64,000 nucleotides of DNA, taken from NCBI RefSeq assembly GCF_037081835.1, contig NZ_CP146516.1:1015501-1079500 (forward strand). Reading direction: 5' to 3'. Origin of the DNA: Spirobacillus cienkowskii. Lineage in GTDB: Bacteria; Bdellovibrionota_B; Oligoflexia; Silvanigrellales; Silvanigrellaceae. Every line of letters starts with the position of its first letter. The stretch's first letter is position 1. The notes under the pieces are model-generated. The model searched no databases and was not told where the DNA came from. It saw nothing but the letters and a program-made list of their open reading frames with translations. Below are positions 1 through 64,000 of this stretch, in pieces. Made by a program: the position numbers and the translations under genes.

Positions 1-1016
1 ACGAGAACGCTCGACTTAAAGTAGCAAATTTTTTAGGCAAACATGTTTCTCCGTCACAAGTCGTCTTTACTCGAGGTACAACAGAAAGTTTAAATATTTT
101 GGCACATGGTATTGCTGATACATATTTAAACGAAAAGTCACGCATTGTGATTCCGGCAATTGAACATCATGCAAATTTAATTCCATGGCAACAGGTTGCT
201 TTAAAACAAGATTGTGAATTGGCGTATATTTCTTTAGAAGGAAAAAAAGGGAAACAACTACAACTTAACCTTAAAAACGCTGCGCAACTCATTACTAAAA
301 ATACAAAAGTAGTCTCATTAGCGCATGTTGGCAATGTATTAGGGCAAGTCAATCCAATTGCAGAAATTATTGCTCTTGCTAAAAAAGTTGGTGCTCTGGT
401 TGTTTTGGATTGTGCACAAAGTATTGCAACCCACGATGAAGATTTGTTTGCGTTAGGCGCCGATGCGGTGGTGTTTAGTTCGCATAAAATTTATGGACCA
501 ACTGGTATTGGTGTTTTGGCAATGAGTCCAGAGCTAATGGAGAGTCTTCCGCCGTTTCAATATGGTGGTGGGATGATTTCTTCGGTGACATTAGAAGGGA
601 GTCAGTGGACAACAGGGCCTGCAAAATTTGAGGCAGGAACGCCTCCAATCCTTGAAGCTTGTGGTTTGGCTGCTGCAATAGAATGGTTGAATGCTGCCAA
701 TCGTAAGCAAATTTTTGAGCACACGCGTCAACTGGCAACGCTTTTTTTAGAAAAAATAAAACAAATACCTGATATTGAAGTTTTTTCCCCAGAAACAGGC
801 AACGAAGCGATTGTGTCATTTCGCCATGCAAAAATTCATGCTCATGATTTCGCGACAATTCTTGATGCGAGCAACATTGCAATGCGAGCAGGATTGCATT
901 GTGCTTGGCCCCTTATTCATGAATTAGGAGGTGATGCCCTAATAAGATGTAGTTTTGGCGCCTATTCAGACGCTGATGATGTCAATATTGCATATAAAGC
1001 CATAAAAAATATTTAA
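1..1016 (+). CDS. sufS: Cysteine desulfurase SufS (5' end missing)
   Basis: PLP-dependent desulfurase that takes sulfur from cysteine for Fe-S cluster assembly. The reading frame is open from base 3, so the gene enters from the left edge; 337 codons remain of a family length near 405. The internal TTG at 99 is not a start, because residues upstream of it already match the family (FTRGTTES). The PLP lysine lies in SSHKIYGPTG and the catalytic cysteine in RAGLHCAWP. It heads the suf run with sufU 142 bases downstream. Identification is secure; the N-terminal part is outside the window. Confidence 0.95.
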   Translation, partial: ENARLKVANFLGKHVSPSQVVFTRGTTESLNILAHGIADTYLNEKSRIVIPAIEHHANLIPWQQVALKQDCELAYISLEGKKGKQLQLNLKNAAQLITKNTKVVSLAHVGNVLGQVNPIAEIIALAKKVGALVVLDCAQSIATHDEDLFALGADAVVFSSHKIYGPTGIGVLAMSPELMESLPPFQYGGGMISSVTLEGSQWTTGPAKFEAGTPPILEACGLAAAIEWLNAANRKQIFEHTRQLATLFLEKIKQIPDIEVFSPETGNEAIVSFRHAKIHAHDFATILDASNIAMRAGLHCAWPLIHELGGDALIRCSFGAYSDADDVNIAYKAIKNI

Positions 1017-1108
1017 AATTAATAATAATAATATCATATTTTTTTATATCTTGTTATTCTAACGTCCTAAATGTCGAAAATTCGATTTTGTGGTGATAGC
1101 TTTTTTAT

Positions 1109-1126
1109 GTGGCTATGCCACAGGAG
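1109..1126 (+). promoter_or_regulatory. Small hairpin and Shine-Dalgarno-like site before sufU
   Basis: GTGGC-TAT-GCCAC (1109-1121) forms a short hairpin directly followed by AGGAG (1122-1126). A 14-codon frame begins at ATG 1130, only three bases after AGGAG, and overlaps the sufU start in another frame. This could couple or gate sufU translation, or be chance. The sufU start itself has its own GGAG at 1146-1149. Confidence 0.3.
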
Positions 1127-1158
1127 TACATGTGTCTTGAGTTGTGGAGTTTTTTGTT

Positions 1159-1728
1159 ATGGAAGAAAATTTGAAAGCCTCTCAATCAATTGAATTAAGC
1201 TCATTGTATCAAGAGGTTATAGTAGATCATGCAAAGCGACCTCGCTTTAAATCTAAAAATTCTTCATGCCGTTTCTGTTTAGAGGGAAAAAATCCAATTT
1301 GCGGAGATAATATTACGTTATTTTGCCAAGTCGAAATGCAAAATTCGTGTCCATTGCTTTCTATTCAGTTTGACGGAAATGGCTGTTCTATCAGTCAGGC
1401 CAGTGCAAGCATAATGTGTGAAATATTGCAAAAAGTTACGTTAGATAAAGCGCAAAAAACAATTCATCACGCAGAAGAAATTTACACAGGAAAATTAAAA
1501 GTTAATCCACAAGATTTAGAAGATGATATTGAAGCATTAAATGGAGTGAGTAAATTTCCTGTTCGAGTAAAGTGCGCTGCACTTCCTTGGAAAACATTAG
1601 ATTTATTGCTTACAGATAACTTTGATGTTGATGGAATGCCAAAGTCTGGCTGTGACAAATTAGAAAATTGCGTTAAATCAACAAATAGCCAGCGTAAATT
1701 AAAAATTGTAACAACTGAAGAAAAATAA
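1159..1728 (+). CDS. sufU: SufU-type Fe-S scaffold / sulfurtransferase
   Basis: U-shaped scaffold-fold protein that in the SufU family accepts sulfur from SufS. The ligand set is visible: C48 and D50 in NPICGD, C76 in NGCSIS, and C139 in VKCAALPW, the SufU pattern. The ATG at 1159 is preferred over the in-frame GTG at 1144 because GGAG at 1146-1149 sits 9 bases before it. The protein is 189 aa with a roughly 35-residue C-terminal tail beyond the usual fold, containing two more cysteines. It lies between sufS and sufC, and no sufE is seen nearby. Confidence 0.9.
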   Translation: MEENLKASQSIELSSLYQEVIVDHAKRPRFKSKNSSCRFCLEGKNPICGDNITLFCQVEMQNSCPLLSIQFDGNGCSISQASASIMCEILQKVTLDKAQKTIHHAEEIYTGKLKVNPQDLEDDIEALNGVSKFPVRVKCAALPWKTLDLLLTDNFDVDGMPKSGCDKLENCVKSTNSQRKLKIVTTEEK

Positions 1729-1760
1729 TTTTTGTTTTTGAGTTTAGAGGAAGGTTGTAA

Positions 1761-2510
1761 ATGTTATCAATAAGAAACCTAAAAGCGTCTGTAGCCAGTA
1801 AAGAAATTCTAAAAGGAGTAAACTTAGAAATTCCTAAAGGTGAAGTGCATGTGATAATGGGGCCAAATGGTGTTGGAAAATCAACCTTATCACATGTCTT
1901 AATGGGTTCAAAAAATTATGATATTACTGAAGGCGCTGTTTTTTTGAATGGCGAAGATATTACCCAGCTCGATACCGCAGAGCGAGCGAGACGTGGGTTG
2001 TTTTTGGCTTTTCAGTACCCAGTTTCTGTGCCAGGATTAAAAATTTCAGAATATTTAAGAAATCTTTATAATATTAGTCACGAAAAGCAGGTAAGTGTTT
2101 CTGAATTTAGAAAAATCATTAAAGAAAAACTTGAGTTATTGAGTATTGATCGTATGGCTTTGCAACGATATTTGAATGAAGGCTTTTCTGGTGGCGAAAT
2201 GAAAAAGTTTGAAATGTTGCAATTAATGCTTGTTGAACCCAAAATTGCAATTTTAGATGAAATTGATTCTGGAGTCGATGTGGATGCGCAAAAAATTGTT
2301 GCAAAAGCAATTAATTATATTGCAAAAACATACAATACAAGCTTTTTAATTGTGACGCATTATCAAAGATTATTAAACTTTGTCGAACCCCATAAAGTGC
2401 ATGTTGTGCTAGATGGAAAAATTAATCTTTCTGGTGACATGGAATTAGTTCATAAGTTAGAGCGCAGTGGGTACGATGCAATAAGACAAGGTTACGAAAC
2501 AAAAGTATAA
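1761..2510 (+). CDS. sufC: Fe-S assembly ATPase SufC
   Basis: ABC-type ATPase of the SufBCD scaffold complex, cytoplasmic. Walker A is GPNGVGKS at residues 34-41, the signature is GFSGGE near residue 143, and Walker B is AILDEIDSG, with D in place of the more general ABC residues as usual for SufC. The length of 249 aa is normal. It starts 32 bases after sufU and sits 28 bases before sufB, so the genes are very likely cotranscribed. Confidence 0.96.
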
Positions 2511-2538
2511 ATATAATATCAAATTTAAGGTTTTTCTT

Positions 2539-3987
2539 ATGAAAAATAATAAAAAAGATGAAATTGAAAACTTTGATGCTTCTCAAGTTGGCATGTTAGA
2601 TGAATACAAATATGGCTTTCATGTTAAAGAAAATTATATCTTTAAAGGAGCAAAATCATCAGCAGGTTTGACAAAAGAAATTGTCACAGAAATTTCTCAA
2701 TTTAAACGTGAGCCGCAGTGGATGCTAGATATTAGACTTAATGCGTTAGAAATTTTTAATCAAAAGCCAATGCCAACCTGGGGTGATACAAATTCTTTAA
2801 ATGAAATTGATTTTACAAATATCCATTACTTTGTTCGTCCTACAGAACGTGTGGGCACAAGTTGGGATGAAGTTCCTTCAGAAATTAAAGACACCTTTGA
2901 GCGTTTAGGAATACCTGAGGCGGAGCGAAAATTTTTGGCAGGTGTTTCGGCACAATTTGAATCTGAAGTTGTGTACCATAGTATGCAAAAAAGTCTCGAA
3001 GAAAAGGGTGTGCTTTTTTTTGATATGGACACGGGCTTGCGTGAACATTCAGAAATTGTAAAAAAATATTTTGCCACAGTCATTCCTGCACACGATAATA
3101 AATTTGCTGCATTAAATACCGCTGTATGGAGTGGTGGTAGTTTTATTTATGTGCCAAAAGGTGTGCATGTTGAAATTCCTCTGCAAGCATATTTTAGAAT
3201 TAACACAGAAAATATGGGGCAATTTGAAAGAACATTAATTATTGCTGACGAAGGTTCTTCTGTTCATTACATCGAAGGGTGCACGGCTCCTGTTTATCGC
3301 TCTGATTCTTTGCATTCTGCAGTGGTCGAATTGATTGCAATGAAAAATGCAAAAATTAGGTATACAACAATACAAAATTGGTCAAAAAATATTTTTAATT
3401 TAGTGACTAAAAGAGCCTATGCATACGACAATGCGTTGGTTGAGTGGGTTGATGGAAACATTGGCTCAAAACTAACGATGAAGTACCCTGCTGTGTATTT
3501 AATGGGACCAGGTGCTCGTGGAGAAATTTTATCTGTAGCGTTTGCAGGGAAACATATGCATCAAGATGCAGGAGCTAAAATCATTCACGCAGCACCTAAT
3601 ACATCAAGCGTTATTACCTCAAAATCGATTTCAAAAGATGGCGGGCATACAACCTATCGTGGTTTAGTCAAAATCCCTAAGGGAATGAAGGGATGCAAAA
3701 GTAAGGTGCAATGTGATGCATTGCTGATGGATGATAATTCTGCTTCTGTAACTTATCCAACAATGGAAATTGAAGAACAAGAAGGAACAGAGGTTGGTCA
3801 CGAAGCAAGTGTGAGCCGCGTGAGTGATGAGCAAATTTATTATCTAACAAGTCGTGGTTTTTCTGAACGCCAAGCCACTTTAATGGTTGTCAATGGCTTT
3901 ATTGAAGAGTTTGTTAAAGAATTGCCTATGGAATATGCAGTAGAATTAAATCGTTTGATTGAAATTGAATTTGAAGGGGTGGGTTAA
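2539..3987 (+). CDS. sufB: Fe-S assembly scaffold SufB
   Basis: Core of the SufBC2D scaffold on which clusters are built. The 482-aa length fits the family. Recognisable stretches include the N-terminal [10 protein letters not shown]-type segment, [19 protein letters not shown] (beta-helix) and the C-terminal [13 protein letters not shown]. It is followed after four bases by sufD. The order S-U-C-B-D differs from the C-D-S-U-B order of Firmicutes. Confidence 0.96.
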
Positions 3988-3991
3988 TATT

Positions 3992-5275
3992 ATGTCTTTC
4001 GATCCGCTTAACGCACCAAAGCTTGCAATGTGTCCACAATATCCCGAAGAAAGTTGGCGCAAAACAAATCCTGAAAGTTTCTTTTTGCCTGAATCTGAGG
4101 TGTTAAATTTTCAGGGTGGCTCTATTTTAGACACTTGCGACAAAAAATTTTTTCCATGGAAAGTTTCTTACCGAGCATTTGATGAGCAATTTTCTCAATT
4201 ACAAAAGCTTGATGTGTTATTAGGAAATAATGGAAAACAGTCTTTATTTAAAGAACTGCATCGTATTATTTTTGTAGAAATAAATCATGGTTCTGTTGAA
4301 GCCTATACTGCAAAACAACTGAAATCTTTTGTTGAAATTTCTTCGAGCCCCTATGACGTTGAATCTGTCGCCCCAAGAAGTGATATTGGTTTTGCTTTAG
4401 GCAGTCGCTTAAAATTAAGCTCTCCTCATGAAATTAAAATTAGAGTTGAGTCTGTAAATCAAGAAATTCCGTTATTAATTATTGCAAACAATTTATCGCC
4501 CTCGTTTAATCAATCTTATACCGCTTTAAAGTGTGTGATTGCAGAAGCAAGTACTGTTGATTTTGCATTATTTGATGGTGCTGCGGGATTTGCTTATTTG
4601 CGACACACCTTAGAACTCGAGAGCCATGCGACTTTAAAACAGCTTTGGTATCACAATTCAGATCTTAACGTAAAAAATGCAACAGTTCTCCTAGAGCGAA
4701 TTGTAAAACTTAGTGACCAGGCAAAATTTTACGATTGCCAACTTTTTATTCCGCAGGGGCAGTGTCGGGTGACTTCAAACATTTTAGTTGAAGGAGCGCA
4801 TGTTGAAGTGAAGTCTGCCGCAACAGTGATTGCTTTAAATGGAAAGTTTGATTACGAACCCATTCAGCATCACAAAAAGCCGCACACCAGTTCTCAATTG
4901 AATTTAAAAATGATTCTTGCAGGGAGAAGTCGTTCTGTTTTTCAAGGATTGGTTGTTATCGATAAAAGTGCACCTAAAACAACGGCATTACAACTGAATA
5001 AAAATCTTTTGTTGAGTAAGAATGCACGAGTTGATGCGTCTCCACGTCTTGAAATTTTACCGAATGATGTTGTGTGCAAGCATGGTAGTGCAACCGGAGA
5101 AATTGATAAAAAGCAGTTGTATTATTTAGCGACTCGTGGTTTTTCTCAACGCGAAGCGCAACAGATGATTGTTAAAAGCTTTGCATTAGAAGCTTTATTG
5201 CATTTAGAAGAAGAGCATGTATTTTCTTCTTTGGCAGAATGCATGGTTGATATTCATCTTTCTAAATTAAATTAA
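3992..5275 (+). CDS. sufD: Fe-S assembly protein SufD
   Basis: Partner of SufB in the scaffold complex. The C-terminal half carries the SufB/SufD beta-helix pattern and ends in YYLATRGFSQREAQQMI, a clear SufD hallmark. I chose ATG 3992, which has a GAAGGGGTGGG Shine-Dalgarno region before it. An in-frame TTG at 3959 would overlap sufB by 29 bases without a reason. The N-terminal half is divergent, as is common in SufD. Length is 427 aa. Confidence 0.93.
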   Translation: MSFDPLNAPKLAMCPQYPEESWRKTNPESFFLPESEVLNFQGGSILDTCDKKFFPWKVSYRAFDEQFSQLQKLDVLLGNNGKQSLFKELHRIIFVEINHGSVEAYTAKQLKSFVEISSSPYDVESVAPRSDIGFALGSRLKLSSPHEIKIRVESVNQEIPLLIIANNLSPSFNQSYTALKCVIAEASTVDFALFDGAAGFAYLRHTLELESHATLKQLWYHNSDLNVKNATVLLERIVKLSDQAKFYDCQLFIPQGQCRVTSNILVEGAHVEVKSAATVIALNGKFDYEPIQHHKKPHTSSQLNLKMILAGRSRSVFQGLVVIDKSAPKTTALQLNKNLLLSKNARVDASPRLEILPNDVVCKHGSATGEIDKKQLYYLATRGFSQREAQQMIVKSFALEALLHLEEEHVFSSLAECMVDIHLSKLN

Positions 5276-5292
5276 AAAAAGTAGTTTTTGTT

Positions 5293-5628
5293 ATGTCTTT
5301 TTTTAGAGTTTGTGAACTTAGTGAATTGCCTTTTGAAAAACCAACTCAATTTTTGGTAGATGGCTTAGAAATTTTATTGGTAAAATCCTTGCACTTTGAT
5401 AAAGTTTGGGCGTTCGATAACAATTGTAATCATGCTGACAAGCCTCTTGAAAAAGGCAAATGGAATGCAGAGGCAGCAGAAATAACATGCCCCTTTCATA
5501 AGGCAGTTTTTTCTATTGTTGAGAGGGGTGCTGTAAAAGCCCCTCCAGCATGTGTTCCATTAAACGTATATTCTGTAGAAATACGGGTAGAGCAAGATGC
5601 AAGTGTCATCTATGTTTCGCTCGATTAG
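5293..5628 (+). CDS. Rieske-type [2Fe-2S] protein in the suf operon
   Basis: Small (111 aa) soluble Rieske ferredoxin. The cluster ligands are visible as C45-x-H47 and C66-x2-H69 (CNHADK and CPFHKAVF). The fold resembles the NirD/ferredoxin-component Rieske group. It starts 17 bases after sufD. Rieske genes recur next to suf genes in several phyla, where an electron-transfer role in cluster assembly is suspected but not settled. It has no membrane anchor and no partner oxygenase here. Confidence 0.88.
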   Translation: MSFFRVCELSELPFEKPTQFLVDGLEILLVKSLHFDKVWAFDNNCNHADKPLEKGKWNAEAAEITCPFHKAVFSIVERGAVKAPPACVPLNVYSVEIRVEQDASVIYVSLD

Positions 5629-5657
5629 TTTTAAGCTGTTTGTTTAAGAGGTTTTTT

Positions 5658-6155
5658 ATGCCAAGTTTTGATATAGTTTCTGAAGTGAGCGTTCAAGAAG
5701 TTGATAATGCAGTCAATCAAGCGCAAAAGGAATTGGCATCACGTTATGATTTTAAGGGTAAAAAGTACGAGCTTAGTTTAGACAAACAAAAATTTGAAAT
5801 GAAACTTACCGCTGATTCTGAATCTCATGTGATGGCAATGGCAGATATTATAAATTCTAAATTATTAAAAAGAGGCATAGATTTAGTTTCTTTAGATGTC
5901 GATAAAATTAAACCCGTTGGCGGTATGCTATTGAGTCAATCAATTCGAATCAAACAGGGTATAGAAAAAGAAATTGCCAAGAAGATTACTAAAGCTATTA
6001 AAGACTCTAAATTAAAAGTCGATGCGCAAATTCAAGATAAGCAAATACGAGTGACTGGAAAAAAGATAGATGACTTGCAAAGTGTTATTGCGCTCTTAAA
6101 AGAAAAGCAGCAAGAGCTAAAAATTCCGATGCAATTTATAAATATGAAGAGTTAA
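5658..6155 (+). CDS. yajQ: YajQ family nucleotide-binding protein
   Basis: 165-aa YajQ (UPF0234) protein. The family is known to bind nucleotides, with cyclic-di-GMP binding reported for some members. MPSFDIVSEV at the N-terminus, the central ASRYDFKG and the DLQSVIALLK C-terminal element are typical. The start ATG 5658 has AAGAGG 7 bases upstream; the longer in-frame extension runs inside the Rieske gene. It is 29 bases downstream of that gene and probably the last gene of the run. Confidence 0.92.
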   Translation: MPSFDIVSEVSVQEVDNAVNQAQKELASRYDFKGKKYELSLDKQKFEMKLTADSESHVMAMADIINSKLLKRGIDLVSLDVDKIKPVGGMLLSQSIRIKQGIEKEIAKKITKAIKDSKLKVDAQIQDKQIRVTGKKIDDLQSVIALLKEKQQELKIPMQFINMKS

Positions 6156-6520
6156 ATTTTAGTATTGTATTAAAATCCACCTTTCTTTTTCTAACTAAAC
6201 GTAAATCAATTTTTTATAATAAAATATACTTGTTTTTTTAATCGTATTTAAATTTTATATGCATTAAAATAAGATATTAAACTGTATTGCTTATATAATC
6301 TCTTTATTTTCTGTTAATTAATATAATAATTATTATAGTATAACTATACAACAAAAGTAACAATGAGTTATAAAATATACTAATACATTGTTGACTTATA
6401 TCTTGTTATATTTTAAAGAGTATTCGTCAAGAATTTTTGTTTTTTATGGTTTAGTTATGATTTAATTAATGGGGAGGGGGTGGTGTGATATTTTAATATT
6501 TATTTTTAACGGAGAAATTT
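6156..6520. other. AT-rich gap before the tandem secreted family
   Basis: 365 bases without a credible gene. A TTGACT hexamer at 6391-6396 could be a -35 element, but no convincing -10 lies 16-18 bases on. A similar TTGACTAT occurs at 8402 before the third paralogue, so it may be a shared control element. Only the Shine-Dalgarno GGAG at 6511-6514 is clear. I see no strong terminator after yajQ. Confidence 0.4.
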
Positions 6521-7168
6521 ATGAAATTTAATACGATATGTATAATTTCTTTAACAATGATATCTGCTTTTATTAGCTTCAATCTCTATGCATTTCTTTA
6601 TGGTGCAAAGGTTACAATTCATAACAAAACAGATGATGATTTATTTTTATGTCTTGTAAGTGTAGAGAATAATATAAATATGGATCAATCTCTTATATTA
6701 GATAATCCTAGAAAAATAGAACAGTCTCCTAGAAAAAGAGAACAGTCTGGTAGAATTCATTTAAAAGCAAACTCAACGACTATAGTTTATTTAGATAATT
6801 TTTATGGTACTGGTAAAGTTAATTATTTTGATCGAAGAAATTCAATTACATATTACTCATTGGTGAGGGACATTGGTATCGAGCCTGTAATTCGTCCAGG
6901 GAGAACTCATCCTTTCAAGCCAATGGCAGTAATTACTAGTGGTAAAATTAACATAAAAGCTATTCCTACTACTGAGACGACATTTGATTATTTAATGTGC
7001 GCACATTTTAATGATGAAAATCCACAGTTATTTTATCAATATAAAGAAACTTCTCACTATAGAGTTAAAGCAACACCAGATTATGGTCATTGTAAACTTG
7101 ATCATGTTTTCGGTAATTTTAGTGAGTTGACATTAACTATGTATAGTGATGAATCCTCAATAAAATAA
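6521..7168 (+). CDS. Secreted protein, tandem family member A
   Basis: I do not recognise the family. Residues 1-24 form a Sec signal peptide ending in SFNLYA. The mature protein opens with FLYGAKVTIHNKT and ends with RVKATPDYGH...LTLTMYS. Both motifs recur in the next two genes, so the three are paralogues. The start has GGAG 6 bases upstream. A 21-base tandem duplication (6707-6748) gives two copies of a PRKxEQS heptad. Mature length is about 190 aa, probably a beta-rich periplasmic or exported domain. Function is unknown. Confidence 0.8.
   Translation: MKFNTICIISLTMISAFISFNLYAFLYGAKVTIHNKTDDDLFLCLVSVENNINMDQSLILDNPRKIEQSPRKREQSGRIHLKANSTTIVYLDNFYGTGKVNYFDRRNSITYYSLVRDIGIEPVIRPGRTHPFKPMAVITSGKINIKAIPTTETTFDYLMCAHFNDENPQLFYQYKETSHYRVKATPDYGHCKLDHVFGNFSELTLTMYSDESSIK
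6707..6748 (+). repeat. 21-base tandem duplication inside family member A
   Basis: Two adjacent 21-base units (6707-6727, 6728-6748) differ at one base. They encode PRKIEQS and PRKREQS in frame. The unit is absent from the two paralogues, so it is a recent local duplication. Confidence 0.85.
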
Positions 7169-7229
7169 TTAATTATTCAAAAATAGTGAATTTGATATTT
7201 TAAGTATTTTTTATTTAATGGAGTATTTT

Positions 7230-8108
7230 ATGAATTTAAATATTATGTGTATTTTTCTTTTAATAATATCTACTTTTTTTAGTTTCAATGCCTTTGCGCA
7301 TCTTTATGGTGCAAAAGTGACTATTAATAACGATACAGAGGATGATTTAGAAGTAGTTTTTTTTCCTGCAGCATTGAGAGGTGCAAAATTTAATTTTATT
7401 CATGAAGATCCTTCTGGTAATAAATCTATAAATTTAATAACAACAATTGCCAGGGTAAGAGTTCCTTTAAAACCAAATTCAAAGAAAATAGTTTATGTAG
7501 ATAATGTATCTAGTCACGAAAAAATTACTATTCGTTACGCAATTTACAGTAAAAAGTTATTAGTTCCTAAAGAACCATCACCAATTGTTAAAGATATGTC
7601 TGTTTATAAAAGTCTGGAAGATTATTATGAAAAGCAAGTTCATCATTATCCACCTTCAACTCCTCCAGAACAAATAATAGATGATTTTAATGTGTTTTAT
7701 TCTTTTAGCCAAGTAAAGAAGCATTTAGAGAATCAGGATTTTCTAGAAATTACTGATAGTAATTATAGTGTTGATAGTCGTGGCAGTACTAGTAGTGCTG
7801 ATACTCCTAGTAATTCTGGTAATTTCTTTTATATAAAAGGTAGCAAAGTGATTGATGATATAGGTCAAGAACATGCTTATATGTATGCATATTTTGATAA
7901 AAGATTTCCACGTCTTAACTATTTTAAACATACCTCAGAAAAAATGCCTTTGTACTATAGAGTGGAAGCAACGCCTGATTTATATTCTGCTAATTTTGAT
8001 ACTGCCGTGGGAGATTTCGCTGATTTGACATTAACTGTAAGATATGTTTGTGGTTTAAAGCTACATCAGATTTATGAAGGGATGAAAATCCCTCAATTTT
8101 GTTATTAA
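7230..8108 (+). CDS. Secreted protein, tandem family member B
   Basis: Longest of the three paralogues (292 aa). The signal peptide is MNLNIMCIF...FNAFA, followed by HLYGAKVTINNDT and, near the end, RVEATPDLYS with ADLTLTV. ATG 7230 is chosen over ATG 7218 because GGAG at 7220-7223 is 6 bases before it and the sibling genes start at the matching residue. A middle insertion includes a Ser/Thr/Gly-rich run (about residues 178-196). The tail after the shared C-terminal motif is longer than in A and C and has two cysteines. Function is unknown. Confidence 0.78.
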   Translation: MNLNIMCIFLLIISTFFSFNAFAHLYGAKVTINNDTEDDLEVVFFPAALRGAKFNFIHEDPSGNKSINLITTIARVRVPLKPNSKKIVYVDNVSSHEKITIRYAIYSKKLLVPKEPSPIVKDMSVYKSLEDYYEKQVHHYPPSTPPEQIIDDFNVFYSFSQVKKHLENQDFLEITDSNYSVDSRGSTSSADTPSNSGNFFYIKGSKVIDDIGQEHAYMYAYFDKRFPRLNYFKHTSEKMPLYYRVEATPDLYSANFDTAVGDFADLTLTVRYVCGLKLHQIYEGMKIPQFCY

Positions 8109-8475
8109 ACCATTCTTGCAAAAGTAAAATTCACTAATAAATAAACTAAACATTTCAATATAATTACTCTATAATTATTAAGCCTATACCATTAAATAAA
8201 TAGCAAAAAATTAAAAAAATTTTTGCTATTTATGATTTTTTTGGTAATTAATTAATTTAATTTTAATAAATCATCATATATTACAAGCAATAGTTATCTA
8301 TAAAAATGTAAAAAATAATTATTGACTCGCATAGTAACTTATTTTATTAGAAATTTTGTTAAAAAAGTGTTTATTTTTATCAAATAGTCACGATTTAATT
8401 ATTGACTATGTTATAAATAAAATTAGTTTTTTAACGTTTTTTTGTTGTAAATGTTGATTTTCTAGGAGAAATGTT
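8109..8475. other. Gap with a terminator hairpin between family members B and C
   Basis: 367 AT-rich bases. It contains the hairpin listed separately (8196-8233), followed by a T-rich run, so members A and B probably end there and C has its own promoter. TTGACT at 8402-8407 is a possible -35 element; the -10 is unclear. No gene is seen. Confidence 0.4.
8196..8233 (+). terminator. Rho-independent terminator-like hairpin after member B
   Basis: ATAAATAGCAAAAA (8196-8209) pairs with TTTTTGCTATTTAT (8220-8233), a 14-bp stem with a 10-base loop. GATTTTTTT follows. The stem is AT-rich but perfect and flanked by A and T runs, so it could work in both directions. Confidence 0.6.
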
Positions 8476-9015
8476 ATGAAGTTAAAGTTTTTATCTTTGG
8501 CTATTTTTACAATGATGTCTTTTTTTAGTTTCAATGCGTTTGCATATCTTTACGGTGCAAAAGTTACAATTAAGAATTATACTAATAATAACTTATTGTT
8601 ATCTTTTTCTGGGGACAATAATATTAGTAATACCCCTTTTATTTCTAACGATGGAAAAAAGCCAGATGATATGAGTTTATTTTCTATTGAGCCAAATGGA
8701 ACCTCAACAATTTACATAGATAATTATGACTGGACTGGTTGGCTTTATCAAACTAAAGTAACAAAATTTGGGATTTTTAAAGAACTTATTCATGCGCAAC
8801 CTGCTTTACTCTCTGAAGGTTCAATTTCTATTGTAACTGGTGCAACCCTTTGGAATATGAGCGCATATTTTAATGGTGAGCATCCTAAGGTATTTATTTC
8901 CGACTATAATGTAGAAGCAACTCCTGACTACCAACACTCCAAATTTGATAAGGCAGGCAATTTGGCAGATTTGTCATTAAATATATATTTGGCAGAAAAA
9001 TCTTCTAATGATTAA
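8476..9015 (+). CDS. Secreted protein, tandem family member C
   Basis: Shortest paralogue (179 aa). The signal peptide ends FFSFNAFA, almost identical to member B. It continues YLYGAKVTIKNYT and ends with NVEATPDYQH...LADLSLNIYL. GGAG lies 9 bases before the ATG. It is separated from members A/B by a hairpin, so it is likely a separate transcript. Conserved ends with a variable middle suggest one compact domain with changing loops. Function is unknown. Confidence 0.78.
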   Translation: MKLKFLSLAIFTMMSFFSFNAFAYLYGAKVTIKNYTNNNLLLSFSGDNNISNTPFISNDGKKPDDMSLFSIEPNGTSTIYIDNYDWTGWLYQTKVTKFGIFKELIHAQPALLSEGSISIVTGATLWNMSAYFNGEHPKVFISDYNVEATPDYQHSKFDKAGNLADLSLNIYLAEKSSND

Positions 9016-9127
9016 TAATTCTATTCTAAATCATTTTCTTTAATCTGAGTTTCTTTTTTTGAAATAATGTATTAAACTTTTTTAAGGCGCAGTTACTTTA
9101 TTTATAAACTCAGAAAGAACACAGGTT

Positions 9128-9316
9128 ATGAAAGTTAATATACATCCAGTGGAAAGAGTTATTAGAGTTGTTGTTGGATTGGTAGTCTTTTCCTTGGCTT
9201 TTTGGGGGCCTGCCAGTTATTGGTTTTTATTAGGTTTAATACCTGTGTTAACAGGATTAATTGGTTGGTGTCCTCCTTATCAATTGTTTGGAATAAGTAC
9301 CTGTAAAAAAAGTTAA
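9128..9316 (+). CDS. DUF2892 / YgaP-like two-helix membrane protein
   Basis: 62-aa inner-membrane protein. The pattern NIHPVERVIRVVVGL, two hydrophobic helices and the CPPYQLFGISTC end match the DUF2892 family, which also forms the membrane part of the rhodanese YgaP. The two cysteines at the end are typical. No rhodanese domain is fused or adjacent. Its role is not established. Confidence 0.85.
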   Translation: MKVNIHPVERVIRVVVGLVVFSLAFWGPASYWFLLGLIPVLTGLIGWCPPYQLFGISTCKKS

Positions 9317-9325
9317 ATTATATTT

Positions 9326-9372
9326 TGCACACAATTTTAAATATTATTATTTAATTTTTAAAATTGTTTGCA
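9326..9372 (+). terminator. Inverted repeat after the DUF2892 gene
   Basis: The arms 9326-9341 and 9357-9372 are 16 bases each and pair with a single mismatch around a 15-base loop. The arms are AT-rich with GC ends (TGCA/TGCA). The position between convergent genes fits a two-way transcription stop, though no long T run follows. Confidence 0.45.
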
Positions 9373-9561
9373 AAACTTTAAAAAAAATTACTTTTTAATT
9401 TTTATTTTATAATATAAGTGAACTCCGATAAGAAGCTTTAACGATTTAAATTTTTTTTAGATATTTCTACTATAAATATTTGACTTTTAGATAAATTAAT
9501 AATATCAACCTAATCTAGTGAACTTTGCTATGGTAAAAAATAAATATTTTAAATAAAGTAA

Positions 9562-10494
9562 TTAATTTTCAGATATTTCAAGATTAACTTTATAACCTTG
9601 ATGCCTTCTCATGTTAAAAACATAGTCTCCCATAAAAATATACTGGCCTTTTATACCCGTAATTTCTCCCATTATTGAAGGATTTTTATCTAAATTTATT
9701 GATTTAAAAGTTGCAGGAAAATTTGGGACATCAAAATTTAATTCTACAGTTAATGGCTCATTAAAAACTAAAATTTCTTGTGATAAATTTAAATGCGTAG
9801 GAGGAGTTGTGTAAATTTTTTTGGTTATAAATAATTCATTCTGTAGAAGCCATTCTTTGGTCTCATAAAATTTTTTGATAAAAAGTTCATGACTTGGTCT
9901 TTCATTTTTATTTTTTAACATATTTAACCAATGACTTTTATCGTGTAGTATTTCTTTTAATAAATGCTCTAATGTTCCCGCTTGGTGTCGTGATGTGACT
10001 CTTGCTAACACTGTTGCTAATGTGGCGCCTTGATCAAACCACCTTGTTGGAATTTGAGAATAACGAGTTATTCCAACTTTATATTTATCTGTATAAGATA
10101 AATAGACATAATGAGGTTGATAACAAAATTTTTCTCCCCACTCAGGTTCCCTACAGGTTCCTGCAAGATAATGGCATAAGTTTGGACTCATTATACAAAT
10201 ATCAGCGGCAGCTTTTTTTTTGAGGCAGGGAAAACAAAAACCATCAAATATTTTTTTAATAACTTTGCTGCATGATATACATTGAAATAAGCCTGTATGT
10301 TTTAAACTTAATTTTAATCCTGGTTTTAAAATAATTTCTGGATCAATTTTATATTGCGCTTTTAAACGAATTGATTCGCGATTTATTATATTTTTGTTTT
10401 CAATTGCATCAATATGAAATAAAGAACAATCTGTTAACGGGGTAACCGACATTTTTGAAATTAGGTAATCACTTTTTTGCATTAGGTATTTCAT
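9562..10494 (-). CDS. DUF2797 protein
   Basis: 310-aa protein matching the DUF2797 pattern: a CISC...CFPC zinc-ribbon-like set, then CHYLAGTCREPEWGEK, HYVYLSYTDKYKVGITR and TRWFDQGA. The YVYL...KVGITR part resembles a GIY-YIG-like fold, but no nuclease activity should be assumed. The start is taken as ATG 10494. Upstream TTG and GTG codons are in frame, and none has a strong Shine-Dalgarno site. It is divergent from the transglycosylase gene. Function is unknown. Confidence 0.8.
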   Translation of the reverse strand: MKYLMQKSDYLISKMSVTPLTDCSLFHIDAIENKNIINRESIRLKAQYKIDPEIILKPGLKLSLKHTGLFQCISCSKVIKKIFDGFCFPCLKKKAAADICIMSPNLCHYLAGTCREPEWGEKFCYQPHYVYLSYTDKYKVGITRYSQIPTRWFDQGATLATVLARVTSRHQAGTLEHLLKEILHDKSHWLNMLKNKNERPSHELFIKKFYETKEWLLQNELFITKKIYTTPPTHLNLSQEILVFNEPLTVELNFDVPNFPATFKSINLDKNPSIMGEITGIKGQYIFMGDYVFNMRRHQGYKVNLEISEN

Positions 10495-10639
10495 TATTGA
10501 CACTCTTTTCGTCAAAGATTAAACATAACAGCGAGAATGTGTTGATATCAACGCATGGTCAAATTTTGTACCATATAAATTGCAGAACAGTCATGCCGAT
10601 AACTAGATGATAGGAGTTGCATAAAAACGGAGATTTTAA

Positions 10640-12535
10640 GTGAATAATAATAAAATCAAATACTTAAATTTAGCTGCTAGAGCTAAAAAATTTCACTTTA
10701 AATCTCAATGCCTTGCTTACGTTTTTTTTCCTATTATTATTGCACCATTACTATCTGGTTGTCAGTCTAGTATGCGTAATAATCAAATTTTAAAAATTCC
10801 ATCTCCGACCTCAGAATTGGCTATTGAAAACAATACAAAAAGCACAATGCAAAATCCTTTATTGCAAAAAACTGAACAAAAAGAAACGGATACCAAGAAG
10901 ACTCCGGCAAATTATGAAAACTCTTCTCAATTTGATTCTCATGAATCCGCATATGCTCCATTAAGTGGAGAGCCTATCTTAGACGAAGAGAACAATGCAA
11001 ACACGGATGAAAATTCTCTAGCTGTTCCGGACGATGAGTTGCTAGACTCAGAAAACTTGGTCTCAACCGACTCTGATGAAGCACTTTCTATAGACTTGCC
11101 TTTAAATTCAATTGACTCCGAATCTGCAGGGTTGATGGACGATAACATTTTGTTATGTGAGGACAATGTTTACTATAAATCTTGGAAAGAACAATTTGAT
11201 TCAAAATGGCTTGCAGAAAATAGAAAAAAATTTAAATCTACCAGCTCTCTCCAAAAAATGTTAAATCAAGCAAGAAGCAATGAATTTATTAAAATGGCTT
11301 ATCCATCAATCGAAAAAACAGGATTTGATTTTCCAGTTGTCATTAATAATCAAGTTTTACAATGGATTAATTATTTTAAAAATAATGGTAGAAAAAGTTT
11401 TGTTGTGTGGTTAACTCGTGGTCGTTTTATAATTCCAGAAATGGAAAAAACATTAGAAGACTATGGATTACCAAAAGATTTGGCTTACTTATCTATGATT
11501 GAATCGGGCTATAGCCCTAAGGCTCTCAGTTATGTGGGTGCTGTTGGGTTTTGGCAATTTATGCCTGCAACGGCGCGTGAAAATGGTTTAAAAATTAACG
11601 ATTATATTGATGAGAGACGCGATCTTAAAAAGTCGACCAAAGCTGCAGCCAATTATTTAACCAATTTGTATAACCAATTTGGCAGTTGGCATTTAGCGGC
11701 TGCAAGTTATAACGGCGGCCCAGGTTTAGTGAGAAGAACGTTAAGAAACTACGGTAGTGATTCTTCTTTTTTTGAGCTCACCTCGATGGGTGTTGTGAAT
11801 CGCGAAACGGCGGATTATGTTCCAAAACTGATTGCTGCCATGATTATTGCTAAAAATCCTGAGAAATTTGGTTTTGACATTAATGAAAGCAATCCACCAT
11901 CCGCAACAAAAACAATTGAGATCAGTCGCTCAATTGCACTTACCGATTTGGCAAAGAAGCTAAACATCGATAAAACAGTTTTAGAAGCGCTCAATCCTGA
12001 GTTACGCTTAGGGATCACACCACCTCCCGCTGCAACGTCAGAAGGCAAATTTGAACTTGAGGTTCCGGCAAGCCAGTATGAGCATGCGATGCTTGCCATA
12101 AACTCAATTCCAGCGGCATCAGATAAGTATTTGATTGCGGCGCGGATTAAAAGGCGCGAAACTGTGACCGCGTTTGTCTCAAGATATCGCTTAAATGCAT
12201 CGTCTGTATTGCGTGCGAATTCTCATTTGAAACTAAACACCAAGCTTCGTAAGGGGCAGGTTGTGTATATTCCTGTATCATTAGGCACAGGGCAATACGA
12301 TCGCTTAACAAGCAATAAATTTTTGGCAGCAAAAAAGAATTCTAAAAAATATGCAGCAATAAAAGTTGCTCACGCTAAAAATTTAAATAAAAAAACAACC
12401 CGTGTTGCTGTAAAAACAAAAAAACACAATCAATCGGTTGCGCTTTCTTCTAAAAAAATAAAGTCAGATAAAACGGTGCACAAACCATCGTCCGCACCAA
12501 AACAAAAAAAGAATATTCAACATTCCTACCATTGA
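10640..12535 (+). CDS. mltD: Lytic transglycosylase lipoprotein with LysM (MltD-like)
   Basis: Cleaves peptidoglycan glycan strands in the periplasm. The signal sequence ends in a lipobox LLSG|C with the lipidated C41. A long acidic linker (about 60-165) follows, then the SLT domain with the catalytic Glu in SMIESGYSP and the motifs AVGFWQFMPATA and AAASYNGGPG. One LysM-like segment lies near residues 500-550 and another degenerate one before it. The C-terminal 80 residues are Lys-rich. The GTG start has ACGGAG 7 bases upstream. Confidence 0.92.
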   Translation: MNNNKIKYLNLAARAKKFHFKSQCLAYVFFPIIIAPLLSGCQSSMRNNQILKIPSPTSELAIENNTKSTMQNPLLQKTEQKETDTKKTPANYENSSQFDSHESAYAPLSGEPILDEENNANTDENSLAVPDDELLDSENLVSTDSDEALSIDLPLNSIDSESAGLMDDNILLCEDNVYYKSWKEQFDSKWLAENRKKFKSTSSLQKMLNQARSNEFIKMAYPSIEKTGFDFPVVINNQVLQWINYFKNNGRKSFVVWLTRGRFIIPEMEKTLEDYGLPKDLAYLSMIESGYSPKALSYVGAVGFWQFMPATARENGLKINDYIDERRDLKKSTKAAANYLTNLYNQFGSWHLAAASYNGGPGLVRRTLRNYGSDSSFFELTSMGVVNRETADYVPKLIAAMIIAKNPEKFGFDINESNPPSATKTIEISRSIALTDLAKKLNIDKTVLEALNPELRLGITPPPAATSEGKFELEVPASQYEHAMLAINSIPAASDKYLIAARIKRRETVTAFVSRYRLNASSVLRANSHLKLNTKLRKGQVVYIPVSLGTGQYDRLTSNKFLAAKKNSKKYAAIKVAHAKNLNKKTTRVAVKTKKHNQSVALSSKKIKSDKTVHKPSSAPKQKKNIQHSYH

Positions 12536-12577
12536 TTTTTAATTTAAAACTATGCTACACAGGCCAAGTCCACCTCA

Positions 12578-12667
12578 GGAGAGCTGGCAGAGTGGTTGAA
12601 TGTACCTGATTCGAAATCAGGCGTGCTCGCAAGGGTACCGAGGGTTCGAATCCCTCGCTCTCCGCCA
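12578..12667 (+). tRNA. tRNA-Ser (anticodon CGA)
   Basis: 90-base class II tRNA with a long variable arm. The acceptor GGAGAGC pairs with GCTCTCC. The anticodon stem CCTGA/TCAGG encloses TTCGAAA, giving anticodon CGA at 12612-12614. The T arm contains GGTTCGAATCC, and the CCA end is encoded. It reads UCG codons. Confidence 0.97.
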
Positions 12668-12699
12668 ATTTCTACTTTTAATCAAAAACTGGAATTATT

Positions 12700-13098
12700 A
12701 TGAAATACAGACTTAGGTTCGCGGCTGTATTAGTTGCTGTTATATCTTTCGTTGGTGTGGCTCACGCCGATATGGTGTTCCAAAAACAAGGCGACGCGTC
12801 CGTTGTTCTTACCATCAAAAATGATAACACAGCGACCATTACAAAGGCCAAGCCAGGAAAAAAGGGAATTAAAACAAACTTGATTGAAGGAAAAGTTGAA
12901 GGTCAAGGTGCTTCGCTTATTATTGTTCGCGAAGAAGGCGATGTATGCCCTTCTGTTTCTGTTAAACTTTATAACGATGTTAAACTTGGTGAGAATATGG
13001 TTGCAAAAGTTCGTAACATGTTTGAAGAAGTAGGATCTGCCCGTAAGCATTGTGCTGCAGTGCGCGTTATTGATGGTTCATATTCTCGCGTAAAATAA
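12700..13098 (+). CDS. Small secreted protein of unknown function
   Basis: 132 aa with a clear signal peptide (residues 1-23, cleaved after VAHA). The mature part is Lys-rich with two cysteines that may form a disulfide. No known domain is recognised. Base composition is more GC-rich than the secreted family upstream, and the codon pattern looks like a conserved, well-expressed gene. It lies 32 bases after the tRNA-Ser gene. Confidence 0.8.
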   Translation: MKYRLRFAAVLVAVISFVGVAHADMVFQKQGDASVVLTIKNDNTATITKAKPGKKGIKTNLIEGKVEGQGASLIIVREEGDVCPSVSVKLYNDVKLGENMVAKVRNMFEEVGSARKHCAAVRVIDGSYSRVK

Positions 13099-13212
13099 TT
13101 AAGGCACCTAAACTAATTCTTGAGCCCATTTCCGAAAAAGTAATGTTGGCTAAGGTTCAAAAGAAAATCCCCCATCTTCCTCACATTTAAAAAGTAGTAA
13201 ATTCGTGCAAAA

Positions 13213-13983
13213 TCACAGTAACTTAACATTTGTATCAGAAACACACTCTTTCCAACTCGATGGAAAATCAAATGTTTCTTTTTTGTTTGATATGCGTTCG
13301 ATTTCTGCTTTGCCATCTTTGTGAAAATAAAACTTTAAATAGTAAATTGCTTTTTCACTTTTTATGATTTCAGGCAAAAAAACAGGGGAGCACACTCCCC
13401 CGATATTTCTTGCTGAAGGAACAAGCAGCATTTGGACCTTTCGCTCTTTGACTTTTTTACCAAGTTCGATACAAAATTCGTAATCGTTGGAAGTCAGTTT
13501 GTCATGAAGCTGCAACTGACTTCTAAAATCGAGAACGACTTTGCTCTTTACTTCGCAAGCAAACATCTTTCGATCGATAGTGATAAGATTTGTTTTTGGG
13601 TTAATTTTAAACTGATATTGTATTCGTCGCCATTGATGAAAAAAAGTTTCATAAATCGATGTTTTTTCATCGGTAGCGGAATACCAAACACCATAACTAT
13701 TTCCATCACCAAATCGACCAAATGTATAGGGAGGATTAAATGCGTCACTTATACATGATCCATGCGCTTTACCATAATCAAATAGTCTGTTTTTTTGAGG
13801 AAACTCATGTGAAACTCCGCTTGTGATATTTTCTGCTCTTTGTAAGATATCATGTGCGAAGTCAGAGTCTACGTTCAAATCATCAAATAAATCTTGCGAA
13901 TGATAAATTGTAAAAATATTACGATAGACGATGCCTTCAAATTCCGTTTTTAAATCGAATAATCCCTCAAACTCTTTCATCAT
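13213..13983 (-). CDS. RES-domain toxin
   Basis: 256-aa protein of the RES family, toxins that deplete or modify with NAD. The conserved Arg-Glu-Ser set is visible: R90 in TFGRFGDG, E112 in TSIYETFF and S190 in VPSARN, with YGVWYSA between. ATG 13983 overlaps the upstream stop as ATGA, so translation is probably coupled to the antitoxin; an in-frame GTG at 13992 is an alternative. The protein is longer than typical RES proteins (about 150-230 aa) because of N-terminal and C-terminal extensions. Confidence 0.85.
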   Translation of the reverse strand: MMKEFEGLFDLKTEFEGIVYRNIFTIYHSQDLFDDLNVDSDFAHDILQRAENITSGVSHEFPQKNRLFDYGKAHGSCISDAFNPPYTFGRFGDGNSYGVWYSATDEKTSIYETFFHQWRRIQYQFKINPKTNLITIDRKMFACEVKSKVVLDFRSQLQLHDKLTSNDYEFCIELGKKVKERKVQMLLVPSARNIGGVCSPVFLPEIIKSEKAIYYLKFYFHKDGKAEIERISNKKETFDFPSSWKECVSDTNVKLL

Positions 13984-14384
13984 CCTGCGCACCTTATATA
14001 ATCAAGTCTTCTGCGTACAAATGCTAAACGTTCATACGAAAGACTAGGATTTTCTAATATAAAATCGATTGGAACCAAGCCTCCAAGATCTTCTTGTGGT
14101 TTACTCATCCAAGCATAAACAATTTCGCGATTATAAGGGAATAATATTCTTAAGTTTTTATGAATTCCTAGTAGTAGGCCAACTCGATTTTTTTTATCAA
14201 CATCTTTGGGAATGAGTTGTTCTTTTTCAAGCTTAATCAATCTTTGTCTATAGTTTGGTAAGCCAAGTAGCCCAGCTTGCTGCTCTCTATTGAAACCGTA
14301 CAGGTGTGCCATTGTCCAAAATGCTTTTCCTAATACCCGTTCTTCTGAAAGGTCATGTTTTTTCTTAGTATTTTTATTTTCCAT
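13980..14384 (-). CDS. Xre/MbcA/ParS-type antitoxin
   Basis: 134-aa partner of the RES toxin. The order helix-turn-helix-like N-terminal region (AGLLGLPNYRQRLIKLE) then the DUF2384-like toxin-binding part (RVGLLLGIHKNLRILF...WMSKPQEDLGGLVPIDFI) fits the COG5642-type antitoxin. The start ATG 14384 has AAGGGGG 4 bases upstream; the longer frame from 14426 runs across the operator. It precedes the toxin and overlaps it by 4 bases. It probably represses its own promoter through the two palindromes upstream. Confidence 0.85.
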   Translation of the reverse strand: MENKNTKKKHDLSEERVLGKAFWTMAHLYGFNREQQAGLLGLPNYRQRLIKLEKEQLIPKDVDKKNRVGLLLGIHKNLRILFPYNREIVYAWMSKPQEDLGGLVPIDFILENPSLSYERLAFVRRRLDYIRCAG

Positions 14385-14414
14385 AAAACCCCCTTTGAGG
14401 TTTGTCACCCTTAT

Positions 14415-14482
14415 GTATGTTATCATACGGTGTTTTATTCATAAAATAAAGCGATATTTTAACATATCGTATGTTTTCATAC
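14415..14482 (-). promoter_or_regulatory. Paired operator palindromes of the toxin-antitoxin operon
   Basis: Two copies of GTATG-N4-CATAC occur at 14415-14428 (spacer TTAT) and 14469-14482 (spacer TTTT). Their starts are 54 bases apart, close to five helical turns, on one face of the DNA. They lie 31 bases and more upstream of the antitoxin start, where self-repression by the antitoxin is expected for this family. Confidence 0.7.
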
Positions 14483-14489
14483 AAAAATT

Positions 14490-14535
14490 TACTATAAAAA
14501 AACAGGGTGATTAAATACCCTGTTTTTTTATAGTA
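14490..14535 (-). terminator. Perfect 19-bp terminator hairpin after the ATPase gene
   Basis: The arms 14490-14508 and 14517-14535 are perfect inverted repeats around an 8-base loop. A GC core (CAGGGT/ACCCTG) is flanked by seven A and seven T, so it can terminate in either direction. It follows the ATPase stop at 14555 and insulates the toxin-antitoxin promoter. Confidence 0.9.
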
Positions 14536-14554
14536 ACAATTAGAGTCGCGTCTC

Positions 14555-15994
14555 CTAATTCCCTTCCAAAAAATCTACAATATCAACAATTCTATAAAAG
14601 TAGGCACTTGTTCCAACACTTGCTGCAACGCCGCTTAAATGAAATAGCACAGGCACTCGTGCAAATCCTTTGGGCGCTTTCAGTCTTGATATTTTTTCTC
14701 GGCATTCATTAATTATATCAGAATTAATTTCACGTCTTTTAAATTTAAATTCGCAAATAAATAGTCCATTCGTTTTGGTTTGGATTAAGTAATCAATCTG
14801 ACATCCTTGTTGGGTTGTCGTTTTTGTTTGTCGGTAGGGGCCACTTCTTACAATATCTACAGGTGAAATACCTAATTTTTGCAGTAATAATGTCCGATTT
14901 TGCAAAAGCAATGCTTCGAGTTGCAGTCCCATGTGTGCATCAAAACCTGGCATGGTAGAAAGTGGTACCTTATCAAACTCACCGTTTAAAATTGCTTCTC
15001 GGTTTGGCGCAATGACTTTCAGGTAAAATCTCATATAGGGATCAGAAATTCTATACAGACTTTGCTTTAACGGCTTTTCTGTTTTAAAAGACCACAAAGA
15101 TTGTTTAACAACAAAACCTGCAATAATTAAATGCTCCATCATTTGACTTAACTTGCCGCTGTGCGCAAACTCTATACTCTGCCTAATTTCTAATAAGGTT
15201 CTTGTCCCATCTTTGAGGCTATCTAGAATTTTCTTATAAGTAGCACCTTTGGCGCTAAATAGATCGTGAAAAATCCGATCAAATTCGTTTACTAACAAAC
15301 CATTTTTTTCAAAAGCAAGCTGTTTGATATTTTCATCTGCTGTAATTTGGGGACTAAGCTGTTCTAAATACCATGGAACACCTCCTATAATGCTTAGTAG
15401 CTTGTACATATCGTAATCAGATAAGTTCATCCCTAGTGTTCTTAAAAATTCAGCACTTTCTGGAATAGATAATGGCTCTAAACTTATTGTTAGATTGACA
15501 CGCCCAAAGAATGCTGTGCTTTTTAATATATTTTCTTCTATCCAGGTTGATACCGATCCGCAAAAAACAAGCAACAGATGGCTTGTTTGCTTATCCCACC
15601 ACGCTTTGAGTTTGGGAATAAAGGTAGGATCTTTTGCGCCCATCCATGAAATTTCATCAAATAGGATAATATCACCTGGCTTTATATGTAGACTTAAATG
15701 CTCAAAAGCATCACTCCAGTCGTGAAAAATTATAGACGGAATTTTTAGTATCAATGATAATTGTCTGGCAAAATGATCCCTTTGCTCTTGCGCTGATATC
15801 CCCTCTTGAGGGGCAAGTCCTGCAAAACTCCAAAATGTTTGGTGTCTAATTTTTTTGGAAAACTCAAATATAAGTCTACTTTTTCCAATTCTGCGGCGCC
15901 CTTTAACAACTACGAGGCTTGGTTTTTTCTTTTTATACAAGATGTCTAGGCGTTCGAATTCATCTTTACGGCCAATAAATATCGATTTTGACAT
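14555..15994 (-). CDS. DUF234-type AAA ATPase with nuclease-like C-terminus
   Basis: 479-aa protein of the archaeal-type ATPase/DUF234 group. The P-loop is GRRRIGKSRL (about residue 31-40), Walker B is IILFDEISWM, a winged-helix part follows, and the C-terminal DUF234 segment has a PD-(D/E)xK-like set (IDYLIQTK...FICEFKFK). The start ATG 15994 has AGGGG 4 bases upstream. The biological role of the family is unclear; a link to mobile or defence genes is often suspected. It sits beside a toxin-antitoxin pair and a decayed gene in an accessory block. Confidence 0.85.
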   Translation of the reverse strand: MSKSIFIGRKDEFERLDILYKKKKPSLVVVKGRRRIGKSRLIFEFSKKIRHQTFWSFAGLAPQEGISAQEQRDHFARQLSLILKIPSIIFHDWSDAFEHLSLHIKPGDIILFDEISWMGAKDPTFIPKLKAWWDKQTSHLLLVFCGSVSTWIEENILKSTAFFGRVNLTISLEPLSIPESAEFLRTLGMNLSDYDMYKLLSIIGGVPWYLEQLSPQITADENIKQLAFEKNGLLVNEFDRIFHDLFSAKGATYKKILDSLKDGTRTLLEIRQSIEFAHSGKLSQMMEHLIIAGFVVKQSLWSFKTEKPLKQSLYRISDPYMRFYLKVIAPNREAILNGEFDKVPLSTMPGFDAHMGLQLEALLLQNRTLLLQKLGISPVDIVRSGPYRQTKTTTQQGCQIDYLIQTKTNGLFICEFKFKRREINSDIINECREKISRLKAPKGFARVPVLFHLSGVAASVGTSAYFYRIVDIVDFLEGN

Positions 15995-16160
15995 AGTACC
16001 CCTATTCTGCTCAAAATGAGTTTTATTATATGTTGAGCATAGTATTAAGTCAAAAAAAATGCTCAAAAAGATACTTTTTGTTTTTTGAGCAATAACTATG
16101 TTGATTGCTATGTTTTATCAGTTTTTTAATTAATTTAATCTATAATTTTAATTAATTTTT

Positions 16161-16492
16161 CTAAAAAGTAACTTGCTCTAAGCTTGATATCTCAAGAGAG
16201 CTTGATAGCCAAGCATTTCTGATGCCATTATTTTTATCTTTATCTCCCGAGATATCTATATTATCATAAGAAAATTTTGTGAAATATTTTTGAAATTTTT
16301 TTATTTCAACTTCTTTTGTTTAGTCTATTAAGCTCCAAGCAATTTTAAATGTACAACATGGTGCATAACGTTTATTGCAATTTTCCTCATTGGAGATTAT
16401 TTTATTTTTTTCTATAGCAATAAAGCATTGAGATGCATATGTGGTGTTACTTAATAAAATAAAAAAACATAAAATAAAACAATTTTTTTCAT
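16161..16492 (-). pseudogene. Decayed class D (OXA-type) beta-lactamase
   Basis: Reading the minus strand gives a start MKKIVLFYVF (ATG 16492) that hits a stop. A one-base shift in a T/A-rich run restores SNTTYASQCFIAIEKN. Then RYAPCCTFKIAWSLID matches the OXA active-site region, but the nucleophile Ser of STFK is Cys. A TAA stop follows. The frame continues with KFSYDNIDISGDKDKNNG and NAWLSSSLEISSLEQV, matching the YGN (here YDN) and WLxSSLKISxxEQ parts. About 45 residues between the blocks, with the SxV motif, and the C-terminal KTG part are gone. It is therefore inactive. Confidence 0.85.
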
Positions 16493-16682
16493 AACTGCTC
16501 TTTTTTAAAAAAATAGTATTATTTTCTTAAAAAATAATACACTTTGTTTTGATATCTCTGATAAAAATAGCTTTGTCAATTTTTTCTAAATACATTAAAA
16601 AAAATTTTTTCTTATTTAATTGATTGTGATATCGTAAAAAATGTGGGGTAGTAAATATCAAAAATCCTCAATGAGGTGATGA

Positions 16683-17087
16683 ATGCTAAAAATAAATAAA
16701 AATTATATATATTTAACAATTTGGATTTTGAGTTTTATTTTGATAGGTGCAATTATAGGGAGTATAACTAAAAGTGGTGTGAATAGTTGGTATGTAACAA
16801 TCAATAAGTCACCATTGACACCTCCAAATTATTTATTTGGTGTTGTGTGGAGTATTTTATATACAATGATTGCAATCAGTGGTTGGGCAATTTGGCATGG
16901 TAAGTACAAAAAAATACGACAGTTAAAAACTTTATATATTGTTCAACTCATTTTTAATTGGGCTTGGAGTCCTATATTTTTTACTTATCATTTAACAGGG
17001 CTTGCTTTAATTTGGATTTTTTTAATTATTGGAATGGTTTTTTTTATTATTTTAAAAACTTTTGACATCCTCCCCTCAATAAAATAA
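16683..17087 (+). pseudogene. tspO: TspO/MBR family membrane protein, cut by an IS element
   Basis: The N-terminal four helices of a TspO protein are visible, with WYVTINKSPLTPPNYLFGVV and SILYTMIA typical of the family (tetrapyrrole-binding membrane protein). The genuine sequence stops at about 17061 (ILKTF), where an IS200/IS605 end begins; the last seven codons to the stop at 17087 come from the element. The family usually has five helices and about 155 residues, and I find no remaining 3' part beyond the element. GAGGTGA precedes the ATG. Confidence 0.85.
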
Positions 17088-17250
17088 GGGGATTCCCTAG
17101 ATACAAAAGAAAAACTAGCTAGAATTTTTCTTTGTACGAGTCGGCCTATCATGCCCGATAGGGACGACTGGCTCTGTATGCTCGCAATATATTTATTGAA
17201 GCATTTACGTCTCTGTCGTGTACAGCTCCGCACTTTTCACAGTTCCAGTG
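17064..17250 (-). ncRNA. Probable omega RNA / right-end RNA of tnpB
   Basis: By analogy with characterised TnpB elements, the guide scaffold RNA is expected to span the 3' end of tnpB and the right end, with the guide beginning just outside the element near 17061. The terminal hairpin at 17072-17091 would be the last scaffold stem. No direct evidence of expression; boundaries are estimates. Confidence 0.45.
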
Positions 17251-18291
17251 TCTTACTCCAAGCCCGATCCGTGGTAGTATTTCACTACACTTTGAGCACG
17301 TCCGAGTTGAATCTCTTTCTGAAATTTCTTTGTATATTGAAGCAGCTCTAACGGCTTTGTACTTCAACATATTTTTAAACATCCCTATTCCTGAATCGAG
17401 TGATATTCCTGATAGCTTTTTATTGCGATTCATGAATTTACAAGGAACATCACCAACTACAATTAGGGAACATTTTTTAACAAGTTTTGTTGACTCCTTA
17501 TGCAAATAGTCTTGCCGAATATTGGCAACTTTTACATGCAGTTTTCTTTCTTGTTTTGACTTTGGAAGAGAATGATATTTTTTACTTTTTGATTGTTTTC
17601 TTTGTGCAAATCGTTGGCATCTTTTTAAATAGCGAAGTTTTTTTAAAGCATTTTTTCTTAAGTTTGGTCTATCAATCTTTTCACCATTTGAACATGTTGC
17701 AAGAGTTTTTATTCCAATATCAATTCCAATTTCTTTGTCTTCATCCCTTTTAATTCCTGTTTGCTCACTTTCAAAAGCAACATTTAAATACCAATGACCG
17801 CTCTTATCTTGACAAAATGAGCCTGTTTTTATTTTTGCATCTTCTGGTAGTTCTCTTGAGTTCCAAAAAGAAAACTCACTTTTATTATAAGATATTTTGC
17901 CATCATGAATTTTAATTGCAGATGATTTAAATGGTACCCATCCGAGAGATTTTTTACCACGCCAACGCAAAAGGGTTTTAAATTGTTTTCTGCGAGTGAT
18001 GTATTCTTCAGAGACAAATTGAACTGTTTGAGAATGCAGTTCTAACTCTTTTGAGCTTCCGCTTACAAGATTATTCATTTCAAATTTTGTTAAAAAATAC
18101 GGAATAGAAACTTTTTCACCTGATTTTTTATCATCTATTAACTTAACAGGTTTATTTTTAAGTGCTTCTTGTTGAGTTTGTTTGCAAAAATTCCATACCA
18201 TATTTACAGAACGAGACATCTTTGAAAGCACTCTACCTGCTTTCCCTGAATCTTTAATTCTGTAGTGATATGTTGTTATCAAATCGAACAA
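17149..18291 (-). CDS. tnpB: TnpB (IS605 OrfB) RNA-guided nuclease
   Basis: 380 aa. The helical N-terminal OrfB part is followed by RuvC-I D191 in GIDIGIKT, a basic bridge region, RuvC-II region IVVGDVPCKFM, a CxxC...CxxC zinc finger (C332, C335, C351, C354) and RuvC-III D361 in HDRDVNAS. At the usual RuvC-II Glu position (xxVEDL in most TnpB) this protein has G280 followed by D281. That variant defines a known subset where the catalytic acid may sit elsewhere. Length and motifs are otherwise intact, so the protein may still be functional. Confidence 0.9.
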   Translation of the reverse strand: MFDLITTYHYRIKDSGKAGRVLSKMSRSVNMVWNFCKQTQQEALKNKPVKLIDDKKSGEKVSIPYFLTKFEMNNLVSGSSKELELHSQTVQFVSEEYITRRKQFKTLLRWRGKKSLGWVPFKSSAIKIHDGKISYNKSEFSFWNSRELPEDAKIKTGSFCQDKSGHWYLNVAFESEQTGIKRDEDKEIGIDIGIKTLATCSNGEKIDRPNLRKNALKKLRYLKRCQRFAQRKQSKSKKYHSLPKSKQERKLHVKVANIRQDYLHKESTKLVKKCSLIVVGDVPCKFMNRNKKLSGISLDSGIGMFKNMLKYKAVRAASIYKEISERDSTRTCSKCSEILPRIGLGVRHWNCEKCGAVHDRDVNASINILRAYRASRPYRA

Positions 18292-18517
18292 ACTCCTTTA
18301 ACTTAAAAAAAAATTATATAACAAAAATACAAGTAAAGCCAACTTTCGACAAGCAAAAAATCCTATCCTCATTTTGCTTGCTTTGTGCGGCTTTCAATTC
18401 AACCTTGCACCGTTTGGTGCTGTGGTTTTTTCAGCTCACTTATATCCTCGCTCTGAAGAACGAGGTCTTGCGCTCGGTTGCGATAAAATTTTGATTGAAT
18501 AATTTAAGGTTTTTTGT

Positions 18518-18793
18518 TTACTTAATTTCAAGCACCTTCTCGCGGCTTGTTTGGCCTTTGATTATAGAAACAGAGGATTTAGAAACCCCAAAACTTTTTG
18601 CAATTAACTTAATCACTGCGTCATTGGCTTTGCCATCTTCTGGAGGCGCTGTAACATAAACCCTTAAAAAAATGCTACCATCTGGCAAAATCTCTTGTTT
18701 AACTTTTTCTGTTTTTGCTTTAGTAGTCACTTTAATTCTGATTGTTGCTGGTATGGTGATATTTTTTAATAGTTCAGTTTTCACAATTTTCAT
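18518..18793 (-). CDS. DUF167 (YggU-like) protein
   Basis: 91-aa protein with the DUF167 signature APPEDGKANDAVIKLIA and the G-Q-x-S-R-x-K end. Function is unknown. ATG 18793 overlaps the 3' end of the symporter gene by 20 bases, so the two are probably cotranscribed. A GTG at 18811 would add six residues. Confidence 0.88.
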   Translation of the reverse strand: MKIVKTELLKNITIPATIRIKVTTKAKTEKVKQEILPDGSIFLRVYVTAPPEDGKANDAVIKLIAKSFGVSKSSVSIIKGQTSREKVLEIK

Positions 18794-19994
18794 TGACCAC
18801 TTTTGCGACACAGGTATCAGACCAAACGTTGAGCGAAGTTTCGAGCATATCGATTAAACTGTAAAAAGGCAAAATAAGTCCAAGAAGAACAATCGGCACA
18901 TTCATGCTAGCAAGAAGGCTTGCGCTTAAAAAGAAGCATCCCATTGGTACACCTGCATTGCCGATTGCTGCAATAGTGGCAATAAAAATCCAGGCAATCA
19001 TTGTGCTTGCTGTAATTTCTATACCATTATTTTGCATAAGAAAAATAACAGTTGCAAAAATAAAGGCGGCGCATCCATTCATATTGATGCTGGTGCAAAG
19101 GGGCAAAACAAAGCGGCTTACTTTTGGAGAAATATTGAGTTTTTGTTCAGCCACTTCCATTGTAACAGGTAAGGTGCCCGCCGAAGATTTCGTAAAAAAA
19201 GCCAAAGATAAAGCGGGAGATGCTCCCTTTATAGTTTGCAGTACAGGAATTTTATTAATTTTTAACCATAGTGGTAAGATAATTAAACCTTGTACAATAT
19301 TGGCAAGTACAATAATGCCTAAGTATTCGCCAATACCTTTAAAATCAAACCCCTCTTTGAGCTGCATCACGGTTACTGTAATAAAGCCAAATAAAGCAAT
19401 TGGTATGATTGCAATAATCCATTTGGTGATTACAATAAAAAGAGAGTGTGCGCCCTGAAAAAAATGAATAATTGTTTGCTTTGATTCAAGCTCTGGAATG
19501 TAGCGAATGGCTGCGCCAATTACAACAGAAATTAATAAAACCGACATGACTTGATGCTCTAAAAATGGAGAGAACAGGCTTGTCGGTAAAATATTTAAAA
19601 TGTGCGTTAAATAATTTTGGTTAGTATATGCTGTAAGAGGCTCAGAAAGAGCTGTTATTTGGACGCGGCTAGGTTGGATTATCCAATATAACAAGCAGCT
19701 TATGGATGCTGCAATGAGAGTTGTTCCCAGGGTATAAAATAATGTAAGCCGCCAGATTTTTTTGGTGGAGGCGTCAGAGCGGTAGCTCGACATGGTGACA
19801 ATGAGAGACAGAGAAATAACGGGTAAGCTTATAAATTTAAAAATTTTTATAAAGGCATCTGACACAAAAATACCAATGCTTTGAAATGTGCTGCTTGATG
19901 AAAGTCCACAGGCAATGCCCAATAAAATCATGAGCAAGTATGCCAAAGGTTTTATAAAAATCTTTAAATTTTTTAGAGGGTATGAAAAGAGCAT
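18774..19994 (-). CDS. Dicarboxylate/amino acid:cation symporter (DAACS family)
   Basis: 406-aa inner-membrane transporter of the GltP/DctA/SstT family, driving uptake of dicarboxylates or acidic amino acids with H+ or Na+. The re-entrant loop motif (KSSAGTLPVTM), the CTSINMNGCAAF helix and the NAGVPMGCFFL loop are typical. Substrate cannot be fixed from sequence. AGGAA lies 6 bases before the ATG. It is divergent from the efflux pair at 20211. Confidence 0.88.
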   Translation of the reverse strand: MLFSYPLKNLKIFIKPLAYLLMILLGIACGLSSSSTFQSIGIFVSDAFIKIFKFISLPVISLSLIVTMSSYRSDASTKKIWRLTLFYTLGTTLIAASISCLLYWIIQPSRVQITALSEPLTAYTNQNYLTHILNILPTSLFSPFLEHQVMSVLLISVVIGAAIRYIPELESKQTIIHFFQGAHSLFIVITKWIIAIIPIALFGFITVTVMQLKEGFDFKGIGEYLGIIVLANIVQGLIILPLWLKINKIPVLQTIKGASPALSLAFFTKSSAGTLPVTMEVAEQKLNISPKVSRFVLPLCTSINMNGCAAFIFATVIFLMQNNGIEITASTMIAWIFIATIAAIGNAGVPMGCFFLSASLLASMNVPIVLLGLILPFYSLIDMLETSLNVWSDTCVAKVVNENCEN

Positions 19995-20130
19995 TCTAAT
20001 TTCCTGTGTAATTTTAAAGCAAATAATATTATAATTAAGAAGGGTAAAGACAAAAAATACAACATCGAAGTAAAGAGAGGAAAAAGAAATTATTAATGAA
20101 ATAAAGCATAGAAACTACCAATAAGGAAAA

Positions 20131-20148
20131 TTGCTTATAACAAAGCAA
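20131..20148 (+). promoter_or_regulatory. Palindrome upstream of the efflux pair
   Basis: TTGCTT-ATAACA-AAGCAA is a perfect interrupted palindrome 62 bases before the emrA-like start. Emr-type pumps are commonly controlled by MarR or TetR repressors, so it may be an operator. No regulator gene is adjacent. Confidence 0.35.
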
Positions 20149-20210
20149 CCCAAATATTATTCAGCTTTTCAAATAAGTCAACTTTTAATTTTTACTTTAG
20201 GTGAATAATT

Positions 20211-21065
20211 ATGAAAATAACCAAAAAAAACTTGGCAATATTAAGTGCTTTATTATTTATGATTATAATAATTTTATATTTTGTATATCAAAATATCGTT
20301 TATGTTTCTACAGATAATGCAAAAATTGAGGGGCATGCAGTTCTACTAACGCCAAAGGTAACTGGATTTATAATTGCAGTAAATTTTGAACAGGGTCAAA
20401 AGGTAAAAAAAGGACAAATTATAATTGAAATAGATGATCGTGATGCGCAAAATTCTCTTAAACAATCAAAGGCAAACCTAATCTCGGTTACTGCCAAATT
20501 AAAAGAGGCTGAAAGTAACTATAAAAGAACAGAAAGACTTTATAAAATAGGAGCTGCAACACAGCAACAATTTGATTCAACTTATGCAAATTATTCGGAT
20601 ATTAAAGCACAAATGGACAGTTTGCACGCCCAAGTTGCTCAAGCGGAATTAACAATAGAGCATACTAAAATTAAAGCACCAAGACATGGAATTATCGGAA
20701 AAATTTCTGCAGAAGTGGGGCAACTGGCTGCATCAGGTGTTCCATTAATAGGTTTTGTAGATTCTGAGGAACGATGGGTGATAGCAAATTTTAAAGAGAC
20801 AGAAATTCAATCTATAAGTCCTGGTAGTAAAGCCTATATAGAAATTGATGCATTTCCAGAAAAAAAATATGTTGGCAAAGTTTTTTCTTTAAGTCCTGCA
20901 ACAGGAGCAACGTTTACTTTGTTACCTCCAGATAATGCAACTGGTAATTTTACTAAAGTTGTACAACGTATTCCTGTTAAAATAAAGTTTGAGCAACTTT
21001 CAGAACAAGATATTGATATCTTAAAAAATGGACTTTCTGTATTTCTAAAAATAAAAAAAACATAG
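20211..21065 (+). CDS. emrA: EmrA-like membrane fusion protein (HlyD family)
   Basis: 284-aa periplasmic adaptor of a tripartite drug efflux pump. One N-terminal membrane helix (about 8-28) is followed by a biotinyl-lipoyl half (TPKVTGFIIAVNFEQGQKV), a helical hairpin (about 85-145) and the second lipoyl half (IKAPRHGIIGKISAEVGQ). It is shorter than E. coli EmrA (390 aa) because the coiled hairpin is short. The stop is 9 bases before the next gene, its MFS partner. Confidence 0.9.
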   Translation: MKITKKNLAILSALLFMIIIILYFVYQNIVYVSTDNAKIEGHAVLLTPKVTGFIIAVNFEQGQKVKKGQIIIEIDDRDAQNSLKQSKANLISVTAKLKEAESNYKRTERLYKIGAATQQQFDSTYANYSDIKAQMDSLHAQVAQAELTIEHTKIKAPRHGIIGKISAEVGQLAASGVPLIGFVDSEERWVIANFKETEIQSISPGSKAYIEIDAFPEKKYVGKVFSLSPATGATFTLLPPDNATGNFTKVVQRIPVKIKFEQLSEQDIDILKNGLSVFLKIKKT

Positions 21066-21074
21066 GGTTATTAT

Positions 21075-22625
21075 ATGGATTTTAAGTCAAAGCTTATCGT
21101 ATTTGTAGCAGTACTGGCTTCTTTGCTAGAAATCATTGATACCTCAATTGTTAATGTTGCCATACCAACGATGATGGGTAATTTAGGCGCAACTTTAGAT
21201 GATATCAGTTTGATTGTGACAGGATATGCCGTTGCAAATGCAATTATTTTACCTGTTTCGGCGTGGCTTAGTGAAAGAATTGGGCGAAGAAATTATTTTT
21301 TAGGTTGTATTGCAATATTTACTGCGGCATCTGTTGCATGTGGTTTAGCGCCAAATCTTGTAACCTTAATTATTTTTAGAATTGTCCAAGGATTAGCTGG
21401 AGGTGCATTGTTACCAACTTCACAGGCTTTAATATTTGAACAATTTCCGAAAGAAAAATCTGGTATTGCAGGAGCAATTTTTGGAATGAGTGTGATGGTA
21501 GGTCCAACCTTAGGTCCAGTTATGGGGGGATTTTTAACAGATAATTATGGATGGCGTTCAATCTTTAATATCAATTTACCAATTGGTATGATTGCTATAT
21601 TTATAGGATCTTTGTGTGTTTTTGATAGAACAGATCAACAAAAAACTACAAAAAACTTAGATTACTTGGGATTTGTTTTTTTAGCATTAGGTATCGGATG
21701 CTTTCAATTTTTAATAGAACGCGGAAATACTGAAGATTGGTTTGCTTCAAAAGCAATACTAGCATGTGCAATTATTTCAGCAATTTCAATTGTGCTGTTT
21801 ATTTGGTGGGAATTACGCACAAAATTTCCTATTTTAAATTTAAAACTATTTAAAGAACCGATTGTTATCAGTGGTGTAACGTTAATGTCGTGTTTAGGAT
21901 TTTTTTTATATAGCATTGTTTTTGTACTCCCCGTATTTTTAACAACATCTTTTAATTTTACAGCAACGCAAACTGGACAGCTTTTTATTCCTGGCTCAAT
22001 TCTTACTGCTTTGATGATGCCTTTTATTGGAAAATCTGTTCAATCAATTTCTGATCCAAGAATTTTAATTATAATAGGACTTGTTTCTGTTGAGTTTTGT
22101 TTGTTTTCTATGACTTATTTTTCTACTGAAACATCCCAAACTCAATTGCTAAATTCTTTGTATATTCGTGGTTTTGCACTTGCTTTTTTATTTGTGCCTA
22201 TTAATTCTACAATTTTGAGTCAATTTAAGGGGTTTGATCTAGGGCAAGTTGCTGGATTATTAAATTTATTTCGTCAAATTGGAGGCAGTATTGGAATAGC
22301 TTTTATAGATACATTGTTAACAAAAAATATGAAAAAAAATTATAATGAATTATTAACTCATGTTTCAAGCGTTGATCAAAATTCGAGTATTCATTTTAAT
22401 TCAAGCATGGCAAATATGTCTCATTCTATGGTTAAAGATATTGGCCTAGCAAACTCTAATGATGCTGCATTACAAATATTGTACAATAGAGTGCAAGGAC
22501 AAGTTTTTATGTTAAGTTTTTTGCAGTTGATTGTAATTATGATGGTTATATTTTCAATTGCATTTGTGCCAATTTTTCTTATTAAATTAAAAAAGAAAGT
22601 CACTAATATATCTGATTCGCATTAA
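21075..22625 (+). CDS. emrB: EmrB-like MFS drug transporter (DHA2, 14 helices)
   Basis: 516-aa proton-driven exporter. The first helix contains LLEIIDTSIVNVAIP (the D1 motif of DHA2 pumps), motif A is SAWLSERIGRRNYF, and motif C is GPTLGPVMGGFL. It pairs with the adaptor encoded just upstream; a TolC-type outer-membrane partner is not in the window. The 3' end nearly abuts the convergent POT transporter (2-base gap). Confidence 0.92.
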   Translation: MDFKSKLIVFVAVLASLLEIIDTSIVNVAIPTMMGNLGATLDDISLIVTGYAVANAIILPVSAWLSERIGRRNYFLGCIAIFTAASVACGLAPNLVTLIIFRIVQGLAGGALLPTSQALIFEQFPKEKSGIAGAIFGMSVMVGPTLGPVMGGFLTDNYGWRSIFNINLPIGMIAIFIGSLCVFDRTDQQKTTKNLDYLGFVFLALGIGCFQFLIERGNTEDWFASKAILACAIISAISIVLFIWWELRTKFPILNLKLFKEPIVISGVTLMSCLGFFLYSIVFVLPVFLTTSFNFTATQTGQLFIPGSILTALMMPFIGKSVQSISDPRILIIIGLVSVEFCLFSMTYFSTETSQTQLLNSLYIRGFALAFLFVPINSTILSQFKGFDLGQVAGLLNLFRQIGGSIGIAFIDTLLTKNMKKNYNELLTHVSSVDQNSSIHFNSSMANMSHSMVKDIGLANSNDAALQILYNRVQGQVFMLSFLQLIVIMMVIFSIAFVPIFLIKLKKKVTNISDSH

Positions 22626-22627
22626 TT

Positions 22628-23959
22628 TTAATTAGATAATTTTTTATGTTCTTCTTTTGCTGCATCGTTAGCAATTTTTATAAATTTACCTTTGATAAAA
22701 TAAAAAACAATCGCTCCTATTAAAATAGTAATACTAACAAAAAGAAAAGTTTTAAAAGGCTCTTTTAATGAATATGCCCCTATTTTTGCCGCTATCAAAC
22801 TAGTAATTCCAAAAATGGCAAGATAAAATGATTGAAATAGTGATTTGTATCTTAAAGGTGCCATTCTACTGATAGCTGACATCATAACTGGTGAGATCAT
22901 GGTTTCACTAATTGAAAACGCAATTATAAATAAAATTATTTGTAAATAGTGAAATGGTTTTTCTGAATTACTAGCATGTAAACTTATAAAAGAAAGATAT
23001 GTAAAATAAAATAAAGCAATAGCAGAAATAAACATTGCTAAATTAATTTGACTAAAAAAATGTGGATATTTGTTTATACGATAAAGTTTTGATAATATAT
23101 ACGTTAAAATTGGAGTAAATGCTAAAATAGTTAAGCTTTCAAGAGACATAAAAAATGTTGTTGGAATATCATAGCCAAAAAAACTTTTTTCGGTGAATTT
23201 TTCTATGTATAAAGATAAAGTACCAGATGATGTTATATTATAACTTACTGTCCATAAACTAAAAAATAAAAATGTTATAATTAATGTATGAAGAGATTTA
23301 ATTTGAATTGCTGTTAAAGGTTTCTTTTCTAAGCGAGATATTTTTTTTACTTTAGGAGAATGTTCTAAAACGACATGCTTTTTACCAAAATAAAAAACTA
23401 GCATTCCAATAATCATTCCAACTCCTGCAGAGGACAGAGAGACGCCATATCCAAAGTTTTGCAGCAAGATTCCGCTACTAAAACCTGCAGCCATACCACC
23501 AACATTGATGCCAAAATAATACCAACTAAAACCAGCCTCTCGTCTTTGATCGTGCGGCGAATAAAGATCGCCAAGCAGTGAGGGCATACACGGTTTAAAA
23601 AATCCTGTTCCTGAAGCCACACAAATAAGTGCTGCATAAAAGATTATTTCATGGCTAGAAAATAGCATTAAAAAGTGACCTAAAATAATAGTCAAGCCAC
23701 CTACAAAAACTGCCACCCTACGTCCAATAAATCGATCTGCAATAAAAGAACCAATTATTGGCAGTGTAAATGCTGCCATGGTATAAATTCCCATTAATGC
23801 CAACGATCTTTCATTACTCCAGCCTAGCCCACCTTGTGCAAGAGGTGCAGAAGCATAAAGAACAAGTAAATAAGAAAGAGTATAGAAACTCAGTCTTTCA
23901 AATACTTCTGTATACGCCAAGACATACATACCCTTAGGCTGCTTATATTTTACTGTCAT
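22628..23959 (-). CDS. POT/PTR-family peptide transporter
   Basis: 443-aa MFS protein of the proton-dependent oligopeptide family. The first helix has the TEVFERLSFY motif (ExxERFxYY type), followed by FIADRFIGRR and the PTR signature FSWYYFGINVGGM. Substrates are probably di/tripeptides, though POT members vary. It lacks the extra two-helix insertion of larger members. Transcribed toward emrB. Confidence 0.88.
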   Translation of the reverse strand: MTVKYKQPKGMYVLAYTEVFERLSFYTLSYLLVLYASAPLAQGGLGWSNERSLALMGIYTMAAFTLPIIGSFIADRFIGRRVAVFVGGLTIILGHFLMLFSSHEIIFYAALICVASGTGFFKPCMPSLLGDLYSPHDQRREAGFSWYYFGINVGGMAAGFSSGILLQNFGYGVSLSSAGVGMIIGMLVFYFGKKHVVLEHSPKVKKISRLEKKPLTAIQIKSLHTLIITFLFFSLWTVSYNITSSGTLSLYIEKFTEKSFFGYDIPTTFFMSLESLTILAFTPILTYILSKLYRINKYPHFFSQINLAMFISAIALFYFTYLSFISLHASNSEKPFHYLQIILFIIAFSISETMISPVMMSAISRMAPLRYKSLFQSFYLAIFGITSLIAAKIGAYSLKEPFKTFLFVSITILIGAIVFYFIKGKFIKIANDAAKEEHKKLSN

Positions 23960-24082
23960 GTTAATCTCGTCGTTTAGTTGTTAAAAATTCTCTTTCAATT
24001 TTAGCGTTAAAAAAATAAATTTGCCAAGTAGTATTAAAATAAATTTTAAAAAATTAAAATATGTTGTTTTTTATATAATAAG

Positions 24083-25051
24083 TTATTGTTTTTGTGTTTT
24101 GTTTAAATTAGAGACGATTCCGAACTCAAAACAAGACGGACAAAGTGACTTTATGTTAACTGAATCGGATGGATCAATAATAATAACAAAACCAACCCCC
24201 ATATTCCAAACATTATATGCTTCTTCATCAGAAATAGCACCTAATTTTTGAAAATAATTCATAATTGGATGGGTCGGAATTTTATTTTTTTCTATCTCAA
24301 AAATTAAATTTTCTGGCAAAACTCTTGTTATATTTGAGAGTCCTCCTCCAGTAATATGTGCCATTCCTTTAATTTTTATTTGAGATTTTAAATTGAGAAT
24401 TTCATTGACGTATAATTTTGTTGGTTTCGTTAAGTAATCACCTAATATTTCTCCCTCAATGGTAGAATTAAGAGATATATTGTGTGTTTGCAATAACTTT
24501 CGAATTAATGAGTAGCCGTTAGCGTGAAAACCATTACTTGGAAAACCAAAAATTAAATCACCGCTTTTAATTTTTTTTCCGTCGATTATCGAATTATTTA
24601 ATACTTCACCAACTGCAAAACCAGCAAGATCAAACTTGTTATTATCATAGAAACCAGGCATTTCTGCTGTTTCTCCTCCTAATAATAGACAGGAATGATC
24701 TTGGCATGCTTTAATAATACCTTTAATGACTCTGTGCGCAATGTCCACATCCAAACGCCCGGTAGCAAAATAATCTAAAAAAAATAATGGTCTTGCTCCG
24801 CATACAATTAAGTCATTTAAGTTCATGGCCACAAGATCTTGACCAAGATCTTCGTACCTTTCCATCGCAATCCCTATTTCTAACTTTGTGCCCACGCCAT
24901 CTGTGCACGCAACGAGTGAACGTGTGTCATCCAAACGATAAATGCCAGCAAATCCTCCAATTGTAGGACTCACTTTTTTTATACGATCAACTAACCATTC
25001 TCCTGCTTTGATGTTTACTCCTGCTTTTTCATATTGAGTAACTACTGTCAT
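24083..25051 (-). CDS. purM: FGAM cyclo-ligase (AIR synthetase) PurM
   Basis: Closes the imidazole ring to make AIR. The N-terminal YEKAGVNIKAGE, ACTDGVGTKLEIG and DLVAMNLNDLIVCGARPLFFLDY segments are canonical. The 322-aa length is slightly under the usual 345. It is the last gene of the purine operon and its start overlaps purN by 23 bases. The downstream region has only weak AT hairpins, so the terminator is uncertain. Confidence 0.96.
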   Translation of the reverse strand: MTVVTQYEKAGVNIKAGEWLVDRIKKVSPTIGGFAGIYRLDDTRSLVACTDGVGTKLEIGIAMERYEDLGQDLVAMNLNDLIVCGARPLFFLDYFATGRLDVDIAHRVIKGIIKACQDHSCLLLGGETAEMPGFYDNNKFDLAGFAVGEVLNNSIIDGKKIKSGDLIFGFPSNGFHANGYSLIRKLLQTHNISLNSTIEGEILGDYLTKPTKLYVNEILNLKSQIKIKGMAHITGGGLSNITRVLPENLIFEIEKNKIPTHPIMNYFQKLGAISDEEAYNVWNMGVGFVIIIDPSDSVNIKSLCPSCFEFGIVSNLNKTQKQ

Positions 25052-25625
25052 AATTAACCTTTCTGTTACTTATAATGTTCTTTAAGGTTTCGGTATATAA
25101 CTGATGCTCCAATGATCGTACTCTGTTTTTAAGTTCTATAATTGTTTCAAACGGGAAAACAGGAAATTCAGTGTAATTTAAAAGCCTTCCTGCGTCGAGT
25201 TTAGGAATTGTTTCATGAATTGATAACCCCCAGCAGGGCATTTTATTTTTAATAGCAAATTCGTATCCATGCGCCCCTTGATATAAATCTAACGGAGCAG
25301 GGTGAAGGTTTATAATAGAAAGGTTTGTGGGGTAATTTTTAAGTTCTTCAAAAAAAGTAGTCGATAATATTCTCATGTATCCAGCGAGTGCAATGACTAA
25401 AATATCTGGAATTGTATGCAATATTTTCCAAATAGCCTTTTCATGTTCTGCACGCGAGCTAAAATTTTTGTGCGGGATTACTTTAAAGTCAATGTTTAAT
25501 TTTTTTGAAATTTCTATAACACCTGCATTTTCGATATTACAGATGAGTAATTTTTTTTGTGCTGGAAAAGCTTGTGCAATTGCTTCAAAATTAGATCCAG
25601 TACCACTTGCAAACACAACAATCAT
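25029..25625 (-). CDS. purN: GAR formyltransferase PurN
   Basis: Uses 10-formyl-THF to formylate GAR. The folate/GAR site is present: FASGTGSNFEAIA at the start, the catalytic Asn and His in IINLHPAP, and Asp in PKLDAGRLL. ATG 25625 is preferred; an in-frame GTG at 25640 would add five residues. It starts 19 bases after purC/D and overlaps purM. The HPAPLDLYQG loop departs from the common HPSLLPxxxG. Confidence 0.93.
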   Translation of the reverse strand: MIVVFASGTGSNFEAIAQAFPAQKKLLICNIENAGVIEISKKLNIDFKVIPHKNFSSRAEHEKAIWKILHTIPDILVIALAGYMRILSTTFFEELKNYPTNLSIINLHPAPLDLYQGAHGYEFAIKNKMPCWGLSIHETIPKLDAGRLLNYTEFPVFPFETIIELKNRVRSLEHQLYTETLKNIISNRKVNYDSSYSI

Positions 25626-25644
25626 AAATTGCTTTACCACTTAA

Positions 25645-27966
25645 TTAGTTATTGTTTTCAAATTCTAAACCAATATCGGTTCTAAAATGAGGGGAGATCT
25701 CATCTCCAAAATTGTTTTTTAACTTAACAGCATTCATAATTTCATAGGCATTGTTGCGTGCATTTGAAAATGAGGTATGAGCGGCCAAGACTCCAAGGAT
25801 TCTTCCTCCTGTTGTGGTTTTATCGGTTTCAATAGCAGAGGGAATCAATTCGCAATTCAATTTTTCTATTTCGTGAGCAGAAGGCAAAAGAACTTCGCGG
25901 CGTTCAGGAGTTGTAAAAGGATATTCTGGTGCCGCGCCCACAACAAAAACTCTTTTTAGTTGATCATGGTCAAATGGAGTTTGAATTTTGTTTTGAAATA
26001 AAAATGGTAATTTTTTAGAAGTTCTTAAACATTCTATATAAAAATCACGTTGTAGCCCTGGTAAAATAACTTGGGTTTCGGGATCTCCAAGTCTACAATT
26101 GTATTCAAGCAGCCACGCGCTTTGCTGTTTATCGACCATAAATCCAGCAAACAAAAAGCCATAATAAGGCATATTGCGTAAACTCAACTCTTTAAGAGTT
26201 TTACTAAAAGTCGCAGTAATTTGCTCCATTATTGGATTAGAAACGAACATGGGAGCAAGTGTTCCCATTCCTCCAGTGTTAGGTCCTGATTGATGATCAT
26301 CGCGGCGTTTGTAATCTTGCGCAATTGGAAGTAATCGAAACTGTTCGGCATTACACAGAGCAATCACAGATAATTCATAGCCTGTAATGAGTTCTTCAAT
26401 GAGAAAAAAAGGTTCACCTTGAATTTTACTAAACGAGGGAGTTTTGAGTTGGTTTAGCAATTGCGCCCAATCTGAAATATTGTTTTCAATAGAGTGCAAA
26501 GCACAAGAGATGTCGTCAACAGTTTGAAGTAGAAAAACTCCTTTACCCGCTGCCAATCCATCATATTTAATAACGCATGGCAAAGTCAGATCAGGCGTGT
26601 GGCCTTCGGTTAAGTGCTGTTGCAATGCATTTTTAAGGTGAGTCCAGCTTATCGCTGTTGAACGTGGCGTGAGTACGCCAGCGGCATGCATAATTTCTTT
26701 ACTAAATATTTTACTTGTTTCAAGCGAAGCGCACGATAATGAGGGGGCAAGAACAGGAATTTGATATGTGCTACAGGCTTCGGCAATCCCTTGCGCAATT
26801 GGTATTTCTGGACCAGAAATCACCAAGCCAACATTGTGGTCTTTAGCAAAACGAGCAATGTCTTGAATTTGGGAATACGGACAATGAGAATATTTTGGAG
26901 ATTGCCAAAGCCTATCTCCAGACGCGCAAAATACTGTATTGACTTCGGGTAGTTTGGCAACAGAAGAATAAATGGAATAATCTCTTCCCCCATTTCCTAT
27001 AACTAAAACTTTGCTTGGGTATGTAGCAGATAAAATAATTTCGTCAAATAAATGAGATGGCATAGGCCAGTCTGCAAGACAATGATGAAATATTTCTTGA
27101 GTGCTGATAGTGCCAATAAGAGTTTGATACAGTTCTTGATATCGTTCTGTGATTTTTTGTGCCAAGTGTTTTGTTTGCTCAGTGTCTTGTAAAAATGGAT
27201 GCTCTGTAGGATTGCTCAGAACATTTTCAATGCTATTATTAAATAAAGTTAGTATTTCTTCTCGAAGAAATTCTTTTGAAAGCTGTTTTGGGGTTGTCGT
27301 ATTGTTATCAATTGCATACCAGTAACGAGAAGAATCGGGAGTATGTACTTCGTCAACAAGGATAATGCGGTCTTCAAAAATTCCCATTTCATACTTGGTA
27401 TCAACTAAAATTAGCTCTCGTGAATGCGCTTGACTCTGACCAAAGTTAAAGAGTTCTAAAGCTTTAGTACAGATAAATTCCCAATTATCTTTGCCGACAA
27501 TTTTTGCGGCTTCATGGTTTGAGATGGGTTGATCATGATTCCCTTGAACTTTAATTGCTGGTGTGATGATGGGGTGTGGGAATTTTTGATTTTGTGCCAT
27601 CCCTTCAGGAAGTGCAATCCCAAAATTTTTATAAACTTCGAGCGTACCATGTTCTGAATACATTCTCCATAAACTTCCAGTAAGGTAACCTCTTACAATA
27701 ATTTCAATTGGAAACACTTCCGCATTTTTTACTAATGTATGCGAATTTGATAAACAACCAATTAAGTTATTTTCAATAATATGTGAGGTTTTTAAAAAAT
27801 TCCAAACGGAAATTGCTTGGAGAATTTCTCCTTTTTTTTCTACTTCAAACGGAAAAATAAAATCAAAAGCTGAAATACGGTTTGATGTCTGAATAATTCT
27901 TGTATTGTTGTTTAAAATAATAGAATTTCTGACTTTACCCAGATGAACATTTTTAACCATTTCCAT
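25645..27966 (-). CDS. purCD: PurC-PurD fusion: SAICAR synthase plus GAR synthetase
   Basis: One 773-aa frame carries two enzymes of the same pathway. Residues 1 to about 308 are SAICAR synthase (RISAFDFIFPF, EIIVRGYLTGS, ELILVDTKYEMG, DEVHTPDSSRYW). Residues about 316-773 are GAR synthetase (KVLVIGNGGRDYS, ATP-grasp IKYDGLAAGKGV, GPNTGGMGTLAP, LLEYNCRLGDPETQV, TTGGRILGV). No stop or frameshift separates them. ATG 27966 has AGGA 9 bases before it and lies 13 bases after pyrF. These enzymes catalyse steps 7 and 2, so the fusion is not of consecutive steps. Confidence 0.95.
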   Translation of the reverse strand: MEMVKNVHLGKVRNSIILNNNTRIIQTSNRISAFDFIFPFEVEKKGEILQAISVWNFLKTSHIIENNLIGCLSNSHTLVKNAEVFPIEIIVRGYLTGSLWRMYSEHGTLEVYKNFGIALPEGMAQNQKFPHPIITPAIKVQGNHDQPISNHEAAKIVGKDNWEFICTKALELFNFGQSQAHSRELILVDTKYEMGIFEDRIILVDEVHTPDSSRYWYAIDNNTTTPKQLSKEFLREEILTLFNNSIENVLSNPTEHPFLQDTEQTKHLAQKITERYQELYQTLIGTISTQEIFHHCLADWPMPSHLFDEIILSATYPSKVLVIGNGGRDYSIYSSVAKLPEVNTVFCASGDRLWQSPKYSHCPYSQIQDIARFAKDHNVGLVISGPEIPIAQGIAEACSTYQIPVLAPSLSCASLETSKIFSKEIMHAAGVLTPRSTAISWTHLKNALQQHLTEGHTPDLTLPCVIKYDGLAAGKGVFLLQTVDDISCALHSIENNISDWAQLLNQLKTPSFSKIQGEPFFLIEELITGYELSVIALCNAEQFRLLPIAQDYKRRDDHQSGPNTGGMGTLAPMFVSNPIMEQITATFSKTLKELSLRNMPYYGFLFAGFMVDKQQSAWLLEYNCRLGDPETQVILPGLQRDFYIECLRTSKKLPFLFQNKIQTPFDHDQLKRVFVVGAAPEYPFTTPERREVLLPSAHEIEKLNCELIPSAIETDKTTTGGRILGVLAAHTSFSNARNNAYEIMNAVKLKNNFGDEISPHFRTDIGLEFENNN

Positions 27967-27979
27967 AAACTGTGTTCCT

Positions 27980-28771
27980 TTAGAAATATTGTTGAATCTC
28001 ATTTAGGTTTTTGTGCATTTGCAGGGTAGTCGTGTTACCTCCTGCAAAAATAGCTCTGCTAATAGGAAAAATAATTTCATTGGGTTGGTTAGCGCATTCT
28101 TGAATAATATTCCATTTTTGTGATTGAAAACCAAGACCAGGTGCCAGTATTGATAGGCCACTGTCTTTAATTTCGGGCGATAAAAGAATAGAATTATGAT
28201 TAGCTCCAACAACAACACCTGCTATTTGATACAAATCAGTCGTATTTTTAAAAACCTCTTTTTGTTGCTTGCTGGTTGCTAGTAAAATATTTTTCCAGTT
28301 ATTGTGAATAAAAGATAATTCTTGCGAACTAGATTCTGTGGTTGCACAAAGAATATAAACTCGACCTCTTTTTCCCCATCTTTTTGCACAGTATTCAAAA
28401 GAAACTTGAATAGACTTTTCTCCAAGAAAGGGGCTAATGGTTAATCCATGAACTCCTAATGTGTTGAAAGCAAAATGAAGATATGCTTGGAGAGAGTTTG
28501 AAATATCATTAAACTTGCCATCTAAAATAATTGTAAAAGTATTTTGAAATTGCGCAACCAATTCTTCAAGCAAAAGTAATCCTTTATTTCCAAAAGAAAG
28601 AAAAAAAGCGAATTGTGGTTTAATAATAATATTGTAGAGCGAATTTTTACAAAAATCTAGAATTTCCATATGTTTGTACACACATTCTTTAAATTGTTTA
28701 AACTTATGTTCTGTTGGATTAGGATCAATCCCTAAACAAAGTTTAATATTTTTATTTAATTTGTTTTGCAC
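27980..28771 (-). CDS. pyrF: Orotidine 5'-phosphate decarboxylase PyrF (long type)
   Basis: Last step of UMP synthesis. At 263 aa it belongs to the longer OMPDC subgroup: LCLGIDPNP at the start, the catalytic ILDGKFNDIS, VVVGAN, and ILAPGLGFQSQ for phosphate binding. It is the only pyrimidine gene inside the purine operon and overlaps purK by 20 bases, so purine and pyrimidine output may be expressed together. Confidence 0.93.
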   Translation of the reverse strand: MQNKLNKNIKLCLGIDPNPTEHKFKQFKECVYKHMEILDFCKNSLYNIIIKPQFAFFLSFGNKGLLLLEELVAQFQNTFTIILDGKFNDISNSLQAYLHFAFNTLGVHGLTISPFLGEKSIQVSFEYCAKRWGKRGRVYILCATTESSSQELSFIHNNWKNILLATSKQQKEVFKNTTDLYQIAGVVVGANHNSILLSPEIKDSGLSILAPGLGFQSQKWNIIQECANQPNEIIFPISRAIFAGGNTTTLQMHKNLNEIQQYF

Positions 28772-29954
28772 TTAATTGCTCCTTAAATGTATCTGCAACA
28801 AGAATAGAAGTTTTTTGATCATTGGAATACGTAACAAAATGTCCCATTTTTCTTTTTGAAGTTGGTTCTATTTTTCCATAAAGAGTAATATCAATCACTT
28901 CAGGAAAGTTTTTCCATGCAGCTAAATTTAAAGTTTTATTATTATTAAAATCTTGTGCTAACCAAGTTTCGCCAAGTAAATTAGTCATACAGTAATTTCC
29001 TGGTAATAATTGGGGTGAGTGTAAAGGATAATTTAACAACACACGAGCCAATGCATCAAACTGGCTAAAGTTACAAGATTTTTGAGTTATGTGTCCAGAG
29101 TTATGAGGACGAGGTGCAAATTCATTAATATAAATATATAAATCTTCTATATTTTTTTGTTTATCTAAATGTGATGGTTTTTTAGTAATAAAAAATTCAG
29201 TTGTTAATAATCCAACTACATCTAAATCTTGTGCCGCTTGTAACGCAAGCATTTTAATTTTTTCTTGCACAGCGGTTGGCAAAGATGAAGGTAATGTTGT
29301 TTGATGTAAAATATTATTAACATGTATATTATCAAAAATTGGAAAACAAACACTAGAACCTTGCATATTGCGTGCAACAATACAACTTGCTTCTTGTAAA
29401 AGTGAAAGTTTTTCTTCAAGAATTAGAGGAACAAAATTTTCTTTTGTCAAAGTTTTTATAAATTGATTTAATTCATTAGAACTATTAATTATCCACTGCC
29501 CTTTTCCATCATAACCACCAGCAGCTGTTTTAATAATATATGGAAACGGAAAATCATCTGTAACTTTAATTAAATTATCATAATTTTCTATTGAAATAAA
29601 TTGGCAAGTTGGATAATTATGTTGTAATAAAAAATTTTTTTCTAAAATTCTGTTTTGGGTTGTCTTTAAAATTTCTATTGAAGGAAAAATTTTTTTCCCA
29701 GTTTGTTGTTGTAACTTAGTTAAAAGTTCAGTGGGTACATTTTCAAATTCATATGTTATAATATCACATTCAGAAAAAAATGAAGATAACTTTTCGTAAT
29801 CTAGCCAACAAGCTTGATAAAAAAAAGGTGTGCGTAAAAACGAAGGCGAAAAGGGTTCTGGTGCATAAAAAATGACTTTACAACCTAATTTTTGCAGCGC
29901 ATCAGAGAGCATACTTCCAAGTTGACCACCACCTAAAATTCCAATTGTTTTCAT
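28752..29954 (-). CDS. purK: N5-carboxyaminoimidazole ribonucleotide synthase PurK
   Basis: ATP-grasp enzyme making N5-CAIR from AIR and bicarbonate. The start MKTIGILGGGQLGSML, TYEFENVP, the KTAAGGYDGKGQ ATP loop and NEFAPRPHNSGH are diagnostic. The 400-aa length is a little long (about 355-380 usual). It begins 12 bases after purE, the partner mutase. Confidence 0.96.
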   Translation of the reverse strand: MKTIGILGGGQLGSMLSDALQKLGCKVIFYAPEPFSPSFLRTPFFYQACWLDYEKLSSFFSECDIITYEFENVPTELLTKLQQQTGKKIFPSIEILKTTQNRILEKNFLLQHNYPTCQFISIENYDNLIKVTDDFPFPYIIKTAAGGYDGKGQWIINSSNELNQFIKTLTKENFVPLILEEKLSLLQEASCIVARNMQGSSVCFPIFDNIHVNNILHQTTLPSSLPTAVQEKIKMLALQAAQDLDVVGLLTTEFFITKKPSHLDKQKNIEDLYIYINEFAPRPHNSGHITQKSCNFSQFDALARVLLNYPLHSPQLLPGNYCMTNLLGETWLAQDFNNNKTLNLAAWKNFPEVIDITLYGKIEPTSKRKMGHFVTYSNDQKTSILVADTFKEQLSAKQIK

Positions 29955-29966
29955 AAAACAGAGTCC

Positions 29967-30479
29967 TTATTTTAAGACACATTTTTCTTGAATTTTTTTA
30001 TTTCCTGCAAGCGCCATTTGCCCATTTTCTTTTCGCCAAATCATAATTTTTTCAAGCAGATTTAAATTTTCTAAAGAAAGAATTTGAATGGCAAATAATG
30101 CAGCATTGCTGGCGCCAGCAGAACCAATTGCAAAGGTAGCAGTAGGGATACCCTGAGGCATTTGCACAATCGATAACAGGCTATCAATTCCGTGTAACGC
30201 TTTGGACATGACAGGAACAGCCAATACGGGCAAAGGCGATAATGCACTGACCATGCCTGGCAGGTGAGCGGCACCTCCCGCACCTGCAATAATTATTTTA
30301 ATACCTCTTTTATGCGCTGTTTTTGCATATTCAAACATCAATTCTGGTGTTCGATGGGCACTGATAATTTGAATTTCGTAAGGAATATGAAACTCTATTA
30401 AAATATTTTCTGCATGCTGTAAGGTTTCGTAATCAGATTGGCTTCCCATAATAATGCTTATAATAGGATTAGCATTCAC
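29967..30479 (-). CDS. purE: N5-CAIR mutase PurE (class I)
   Basis: Converts N5-CAIR to CAIR. The motifs [22 protein letters not shown] and [11 protein letters not shown] identify class I PurE, consistent with the adjacent purK. I favour a GTG start at 30479: GGAG lies 9 bases upstream and the N-terminus then has the family length. An ATG at 30494 would add five residues but has no Shine-Dalgarno site. The start overlaps the purF end. Confidence 0.94.
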
Positions 30480-31944
30480 TTTGGCAATCTCCATAAATTG
30501 GGTGAGTATTTTGTGTAGGATTTTGTTGAAAATGTGTATTTTGTTTTTGGTACTCACCAGAAAAGCAAGAAACACACCAACCACCATTTTTCGATTTGCT
30601 GTTGCAGAGTGTGGATGGAGATAATTTTTGCATTACTTTTAAGAGTTGGGTTTGGGAAAGAAAAGCAAGAGTGGTGGATTTTAAAAAACGATTCATGTCT
30701 TCCAAGGAAAGTTGCTGTGCAAGAAGCTCCTTTCGTTTTGGAGTGTCTATCCCATAAAAGCACGGAAATTTTACAGGAGGAGAACCAATTCTTAAGTGAA
30801 CTTCTGATGCTCCTGCTTCGTAGAGAAGTTCAATAATTTTTCTTGAGGTTGTTCCTCTGACAATGCTGTCATCAATGACAATAATTTTTTTGCCACGAAT
30901 TGTTTCGCGAACAGGATTGAGTTTTAAACGGACTTTAAAGTTTCGTACGTTTTGTGCGGGTTCGATGAACGTGCGGCCGACATAGTGATTGCGGATAAAT
31001 CCAATTTTATAGGGGATACGAGAAGCATGGGCATAACCCATTGCCATGGGAACACCACTATCGGGCACAGCAATCACCATATCTGCGGCTACAGGAAGGC
31101 TGTTAGCGAGCTCTTCTCCCAATGCAAACCGAGAATTTTGCGCAAGAATATTCCAGACAAGACTATCGGGGCGAGCAAAATACACATGTTCAAATACGCA
31201 GCGTGCTGGTGTTGGGTTTGGCTCACGTGATTGATGAAGTGCGTAAGATTGCATTTCTCCGTTAGACAAATTTATAGAAAGAATTTCTCCAGGAAGCAGA
31301 TCGCGAATAAATTGTGCGCCAACTAAATCCATGGCACAGGTTTCACTTGCGATGATCCAGCTTTCAATGCTGTTTTCTTTTTGCATTTTGCCGAGTGAGA
31401 GTGGGCGATAGGCAAAGCTATCCACCACAGCGTAAAGATGAGTTGGAGTCAGCAATAAAATTGAAAATGCACCTGTCAGTTGTTCAAAAGCAGAAACAAG
31501 CTTTTCAATAAAATTAAGTTTGTTGCTACGCGCAATGAGATGCAGGATAATTTCGCTATCGGATGAGGCGTGAATAATAGAACCGGAGGATTCTAAAAAG
31601 TTTCTCAATTCTTTAGAATTTTCGATGTTGCCATTATGAGAAAGTGCAACTGGCATGCCGTGAACATTTGCAGTAATGGGCTGAATATTGGAGTGGGTAT
31701 TGCCTCCTGCCGTACTGTAACGCACATGTCCAATTGCGTTATTGCCTTGTAACGCTGTGAGTGTGTGTTCTTTAAACACATCTGCGACAAGGCCCATGTC
31801 TCGGTGAGTGCGGATATCGGGAATTTGTGTTTCTGTTACAGAAATTCCCGCGCTTTCTTGCCCTCTGTGTTGCAGGGCAAATAAACCTAAATAAGCAATT
31901 TTAGAAGCATGCTCTACGTTTGTGACACCAAAGACTCCGCACAT
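30469..31944 (-). CDS. purF: Amidophosphoribosyltransferase PurF (Fe-S type)
   Basis: First committed purine step, PRPP plus glutamine to phosphoribosylamine. ATG 31944 places the nucleophile Cys at position 2 (MCGVFG) with AGGA 9 bases upstream. The PRPP loop is [14 protein letters not shown]. The four cluster cysteines of the Bacillus-type enzyme appear to be present ([26 protein letters not shown]), so a [4Fe-4S] cluster is likely. There is no propeptide, unlike B. subtilis. The 5' end overlaps purL by 31 bases. Confidence 0.95.
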
Positions 31945-34454
31945 AAATAAGGTTCCTTGTCTGCACAGGAAAGGGTATTGAAAAACTGTTTTAACGTTAA
32001 ACAATAATTCTGATAAACTTTCTTAAAATCAAAAACAGGCATTGCAATGTTACAGTTTTGTGGTTTTAGTTCAGCAACTTTTTGAACACTGAAATTTGGA
32101 TATTGTCTTTGTAAAAACTGCTTTTCAGCATTTTTATTTTTAAAACTAATGAGAAATCCCATATTGCCCTCTGCAAAAAGCTTTTCAGCGGGCATTTTCC
32201 ATAAGAATTTGCTTAATTCTAAGTCGCACATCGATTTTAACGACGTCGCTATAAGAGTGCCAAGTAAACCACCGTGGCCAATAGGATTACAAAGAAAAAG
32301 TTCGTTTTGTGCAATACTTGTTGAAATAATTCGCCATAGTTCTTTTTCAATTGAAATTTCAACTTTTGGACAGTCAGCGTTTTCGTCACCCAATAGCCAA
32401 GCTGTTTGCGAGGCTCTGTAACTTGAAGACTCAAAACCATTTTTAGGCATAATATGATAAAGTGAGACTGAGTCTGATTGCGTTTTGGTAAAATAATTTT
32501 GTGTTAAAGAATTTAACGGAACAGAATTGATGTTATCAACCCTGCCTAATACTCCAACCATCGGCGTTGGTGGAATTGCATTGCCATCAGTTTGATTATT
32601 GAGGCTGACATTACCGCTTACTACAGGGATGCGAAACTCTGTTGCGACTAAGTTTATTCCATCAATAATATCTGATAATTGCCTGAGCACTGTTGCGGAT
32701 TTGGGGTTGCCTAAATTGAGGCAATCTGTCATTGCTAAAGGCACTGCACCAGAAGCAACAATTTTTCGAGCAATTTTAATCACAGAAAGCGCAGTTCCAT
32801 GTAAGGGATCAAGCTCAACCCACCGTTCTTCACAGCCACCTGCGACGGCAATACCTGTGGCTGAGGGGACTCCATAACTATCTTTTTCTTGAGCATAGTT
32901 TGGGAGCCTGACGACGCCCGCAGCAGCTGACTGCAACGCTCCACAACCCGCAACTGTATTTCCCTGAACCGTAGAGCAGTAGTTATGAAATACTGCTGAG
33001 CGATCGGAAAAAGAGGGATGTGCAAAAAGATTTGCAATGAGTTGAGGGTATTTTTCAACTAAAAGCTCTAAAGATAAATGATTTTGAATATCCTTATGTG
33101 CCTCAGGATTTGAGGCTTTTAATGTTAAAGAAGGTTTATTCTCTGTATTGAAATTCAACTCTTCTTGACTCTTGTTATTAATAATTTTGTGTTGTTTAAG
33201 ATATTCGTCACGATTTAGACTTGTATGTTGATAGCGCGGCGCTTTATCGACCAACACAGAGATAGGTGTTGCTGTAACAATTTTGTTATCAAATATGCAT
33301 GTAAATAAACCTGTTCGATTGATTTTTCCAATAATTGCATAAGCGATTTTATGGTGTTCTAGTTCGAGGCAAACTGCATTGATATTTTTTGGTGTTACGG
33401 CACAGAGCATTCTTTCTTGAGATTCGCTGAGTAAAATTTCCCATGCCTGCATATCACTCATTCTTTGAGGAACGTTATTTAAATTTAAAGCCACTCCATA
33501 TCCAGATCGCGCAGCCATTTCAACAGAGCTGGAGGTGATTCCTGCTGCTCCCAAATCTTGTAAACCAACGACAAGATTTTTTTCGATGAGCGATAGTGTT
33601 GCATCAAATAGGACTTTTCCAGCAAAAGGATCGCCAACTTGAACAGTTGGTTTGAGAGACGTATCTAAACTTGAAAACTCTGCGCTGCTCATTGTTGCGC
33701 CATGAACGCCATCGCGGCCTGTTGCCGAGCCAAAATAAATCAAAACATTTTCATTTTCTGGAAAAAGTACAGAATTTAAATTTTCTGTTAATTCTTCCTG
33801 AATTTGAGGCACGATATTTGATGAATTTGAAACATGAATCTTATTTTTTTGATCAGAGACAATCCCTTTAAAAATTTTCTCTTTGTGGACAAGACCTGCG
33901 CAAAAAGCATTCACAAGAATATTTTTGCTATAATTATAATGAAAACTAATGTCTCCTGTCACGTTTGGAACGCCAAAAGCGTTACCATAATTTGCAACGC
34001 CACGAACCGTATCGCGAAGCAAATGCGCGTTCCAAGTTCCTTCGCCAAAACGCAGACAATTTAATGCAGCAATTGGATATGCACCCATACAAAAAACATC
34101 TCTGAGTATCCCTCCAACACCTGTTGCGGCGCCTTGATAGGGTTCGATAAAGCTAGGATGATTATGTGATTCCATTTTAAATGCAATTGCATACTCTTTG
34201 TTGATGGCAACAACACCAGCGTTTTCTCCAGGGCCTTGCAGTACCCATGGTTCTTCAGTGTGTAAATTTTTTAAATATGATTTTGAAGATTTATAGGAAC
34301 AGTGTTCGCTCCATAATGCACCACATGCCGCAATTTCTTCTAGTGATGGAGTGCGTTTTAAATCATCACAAAACTTTTGAAACTCTTCTGGAGTTAAACC
34401 AAAACGAGCAGAAGCGTTATTTAGATTTTGAGAAATAGCAGTTGAATTAGACAT
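31914..34454 (-). CDS. purL: FGAM synthase large subunit PurL (small-PurL type, long)
   Basis: ATP-dependent amidation of FGAR with PurQ and PurS. It begins near LTPEEFQKFCDDL and has CGALWSEHCSYKSSK, KMESHNHPSFIEPYQGAATG and GRDGVHGATMSS. It lacks the fused glutaminase of the large enzyme, matching separate purQ and a purS domain. At 846 aa it is about 100 residues longer than B. subtilis PurL, with extra segments near residues 210-250 and 440-490. ATG 34454 overlaps the purQ stop by 8 bases. Confidence 0.94.
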   Translation of the reverse strand: MSNSTAISQNLNNASARFGLTPEEFQKFCDDLKRTPSLEEIAACGALWSEHCSYKSSKSYLKNLHTEEPWVLQGPGENAGVVAINKEYAIAFKMESHNHPSFIEPYQGAATGVGGILRDVFCMGAYPIAALNCLRFGEGTWNAHLLRDTVRGVANYGNAFGVPNVTGDISFHYNYSKNILVNAFCAGLVHKEKIFKGIVSDQKNKIHVSNSSNIVPQIQEELTENLNSVLFPENENVLIYFGSATGRDGVHGATMSSAEFSSLDTSLKPTVQVGDPFAGKVLFDATLSLIEKNLVVGLQDLGAAGITSSSVEMAARSGYGVALNLNNVPQRMSDMQAWEILLSESQERMLCAVTPKNINAVCLELEHHKIAYAIIGKINRTGLFTCIFDNKIVTATPISVLVDKAPRYQHTSLNRDEYLKQHKIINNKSQEELNFNTENKPSLTLKASNPEAHKDIQNHLSLELLVEKYPQLIANLFAHPSFSDRSAVFHNYCSTVQGNTVAGCGALQSAAAGVVRLPNYAQEKDSYGVPSATGIAVAGGCEERWVELDPLHGTALSVIKIARKIVASGAVPLAMTDCLNLGNPKSATVLRQLSDIIDGINLVATEFRIPVVSGNVSLNNQTDGNAIPPTPMVGVLGRVDNINSVPLNSLTQNYFTKTQSDSVSLYHIMPKNGFESSSYRASQTAWLLGDENADCPKVEISIEKELWRIISTSIAQNELFLCNPIGHGGLLGTLIATSLKSMCDLELSKFLWKMPAEKLFAEGNMGFLISFKNKNAEKQFLQRQYPNFSVQKVAELKPQNCNIAMPVFDFKKVYQNYCLTLKQFFNTLSCADKEPYLCAESLVSQT

Positions 34455-35253
34455 GGTATTTGGCCCCTTCAAATAATTTTTCTGCAAAGTTTGCCAATGG
34501 GCTTCCTGAGCGAATTTTTATTTTTTGTGATTGCGCAATACCAAGTAAAAAAACGAGACCTTCGTCACTACCAAGAATAAGATCTGAGGCGCGTTCTGGA
34601 TGTGGCATCATTCCAAATATTTTTCCACTAGAATTGGTAAGACCTGCAATAGATTTATAGCTTCCATTTTCGTTATTATTATAAAAAACAACAGCGTTTT
34701 TTTCTGCAAGAGCTTTTTCTGTGTTGCTCCGGGGAGGAAGCCAGTTGCCCATGCCGCATGACATTGGAATAAAAAATTCTTTAGAAAAAATGCTTTCAAT
34801 TAACTTGAATTGATGTTCGTGAAATTTAGGAATCCAGACACAGTTATTTTCTTGATTGGTTGTAAGAAAATAATTTTTTTCAACACGAATTGATACAGGA
34901 AAATGATGATGTTGTTTTGTGACATTTTTTACAAGTGTTCCTGGAAGCAAGCCGCTTTCACACAATATTTGAAAGCCATTACAGATTCCTAAAATTGGTA
35001 TGTCACTTTGTGCGAGCTTTTTAACAAAAGTCATTTCTTCGGTACGAGCCGCAATTGCCCCTGCGCGTAGATAGTCTCCAAAACTAAATCCGCCTGGAAT
35101 AAAAAGGGCATCAATCTCTTCGGGAAGAATAGAATGATGTTTTTTTAAATTTAAAAATTCAACCTCTGTTTCAAGATTTTCTGAAAACCAGAGAAATGAT
35201 TCTTTTTCACAGTTAGTTCCAGGAAAAACCGGGATTAAGGTTTTTTTCTTCAT
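34447..35253 (-). CDS. purQ: FGAM synthase glutaminase subunit PurQ
   Basis: Class I glutamine amidotransferase feeding ammonia to PurL. The nucleophile is in ILGICNGFQIL and the His/Glu end is MMPHPERASD. VFPGTNCEKE at the N-terminus is typical. The length of 268 aa is above the usual 225, with extra residues around 130-200. Its ATG overlaps the purB/S stop as ATGA (4 bases). Confidence 0.95.
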   Translation of the reverse strand: MKKKTLIPVFPGTNCEKESFLWFSENLETEVEFLNLKKHHSILPEEIDALFIPGGFSFGDYLRAGAIAARTEEMTFVKKLAQSDIPILGICNGFQILCESGLLPGTLVKNVTKQHHHFPVSIRVEKNYFLTTNQENNCVWIPKFHEHQFKLIESIFSKEFFIPMSCGMGNWLPPRSNTEKALAEKNAVVFYNNNENGSYKSIAGLTNSSGKIFGMMPHPERASDLILGSDEGLVFLLGIAQSQKIKIRSGSPLANFAEKLFEGAKYHV

Positions 35254-36860
35254 TGGATGACCTCAATCGTAAACTGCTCAATAACGTGGTTTTGAAGAAC
35301 CTCGCAAGCATATTTTTTGATATTTTCTAACGTTGTATGATGTGGCATGTGAATCAGAAAGCACTTTTGTTGGCGCAAACTTACAATCTCATTGCCAGAT
35401 GTTCTCATATCGTTTGCAATTGTTTTGGCCTCAGTGTCAAGCACATCTGGCATGAGTGAAACAGTTACTTTGATAATTTTTTGTAATGCAGGGACTTTGC
35501 AATAAATAGGCTCATTTACCTTACGCTTATAATCATCTGGCGATACGCCAAACACGCGTTTAAACGTTGCTGGAACAGAGGTTAAATAATTATCTGTATT
35601 AAAAACTTGAGACAGGGTTTCTACACCAACAGTGTCACAAACTTTTTTATGTTGTAAAAGTTTATTAAGAAACTCTTTATCGATCACAGTTGCAATTGCG
35701 ACTTTTGGCGAAATTTCAAGGGCAATTGATTGCACCAGTTCATAAGCATCAGTGCGGTTTATGCCTTTAGAAACCAGTGCAGTTAAAACGCTTTGACTTG
35801 CCCAGAGGCCGCCTGTTTTCCATAAATTTGTTTCCATTGCTTTTGGATTGATTTGCATCTCGGCAATTAAATACGCACAACGCGAAATCATAAAATCAAC
35901 AGTTACAAAAAGATCAGGTAGCGCAAGGCGCTCAGTGCTACTGTGCGAAATATCTCTTTCATGCCAAAGTGCAATATTTTCTGACAGCATTGCAGCATAG
36001 CCTCGAATTGTCCGAGCTAAACCGCACAAATTTTCAGAAAGGATTGGATTTTTTTTGTGCGGCATAGCCGAACTGCCTTTTTGTTTTTTTCCAAAAGGTT
36101 CTAAAACTTCTCCAAGTTCTGTGCGCGCCCAGTGGCGTAAATTTGTTGCAAACCTTTCGATAGCGTTTGATACAGATAAAATACTAGAAATCACAGAAAG
36201 CACTCTATCGCGCGGTATAATTTGTGTTGCCACAGTTTCTGGCTGTAGATTTAATTGGCTAAGAACCTCAAATTCAAACTGCGGTGTGAGTTGAGAGTAT
36301 GTTCCGACAGCACCCGAAAGCTTGCCAAATGAAATCGTGTGGTGCGCTTCAAGAATTGCGCAGTGGGCTCGTTGAAACTCTGCAAAATGGCTACTGAGAA
36401 CTTGTCCAAAGCTCATGGGTTCTGCATGAATGCCGTGGGTGCGGCCTATGCAAACAGTATGAGAGTGCTCAAAAGCTCGTTTGGCCAAATTTTCACGTAG
36501 GTTAAAAAGTGTATTTGAAATAATTTCAAGCGATTGACGAATACGCAAAGAAAGAGCGGTGTCCACAACGTCTGAGCTTGTTAAGCCTTTGTGGAGAAAG
36601 TGTCCGTTCTCCGCCATACTTTCGCCTATTTCTGCAACAAAAGCAATAACGTCATGCCCGGTTTCTTGCTCTCTTCTTAAAAAATCTGAGTTATTTTTAG
36701 TTGTTATTGCGTAATCAAAAGCATCTAAAACAGAGTTAGGGGCTTGGCCAAAATGAATAAGAGCTGAAAGATGTGCTCTTTCTACCTCGGCCCATGACCT
36801 GTATTTGGCTTCTTCAGTCCAGATCTTTTTCATTTCTGGTCGAGAATAACGTTCAATCAT
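35250..36860 (-). CDS. purBS: PurB-PurS fusion: adenylosuccinate lyase plus FGAM synthase PurS
   Basis: 536 aa. Residues 1 to about 455 are adenylosuccinate lyase (RYSRPEMKKIW start, GKTHG-type site as CIGRTHGIHAEP, signature KGSSAMPHKKNPI). Residues about 462-536 match PurS: IIKVTVSLMPDVLDTEAKTI, then EVLQNHVIEQFTIEV. No separate purS is seen, and PurL/PurQ of this type need PurS, so the tail likely supplies it. GGAGG precedes the ATG. It is the first gene of the operon; purQ overlaps its stop. Confidence 0.92.
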   Translation of the reverse strand: MIERYSRPEMKKIWTEEAKYRSWAEVERAHLSALIHFGQAPNSVLDAFDYAITTKNNSDFLRREQETGHDVIAFVAEIGESMAENGHFLHKGLTSSDVVDTALSLRIRQSLEIISNTLFNLRENLAKRAFEHSHTVCIGRTHGIHAEPMSFGQVLSSHFAEFQRAHCAILEAHHTISFGKLSGAVGTYSQLTPQFEFEVLSQLNLQPETVATQIIPRDRVLSVISSILSVSNAIERFATNLRHWARTELGEVLEPFGKKQKGSSAMPHKKNPILSENLCGLARTIRGYAAMLSENIALWHERDISHSSTERLALPDLFVTVDFMISRCAYLIAEMQINPKAMETNLWKTGGLWASQSVLTALVSKGINRTDAYELVQSIALEISPKVAIATVIDKEFLNKLLQHKKVCDTVGVETLSQVFNTDNYLTSVPATFKRVFGVSPDDYKRKVNEPIYCKVPALQKIIKVTVSLMPDVLDTEAKTIANDMRTSGNEIVSLRQQKCFLIHMPHHTTLENIKKYACEVLQNHVIEQFTIEVIQ

Positions 36861-37173
36861 GATGCAAACCTCCGCTTAAATTTAGTCTGTTCACACTATT
36901 AAGTTTTCTTAAAAAAAAATTGGTATTAGGACAAGGGGCGGTAGAAAATATTAAAGATTCCTGTTTTTTGAATTTGCTGCTAACAGTGACCCAGACTCGA
37001 AAAACTGTGAGAACTCAGCTTAAGCTTAAATTTAAAAAACTGCTTGATTATGGTGTTTTATGTTTAATTTGCTAAAATTATTGCATTATATTTTAAATAA
37101 TATTTGAAAATAAATTGAATTAATAATAAAAAAAGAACGAAAAGAGGTATTATTTAGAATGCAAGGAGTAAAT
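36861..37173. other. Divergent control region between the purine operon and the LRR gene
   Basis: 313 bases with no gene. It must hold the purine operon promoter (minus) and the LRR lipoprotein promoter (plus). I see a perfect palindrome AGCTTAAGCT (37017-37026) and an inverted repeat ACAGT/ACTGT (36983-36987, 37004-37008), possible regulator sites. No purine riboswitch-like fold or consensus PurR box could be recognised. Confidence 0.4.
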
Positions 37174-39021
37174 ATGATTAAGTTTAAAAAAATTTACGTT
37201 TTTTATGGTATACTTGGAACAATCGGCGCATTTATAAGCTGCTCTGACCAAGTCGATAAACCTTATACGCCACCAGAATTAAATATCCCTCCAAAATCAA
37301 ATACACCTCCTCTTACGCCGTCTCGTTCTGAGCCTCCTAGTCCAGAGTCTGACAAATTAGTGTATCCTGAAATTTTTTGTAGGTTGAATGGTTGTGCTAG
37401 TTCTATAATTTATTTATTAGATGGGGATAAGCCCTATATTGCTTATAAAAATGATCATTTTAATAATGAAAGCATAACAGGCCATAAAGAAAATATGACC
37501 AATTTTTCAAAATTTTCTATTACGAGTGATTTATCTAGTAATAAAAAATACGAATTAAAGTTGCTCAATAATAATTCTTTTTGTCGTGATTTAAAAATTA
37601 ATAATAATGGAAATAATTTTGAAATATTAGATCCTATTCCTAAACTACAAAGTGCGACAGTTTGTAGTTTTCAATTAGTATTTAACAATAAAGTGGAAAT
37701 TAATAACTTAGATTTATTTTTTAATTATACTTTTAATGACTGGAAAGGTGCAGCGGGTGATGGTACCGAAGCGCAAAGAGTAGCAAGACTTATTGATTCT
37801 CGAACTAAAAAACTAGATCTTAAAAATAAAAATATTCATGATTTGTCATCAATCGCAACTTTAGTTGATCTTGAAGAGCTTAATCTAGAAAATAATAAAA
37901 TTACTGAAATTACGCCTTTTATTCGAGAATTAAAAAAACTCACAGCAATAAATTTTAGTCATAATAAAATTAGTGCAATCACGCCTTATATTCGAGAATT
38001 AAATAAACTGATAGCAATAAATTTTAGTCATAATATTATTAAAGAATTACCAGAAGAAATGCGAGAACTAGATTTAAAAACAATTTATTTTAATAATAAC
38101 CAGTTAACTGTATTTCCAAGTTTTATAATTTATTTATGGAACCCTCATGTTATTGATTTGTCTCATAATAAAATTAAACAAATTCCAAATAATTTTAAGA
38201 AAAATTATTTTACATATTTAGAAAAATTAAGCTTAGATAACAATATTATTGAAGAATTATCTGGTAATATCTTTGAAACAGACTTGCAAAACATATCTTT
38301 AAGGCACAATAAAATTCAGAAAATCAATGATTTTGACTTGGTTTTATCAAGCTATACTAAAAGTATTGATTTAAGTCATAATCAGTTGAGTCAAAAATTT
38401 AATATTAGTAATTTTAGTAGGCTTAAAAAATTTGATTTGAGTCATAATAAGTTTAAATCTTTTCCAATTATTGCAAATAATAGTAGCACTTTTATTGAAG
38501 AAATTATTCTTAATGATAATGCTATTCAAGGTGAAATAGATCTTTTAAATTTTAGTAAATTAACAAATGTAAATTTAAATAATAATCAACTTTCACTTGT
38601 TCCGCGTTTTGACATGTACCAAGCAGATGGAGTTGTTTCTTTAAAAAATAACAAGTTTACAAATTTTGCAAAGTACCAAGGTGTGAAAACTTTATCTGTT
38701 GCTAGTTCGATTGATCTTTCTAATAATCAAATTACATCAATGCTGCATTTTCCTGGTTATGTTAGGAAAAAATTAAATTTGGAAAATAATTTATTAGCAG
38801 AAATTTCATATAATACTTTTAATGGTAATTTGATTTCAAATACGCCTAGTGGATTTGAAGTAAATTTAAAAAATAATCGTATTGTTAAAATAGACTGTAA
38901 ATTTTTTAACGCACACATGACAAGCAATCGAAATATTTTATTAGAAGGGAATCCTGGTTTTCCAAGCTTTGGTCTTAATATAACTGAATCCGCTCCTGGT
39001 TATCAACATTGTCTAAAATAA
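37174..39021 (+). CDS. Leucine-rich-repeat lipoprotein
   Basis: 615-aa surface or periplasmic lipoprotein: lipobox FIS|C at residue 23, a Pro-rich linker (about 30-60), an N-terminal beta-type domain with cysteines, then LRRs from about residue 220 to 590 with LxxLxLxxNxI repeats (for example LEELNLENNKITEI, IDLSHNKIKQIP). ATG 37174 is preferred since AAGGAG lies 5 bases before it. A motif like DGTEAQRVARLID just before the repeats resembles the cap seen in other bacterial LRR proteins. Role is probably protein binding; partner unknown. Confidence 0.88.
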   Translation: MIKFKKIYVFYGILGTIGAFISCSDQVDKPYTPPELNIPPKSNTPPLTPSRSEPPSPESDKLVYPEIFCRLNGCASSIIYLLDGDKPYIAYKNDHFNNESITGHKENMTNFSKFSITSDLSSNKKYELKLLNNNSFCRDLKINNNGNNFEILDPIPKLQSATVCSFQLVFNNKVEINNLDLFFNYTFNDWKGAAGDGTEAQRVARLIDSRTKKLDLKNKNIHDLSSIATLVDLEELNLENNKITEITPFIRELKKLTAINFSHNKISAITPYIRELNKLIAINFSHNIIKELPEEMRELDLKTIYFNNNQLTVFPSFIIYLWNPHVIDLSHNKIKQIPNNFKKNYFTYLEKLSLDNNIIEELSGNIFETDLQNISLRHNKIQKINDFDLVLSSYTKSIDLSHNQLSQKFNISNFSRLKKFDLSHNKFKSFPIIANNSSTFIEEIILNDNAIQGEIDLLNFSKLTNVNLNNNQLSLVPRFDMYQADGVVSLKNNKFTNFAKYQGVKTLSVASSIDLSNNQITSMLHFPGYVRKKLNLENNLLAEISYNTFNGNLISNTPSGFEVNLKNNRIVKIDCKFFNAHMTSNRNILLEGNPGFPSFGLNITESAPGYQHCLK

Positions 39022-39351
39022 AACGTTAACACTCAGAAATTCAGTTTTTAAATTCAAATGATTTACTGATTTTTAAAGCAGAGTTGGCAAGCAACCCAGC
39101 TGCCAACTCAACCCCATCCCAACAACGTCTTTCCCATAACCTTTTTTAAAATGCGTCATGACGAGGGAGTGAAGACAAATGTTTTTAAATAATTTTTTGC
39201 TGTCACCTTTTCTCTAGCGTTGAGTGTCGCAAAACGGGATGGGATAAAAAAATAATTAATAATTTTAATATTATATATTGTTAAAATTAAAAAAAAGGCC
39301 ATTTGGAAAAAAGGCCTTTAAATTAAAACTATGAGAAGCAATAAAAAAAAT
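39022..39351. other. GC-richer structured gap
   Basis: 330 bases without a gene, but richer in GC than its surroundings. It contains hairpin GAGTTGGCA/TGCCAACTC (39081-39089, 39101-39109), a palindrome CGTCATGACG, distant repeats CCCATCCC/GGGATGGG (39113-39120, 39236-39243) and hairpin AAAGGCC/GGCCTTT (39294-39300, 39313-39319). A structured small RNA or mobile-element remnant is possible. The last hairpin may end transcription of the LRR gene. Confidence 0.45.
39294..39319 (+). terminator. Terminator-like hairpin beside the IS6 remnant
   Basis: AAAGGCC pairs with GGCCTTT around a 12-base loop; an A run precedes and T follows. It lies between the LRR gene and the convergent transposase fragment and could work in either direction. 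Confidence 0.5.
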
Positions 39352-39726
39352 TTAGTTAATTTCTAAAGACTTTTTAAAAAAAGATTTTGCAGAACTTAAA
39401 TTCTTTTTATCTCGCATACAGATGCTTAACGTTGCATCATGGCGATCGCACGCGCGATACATGTACTTCCAGCTTCCGTTGCATTTTATGTATGATTCTT
39501 CTACTTCATAGTTGGGAATACGTTTACGATTTTTTTTCTCAATTTTGTCGCCAAACTTTTGAACCCATTCATAGATTGTTTTATGAGAAACTTCAACACC
39601 ATGTGCAAGCATTTTTTCAGATACTGAGCGAAAAGTCATATTATTTTGAAAATAAAATTGAACAGCTGTTTCAATAACTGCCCATGGATAGCGGTGTTGT
39701 TTGTCAATTCTTTCTTTAATTGCCAT
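39352..39726 (-). pseudogene. Truncated IS6-family transposase
   Basis: 124 codons resembling the N-terminal half of an IS6/IS26-type DDE transposase: HRYPWAVIETAVQFY, RSVSEKMLAHGVEVSHKTIYEWV, then ESYIKCNGSWKYMYRACD. The family is about 230 residues, so the second and third catalytic residues are lost. The position of the first catalytic Asp (VDETY in the family) reads EVEESY, a further sign of decay. No inverted repeats could be recognised. Confidence 0.8.
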
Positions 39727-39882
39727 TAAAAAGCTCCTTGGAAATAACGAAATTCGTATTTGTTCACGTCTCTTAGAAAAAAGTAACGTAACAGTAAATT
39801 TTGATATATCAAATGTTTTTTAGAGGCAAGAGTTTATTTCTATTATTTTTTTAGAAAATTATTTGCAAAGAAGCGCAACACA

Positions 39883-40521
39883 CTAAGAGATTACAAGAGC
39901 GTCAGATACAGTATTAATATCAAGTATTTGGGCGAACTGAGCACTCATTCCAATCCAACGTTCAATTTCTGGTTTCACCATTCCAACAAGCACATAGCAA
40001 GCATCTTTTGAGTGATCGTGAACAGCAAGTAGGGTTGCATCTTCAACATGTTTCGCAATTAAGTCAAGTTGCCTTAAAAAAACTTGCGCATTAGCTTCTA
40101 ACTGTTCAGGATCTTTGTTTAAAAGATAAATTGGACGAGCGCCTAATGATAAAAATAAATTGCAATCATTTAAAAGTATCTCTAAGTTTTTTTCATAATC
40201 TTTTCCAGATTCCCATAACTGCAAAGTGACAACTTTGAGATCATGAACAAGTAATCCAGCCATATCAATAGCAACTTGAAGACTTTCATAAGAAAGTTGC
40301 TGAGGGGTATCAAGCTTAACATCGATAGTATCTTCGACTTCTAATTTTATGCGATGAAATTCTGGATTTTCAAGATCAATGGCACTATTATTAATGCTTA
40401 ATGCAGTGACTGCGCTATTATTTTTTTCAGCTATTGCATCCAATTTATTGATGAGATTTGAAAGTGTATCAATACTTTGTAGTGGTGGGACTCTCTTTCC
40501 ATTTATTCTCACATCAGCCAT
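39883..40521 (-). CDS. Unknown 212-aa protein downstream of the TPR glycosyltransferase
   Basis: No known domain recognised. The first 75 residues (MADVRINGKRVPPLQSIDTL...) look like a small beta-grasp-type domain; the rest is helical, with a conserved-looking DHSKDACYVLVGMVKPEIERW segment. No signal peptide or membrane helix, so it is cytoplasmic. GGAGGAG precedes the ATG. It starts 29 bases after the glycosyltransferase gene, suggesting a shared job near the flagellin gene. Confidence 0.75.
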   Translation of the reverse strand: MADVRINGKRVPPLQSIDTLSNLINKLDAIAEKNNSAVTALSINNSAIDLENPEFHRIKLEVEDTIDVKLDTPQQLSYESLQVAIDMAGLLVHDLKVVTLQLWESGKDYEKNLEILLNDCNLFLSLGARPIYLLNKDPEQLEANAQVFLRQLDLIAKHVEDATLLAVHDHSKDACYVLVGMVKPEIERWIGMSAQFAQILDINTVSDALVIS

Positions 40522-40550
40522 TATAGCTCCTCCTTGACGACAAAAAATTA

Positions 40551-42629
40551 TTAAGCAGGTTTCTTTTGATTTTCTGTTTTTTGAATTTGTGCAATAAGAC
40601 TGTGTGCTCTGCTATTCATAGGATCAAGTGCTAAAATATTTTCCATGAGCTGCAATGCGGCGTCTTTTTGTCCAGTTTTAAAGGCAACGGTGCCAAGTGT
40701 GTAAATCATATTGACATCGTGAGGATGCATTCCAATATATCTCACCAATACACGTTCTAAGTCTGCAAATTCTTCTAATTCAAATGATAATTTTACAAGA
40801 TTAAAGATGGCAACAGTATTGTCTGCCTTCAAATGGCATGCGCGAACAGTCCAAGAAAGAGATTCTTTCAGTTCGTTTAAGCCTTCAAACGCCAAACCTA
40901 ATCCTAAACTTGCCATGTCGTCATTGGGTGCCAGGCTAACAGCCTTTTGAAATTGTGGAACGGCAACATTGTAATTGTTTCGTTGTAATGCCACTGTACC
41001 TAAGCCGATAAAGCATTTTGCGCAATAAGGATCGAGTTCTAATGCTTTTGTATAATTTGCAACGCCACTGTCTAAATCACCAAGTTTGGTAAAGCAATCA
41101 CCAATTAATCGATAAAGATTACCTTGTTGTACAACAGATAGTCCGGGTTTTTGAAATGCTTGAGATATTAAATTAATGGCATCAATATATTGTCTTGCAA
41201 TGACCATTTCTTCTACTTGTTGAATTAATTTAGATGTGTTTTCTGATTCAATAATTGGTGTATTAGCAATTAGTGTTTTAAAAATTTCTGTAATTTCATT
41301 TGTTGTTTTTTCAAAGGGAAACTCATTTGCAATCGCTTTTTTAATAGCATTTTTAACACTGGACACTTTGTCTTGTTTTTCGATTGTTTCTTGCATTAAA
41401 CGGGCAAGACTATGAATACTTCCCGCAGAAAATGTTTTATAAAATCGACTAACCCATTCTCCAATCCAATTATTGCCATTAGAAATAGTGATGATTTCTG
41501 ATGATAAGGCGCATAACACATCATAAGTGCTATCTAAAAATTTAAGTGCATTGCCATTTACAGGAGAAATTGGGGCATGAATCACCGCGTCACATAAAGA
41601 AATAACAGTAGAAAATTGATTGCCAACAATTTCTTTTAATCCCTCTCCATTAGGATTTAAAAAATACACATGGTCATCAAGACCCATTTCCACAACACTT
41701 TGTCGAATGTCAGCACCTGCAGATCCGGTGCCACAAAAGCACAAGCGTGCCCGACCTTGAAAAGAAGGGTTACTTTGTAATAGATTTTTAAAAGCAAATG
41801 CCGAATCGAGGGCACCCGACTCGATTTCAAGGGGACCTAAATGAAAAAATATAAAATCTGTTTCCGGTAATCCAAGAGCTGCGCGAAGTTCAATTCTTCG
41901 CATCGTAGATAATTCTGAAGAATAGCGCTTGGGATTGATAGTTCTTGGCACTCTTCTAATTCTTTGGGAACTCACGTCTTCCAAATAAGACCAAGTTGCT
42001 CCATCTTTATCAAAACATAAAATGATATCCGAATTTTTTAGCACTTCTTTTCTGACTGTCCGTTCTCTCGCGATATGTGGTAAGGGAGAACCATTTGGTG
42101 ATCGTGTGCCTAGGTTTGCATGAGGAGGGCGTGGTGCATTTTGCCAAATGACCAACCGAGCTTGATTTATTCTTTTTACTTTAGACGCTTGATAACTTGC
42201 TAATGAGTTTTCTCCTAATGAAACGATAACAGAGTATTGCTCGAGTTCTTTTTCAATACCAGATAAAAATGTTTTGTTTTCATGCATTGAATCTAAGGTA
42301 TAACAGGTTAAATAAAGAGGTGTATTTGAGGCGTGCAGATGCCGTGCAAAATGGATAAAAGCCTTTTCTTCATGAATGTTGGTGTACAAAGAACCTTCTA
42401 AACCTAATTTTTGAACACACGAATTCCAAATCTCTAATTCGCAAGGGTGCGGCAATTGTGGTGCAACAAATGCAATCTTTTTTGATTTTTGAACTTCTTG
42501 AACATTATGCTTTGCTTGAATTTCTGCAATCTTTTTGCCCATGTCTCCTTCAATATAAGCCATCAACTGTTCTGGACCCCAAGTTTGGGCGTTTTTAACA
42601 ATACTTTCCAGGGAGCAGCTTTTTGTCAT
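40551..42629 (-). CDS. TPR-containing glycosyltransferase (GT4-like)
   Basis: 692-aa cytoplasmic protein. Residues about 45-440 resemble a GT-B glycosyltransferase: an N-terminal Rossmann-like half, then FIFFHLGPLEIESG, ARLCFCGTGSAG and a DAVIHAPISPVNGNAL donor-site region. Residues about 455-690 are tetratricopeptide repeats (GVANYTKALELDPYCAKCFIGLG and similar). Proteins of this build often modify flagellin or surface proteins; the flagellin gene lies 1.5 kb away. Substrate is inferred only from context. Confidence 0.8.
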   Translation of the reverse strand: MTKSCSLESIVKNAQTWGPEQLMAYIEGDMGKKIAEIQAKHNVQEVQKSKKIAFVAPQLPHPCELEIWNSCVQKLGLEGSLYTNIHEEKAFIHFARHLHASNTPLYLTCYTLDSMHENKTFLSGIEKELEQYSVIVSLGENSLASYQASKVKRINQARLVIWQNAPRPPHANLGTRSPNGSPLPHIARERTVRKEVLKNSDIILCFDKDGATWSYLEDVSSQRIRRVPRTINPKRYSSELSTMRRIELRAALGLPETDFIFFHLGPLEIESGALDSAFAFKNLLQSNPSFQGRARLCFCGTGSAGADIRQSVVEMGLDDHVYFLNPNGEGLKEIVGNQFSTVISLCDAVIHAPISPVNGNALKFLDSTYDVLCALSSEIITISNGNNWIGEWVSRFYKTFSAGSIHSLARLMQETIEKQDKVSSVKNAIKKAIANEFPFEKTTNEITEIFKTLIANTPIIESENTSKLIQQVEEMVIARQYIDAINLISQAFQKPGLSVVQQGNLYRLIGDCFTKLGDLDSGVANYTKALELDPYCAKCFIGLGTVALQRNNYNVAVPQFQKAVSLAPNDDMASLGLGLAFEGLNELKESLSWTVRACHLKADNTVAIFNLVKLSFELEEFADLERVLVRYIGMHPHDVNMIYTLGTVAFKTGQKDAALQLMENILALDPMNSRAHSLIAQIQKTENQKKPA

Positions 42630-42635
42630 CTTATG

Positions 42636-43079
42636 TTAACCTCTTAGCGAAGATTGAGAATTGATATAAGCATTTGAAACTTTGCGATGAGACTGAACCC
42701 GCACCAGTTCTGTGTGCATTAGTTTGAGAAAATGACTTAAAAGATTTTTAAAATTCAGATCGTGCTCCCATAAAATATTTTGTAAAAGTGAAATTTCACT
42801 TTTAAATTTTGGATGGTGCTTGATTCCTTGAATAAAAGCAGAGACCATACCTTCTCTTTTTTTTAAAAATTTTTTTGTTAAAAGGGTAAGTTCTTCTTCT
42901 GATAAAATTTTATTCGGATTTTTTATATTTATTTGATTGCATAAGGATGTATGTAGGAAAGTCCATCTGCGCCAAAAATGTTCAAATTCTTGTTTTAATG
43001 GAGATAAATCAAAGCCTTTGGAAAGTTCCGAAATGAATTTGTGATATGCTAAAAATTGTTGATCTTCAGTATTATCCAC
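42636..43079 (-). CDS. Unknown helical protein heading the glycosyltransferase operon
   Basis: 147 aa, mostly alpha-helical and charged, with no signal peptide. Not recognised; the size and helix content would fit a flagellar chaperone-like role, but this is a guess. The GTG start has AGGAAGG 7 bases upstream. It sits 6 bases before the glycosyltransferase gene and is probably the first gene of that operon. Confidence 0.7.
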   Translation of the reverse strand: MDNTEDQQFLAYHKFISELSKGFDLSPLKQEFEHFWRRWTFLHTSLCNQINIKNPNKILSEEELTLLTKKFLKKREGMVSAFIQGIKHHPKFKSEISLLQNILWEHDLNFKNLLSHFLKLMHTELVRVQSHRKVSNAYINSQSSLRG

Positions 43080-43244
43080 GCAAATACCTTCCTGTAAATT
43101 TTTTTGATGCAGACACTTTTAATTTTATTTGATTGCTCTACTATTAATCAATTTTGAATGCATGTTGCTTTTTTGGCTAAAATCCTGCATTTTTTTCTTT
43201 GCGATAGGCAAATTTTATCTCGTTATTTTAAGGAGATCATTCTG

Positions 43245-43967
43245 ATGAAAGAAAAATTGATTGGGTCAAAAATTCAAGTTGATGACGGCTCTGTTACGTT
43301 AATGGATTATATGGGTAGTGATCTTTCTGTTGTGAATGCGGCAAGAGTGAGTTTTGGCAAAAAAAAATTAGAGTTGGATGATAAAGATCTAAAACTGATA
43401 AAATATCTTGCTCATCATAAGCACATGAGCCCTTTTAGGCATGTTATCTTTTCGTTTGCGCTAGAAGGTGTATCAGAAGTTGTTTGCAGGCAACTCTATA
43501 AACATCAAGTTGGTTGTTCTTTTACAAGTGGTGAGTTTAAAGAAGCCGCCACAACATGGAACGAAATTTCTGGCCGTTACGTTGAGTTTGAACCTGAGTT
43601 TCATGTCCCTGCAGAATTTCGCAAACAACACAAAAGCAATAAACAAGCGTCGACAGAGGGGGATTGTATCTCAGAAAATCATGCCGCAAAATCTCTGTAT
43701 CTTGAGACAATTGAACAGACTTATACCTCTTACAAAAAATTATTAGAAATGGGTGTTTGCAGAGAGCAGGCTCGCATGGTGATGCCAATTTGTTTTAAAA
43801 ATTCACTTGTTTGGACCGCTTCTCTAGAAGCCGCAGCGCATTTTGTAAAATTACGCGATCATGATGGAGCACAACTAGAAATTAGAAATCTTGCGCGAGC
43901 AATTAAAAAATTGATTGATCCCATTTGCCCTTATTCAATTGAAGCATTAATGTCTGCAGAAAAGTAA
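43245..43967 (+). CDS. thyX: FAD-dependent thymidylate synthase ThyX (variant motif)
   Basis: Makes dTMP from dUMP with FAD and folate. The 240-aa length, ARVSFGK, HHKHMSPFRHV and LRDHDGAQLEIRNLA are ThyX features. The usual RHRxxSxNExSxRY motif is altered: K86-H87-Q88 replace RHR and about 14 residues separate them from N106-E107-x-S109-x-R111. ATG 43245 has AAGGAG 9 bases upstream; the upstream in-frame ATG 43158 lacks one. No thyA in the window. Confidence 0.9.
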   Translation: MKEKLIGSKIQVDDGSVTLMDYMGSDLSVVNAARVSFGKKKLELDDKDLKLIKYLAHHKHMSPFRHVIFSFALEGVSEVVCRQLYKHQVGCSFTSGEFKEAATTWNEISGRYVEFEPEFHVPAEFRKQHKSNKQASTEGDCISENHAAKSLYLETIEQTYTSYKKLLEMGVCREQARMVMPICFKNSLVWTASLEAAAHFVKLRDHDGAQLEIRNLARAIKKLIDPICPYSIEALMSAEK

Positions 43968-44007
43968 TTAAATTTTTCTACAGGATGGCAAAAATATTCC
44001 GACATGC

Positions 44008-44049
44008 AAAATGTACTTGCGGCAATTCGCCAACACGGTACATTTTTTT
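44008..44049 (+). terminator. Terminator after thyX
   Basis: AAAATGTAC (44008-44016) pairs with GTACATTTT (44038-44046); the loop holds a further GGC/GCC pairing. Seven T follow (44043-44049). It separates thyX from the flagellin gene, which must therefore have its own promoter in 44050-44128. Confidence 0.75.
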
Positions 44050-44128
44050 CTATTTTAGGCCAAGGATGGCCGCACCCAGTTTTCAAGTGGCTTTTGGACT
44101 GCGGTGAGTTTCAAGGAGGAGACAAGCT

Positions 44129-45097
44129 ATGGGTTTGCGTATACAAACCAACATCCAATCCCTTAATGCCCAACGGGCTTTGAGCATTACCACCAAACAA
44201 AATGATGAGTCCATTGAGAAGGTGAGCTCTGGTTATCGCATTAACAAGGCTTCAGATGATGCTGCTGGTCTTGCTATTAGCGAAAAATTAAAAGCTGACA
44301 TTCGTGGTCTTAACATGGCAAAAAGAAATGCAAGTGACGGTATTTCTTTGCTGCAAACTGCAGAAGGGGGCATGAACGAGATTGGTAATATATTAACTCG
44401 TTTGCGTGAGCTTGCAGTGCAAGGTGCGTCAGATACTGTTGGTAATACAGAGCGTGGATTTATTCACAAAGAATTTAATGCTCTAAAAGACGAAATCGAT
44501 CGTATTACAAATTCTACTGAATACAACGGTACGTTATTGTTAACTGGCGGTATTGAAGGCCTACCAGAGTCAATGACTAAAAAATCGAATATTCCTCCAC
44601 TTGAAGTACAAGTAGGAAAAAACTGGACTCTTGCTACAGATTCGATTGAAGAGCCATTTAATGAAGAATTTGGACGTAACCCTGTTAACATTATTCGTTT
44701 GAATTTTGATAAAATCAACACCACAACTGTTGGTTTAGGGTTGGGTCGCGCGAGCGATGAAACTATAGAATCTACAGGTGTTGCTATGGATGCTGATAAT
44801 ATCACATCATCCAAGAGACGCGCACAGCTTTCTATTAATAAACTTGATGATGCAATCACTAAGGTGTCAGAATTTCGTGCAGATATGGGTGCACAACAAA
44901 ACCGTCTCTTCTCAACAATTGCAAACTTAGCAGTTCAATCAGAAAACTACTCTGCAGCAAATAGCCGTATCCGCGATACAGACTTTGCAGAAGAGTCAGC
45001 AAAACTCGCACAATCTGGTATTCTGAAACAAGGTGGTGTTGCAGTACTTGCTCAAGCTAACCAAAGTCCTGGAGCTGCAATGCGGTTAATTGGATAA
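44129..45097 (+). CDS. fliC: Flagellin
   Basis: 322-aa flagellar filament protein. The N-terminal D0/D1 part (MGLRIQTNIQSLNAQRAL, KVSSGYRINKASDDAAGLAI) and the C-terminal part (QNRLFSTIANLAVQSENYSA, RDTDFAEESAKLAQSGIL) are intact. A short variable centre (about 145-215) makes it a compact flagellin. AAGGAGG precedes the ATG by 9 bases. No adjacent fliW, csrA or fliS is visible. A hairpin follows at 45127. Confidence 0.97.
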   Translation: MGLRIQTNIQSLNAQRALSITTKQNDESIEKVSSGYRINKASDDAAGLAISEKLKADIRGLNMAKRNASDGISLLQTAEGGMNEIGNILTRLRELAVQGASDTVGNTERGFIHKEFNALKDEIDRITNSTEYNGTLLLTGGIEGLPESMTKKSNIPPLEVQVGKNWTLATDSIEEPFNEEFGRNPVNIIRLNFDKINTTTVGLGLGRASDETIESTGVAMDADNITSSKRRAQLSINKLDDAITKVSEFRADMGAQQNRLFSTIANLAVQSENYSAANSRIRDTDFAEESAKLAQSGILKQGGVAVLAQANQSPGAAMRLIG

Positions 45098-45126
45098 TTT
45101 CGTGATCATTTCATTACCCTATAGCG

Positions 45127-45157
45127 TGCCATGCGTCTTTTTTAAAGATGTATGGCA
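45127..45157 (+). terminator. Terminator after the flagellin gene
   Basis: TGCCATGCGTCTTT (45127-45140) pairs with AAAGATGTATGGCA (45144-45157) over 14 bp, with two G-T wobbles and a 3-base loop, then TTTAAATTTT. It lies between convergent genes and may serve both. Confidence 0.8.
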
Positions 45158-45158
45158 T

Positions 45159-45872
45159 TTAAATTTTAAAGAAATTTAATGAACTATCATTTTGAATATC
45201 AATTTTTAACTCTACGGCAAGTTGATTTGCTTCTGTTAAGAAATAATTAATAGAATCACCAATAACAAGAGAATCAAATTTATTATAAACAATCATTTCT
45301 TCATCAAAAACGTGAGGAGTAAATACTGGAAAAATATTTTCTATAAAGTTTTTAGTTTTAATTTTTTCTGAATGATGATAGAAAATTTTTTGATTGAGAA
45401 ATTTATTTTTAAGTTGTTGAAGCTTTTGTGGTTTAATAATAATTCCAACATCATCTGTGTCAAATGTAAGATTATTTACGGCTGTCATAAGTTGATCAAA
45501 AGAGTCTAATTTTTTGGCTTCCATTTTTTTAATAACTTTGATGAGTTCAAAAAAAGCCAAACCAACGCAATCTGCAGTTAAAGATAAAATTAAATCCTTT
45601 TTTTCCAATAAAAGCTTATCATCAATATGAGTTTTATCGCCCCCTGAGAGAAGAATAAATGTTCTATTGAGAGAAAATTTTTTTAGTTTAATTAAATTTA
45701 TATCAGATATTTTTTGAGATGCTGATTTATTAGCGCTTAGGGATAATGGGTGAGTGTTTTTGAGATCATTCCAAAAATATTGATCATGGCCAATTACAGA
45801 TACATGATGAATTGGGCATTTATTTAAAAATAATTTATGTATTTTCCCTGGAGCGGTTAAATTTAAAGGCAT
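45159..45872 (-). CDS. Unknown 237-aa cytoplasmic protein next to flagellin
   Basis: Not recognised. No signal peptide or membrane helix. It contains a Lys-rich amphipathic region and a short LSLTADCVGLAFFELIKVIKKME helix. Its stop is one base beyond the flagellin terminator hairpin, convergent with fliC. AGGAG lies before the ATG. Position suggests a motility link, but nothing in the sequence proves it. Confidence 0.65.
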   Translation of the reverse strand: MPLNLTAPGKIHKLFLNKCPIHHVSVIGHDQYFWNDLKNTHPLSLSANKSASQKISDINLIKLKKFSLNRTFILLSGGDKTHIDDKLLLEKKDLILSLTADCVGLAFFELIKVIKKMEAKKLDSFDQLMTAVNNLTFDTDDVGIIIKPQKLQQLKNKFLNQKIFYHHSEKIKTKNFIENIFPVFTPHVFDEEMIVYNKFDSLVIGDSINYFLTEANQLAVELKIDIQNDSSLNFFKI

Positions 45873-45928
45873 AAAAAACTCCTATTAAATAAATATTTAA
45901 ATTCTCATAAATAATTATAATATAGCTT

Positions 45929-47344
45929 TTAAAAAAATTGAAGCAAACCAAAACTAAAGCCATAAGTGTTAAAGGGATTGAGCGTATAGGCTAAATCAAA
46001 CCTGAGCGCAACTCTGTTTACTTTTAATGGAATTATTCTAATACCTGTTCCAATACTTAAGCCTATCTTGTTAGAGAATAGCTCATTGAGGTTTGTGCTT
46101 GCATATCCTGCGTCAGAAAACAATGCATGCTGAATTGCAATGTACTGATTTATATAACTTGGTATGCGAAGTTCGATGTTGCTAAACCAACTAAAATTTC
46201 CTGAAAACTCGCCATCATAAAATCCGCGAATTTTGTCGAGGCCTCCAATATAATAATGCATTGTTTCAATTTCGCTTGTGTTTATGCTTATATTAGCACG
46301 AATTGCGAGATAAGATTGGCTTGGAAGAGGAATGTGAAAAGAGCCAATTTTTAAGTTTGAATTATAGTAAAGTAAGTTATTATTAATGGCATTGTAATTA
46401 TTTGTTAATTCTTTAGCTATTCCAACAGTTGTATCAAAAATAGTTGTTAAAACTAAACCATCAGACTTTAAATTATCATGATTAATTTTTCCAATAGTCA
46501 GCCTTGTTTGTAAAGAAAAAGCATCAATTTTTTTTGGAAAATTAAAATTGTTTACTTTATTAGTTGTATTTTCAGATTCAGAAAGTCCTTTTTCATCTGT
46601 ATAAATACTTGTGTATACAAATCCTAATCCAAGCATAAAAGAAGGATTTATTTTAAAATCAGAAAACATATTAATATTATTTTTATGATTTGTAAAAGAT
46701 CCTATAACCTTTCTTTGCTCGTTATATTTTTTAAAAACGTTGTTTTCAAGTGTTAGGTAAGTAACTATGTTAAATGGATAACCAAATACATTAGGGTTTC
46801 TAAAAAATAAATACGTCGAACAATTTTGACTTTTGCAGCCATATGTAAAATTTAGTGTATAGAATCTGCCAATAAAATTGGTATCAAACATTCCTAAAAG
46901 ATAATAAGAAACTCCACCACCAGATCCAAAAAGAACATAAGGTAATAAAGTCCATTTTTCATCAAATTCTAAGACAATATCGATTTTTTGGGGATTATCA
47001 ATAGATTTATATATTTTATATTGAATTGATAAAAAAATTTGCAAATTTTTTAAATTTTGTATTGAATTTTTTATTTTTTGATTTGTAAATGTCTCTCCTT
47101 CTTTAAAGTCGAAATTCAATAAAATAATATCATCACTGGTTCTATTGTTACCTTCTGTTTTAATAGAATTTATAGTTAAACCTTCTGCTTCTTCTGTAGT
47201 AAGTGTTTTTTGAAGAAAATTTTTGTTAGTCTCGTTGTATTCTGTAGCAAAAGTATTAAAATTAAAAGTTAACAATAAAAAAAATATTTTAATTATTACT
47301 TGTAATTTACGGTTTAGGATTTTATATATATAAATTAAAGACAC
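45929..47344 (-). CDS. Omp85-family outer-membrane barrel with one POTRA
   Basis: 471 aa. A signal peptide (about 1-34) is followed by one POTRA-like domain (TINSIKTEGNNRTSDDIIL...IDIVLEFDEKW, about 55-130) and a 16-strand-type barrel. The L6 motif RGFYDGEFSGN and the closing strand ending in LLQFF are Omp85 features. With a single POTRA it resembles TamA-like or patatin-associated members rather than BamA. The start is GTG at 47344 with only a distant AAGG. It follows the TetR gene by 17 bases. Confidence 0.85.
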   Translation of the reverse strand: MSLIYIYKILNRKLQVIIKIFFLLLTFNFNTFATEYNETNKNFLQKTLTTEEAEGLTINSIKTEGNNRTSDDIILLNFDFKEGETFTNQKIKNSIQNLKNLQIFLSIQYKIYKSIDNPQKIDIVLEFDEKWTLLPYVLFGSGGGVSYYLLGMFDTNFIGRFYTLNFTYGCKSQNCSTYLFFRNPNVFGYPFNIVTYLTLENNVFKKYNEQRKVIGSFTNHKNNINMFSDFKINPSFMLGLGFVYTSIYTDEKGLSESENTTNKVNNFNFPKKIDAFSLQTRLTIGKINHDNLKSDGLVLTTIFDTTVGIAKELTNNYNAINNNLLYYNSNLKIGSFHIPLPSQSYLAIRANISINTSEIETMHYYIGGLDKIRGFYDGEFSGNFSWFSNIELRIPSYINQYIAIQHALFSDAGYASTNLNELFSNKIGLSIGTGIRIIPLKVNRVALRFDLAYTLNPFNTYGFSFGLLQFF

Positions 47345-47361
47345 AGTTTGTAATTATTACC

Positions 47362-47961
47362 TTAAGTTTTTACTACTAAAAAATTAAGCATAGCCTCTTC
47401 ACTAAATTTTATGATATCATCGTAATTTTGAAAAACGCTTTCATCAAATAACCATTGTAAGGCTATTCCATCGATCATTGCAATAATCATACTTGCATAT
47501 TGATTTGCATCACCATTACGAAATACGCCAAGATTTATGCCATGTTGAATTATCATAGCAATTGAATTTCTAAATTTTGCATAATGGCTAGCAACTTCTT
47601 GACGCACTTTTTCTTTTTGATCGATTAATGTCCAAAAATCCATGTTTATTCTATAATATTCTCGTTTATTTTGCACAACACTTGCGCACATCCATACTGC
47701 ATTAGAAAGACGAGTTACGGGATCTGAGTTGATTTCTGTTGATTGCAGCAGTTTTTCAATATCACTACTAACATGATCTAAGACAGTCATCATTAAATCT
47801 TCTTTATTTAAAAAATAGTAATGAATAATTCCTTTTGATACATCGGCAACTTTAGCAACATCTTGCATTGAAAAATTGCTATATCCGTAACGAGTGATAC
47901 ATTCTATAGTTGCATTAATGATTTGAATTTTTCTTTCTGATGCGAGGTCGGAGCGGCTCAT
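47362..47961 (-). CDS. TetR-family regulator
   Basis: 199 aa. The helix-turn-helix lies at about residues 9-60 (IINATIECITRYGYSNFSM, then QDVAKVADVSKGIIHYYF). The C-terminal half is ligand-binding. ATG 47961 is chosen because AGGA lies 9 bases upstream; longer in-frame starts lack it. It is cotranscribed with the Omp85-like gene and may control it. The phrase SKGIIHYYFLNKEDL is typical of BetI-like members, but the ligand is unknown. Confidence 0.9.
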   Translation of the reverse strand: MSRSDLASERKIQIINATIECITRYGYSNFSMQDVAKVADVSKGIIHYYFLNKEDLMMTVLDHVSSDIEKLLQSTEINSDPVTRLSNAVWMCASVVQNKREYYRINMDFWTLIDQKEKVRQEVASHYAKFRNSIAMIIQHGINLGVFRNGDANQYASMIIAMIDGIALQWLFDESVFQNYDDIIKFSEEAMLNFLVVKT

Positions 47962-48105
47962 AATTTTAATTCCTGTATTTATCGTCAAATTCATATCTGG
48001 GAAGAACTGTGCGTCTTCCAAGAACCGAAATAGCTTAAGATGAAAGTATCGTGAGTCAAGTAAGTCAATAACATTTAAAGGAACTTAAGGTTTAAGGAAA
48101 GACAT

Positions 48106-49221
48106 ATGTACGATTTGCTTCAAGTCATGCAGCAAGATGGGTACCTGTCTTCAGGAGAACTTATTGCCTTAAGAAAAACTTGCAAAGAACTTGGCGAAAA
48201 TCCTGTTCGTATTTTGCGTTCATTAAATATCGCTTCGCCAGAACAAATTCAAGAATATCTACAAAGGTATTTTCGAGTCAACGCATTGGGCAATCAAGCA
48301 ATTTCAAAACTTGATGAAAGTTATCAAGCCTATGTTCCTATAGATCTTGCAATCCATTACAGTTGCTTTGGATTAGGAGAAGAAAATTCTGCAATATATA
48401 TTGCGATGGAAGACCCTTCCGATAGGGGGGCAATTCAACAATTGCGATTTTTTTTAAATAAAAGAATCATTGCGATTGCGGCAACTGTATATCAGCTTGC
48501 AGAAGGTCTTTCTAGAATTTACAGAGTCAGTATCCCAAATTTAAAATTGACAACAGTCATTGAGCGTTCTCGGGGAGTTATTGGTGGATTGCGCTATGAG
48601 ATCCCAATAGAAAGCCAATCTTTTAGCGTCAATAACAATGTTGCAGGAAATAATTTATCTCCTGATATGACTGCAGAAGTTGAAGATTTTGCAGAGTCAA
48701 GTATGCCGATACCAACTAAAAAATTGCAAAAACCACGCAATAATTCAAATGAAGAACCCTCTGCAGAAATTTCTGCCCCAGATTTAAATACTCCTGATTT
48801 ATTTAATACACCATCTGTTGAACCGTTAGAAGATTCAAGTAGCAGTGAAGTTGATTCATCAACAGGCTTATTAGCGGATGATATACCACCTGATAACATG
48901 TCACAAGACGACATTTTTGAAAGCAAACCTCAGGATTTTGATGAAACTTACATCTCTCAGATTTCGGCGCTTGCTAGTTCTGCACTTGTCAAAGTTTCAA
49001 TGATGTCCGATAAAAGTCAAGCAATTGAACTTATCAATAACTTGCTCGGTCCGTATCAACTTTCTGTGTCGCTTCTTGATGAAGCAAATTATCAGATTGT
49101 TGGCCAAGATTTTTCTGTACAGGGAAATTTAACGTCACGTGTTAGCAATAATCAAAACCCAATTGCGTATGCCATTGATCCAATTTTAAAATTAGTTTTA
49201 AAAATGAAAGAGTCTTCATAA
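48106..49221 (+). CDS. MshEN/GspE N-terminal-domain protein
   Basis: 371 aa. Residues 1-145 resemble the N-terminal domain of type II secretion/type IV pilus ATPases (LQVMQQDGYLSSGELIALRK ... IYIAMEDPSDRGAIQQL), a domain that in MshE binds c-di-GMP. No ATPase domain follows. Residues about 195-285 are an acidic, disordered linker, and the last 85 residues form a separate small domain. It heads a three-gene set with a chemoreceptor-like protein and a flagellin-like protein. Confidence 0.75.
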   Translation: MYDLLQVMQQDGYLSSGELIALRKTCKELGENPVRILRSLNIASPEQIQEYLQRYFRVNALGNQAISKLDESYQAYVPIDLAIHYSCFGLGEENSAIYIAMEDPSDRGAIQQLRFFLNKRIIAIAATVYQLAEGLSRIYRVSIPNLKLTTVIERSRGVIGGLRYEIPIESQSFSVNNNVAGNNLSPDMTAEVEDFAESSMPIPTKKLQKPRNNSNEEPSAEISAPDLNTPDLFNTPSVEPLEDSSSSEVDSSTGLLADDIPPDNMSQDDIFESKPQDFDETYISQISALASSALVKVSMMSDKSQAIELINNLLGPYQLSVSLLDEANYQIVGQDFSVQGNLTSRVSNNQNPIAYAIDPILKLVLKMKESS

Positions 49222-49263
49222 ATTTTATTAGTAAATCTTGCTTTTTATTTGTCGAGGTGATTT

Positions 49264-50895
49264 GTGGAAAATGATTTAAATAATGATAACACATCATTAT
49301 CAGCATCAGACTGCATGGCGTCTATGTTAAGCGCGCAGCGACAATTGATGATCTCAATTAGAAGGTTGAATGAACTTGTTGCGTTTTCTCAGAGCACAGA
49401 CATCGAGGCAGATAGGCAGTTTTTACTTGCATTACAAGGGCAATTTCGAAAAATTAGCGATAATGTTTCAAGTGTAACTGATAATTTAGGAAATCTACTA
49501 GAATTTAGAAAAACCAAAGATCGAGAAATACAAAGAGCATCTTTTAATTTAGACAATACACGACAAGCAATTGGTGAAAGCATCATCACTCTTAATGTCA
49601 CTTCTGATTACATTAGAGAAAGTATTGTGATGAGCCGTCATTCATTAGCAGAAACAAGAAAAACGGCAGATAGAAGTCGCGCATGGGGACGTCTTGGATC
49701 AGACCTATTGCATGATTTTAATACATTTCAAGATCAAACAGAGCAATTAACAGAAGTGGTTAAAAGTTGGGATGAATTGATGAGTAAAACCCAAGTATTG
49801 CAAAACGAGGTATTTCAGCATTCGCAAAATACCCGAGAAGCGATTCAGGGTGTCACCTCTGCCATGATTGGAGGGCGTGATCGGATGAATGCGGTGCAAG
49901 AAAAAATATCAATATTGGCAAATCGCGTTTCAGATATTGGAAGTATTATTGAAGTGATTGATGACATTTCAGAACAAACAAATTTACTCGCCCTGAATGC
50001 AAGTATCGAAGCAGCAAGAGCAGGAGATCAAGGAAAAGGGTTTGCTGTGGTTGCAGATGATATTCGTAAGCTTGCCGAAAGGTCGAGTACTGCTACACGA
50101 GATATTTATGATCGTATTGAAGCTATTCAAGAAGAGACTTCGGGGGCAATGGGAGCAATTCGTGAGGGGCATGATGTGATAGAAGCCGGGGTAAAAAAAG
50201 CAAATACCGCGGATTCATTGCTAAAAGAGCTACGCGAAAAAATTGGGCAATTATCAAGACAAGCAATAGGTTTGGACGATCAGCTAGGGACAGCTAAAAA
50301 TTTATGCGAAGGCAACAAATCACGCTCTCGTGAAATGTTTAGAACAATTAGAAAAATTACAGAGACAGGGACATTTGCTCGAGATTTGGTCAATCAAGTT
50401 GAAACAAGTTTAACGGGGATTGTTGCTGCAGGAACAAGTAGTTTGGCGGCAATTCAGCTGGAGATGAAAAAATTGCTAGAAATTGTGAATAGTTTAGAAC
50501 AGGCACAAAGTGTGATGCGACAAGTTCATGATTGGGTTCACCATGTTTCTGTCACTCTTGGAGAGGCGAAATCGGATTCTGAGGTGGCATCGAGTCAATG
50601 TTCAAGTGGTTTGCATCAAGTTGAGTTATCGTTCAAACATTTGGATACAGATCGATCCGCTTTGGAGTCTTTGCAGCAAGTTGGCAAAGATATTTCGAGT
50701 AACGTTGATAAAGTTGTTTTAGCGAGTGAGTATTTAAAGAATTTGCTTGCTGGCGGTGTTATGCTGCAAATTGGAACTCCTGGGCAGGTTCTTGTGCTGA
50801 AAGAAGATGGAAAATTTTCTGTCACAGATAGTTCTATGCCAACAAATAATTCAGAAGAAGGTGATGGAGACAAAGAATCTAAGGATGTTAATTAA
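49264..50895 (+). CDS. Soluble methyl-accepting chemotaxis-like protein
   Basis: 543 aa, almost all coiled coil. The signalling tip is clear: DISEQTNLLALNASIEAARAG and GKGFAVVADDIRKLAERS (about residues 235-280). There is no membrane helix, HAMP or periplasmic domain, so it is cytoplasmic and must sense through its helical N-terminal part or through partners. The GTG start has GAGGTGA upstream. The stop overlaps the next gene as TAATG. Confidence 0.88.
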   Translation: MENDLNNDNTSLSASDCMASMLSAQRQLMISIRRLNELVAFSQSTDIEADRQFLLALQGQFRKISDNVSSVTDNLGNLLEFRKTKDREIQRASFNLDNTRQAIGESIITLNVTSDYIRESIVMSRHSLAETRKTADRSRAWGRLGSDLLHDFNTFQDQTEQLTEVVKSWDELMSKTQVLQNEVFQHSQNTREAIQGVTSAMIGGRDRMNAVQEKISILANRVSDIGSIIEVIDDISEQTNLLALNASIEAARAGDQGKGFAVVADDIRKLAERSSTATRDIYDRIEAIQEETSGAMGAIREGHDVIEAGVKKANTADSLLKELREKIGQLSRQAIGLDDQLGTAKNLCEGNKSRSREMFRTIRKITETGTFARDLVNQVETSLTGIVAAGTSSLAAIQLEMKKLLEIVNSLEQAQSVMRQVHDWVHHVSVTLGEAKSDSEVASSQCSSGLHQVELSFKHLDTDRSALESLQQVGKDISSNVDKVVLASEYLKNLLAGGVMLQIGTPGQVLVLKEDGKFSVTDSSMPTNNSEEGDGDKESKDVN

Positions 50896-51815
50896 TGGGT
50901 TTAAGAATAATAAGTGGTTCAGGACCTGTTGACAAAGATTTATCTCAAACACAAAGTAACAGTAGCTATGGTTTAGAAAAACTTTCTATAAGCATTCAAA
51001 TTTTTGAAAAAGGGGTAGCTACTGTAGAACCGACGGTTTCTGAACAATTTTTAGCAAAAGCTCGTGAACTCAACCAATATAAACAAAATGCAAAGCATGG
51101 AACGCTATTAACGCAATTTGCAGTCTCGCAATTAAATATTTTATCAAATAGTATCAAAAGATTAAAAGAAGTTGTTGCCCAATCGTTGAATCCTGCTCTT
51201 TCTGATAAAGAACGAAGTTATTTGTTTGTTGAATATCAAGCCAATTATGACGATATCGTTAATGTGTCACAAAATTCTTATTTTATGCAACAGCAAATTT
51301 TTAATGTTCCAAATGAAGAAAATCTGCAAATTCAGTTTGAAATTGGGAATAATTTAAACAATAACGGTTCTGCTGCGCATATCATTGTAATAGAAAAATT
51401 AAATAAAATTAAAACATTTCCTCAGGATTTAGGTATTCCTTCTGTAAAAGATCTGATTTCTTCTGTAAGTGGAGTTGCGATTGAAGATGTGCTTGAGTAT
51501 TTTGATGTCAATAAAACTAATGAGTTGAGTACTGTTTTTGATATCGCTTGCATGCACTTGTTGGAATATCGTATAAATTTTGAAGAGCTAAATACCCGTT
51601 TTAATCTTGCTAATCAAGCAATCCAGGTTGCTTATGATAATGCAATTGCAGCGCATTCTACAATTGTAGATCTGGATTATGCAGCTGAGTTAACAAATTT
51701 AGCGAAGGCAAAAATATTGGTTCTCGCAAAAAATAGTTTAATTGTGCAGCGTCATGATTTAACAAAGCAAACAGTATTGACATTAATAGACAATTGTACA
51801 AAAAATAATAGCTAA
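50895..51815 (+). CDS. Divergent flagellin-like protein
   Basis: 306 aa. It starts MGLRI, like the flagellin at 44129, and can be aligned with it along the helical arms: LLTQFAVSQLNILSNSIKRL against the D1 segment with LLQTAEGGMNEIGNILTRL, KERSYLFVEYQANYDDI against NTERGFIHKEFNALKDEI, and IVDLDYAAELTNLAKAKIL against RDTDFAEESAKLAQSGIL. The hallmark SSGYRI...DDAAG part is lost. It overlaps the MCP gene stop, so it belongs to that operon. A minor filament, cap or sensory component is possible. Confidence 0.8.
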   Translation: MGLRIISGSGPVDKDLSQTQSNSSYGLEKLSISIQIFEKGVATVEPTVSEQFLAKARELNQYKQNAKHGTLLTQFAVSQLNILSNSIKRLKEVVAQSLNPALSDKERSYLFVEYQANYDDIVNVSQNSYFMQQQIFNVPNEENLQIQFEIGNNLNNNGSAAHIIVIEKLNKIKTFPQDLGIPSVKDLISSVSGVAIEDVLEYFDVNKTNELSTVFDIACMHLLEYRINFEELNTRFNLANQAIQVAYDNAIAAHSTIVDLDYAAELTNLAKAKILVLAKNSLIVQRHDLTKQTVLTLIDNCTKNNS

Positions 51816-52355
51816 TTACTGAATATTGACTTTGCTTGGATCAAAAAACTCCTTGTTAGTTTCTTTAGGCAAAATCTGAACTATTGGATAAAAATAATTA
51901 AGAGCCTTTTTTATAGCTGATCCACTTGGCAGGCGAGTGAAAGCTTTAACAGCTGCTTTGGCTAAAATATAATAACCTTTGGTGGTTTTGAGTAAATCTT
52001 CTGGAGAGAGTTCTTTAAATTTATAGTGAACCACTTTTTTTCCAAAATAATATAATTCTAATATTGTGATATTAAATTCGTTTTGATATATTTTTGTATT
52101 TAATAGAGAATTATTCTCTCTGTTTAATATAGTTTTTTGATTACTATGTAAACTTAATTGCAGCCAGTATCCTTGAATAAAAACAGTCACTGTTGTGTTA
52201 GAAGAATATATTTTATTAAAATCATTTTTTGGAAGTTTAGCGATTAAAAATTTAAACTTTCCTTTATGATCAAAGGCTGATTCAACTTTTGTGCCTTGAA
52301 AAATCTCTGTTGCAATTTCGGACGGACTTTTATTATTAAGTAGAGATGGTTTCAT
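51816..52355 (-). CDS. Unknown 179-aa protein
   Basis: Not recognised. No signal peptide. It has a beta-rich first half and a helical KTTKGYYILAKAAVKAF segment. It ends directly at the stop of the convergent flagellin-like gene. AAGGAAACA lies before the ATG. A role cannot be assigned. Confidence 0.65.
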   Translation of the reverse strand: MKPSLLNNKSPSEIATEIFQGTKVESAFDHKGKFKFLIAKLPKNDFNKIYSSNTTVTVFIQGYWLQLSLHSNQKTILNRENNSLLNTKIYQNEFNITILELYYFGKKVVHYKFKELSPEDLLKTTKGYYILAKAAVKAFTRLPSGSAIKKALNYFYPIVQILPKETNKEFFDPSKVNIQ

Positions 52356-52558
52356 TGCATTGTTTCCTTATTCTAAAGACAAAGTGCTTAAACTAAAATT
52401 CTTCTTGGAATAAAAAACGGAACAAAACATTTATAAAAACAGTTCTTCATATAACCGTGCATAACTTATTATTAATGTAAATTTGTGTTAAAATTTTGAC
52501 TGGTAAAAATTTGGACAGTTTAAAAAAACATTTTGAGTGCTTTTTTAACAAGTAATAG

Positions 52559-53674
52559 CTAAAAAATTGGGCACCTCCAACCAAAGGGATCTGGTTTTGT
52601 TCCTGTTTGAATACCGATGAGTTCATTTTTTAGATGCATTGTGACAGAGCCGGTTTGGCAATTATTGATTGATATTTTTTGTTCGCCATCGAGCATGGTA
52701 TGAACTGGTGATATGACAACAGCTGTGCCACACGCAAACATTTCGGTTAGTTTGCCGTTTTTGGCATCTTCAATAATTTGGTTAATTTCAATTCTTTTTT
52801 CTTCTACTTCGTAACCAAGATATTTAGCCAATTCAATAACAGAAGCTCGGGTTACACCATGTAAGATACTGCCAGTTAACATTGGTGTGATTATTTTTTG
52901 ATTGTAAACAAACATGACATTCATTGCTCCGGCTTCTTCAACGTAACGATGTTCAAAAGCATCCAGCCATAAAACCTGTTCGGCGCCTTTTTCTTTTGCG
53001 TCATTTAAAGACGGCAATGCGGCAGCATAATTTCCACCACACTTTGCTTCTCCCGCACCACCCAATGCGGCACGCGAAAAGTTTCTTTCAATATAAACAG
53101 AAACCCCTGTTTCATTGGTAAAATAGCTTTTTGCAGGGCTTGCGATAATAAAAAAACGATATGTTTCTGAGGCGCGGTAAGAGATGCCTTTGTCTAAAGA
53201 GATAAGTGATGGACGAATGTATAACGCACCAGGAGGCGGAAGGATCCAATCTTTCTCGGCTTTGACAAGCTCTTTAATACAATTGACAAATAGATCTTCT
53301 GGAAAAGGAATCATACTGAGTCGCGTTGCAGAGCGCGTCATGCGTTTTGCGTTTTGGTCTGGGCGAAATAAAAAAACTTCATTTTGGTTGCTAAGAGACT
53401 GATAGGCTTTAAGACCTTCAAAAATTGTTTGACCGTAATGAAAGACAACCGCGCTTGGGCACACAGAAAAAGATTTAAATTTTGTAATTTCGGGCACTTG
53501 CCAACCATTTTTCTGTGGATCATAATCACAAATTAGCATATGGTTTGTAGCGATTGAGCCAAATGGAATGTTATCGTTTGGTTTGGGAGGAGTTTTTTGT
53601 TCGTTTTTTGGTAATAAATTTTTTAAAATTTTATAGTTAGGGTTTTCAAGACTTGATTTAACAACTGAACTCAT
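52559..53674 (-). CDS. ilvE: Branched-chain amino acid aminotransferase (group II)
   Basis: 371-aa PLP enzyme for the last step of Leu/Ile/Val synthesis or the first of breakdown. It has the longer, eukaryote-like build: FHYGQTIFEGLKAYQ, RPSLISLDKG, then the PLP lysine in AKCGGNYAAAL, and VEEAGAMNVMFV. ATG 53674 has AAGGA 6 bases upstream; the frame continues 28 codons further without a better start. Monocistronic in this window. Confidence 0.94.
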   Translation of the reverse strand: MSSVVKSSLENPNYKILKNLLPKNEQKTPPKPNDNIPFGSIATNHMLICDYDPQKNGWQVPEITKFKSFSVCPSAVVFHYGQTIFEGLKAYQSLSNQNEVFLFRPDQNAKRMTRSATRLSMIPFPEDLFVNCIKELVKAEKDWILPPPGALYIRPSLISLDKGISYRASETYRFFIIASPAKSYFTNETGVSVYIERNFSRAALGGAGEAKCGGNYAAALPSLNDAKEKGAEQVLWLDAFEHRYVEEAGAMNVMFVYNQKIITPMLTGSILHGVTRASVIELAKYLGYEVEEKRIEINQIIEDAKNGKLTEMFACGTAVVISPVHTMLDGEQKISINNCQTGSVTMHLKNELIGIQTGTKPDPFGWRCPIF

Positions 53675-53837
53675 TTTTATTCCTTCATGAAGAATATTGC
53701 ATAAAATTTTTACATAAAAAGAAAACAGGGCGTCTAAACCCAATAAGCTGCTTATCATGTTTTTCTTTTTAAGTAATAGTTTTCACAATAATTTCTCTAT
53801 TTATAGCAGTGAGAGAAAAATTTTTAAGACGATTTGC

Positions 53838-53866
53838 TTGACAATAACTTTGAAGGTTGGCATACA
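53838..53866 (+). promoter_or_regulatory. Probable sigma-70 promoter of tRNA-Gln
   Basis: TTGACA (53838-53843) and CATACA (53861-53866) are 17 bases apart. The expected start, near 53873, is about 10 bases before the tRNA. Confidence 0.5.
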
Positions 53867-53882
53867 AGTCTCACTACCGAGT

Positions 53883-53957
53883 TGGGGCATCGACAAGTGG
53901 TAAGTCAACGGTTTTTGATACCGTCACTCCTAGGTTCGAATCCTAGTGCCCCAGCCA
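53883..53957 (+). tRNA. tRNA-Gln (anticodon TTG)
   Basis: 75 bases. The acceptor TGGGGCA pairs with TGCCCCA; the anticodon stem ACGGT/ACCGT encloses TTTTGAT, giving TTG at 53915-53917. The T arm is CCTAGGTTCGAATCCTAGT-like, and CCA is encoded. Reads CAA codons. Confidence 0.97.
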
Positions 53958-54012
53958 AATTTCCCATCTTATTTAACTTCAAATTTATTTAAATTAAAAA
54001 AATTAATGTATT

Positions 54013-54690
54013 TCATGACTTTTCGGTTTCAAACATGTAGCCCGCTCCACGAACAGTTTTAATAAATTTGCTGGAAAGTCCATCTTCAATTTTAGAGCGC
54101 AATCTTTTGATATGAACATCAATAATATTGGAGTCAGTATCATAGCTAACGTTCCAAAGTTTTTCTAAAATTTCACACCTTGATAATACAAATCCACGAT
54201 TTTGAATAAGCAAAGAAAGTAAACTAAATTCTTTGGGGGTAAGGTGAATCGTGTTTCCGTTACGAATTAATTTATGTTGATTCAAATCAATTTCTAGATC
54301 TTTTATTTTTATATACTTTTTTTGAATGCATTTATTTCTCCGGGAAATGGTATTCAGTCTTGCAATAAGTTCTAAAAAAGAAAACGGTTTAGTTAAGTAA
54401 TCATCAGCTCCAAGGTTTAAACTTAAAATTTTATCTTCAACACAATGACAAGCGGAAATAATTATAAGAAAAGAGTGAGTGTTAATATCTCTAAATTGTT
54501 TTAAATATTTCCAGTGATTATTTTCATTTGCAGGTATTTCTAATATTATAAAATCATAGATAGAGTTTTGTGGCTTAAGCAAACCTTCCTGGATTAAAGC
54601 TTCAGTATCAACTACATAACCCCTTTCCGTTAAACCTTTTTTTAAAAATAAGCCCGATTTTATAGATTCCTCAATTATCAAGACTTTCAT
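54013..54690 (-). CDS. OmpR-family response regulator with altered phosphosite, no kinase nearby
   Basis: 225 aa. Receiver domain (1-115) plus winged-helix DNA-binding domain (about 125-222, with LTPKEFSLLSLLIQN and SNIIDVHIKRLRSKI). The phosphoacceptor Asp is replaced: the beta3 end reads YDFIILE51 where the family has D. The acidic pocket reads IIEES, S79 and K101 are kept, and the LPGxDG loop is lost. It may act without phosphorylation or be constitutively active. No histidine kinase is in the window. Confidence 0.88.
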   Translation of the reverse strand: MKVLIIEESIKSGLFLKKGLTERGYVVDTEALIQEGLLKPQNSIYDFIILEIPANENNHWKYLKQFRDINTHSFLIIISACHCVEDKILSLNLGADDYLTKPFSFLELIARLNTISRRNKCIQKKYIKIKDLEIDLNQHKLIRNGNTIHLTPKEFSLLSLLIQNRGFVLSRCEILEKLWNVSYDTDSNIIDVHIKRLRSKIEDGLSSKFIKTVRGAGYMFETEKS

Positions 54691-54963
54691 TTGTTAATTC
54701 CTTAACTTTTAATTTACTTATTGTTCTTTGTTATCAATATTCATTTTTTATTGAGTTAATGAAAACAATAAATAAACTAGCTATTTTAAATTAAAAGATC
54801 AATAATGATATTTGATAATATATTAAATAATTTCTTTTTATTATTTATTAGAGTTTCTTTAGGGCTTTAATTTGCTTATTATGTAATAATTTTTTAATCA
54901 TAGTTCAGTATTTTGTTTTATGCAATTAAACATTTTAATATAATTATTTCATATAAATTAAAA

Positions 54964-55533
54964 TTATATATTAATAGCTAAATTTATAGCCATTAATTGC
55001 GTATTTTGAGTAACTCCAAAGGTTCCATATAATTCGTAACCACTTATCAATTGATAACCTACAAGTAGTTCTCCTCCAAAAGTTAATTGATTAGTTTTGC
55101 GGTCGGGATTAAATAGCTCAATCATTTCATTGCCAGTTAGAAAGCGAATAGACGTAAAAATATTTTTATTTTTAGGTGTTTGTAGTCCAATAAAAGCATA
55201 AGTATTTATTATTCTGTTAATATTTTTATTAGACATATTATGAATTGAGGTAAGAAATTTGACACCAAGTTCTGGAAGTAAGTCAATATTGCCATTAATT
55301 ACAGTTGGCTTCCAAATAAAGTCGCCGCCAGCCGATAAAAAATAACCTCCTCCGCTGCCAGTAATGGCGTCAAGACCAATTCTTGGGGAAATAAGAAAAG
55401 AGTGATTTGTTCCTGAGCTTGTTTTTAAATGTTCGGATTTATAATAATTATCGTTTGATTTAGCGAATATCGAATTATTAAAAAAAATTAAGAAAAACTG
55501 GCATATTAAAAGAGATAATATTCTAAAATTCAT
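54964..55533 (-). CDS. Small outer-membrane beta-barrel protein
   Basis: 189 aa with a signal peptide (1-24). The mature part alternates beta strands (FGGELLVGYQLISGYELYGTFG). It resembles the C-terminal barrel of the protein at 56926: both share a YxFxG...GGEL-VGY...GTFG/FGSY...IELxxNx pattern. Family not recognised; a small OprX-type barrel of eight strands is likely. It starts 25 bases before the gene at 55559 ends (minus strand order: 55559 gene first). Confidence 0.7.
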   Translation of the reverse strand: MNFRILSLLICQFFLIFFNNSIFAKSNDNYYKSEHLKTSSGTNHSFLISPRIGLDAITGSGGGYFLSAGGDFIWKPTVINGNIDLLPELGVKFLTSIHNMSNKNINRIINTYAFIGLQTPKNKNIFTSIRFLTGNEMIELFNPDRKTNQLTFGGELLVGYQLISGYELYGTFGVTQNTQLMAINLAINI

Positions 55534-55558
55534 AAATTACTCCATATTTATTAAAATG

Positions 55559-56122
55559 TTATATTTTAAAATTTCCGTTTGAATTATTTATGGTAAATTT
55601 TCTTTGATTCAATCCATCAATAGATACAGAAATTTTATTAATAGTTTTAAAACTACTTGATAAGTCAATAATAAATAATTGTTTTCTTGTGTCTTTGTCA
55701 CAATAAGCAGTGGCATCTACTTTTAAAATTGGAAAGTCAGTTTTAACACTTTTGTGTTCTCCTTTTTTATGAACTTCATAGGTTTCAGAGTTATTATCAA
55801 ATTTGCTAATGTTATTAACAGTTAATTTGCAATTTAATTCCTTTGGTAACTGAATTATTTCAGAGAGGTTCACTATAATATGATTTGTTACCTCATTTAC
55901 CTTTTCTTCTTGTTCCTTATTAGTGATTTTTCCTTCAAAACCATAGGCTTCTTTAGTAGGAATTCTAAGCTGAATATCTAATTTTTTTTTGTTAAAAAAA
56001 CCTGTGCTCACATCAATTTCAGCAGTGTTATTGTGAGCAGTGCCTGGTTCACAAGCAAAAGAGTAAAAAGGTACAAGACTAGCAATAGCAGAGTAGCTCA
56101 TAAAAATATTTATATTTTTCAT
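55559..56122 (-). CDS. Secreted protein upstream of the small barrel
   Basis: 187 aa. Signal peptide about 1-21 (SLVPFYSFA, cleaved before CEPGTAHNN). The mature part has three cysteines and is mainly beta. ATG 56122 has AAGGA 8 bases upstream. No domain recognised. Probably cotranscribed with the barrel gene at 54964-55533. Confidence 0.7.
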   Translation of the reverse strand: MKNINIFMSYSAIASLVPFYSFACEPGTAHNNTAEIDVSTGFFNKKKLDIQLRIPTKEAYGFEGKITNKEQEEKVNEVTNHIIVNLSEIIQLPKELNCKLTVNNISKFDNNSETYEVHKKGEHKSVKTDFPILKVDATAYCDKDTRKQLFIIDLSSSFKTINKISVSIDGLNQRKFTINNSNGNFKI

Positions 56123-56629
56123 GAATAATATCCTTAATATTAAATTTTGAAAGATAATAAATGCGAACATCAAAAAAAGCGGGCAATGGATACAAGAATC
56201 TGAATCCAATTAAAGTGTAACTTTAAATTAGAAAAAATATCAATAGTAATTTCATAGTATTTTAAATATCAAATCGCATGTTTTTTAATAAATGTTTAAT
56301 ATTAAAGTGTAATTTGGCAATTTATTCAAAGGTGATTAAATTATAATGAGATTTTTAAATTAAATTAATGATAAAATACATTTTATTTATCATAAAAAAT
56401 AGATTATTTTTTTAATATAAAATATATTTAAGTTTCTGTAGTAAAATTTAAATATAATTTTTTGTATAATTTTTAATGTGTTAATTAATGAATTTTTTAT
56501 TTTTACAAATGCTAATCCAATATATTTCTTTACAATGAAAAATTGGTTTGTTACCAAAAAAATGTAGAAAGTATTTTTTAAATTTATTTTCTACAACTTA
56601 AAATAATTTTTTTTTGAAAGGAAATTGCT
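56123..56629. other. Long AT-rich gap between divergent genes
   Basis: 507 bases, no gene. It must contain two divergent promoters. A 12-base direct repeat ATTAAAGTGTAA occurs at 56209 and 56301. Before the KGG gene there are an interrupted palindrome TTGGT-N5-ACCAA (56543-56557) and an inverted repeat TGTAGAAA/TTTCTACA (56563-56570, 56588-56595), which could be stress-regulator sites. Confidence 0.4.
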
Positions 56630-56878
56630 ATGAATACAAATAATAAAAATAATAGTAATTCATCAAATTCAGGATCAAAAATGACTGCTGAAGAAATGGG
56701 AAGAAAAGGAGGAGAAGCCACTGCGGCAACACATGGAAAAGAATTTTATAGAGAGATAGGGCATAAAGGAGGAGAAAAGAGAGCAGAACAAATGAGGAAA
56801 GCCGAAGAAGAAAAAGGCTCTGCACAAAGTAATAAACAGGCAAAAAACAGTGAAAATGAAAATGATAATAAAGAATAG
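56630..56878 (+). CDS. KGG-motif stress protein (YciG-like)
   Basis: 82-aa soluble protein, Asn/Ser-rich at the start, with two KGG repeats: MGRKGGEATAATHG and IGHKGGEKRAEQM, the general stress protein pattern of the YciG/GsiB group. The C-terminus is Lys/Asn-rich and disordered. AAAGGA precedes the ATG. It opens a plus-strand run of small genes that may respond to stress. The family is well known but its mechanism is not. Confidence 0.85.
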   Translation: MNTNNKNNSNSSNSGSKMTAEEMGRKGGEATAATHGKEFYREIGHKGGEKRAEQMRKAEEEKGSAQSNKQAKNSENENDNKE

Positions 56879-56925
56879 ATAGATATCTCTAAGATATTTT
56901 TTTAAATTTAAACAGAGGAAGTAAT

Positions 56926-57930
56926 ATGAATAAAGTAAAAATTATACAAAAAACATCTGTGGCAACAATAATAATGTTATTCAATCAGTCTACAGTATAT
57001 GCGAGTGACTATTCTGAGTGTATAATAGAATATTCGATAAACTCCTCTGTTAAAATTAAAAATAAAGAGGAATTTGATAACTGCCTAAAATCTTTAAAAG
57101 GAAAAAACATTGAGGCTGTTGTTGCAATTGGTGGTGCAACTCCTTCTGGCTCATTAAAACGCAACAAGCAACTTGCTGATGAGAGGTTAAAAACAACAAT
57201 AAATTATATTAGCAATAATTTTCAAAATGTAAGAATTAAAACGTATAATGTTGGCGTTAATGATACTATCGGAAAAAAAGTTTATTTATCATTTATTATG
57301 AATGACGAAAAAAATAGTGAAAGCACAGGTTATTTTAAAAATAAAATAAGTGAATTGGAAGTTGAAGTACAAAATAAAGATGCGCTTTTAGCTGCAAGCG
57401 AAATTCAGGCGATAGAGCTGCAAACTGCAAATAGTAATTTATTACAAGAACGAAATCAGCAAGTTTATAATAAAACTCGTCATAATGAAAGAGATCTCAA
57501 TTTGCATGCTGCAGTAAGAATGGGATTTGATAGGGTATATAACTCTACAGTTACGTCAAATTATCTATCAGTTGGTTCTGAGTTATCATGGACGCCAATT
57601 TTTTCATTTATAAATCCAGAGTTTGGTGCAAAGTTTTCAACATCAATTTCGCAAGAAAATTTATTTGATACAAATTTAAAAGATGTGACAAATGCTTATG
57701 GATTTTTTGGAGTTAACACTAAAATTAAGGGATTAATTGCTGGTGGAAGAGTTTTGCTTGGTAAAGAATGGCTTGTGTTTTCTGAAAATAATCCTAAAGC
57801 GGATTATTTTTCTACTGGTGGCGAATTAAGAGTCGGTTATTTGTTTGATAATAAACTTTCTGTTTTTGGAAGTTATGCACTAACTGAACATATACAAATG
57901 ATGGGCATTGAGCTTGGGGCAAATTTTTAG
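56926..57930 (+). CDS. Outer-membrane barrel protein with OmpA-like N-terminal domain
   Basis: 334 aa. The signal peptide ends STVYA (about 1-26). Residues 30-125 resemble a degenerate OmpA-like peptidoglycan-binding domain (VVAIGGATPSGSLKRNKQLADERL). A coiled-coil stretch (about 135-185) leads to a C-terminal barrel (190-334) related to the small barrel at 54964-55533. The reverse domain order (OmpA-like first) is unusual. AGGAAG precedes the ATG. Confidence 0.7.
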   Translation: MNKVKIIQKTSVATIIMLFNQSTVYASDYSECIIEYSINSSVKIKNKEEFDNCLKSLKGKNIEAVVAIGGATPSGSLKRNKQLADERLKTTINYISNNFQNVRIKTYNVGVNDTIGKKVYLSFIMNDEKNSESTGYFKNKISELEVEVQNKDALLAASEIQAIELQTANSNLLQERNQQVYNKTRHNERDLNLHAAVRMGFDRVYNSTVTSNYLSVGSELSWTPIFSFINPEFGAKFSTSISQENLFDTNLKDVTNAYGFFGVNTKIKGLIAGGRVLLGKEWLVFSENNPKADYFSTGGELRVGYLFDNKLSVFGSYALTEHIQMMGIELGANF

Positions 57931-57993
57931 ATTTAGTACTTTTTTTAATTATTTAAATTTAACAAAATCTATATTTAATTTAAAGGAAAAAAA

Positions 57994-58281
57994 ATGCTGT
58001 ATTCAACATTTTACATCTCGAAGTTTTTAACAGATAAAAATTTATTTCTCAATGATGATTCTAATAATTCAAAGAAAAAAGATAATAATACCACAGAATC
58101 TCCAGAGATTCCTTCAATTATACCAGATATACCAGAAAAAGAAATCAATCCCGAAGAAGAAATTCCAGATAAAATTGATAAAAATAAAGAAATTGATCCA
58201 AAAAATATACCCGAAATTGAATTTCCAAATGAAAATGAAGTTCCTAAAATTATAGATAAAAATATGAATTCAATCAATTAA
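57994..58281 (+). CDS. Pro/Glu/Ile-rich short protein
   Basis: 95 aa, low complexity, with many IPEI/PDIPEKE-like units; probably disordered. AAAGGA is 7 bases before the ATG, and it continues the run of stress-type genes. No known domain. Could be a real small protein because of its good ribosome site, but coding evidence is modest. Confidence 0.55.
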   Translation: MLYSTFYISKFLTDKNLFLNDDSNNSKKKDNNTTESPEIPSIIPDIPEKEINPEEEIPDKIDKNKEIDPKNIPEIEFPNENEVPKIIDKNMNSIN

Positions 58282-58300
58282 AATAAAAGGAGTTAAATTA

Positions 58301-58753
58301 ATGATGACTCAGGTTGGTACACAAAAACTATTTATTGATGCCATGAAAGAACTTTTGGAACTAGAATATGATGCCCTAGAGGCTTATAATGTAGCAGTGA
58401 GTAAAATTGGCAAAGAAGAATGTAAAAAAAAACTGCAGGAATTTTTAAAAGATCATGAAAATCACATTAATAAATTAAAAGAATATTTAAAAAAACATGC
58501 AATCGAAATTCCTTCAGGTCCAAGTTCAAAGCAATGGCTAACCAAAGGAAAAGTTTATCTTGGTAATTTAATTGGAGATCGTAAAGTAATTGAAGCAATG
58601 TTGAGCAATGAGCGTGATGTGATTATGGCCTATGAAAATGTAACCCAGCGTACTGATAAGTGGCCTGAAATTGTTACTTTTTTGAATAAGGCTTATGATG
58701 ATGAAAAAAAGCATAAAATTGGTTTGGAAACTATATTAGATAAGTTTCTTTAA
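58301..58753 (+). CDS. DUF2383 ferritin-like protein
   Basis: 150-aa four-helix bundle. The ferritin-like metal site pattern is visible: LLELEYDALEAY in helix 1, DHENHI in helix 2, and NERDVIMAYENV and DEKKHKIGL in helices 3 and 4. This family has been linked to stress. AAGGAG lies 8 bases before ATG 58301; a second ATG follows directly. Confidence 0.82.
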   Translation: MMTQVGTQKLFIDAMKELLELEYDALEAYNVAVSKIGKEECKKKLQEFLKDHENHINKLKEYLKKHAIEIPSGPSSKQWLTKGKVYLGNLIGDRKVIEAMLSNERDVIMAYENVTQRTDKWPEIVTFLNKAYDDEKKHKIGLETILDKFL

Positions 58754-58774
58754 ATTTTTACAGGAGATACAATT

Positions 58775-58993
58775 ATGAAAAATAAATTTTTTGGTTTTGT
58801 TGTGTTATTTGTTTCTTACTTAATTATTGTTAGAGCAATGAAAAATAAAGATTCACTGATATATAAATCTGTATGCAGTTGCGCAGAAAGCATTAGCTTG
58901 ATGTTGAGTAAATTTTTAGAAAGCAAAGTTAGTTTAAATGATAAAAGTGATAAAAGTAAAACTCAATCAAATGCGCAAAAAGGATCAGACTAA
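58775..58993 (+). CDS. Small membrane protein
   Basis: 72 aa with one N-terminal hydrophobic helix (about 5-21) and a charged tail. Two cysteines in CSCAESIS. AGGAG precedes the ATG. Follows the ferritin-like gene by 21 bases. No family recognised. Confidence 0.65.
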   Translation: MKNKFFGFVVLFVSYLIIVRAMKNKDSLIYKSVCSCAESISLMLSKFLESKVSLNDKSDKSKTQSNAQKGSD

Positions 58994-59036
58994 ATGTTGT
59001 TCCCTATTAAACTCATTAAAATACAGGATTAAAGAA

Positions 59037-59180
59037 ATGTTAAATAAAATTTTTAAATATTTTTTTGTTTTAATTGTGATTTTAATTATTCAAAAAATAT
59101 TTAAAAACAAATATAAAAGTGCAATTAAATTGTGTTATTTTTTAAATAAAATAAATAATTTCAGACTTGGTTTGTTATAA
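59037..59180 (+). CDS. Very small membrane protein
   Basis: 47 aa beginning MLNKIFKYFFVLIVILIIQK with a single helix and a basic tail. AGGA lies 8 bases before ATG 59037, so this start is better than the longer frame from 58938, which overlaps the previous gene. The locus ends with the terminator at 59199. Confidence 0.45.
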   Translation: MLNKIFKYFFVLIVILIIQKIFKNKYKSAIKLCYFLNKINNFRLGLL

Positions 59181-59198
59181 AATAATTATTTCACGAAT

Positions 59199-59243
59199 AA
59201 AAAGATAACAATTTATAGTATTACTATAAATTGTTATCTTTTT
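59199..59243 (+). terminator. Perfect 22-bp bidirectional terminator
   Basis: AAAAAGATAACAATTTATAG-type arm (59199-59220) pairs exactly with 59222-59243 around one central base, giving a stem of about 20 bp with A and T runs at the ends. It lies between the plus-strand stress locus and the convergent oxidase gene. Confidence 0.85.
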
Positions 59244-59252
59244 AAATTTAAA

Positions 59253-60872
59253 CTATTTATTAAATTCGTAGGGGTTTGAAATTACAACAGGCTGTGTGGT
59301 AAAGTTTTCAGTTGGTGGAATTACAGTATTATGCTGCCATTCAAGTGTTTTTGAATTCCATGGATTGGGTTTGGTTTCATTTTTTCCTTTAAGCAAGGAA
59401 GACATTAAATTAATAAATGCAAGTATAAGTGCGATACTCAAAATTATTGAACCTATTGTCGATAAATCATGAAAAATTTGATATTCTGGTAGGTAGTCGT
59501 AAGATCGCCTTGGCATTCCTCGTGATCCCATAATAAATTGCGGAAAAAATGTTAAATTAAACCCAATAAAAATTAAAATACAAGCTAAAATTCCAATTTT
59601 ATCGTTATATTTTTTTCCGGTTATTTTAGGCCACCAGTGATACACTCCTCCAAGCCATGCAATCAAAGCTCCTCCCATCATCACATAATGAAAATGTGCA
59701 ACAAGAAAATAGGTATTATGAAGATGAACGTCTACAGCAAGAGCTCCTAAAAAAACTCCCGTGACTCCTCCAATGACAAATAAAATTAAAAATGAAAAGA
59801 CATAAAACATTGGCGTGCAAAAGCGAATGGATCCTTTATATAGTGTTGCAACCCAACTAAATACCTTTATCGCAGTGGGCACTGCGACAGTATATGTTAA
59901 AAACGAAAACGTTACAGATGCAATGGCTGATTGACCACTTGTAAACATATGATGTCCCCAAACAAAAAAACTAAACAGAGCAATTACAATACTTGAAATA
60001 GCAACGGCTTTGTAACCAAAAATATTTTTTTGACTGTGTGTGGTTGTGAGTTCACTAATTATACCAAACGCAGGAAGGATCATAATGTACACAGCAGGGT
60101 GAGAGTAAAACCAGAAAAAATTTTGAAATAAAATAGGATCTCCTCCAAGTGAGGGGTCAAAAATTCCCACTCCGAGTAAACGTTCTATCGCTAATAAAAA
60201 TAACGTGACTGCTAAGATTGGGGTCGCTAAAACTTGAATAATTGCTGTAGAATACACAGCCCATACAAATAACGGCAGTCGAAACCATGTCATACCGGGT
60301 GCTCGCATTTTATGCACCGTAACAATAAAATTTATTCCATTTAGTACACTTGAAAATCCTAATACAAAAGCTCCAACCACAGCCATTGTGACTGCAGTGT
60401 TTGTTTGAGTGCTATATGGTGTGTAAAACGTCCAGCCCGTGTCTAATCCTCCAAAGGCAAGAATCGCAATAAAAAAAAGTGAGCCAATAAAATAAAGATA
60501 AAAACTTGTAAGATTTAGCTTTGGAAATGCCATATCTTTTGCACCAATCATTAGAGGAAGTAAAAAATTTCCTAAAGTCGAAGGAATTAATGGGATTATC
60601 ACTACAAAAACCATGATAGAACCATGAAAAGTAAACATTTCATTATATTGATTGGCGGTTATCATATAAGAAGTTTCAGTAGCTTGGTGAATGCGATTTT
60701 GAAATAATTCTAACCTTAAAAGTATCGCAAAAAGTCCTCCAACTAAAAAGTAAAATGAAATTGAAATAAAATATAATATTGCAATTCTTTTGTGATCAAG
60801 AGTTGTGAGCCAAGAAAATAGAGTATTTCTTGTGGTTAAAAAATTATTATCAATAAGATTATATTTACCCAT
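59253..60872 (-). CDS. ctaD: Heme-copper oxidase subunit I (A2 type)
   Basis: 539-aa inner-membrane oxidase subunit with 12 helices. The heme and copper histidines are in [29 protein letters not shown] and [10 protein letters not shown]. The helix VI motif WFYSHPAVY has the YS pair instead of Glu, so it is A2-type (as in Rhodothermus). ATG 60872 has GGAG 5 bases upstream. No other oxidase subunit gene is next to it, and the gene ends at the terminator, so it is transcribed alone. Confidence 0.93.
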
Positions 60873-61022
60873 TTTTTCTCCAAAAATTAATGTTTTCAAA
60901 TGATTATGTGATTAATATTATTCTAATAAAATTTAATATAATATTCATAAATTTGTAATTAAAATTTTTATAAAATTACAATTGGTATTTGTTAATTGGT
61001 GCATATTAGAAAGGAAAAAAAT

Positions 61023-62171
61023 ATGAAAATTTTAATAAATCAAAAAAAATTTTTTAATCCATCGATTTTATTAGTATTAAACATAGTTGCTTTCTCGCAA
61101 TTTGCGTTTTCTGAAAATGAGAGCAATGCTTATTTAGATTTATCTGAAAAAGAAATTAGTAATATAAGTATTGAACTAAATACTTATTGCACACCAAAAA
61201 ATTTATTAAATGAAATATATGGAAATGGAAATCACAATATACCCTTAGAGATTAAGGCTGTTGCATTGAGCAATGATGGAGAAAAAATCTCCATAGAAAA
61301 AAAGGATATATTAAGATTTACAAAAATTCAAGCTATGAGCTGGGGAGAAGATGTTTCGCTGAGCGATGAAATAAACGAAAACAACAAAAATTCTATTATT
61401 ACATTGAGTAACAAATATACAAAATGTATTGGAGAAAATAATACTTATTTTAGTGAAAGCGAAGATGGCTTTTATTTTAAATCAAAAGCTGTAGGTAAAA
61501 CTATTGATTTAGGGGCAAAGTTTTACTATCAAGACAAAAATGGCAAGCATGTTGTTTCTACTTTGGATAGTGAAAGACTAAAAATAAATGTATTACAAAA
61601 TCCTCTAAGCACAGTTTCGAGTGAAGCCCTATTTGGAATCAAATTAACCAGTGATTATTATGATTCAATTTTCGTAAAACGGAATAATTATCGGTTATTT
61701 AAAATTTTTCCTTTGGTGGATAAATTTCCTACATTAACAAAAGTTAATTTATCAACAATAAGAATCACAAATAAAGATACAGGTGAAAGTTCTGGTTTTG
61801 TCGTTGTTGATTTTAATAAGAGTCAAAATCTTACTGACGATAATCATAACTACATAATGCCAATTGAACAATTTTCTCAAAGTAAAGGAGATTATGGGCA
61901 ATCTAAGAGAAGTTTTATAAATGGTTATTTGATTTCTGGTCTGAAAAAAGCAAATTCAAAAGTTGATAAAATTTCTTTTGCTCCTAACAGTGAGAAGATA
62001 TTTTCATTGAATGACATTTCTTACCAAGATTTTGGGTTTGTGACAGTCAGTAATTCGGGAACGCCTTTGCATATTTGGGAATATCAATGGGATGTGCCTT
62101 TCTTGCTAGAACTTGCGGGTTTTGATTCCTATGGAAATTATTTTTCAAGTCACTTACATGAAAATTTTTAA
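61023..62171 (+). CDS. Secreted protein, probable partner of the downstream YD-like protein
   Basis: 382 aa. Signal peptide ends FAFS (about 1-30). The mature part is beta-rich with two cysteines near the N-terminus and contains TLKVNLSTIRITN-type strands. No domain recognised. AAGG lies 10 bases before ATG 61023. The stop is 35 bases before the next gene, so they are likely cotranscribed. Confidence 0.65.
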   Translation: MKILINQKKFFNPSILLVLNIVAFSQFAFSENESNAYLDLSEKEISNISIELNTYCTPKNLLNEIYGNGNHNIPLEIKAVALSNDGEKISIEKKDILRFTKIQAMSWGEDVSLSDEINENNKNSIITLSNKYTKCIGENNTYFSESEDGFYFKSKAVGKTIDLGAKFYYQDKNGKHVVSTLDSERLKINVLQNPLSTVSSEALFGIKLTSDYYDSIFVKRNNYRLFKIFPLVDKFPTLTKVNLSTIRITNKDTGESSGFVVVDFNKSQNLTDDNHNYIMPIEQFSQSKGDYGQSKRSFINGYLISGLKKANSKVDKISFAPNSEKIFSLNDISYQDFGFVTVSNSGTPLHIWEYQWDVPFLLELAGFDSYGNYFSSHLHENF

Positions 62172-62206
62172 TTTATATCAATTTTTTTTAAGTTTAGGTA
62201 AATTTT

Positions 62207-64000
62207 ATGCATAAAAATGAACTTTTAAGAAAAATTATGGCGTCAATATTGCCTTTTGCAATAATATCTGGATTTATACAACCACTTGCTTTTGCAAAAG
62301 GTATGCAGTTTTCTGCAACATCCACTTTTAATGAAACAATTGAAATGGATAAGAGCGACAGTTCATTGCCACCTAGTGATGCAATAAATTTTTCTAGTTT
62401 TAAACAGAGTGTAGATCCAAGAACAGGTACTTTTTCGATAAATTATCCAATATTTGATATTAAAAGTAGTGATTTTGAATCTCCAAGTTTTCAACTATTA
62501 TTAAAGTATAACAGCCTTTTTACAGGGCATAAATATTTTGATGTAGGAAAAGGCTGGAGTTGGAATATGTCACATTATGATTCTAAGTCAAATATGATTT
62601 ATTTGAGTAATGGTGGTGCATATAAAGTTGATTTTTCTAAAAAAAATTTAATGAAAAATTATTTGCTAAAAGATATTTTTCTAGAATTTAATAACAATTT
62701 TATAATAATAAATTACAAAAATGGCAATAAAGAATTTATTTATAAAGAAAATGGCAATTTATTTAAGATTGAAAACTTAACAGGAAAGGCAATATATTTT
62801 GATTATAATCAAAAAGATAGATTAAATTTAATTTACTATAAAGATAGTCAAACTAATCAAAAGAAAAAAGTTATTGAAATTCAATACAATTCAGATAAAT
62901 TTATTACGGTTAAAAAATTTATTGATAAAAATAAATATATTAGCAATGTTATTAAAAAGTCATTCAATGGAAATTATCTGGATTCTATTACAAATCCACA
63001 AAATCAAAGTACTAACTTTGAATATAAGGTTCCAATAAATAAAAATTATGACTCTAAATTTCTAATTAGTAGTATTAAAAGCATTACAGGAACAGAAATT
63101 AAAGTTAATTATTTAAAAGAAGGATTAGGATCTGAGAATGGTCGGTTTTTTCCAGCAGTTTCTAAAGTTGTAACGGCTTCTCTGCCAAAAAATAAATATA
63201 GCAGTGAGGTTATTCACTACTATTATAATGAAAAAAATAATTATTTAGGTAAGGGTTTTGTCGCTTCTATAGAAAAAAATGAAGACAAACTATTTTATAC
63301 TCCTAATAACTACGTTTATTCTAGCATAGAAAAGAAACTTGCTCCTGATCAAAAAATATTAGAAACTGAGAGAAATTATAATCATTTTCATTTATTGCTA
63401 TCAGAAAAAACAAAATTAAATGGAAGTCTTGTTTTTTTGAAAGAATATGAATACCCAGAATGGAAGAGTAAAAAATTTGAAGATCTTTCTGAAAGCTATA
63501 ATTTACCAATTCAAGTTAAAGAAACATATTTTAATAATAATAAATTTAGAATTGAATTGAGTAAGTTTTCTTATGATAAATTTGGTAATCTTGTTAGACA
63601 AGAACTTCCTAACGGAATGGTAAATGAATATACTTATCTTTCTCAAGATGAAACATTTAATAAATTAACACATTTGTTAAAACAAGAAAAACAATATTCT
63701 ATTTATGATGATAGAGTTAAAATAGTTGAAAATAAATATAAAAAATTAAAAAATTATATTGGGAATGATGTTCAGTTTTTAGAAGAAAAATTACATAAAG
63801 TTTCTAGAGAAAATTGTATAAATAATAATAGTTTCTGCGAATTTATTTATAAAAAAGAACAATTAATTTATGATTTTGATTTTAATAAAAAATCTTTTTT
63901 TTCTTTGCCAAATAAAGTTATTGTAACTGGCTATTCTTTAAATGGATATAATAAATCTTACCAAAATGTAATTAAATACGAAAGTAACGATAATTTTTAC
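62207..64000 (+). CDS. Large secreted YD/RHS-like protein (3' end missing)
   Basis: Open frame of 598 codons from ATG 62207 that runs off the right edge without a stop. Signal peptide MHKNELLRK...PLAFA (about 1-30). It then matches the start of RHS-repeat proteins: YFDVGKGWSWNMSHYD, MIYLSNGGAYKVDF, and a YD-like unit KFGNLVRQELPNGMVNEYTY (about residue 460). Such proteins form a cage or fibre around a toxin or adhesive end, and the C-terminal part that would tell is outside the window. Confidence 0.78.
   Translation, partial: MHKNELLRKIMASILPFAIISGFIQPLAFAKGMQFSATSTFNETIEMDKSDSSLPPSDAINFSSFKQSVDPRTGTFSINYPIFDIKSSDFESPSFQLLLKYNSLFTGHKYFDVGKGWSWNMSHYDSKSNMIYLSNGGAYKVDFSKKNLMKNYLLKDIFLEFNNNFIIINYKNGNKEFIYKENGNLFKIENLTGKAIYFDYNQKDRLNLIYYKDSQTNQKKKVIEIQYNSDKFITVKKFIDKNKYISNVIKKSFNGNYLDSITNPQNQSTNFEYKVPINKNYDSKFLISSIKSITGTEIKVNYLKEGLGSENGRFFPAVSKVVTASLPKNKYSSEVIHYYYNEKNNYLGKGFVASIEKNEDKLFYTPNNYVYSSIEKKLAPDQKILETERNYNHFHLLLSEKTKLNGSLVFLKEYEYPEWKSKKFEDLSESYNLPIQVKETYFNNNKFRIELSKFSYDKFGNLVRQELPNGMVNEYTYLSQDETFNKLTHLLKQEKQYSIYDDRVKIVENKYKKLKNYIGNDVQFLEEKLHKVSRENCINNNSFCEFIYKKEQLIYDFDFNKKSFFSLPNKVIVTGYSLNGYNKSYQNVIKYESNDNFY

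Follow-up and report, generated by a model that had tools for sequence, protein, structure and literature searches.

The locus

The window analyzed here is a stretch of 64,000 nucleotides from Spirobacillus cienkowskii, a Daphnia pathogen whose complete 2.81-Mbp genome is described in PMC12321486. Between a tRNA-Ser(CGA) gene (12578 to 12667, plus strand), which forms the conserved left border, and a dctA-like gene (18774-19994) on the right lies a variable slot (12578-18774), which in this species holds an Xre antitoxin/RES toxin pair (13213 to 14426, minus strand), an ATP-binding protein gene (PF01637; 14555 to 15991, minus strand), the relic of a class D beta-lactamase gene (16150 to 16492, minus strand), which has the ATPase gene downstream, and its divergent neighbor tspO (PF03073; 16683 to 17061, plus strand). 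The contents of the slot differ in genus mates. A perfect inverted repeat (arms of 20 bp, loop of 8 bp; 14489-14536) lies between the ATPase and Xre genes and is probably a terminator.

The tspO gene is cut at its 3' end, at 17061, by an IS605-type element that begins at about 17062 and carries TnpB/OrfB (17149 to 18291, minus strand); no second tspO was found in the S. cienkowskii genome, so that the truncated copy is the only one. In a second genome of the species, a MAG, tspO is intact (158 aa), and right behind it the contig end (positions 1-190) resembles an IS transposase fragment. Mobile elements may therefore be present at the tspO spot in both strains.

A class D beta-lactamase pseudogene

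Translation of 16538-16161 from the minus strand gives, in one frame, ...SNTTYASQCFIAIEKNKIISNEENCNKRYAPCCTFKIAWSLID, a stop, TKEVEIKKFQKYFTKFSYDNIDISGDKDKNNGIRNAWLSSSLEISSLEQVTF and a further stop. The NCBIfam class D model NF000270 matches this remnant at 3.1e-22 with 79 bits, a score below the model's whole-gene cut-off of 280 bits; many OXA subfamily models of NCBIfam match it as well, and Pfam PF00905 does so above its cut-off (4.7e-8). Comparison with solved class D enzymes gives 2.2e-19 for PDB chain 6whl and 1e-15 for OXA-1. A profile built from eleven intact relatives scores 123.9 bits on the remnant, against a maximum of 7.4 bits in 3000 frames of codon-shuffled sequence used as the null, and apart from the remnant it matches nothing in any of the window's six frames. 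Homology to class D genes is thus significant, and it is colinear along the remaining sequence. Judged by these matches, which lie far beyond chance, the remnant is a genuine class D beta-lactamase pseudogene by descent. The sequence-only reading had placed such a pseudogene on the minus strand at 16161-16492, where the higher coordinate coincides with the ATG found here, and had rightly held that a view limited to open reading frames would miss it: the pseudogene is absent from the ORF lists.

Lesions and missing motifs

The remnant opens with an ATG at 16492 and MKKIVLFY..., similar to the signal peptides of its relatives (MKKIILYLT...). Within the signal peptide, a T-rich run (16450 to 16468, minus strand; also in the MAG) marks a frame shift, at which the frame of the start codon diverges from that of the mature part (SNTTYASQCF...). 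From there the main body, 16451-16161, keeps one frame, with a deletion and its stop as the sole interruption. The active-site motif (16344 to 16358, minus strand) reads C-C-T-F-K, where every aligned intact relative carries S as the nucleophile; STFK has become CTFK in both S. cienkowskii genomes, with the Lys retained and the nucleophile Ser replaced by Cys. The deletion, 47 residues by alignment, took out the S-x-V motif and the VWYSQ that follows it, and its junction reads as an in-frame TAA (16320 to 16322, minus strand), both deletion and stop being the same in the MAG. Further on, the YGN motif (16260 to 16268, minus strand) is now YDN in the window strain and is retained as YGN in the MAG, and the conserved WLSSSLEIS block (16185 to 16211, minus strand) is recognizable from the reading of the sequence and from the class D matches.

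At the 3' side, EQVTF runs into a TAG (16161 to 16178, minus strand) and the homology picks up again out of frame with FLEKLI (16167-16150), which marks a second frame shift. FLEKLI is the last alignable stretch, ending at 16150; beyond it about 105 codons that include the KTG motif are missing, and the sequence passes into the region upstream of the gene that starts at 15991. Neither the lost 3' part nor any other class D piece was found elsewhere in the S. cienkowskii genome. Directly behind the relic, a 22-bp AT-rich stretch (16128-16149) is missing from the MAG, a small indel between the strains.

With two frame shifts and two stops, no continuous reading frame with a signal peptide is left in the remnant, and all four catalytic elements (STFK, SxV, YGN, and KTG) of the window copy are, on alignment, lost or altered. 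As it stands today, the remnant cannot code for a beta-lactamase, and its predicted anatomy excludes hydrolysis. Much of this had been anticipated: the shift, the stop, the Cys for Ser, the lost 3' end, and a deletion then put at about 45 residues all reappear, and our analysis adds a second shift and a second stop at about 16167-16161 and carries the alignable remnant to about 16150. The OXA motif regions proposed earlier stand, and the analysis adds that YGN itself reads YDN in the window.

The same remnant in a second genome

The MAG contig QOVW01000084 aligns with the window over 5.9 kb, 11144 to 17061, at 98.75% identity, and the remnant occupies positions 860 to about 1200 of this MAG locus. 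The frame shifts, the deletion, the stop, the Cys, and the missing 3' end are common to both genomes, so the gene must have been inactivated before the two lineages split from their shared ancestor. Changes seen in the MAG only are R to H before YAPC and G to V in DLSVD. No further class D gene was found in the MAG or in the window strain's genome. Of the other beta-lactamase classes, class A was the one searched for, and it gave no match in S. cienkowskii.

Origin of the gene

The closest intact relatives of the remnant are class D genes of Rickettsiales, Holospora, and Legionellales, with 54-68% identity over the remnant and fragment identity to rickettsial genes that reaches 76%. Over 52 residues, identity is 71% to Rickettsia kotlanii and to the Rickettsia of Omalisus and 69% to R. 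tamurae. The tree likewise places the remnant inside a branch with Rickettsia, other Rickettsiales, Holospora, Legionella, and freshwater MAGs (support 97/95); its grouping with one Rickettsiales MAG is weakly supported (88/28).

As intact class D genes occur in four of the six congeneric genomes, the remnant could instead descend vertically from the genus's own gene, with its rickettsial similarity due to convergence or uneven loss. We consider this highly improbable, since the genus mates' genes are 29-40% identical to the remnant, far from the values for rickettsial genes, and form their own well-supported branch (100/99) at other loci with no shared synteny. In two genomes the genus's gene adjoins carbonic anhydrase; the flanking genes of that locus are syntenic in S. 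cienkowskii, and no class D gene is found there. The remnant was accordingly rejected as an ortholog of the genus's own genes, on identity, tree, and synteny. The intact copy that the sequence-only reading had proposed to look for in related strains did not appear either: the MAG remnant is equally broken, and the intact genes of genus mates are those of the other branch.

Three genus mates have a syntenic slot between tRNA-Ser(CGA)/mltD and dctA, with other genes inside. Taken together, the branch placement, the species-specific slot, and the distance of the genus copies make horizontal acquisition the best reading, and the gene was most likely acquired from a Rickettsiales/Legionellales-type pool. 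We infer the donor group, as we do the order of the lesions and the former working state of the gene. Among 80 fetched class D loci, none has tspO, ATPase, Xre, or RES as neighbors save the S. cienkowskii MAG itself, and co-transfer from a known donor, together with tspO, the ATPase gene, or the Xre/RES pair, was rejected because such neighbors are absent from these loci. Of the earlier suggestion that an OXA-type resistance gene was once present in this lineage, class D descent is thus upheld; resistance is an assumption, and "in this lineage" is better worded as a most likely horizontal acquisition.

Divergence between the two alleles

The two alleles of the remnant differ at 19 of 331 positions (5.7%), all inside 16200-16443. 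In 23 neighboring genes of the same two genomes, 4-fold sites differ at 1.5% and second positions at 0.18%, and other non-coding DNA shared by window and MAG differs at 0.3%; the remnant exceeds both the 4-fold-site rate (p=8e-6) and the other non-coding rate (p=3e-15). The differences fall on codon positions 1, 2, and 3 as 3:9:7, and this spread, set beside the low second-position rate in the neighboring genes, indicates a relic that carries no trace of coding selection. By lineage, nine changes belong to the window, five to the MAG, and five are not assignable to either.

Within the 33 kb shared by both genomes, no other 285-bp stretch is as divergent as the remnant. On a background of 0.46%, three patches of high divergence are seen: 16200-16443 and two lesser ones, of which one (14331-14516) lies at the Xre gene and the region upstream of it and the other at -5293 to -5040 relative to the window (contig about 1010207-1010460). 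Short-tract recombination from a more diverged population would perhaps explain all three. It could also be speculated that the relic forms a hot spot of local sequence change, in which hypermutation or recurrent exchange of short tracts gives a dead gene about four times the rate of the surrounding synonymous sites, but we regard this as rather unlikely. A diversity-generating mechanism was set aside for the divergent patch, as changes are of all kinds and on both lineages and no second copy that could serve as template was found.

Unusually fast change between strains, with differences so far above the 4-fold and non-coding rates, might alternatively be taken as the sign of a retained role as a peptide, an RNA, or a regulatory segment. 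This can be given very little credence, because every frame of the remnant is broken by stops and shifts, an Rfam search at the remnant gave no match, the changes show the spread over codon positions that unconstrained DNA would have and occur on both lineages, and short-tract recombination suffices in a region where the same 33 kb holds two more divergent patches. A promoter scan returned 5 candidates where 8.9 were expected from shuffles.

That the remnant is a fragment of another serine acyltransferase, a PBP or a BlaR1 sensor domain, has next to no chance: the PF00905 family includes PBPs too and there is a weak BlaR1 match (1.7e-7), but class D models do far better (3e-22), which by score rules the fragment out, a signal peptide stands immediately upstream of the domain, WLSSSLEIS and GDKxxNNG are blocks peculiar to OXA-29/OXA-1-like enzymes, and the genome's five intact genes of PBP type are situated elsewhere, so that matches to PBP repeats only, which the sequence-only reading had named as counting against it, were not what was seen.

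Proposed history

We therefore favor, with a probability of roughly 0.9, the horizontal entry of a class D gene of the OXA-29-like/rickettsial branch and its death before the two S. cienkowskii lineages parted, with no product now. Directly observed are the homology, the lesions and their sharing by two genomes, the absence of any bias by codon position, and a slot particular to the species. On this history, the gene would have entered an ancestor of S. cienkowskii by horizontal transfer and settled in the variable slot adjoining tRNA-Ser(CGA), opposite tspO. Its decay comprised the change of the nucleophile Ser to Cys, an in-frame deletion of 47 residues with TAA at its junction, frame shifts in T runs that resemble slippage, and the removal of the last third of the gene; these lesions predate the parting of the two sequenced lineages. 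Today no beta-lactamase is made, and the relic drifts free of coding constraint.

Comparison with known systems

The main text of the S. cienkowskii genome papers (including PMC12321486) mentions no beta-lactamase, resistance, or pseudogenes. The remnant is an unreported but ordinary pseudogene that stands out by an ancestry of rickettsial type and a drift faster than expected, and its description is a useful annotation rather than a new mechanism.

Of the characterized enzymes, those of Legionella that resemble OXA-29, and the OXA-1 group, are like the remnant, with 48-52% identity over the 52-residue part. It shares with the OXA-29-like enzymes the motifs RYAPxSTFKIAxSLMG and YGNxDxSGDKxxNNGLxxAWLSSSL and the EQ context; unlike them, it is broken, by Cys for Ser, the 47-residue deletion, the lost 3' end, and the frame shifts. 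The class D genes of other Silvanigrellaceae genomes belong to the same enzyme class and the same genus as the remnant but are intact, distant in identity, and placed at other loci on another branch. Nearest are the class D genes of Rickettsia, Holospora, and Rickettsiales and Legionellales MAGs, which differ from the remnant in host lineage and in lesions.

Similar decay is found there: the class D copies of R. kotlanii (locus 4703-5392) and R. tamurae (locus 4343-5123) are broken by different stops and shifts, and a listing in PMC2791219 gives "gene fragments of COG2602 Beta-lactamase class D" for R. peacockii, beyond which we found little literature on class D genes in rickettsiae. Loss of a class D gene in host-bound bacteria is thus recurrent and partly known, and relaxed need in the host niche may drive it. 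The S. cienkowskii remnant adds a deep-branching, host-associated member of the Silvanigrellales to the lineages that would have gained and then lost a rickettsial/legionellal-type class D gene, a course also seen in several rickettsiae, and it would mark gene traffic among bacteria of eukaryotic hosts in which a resistance-type function was not maintained.
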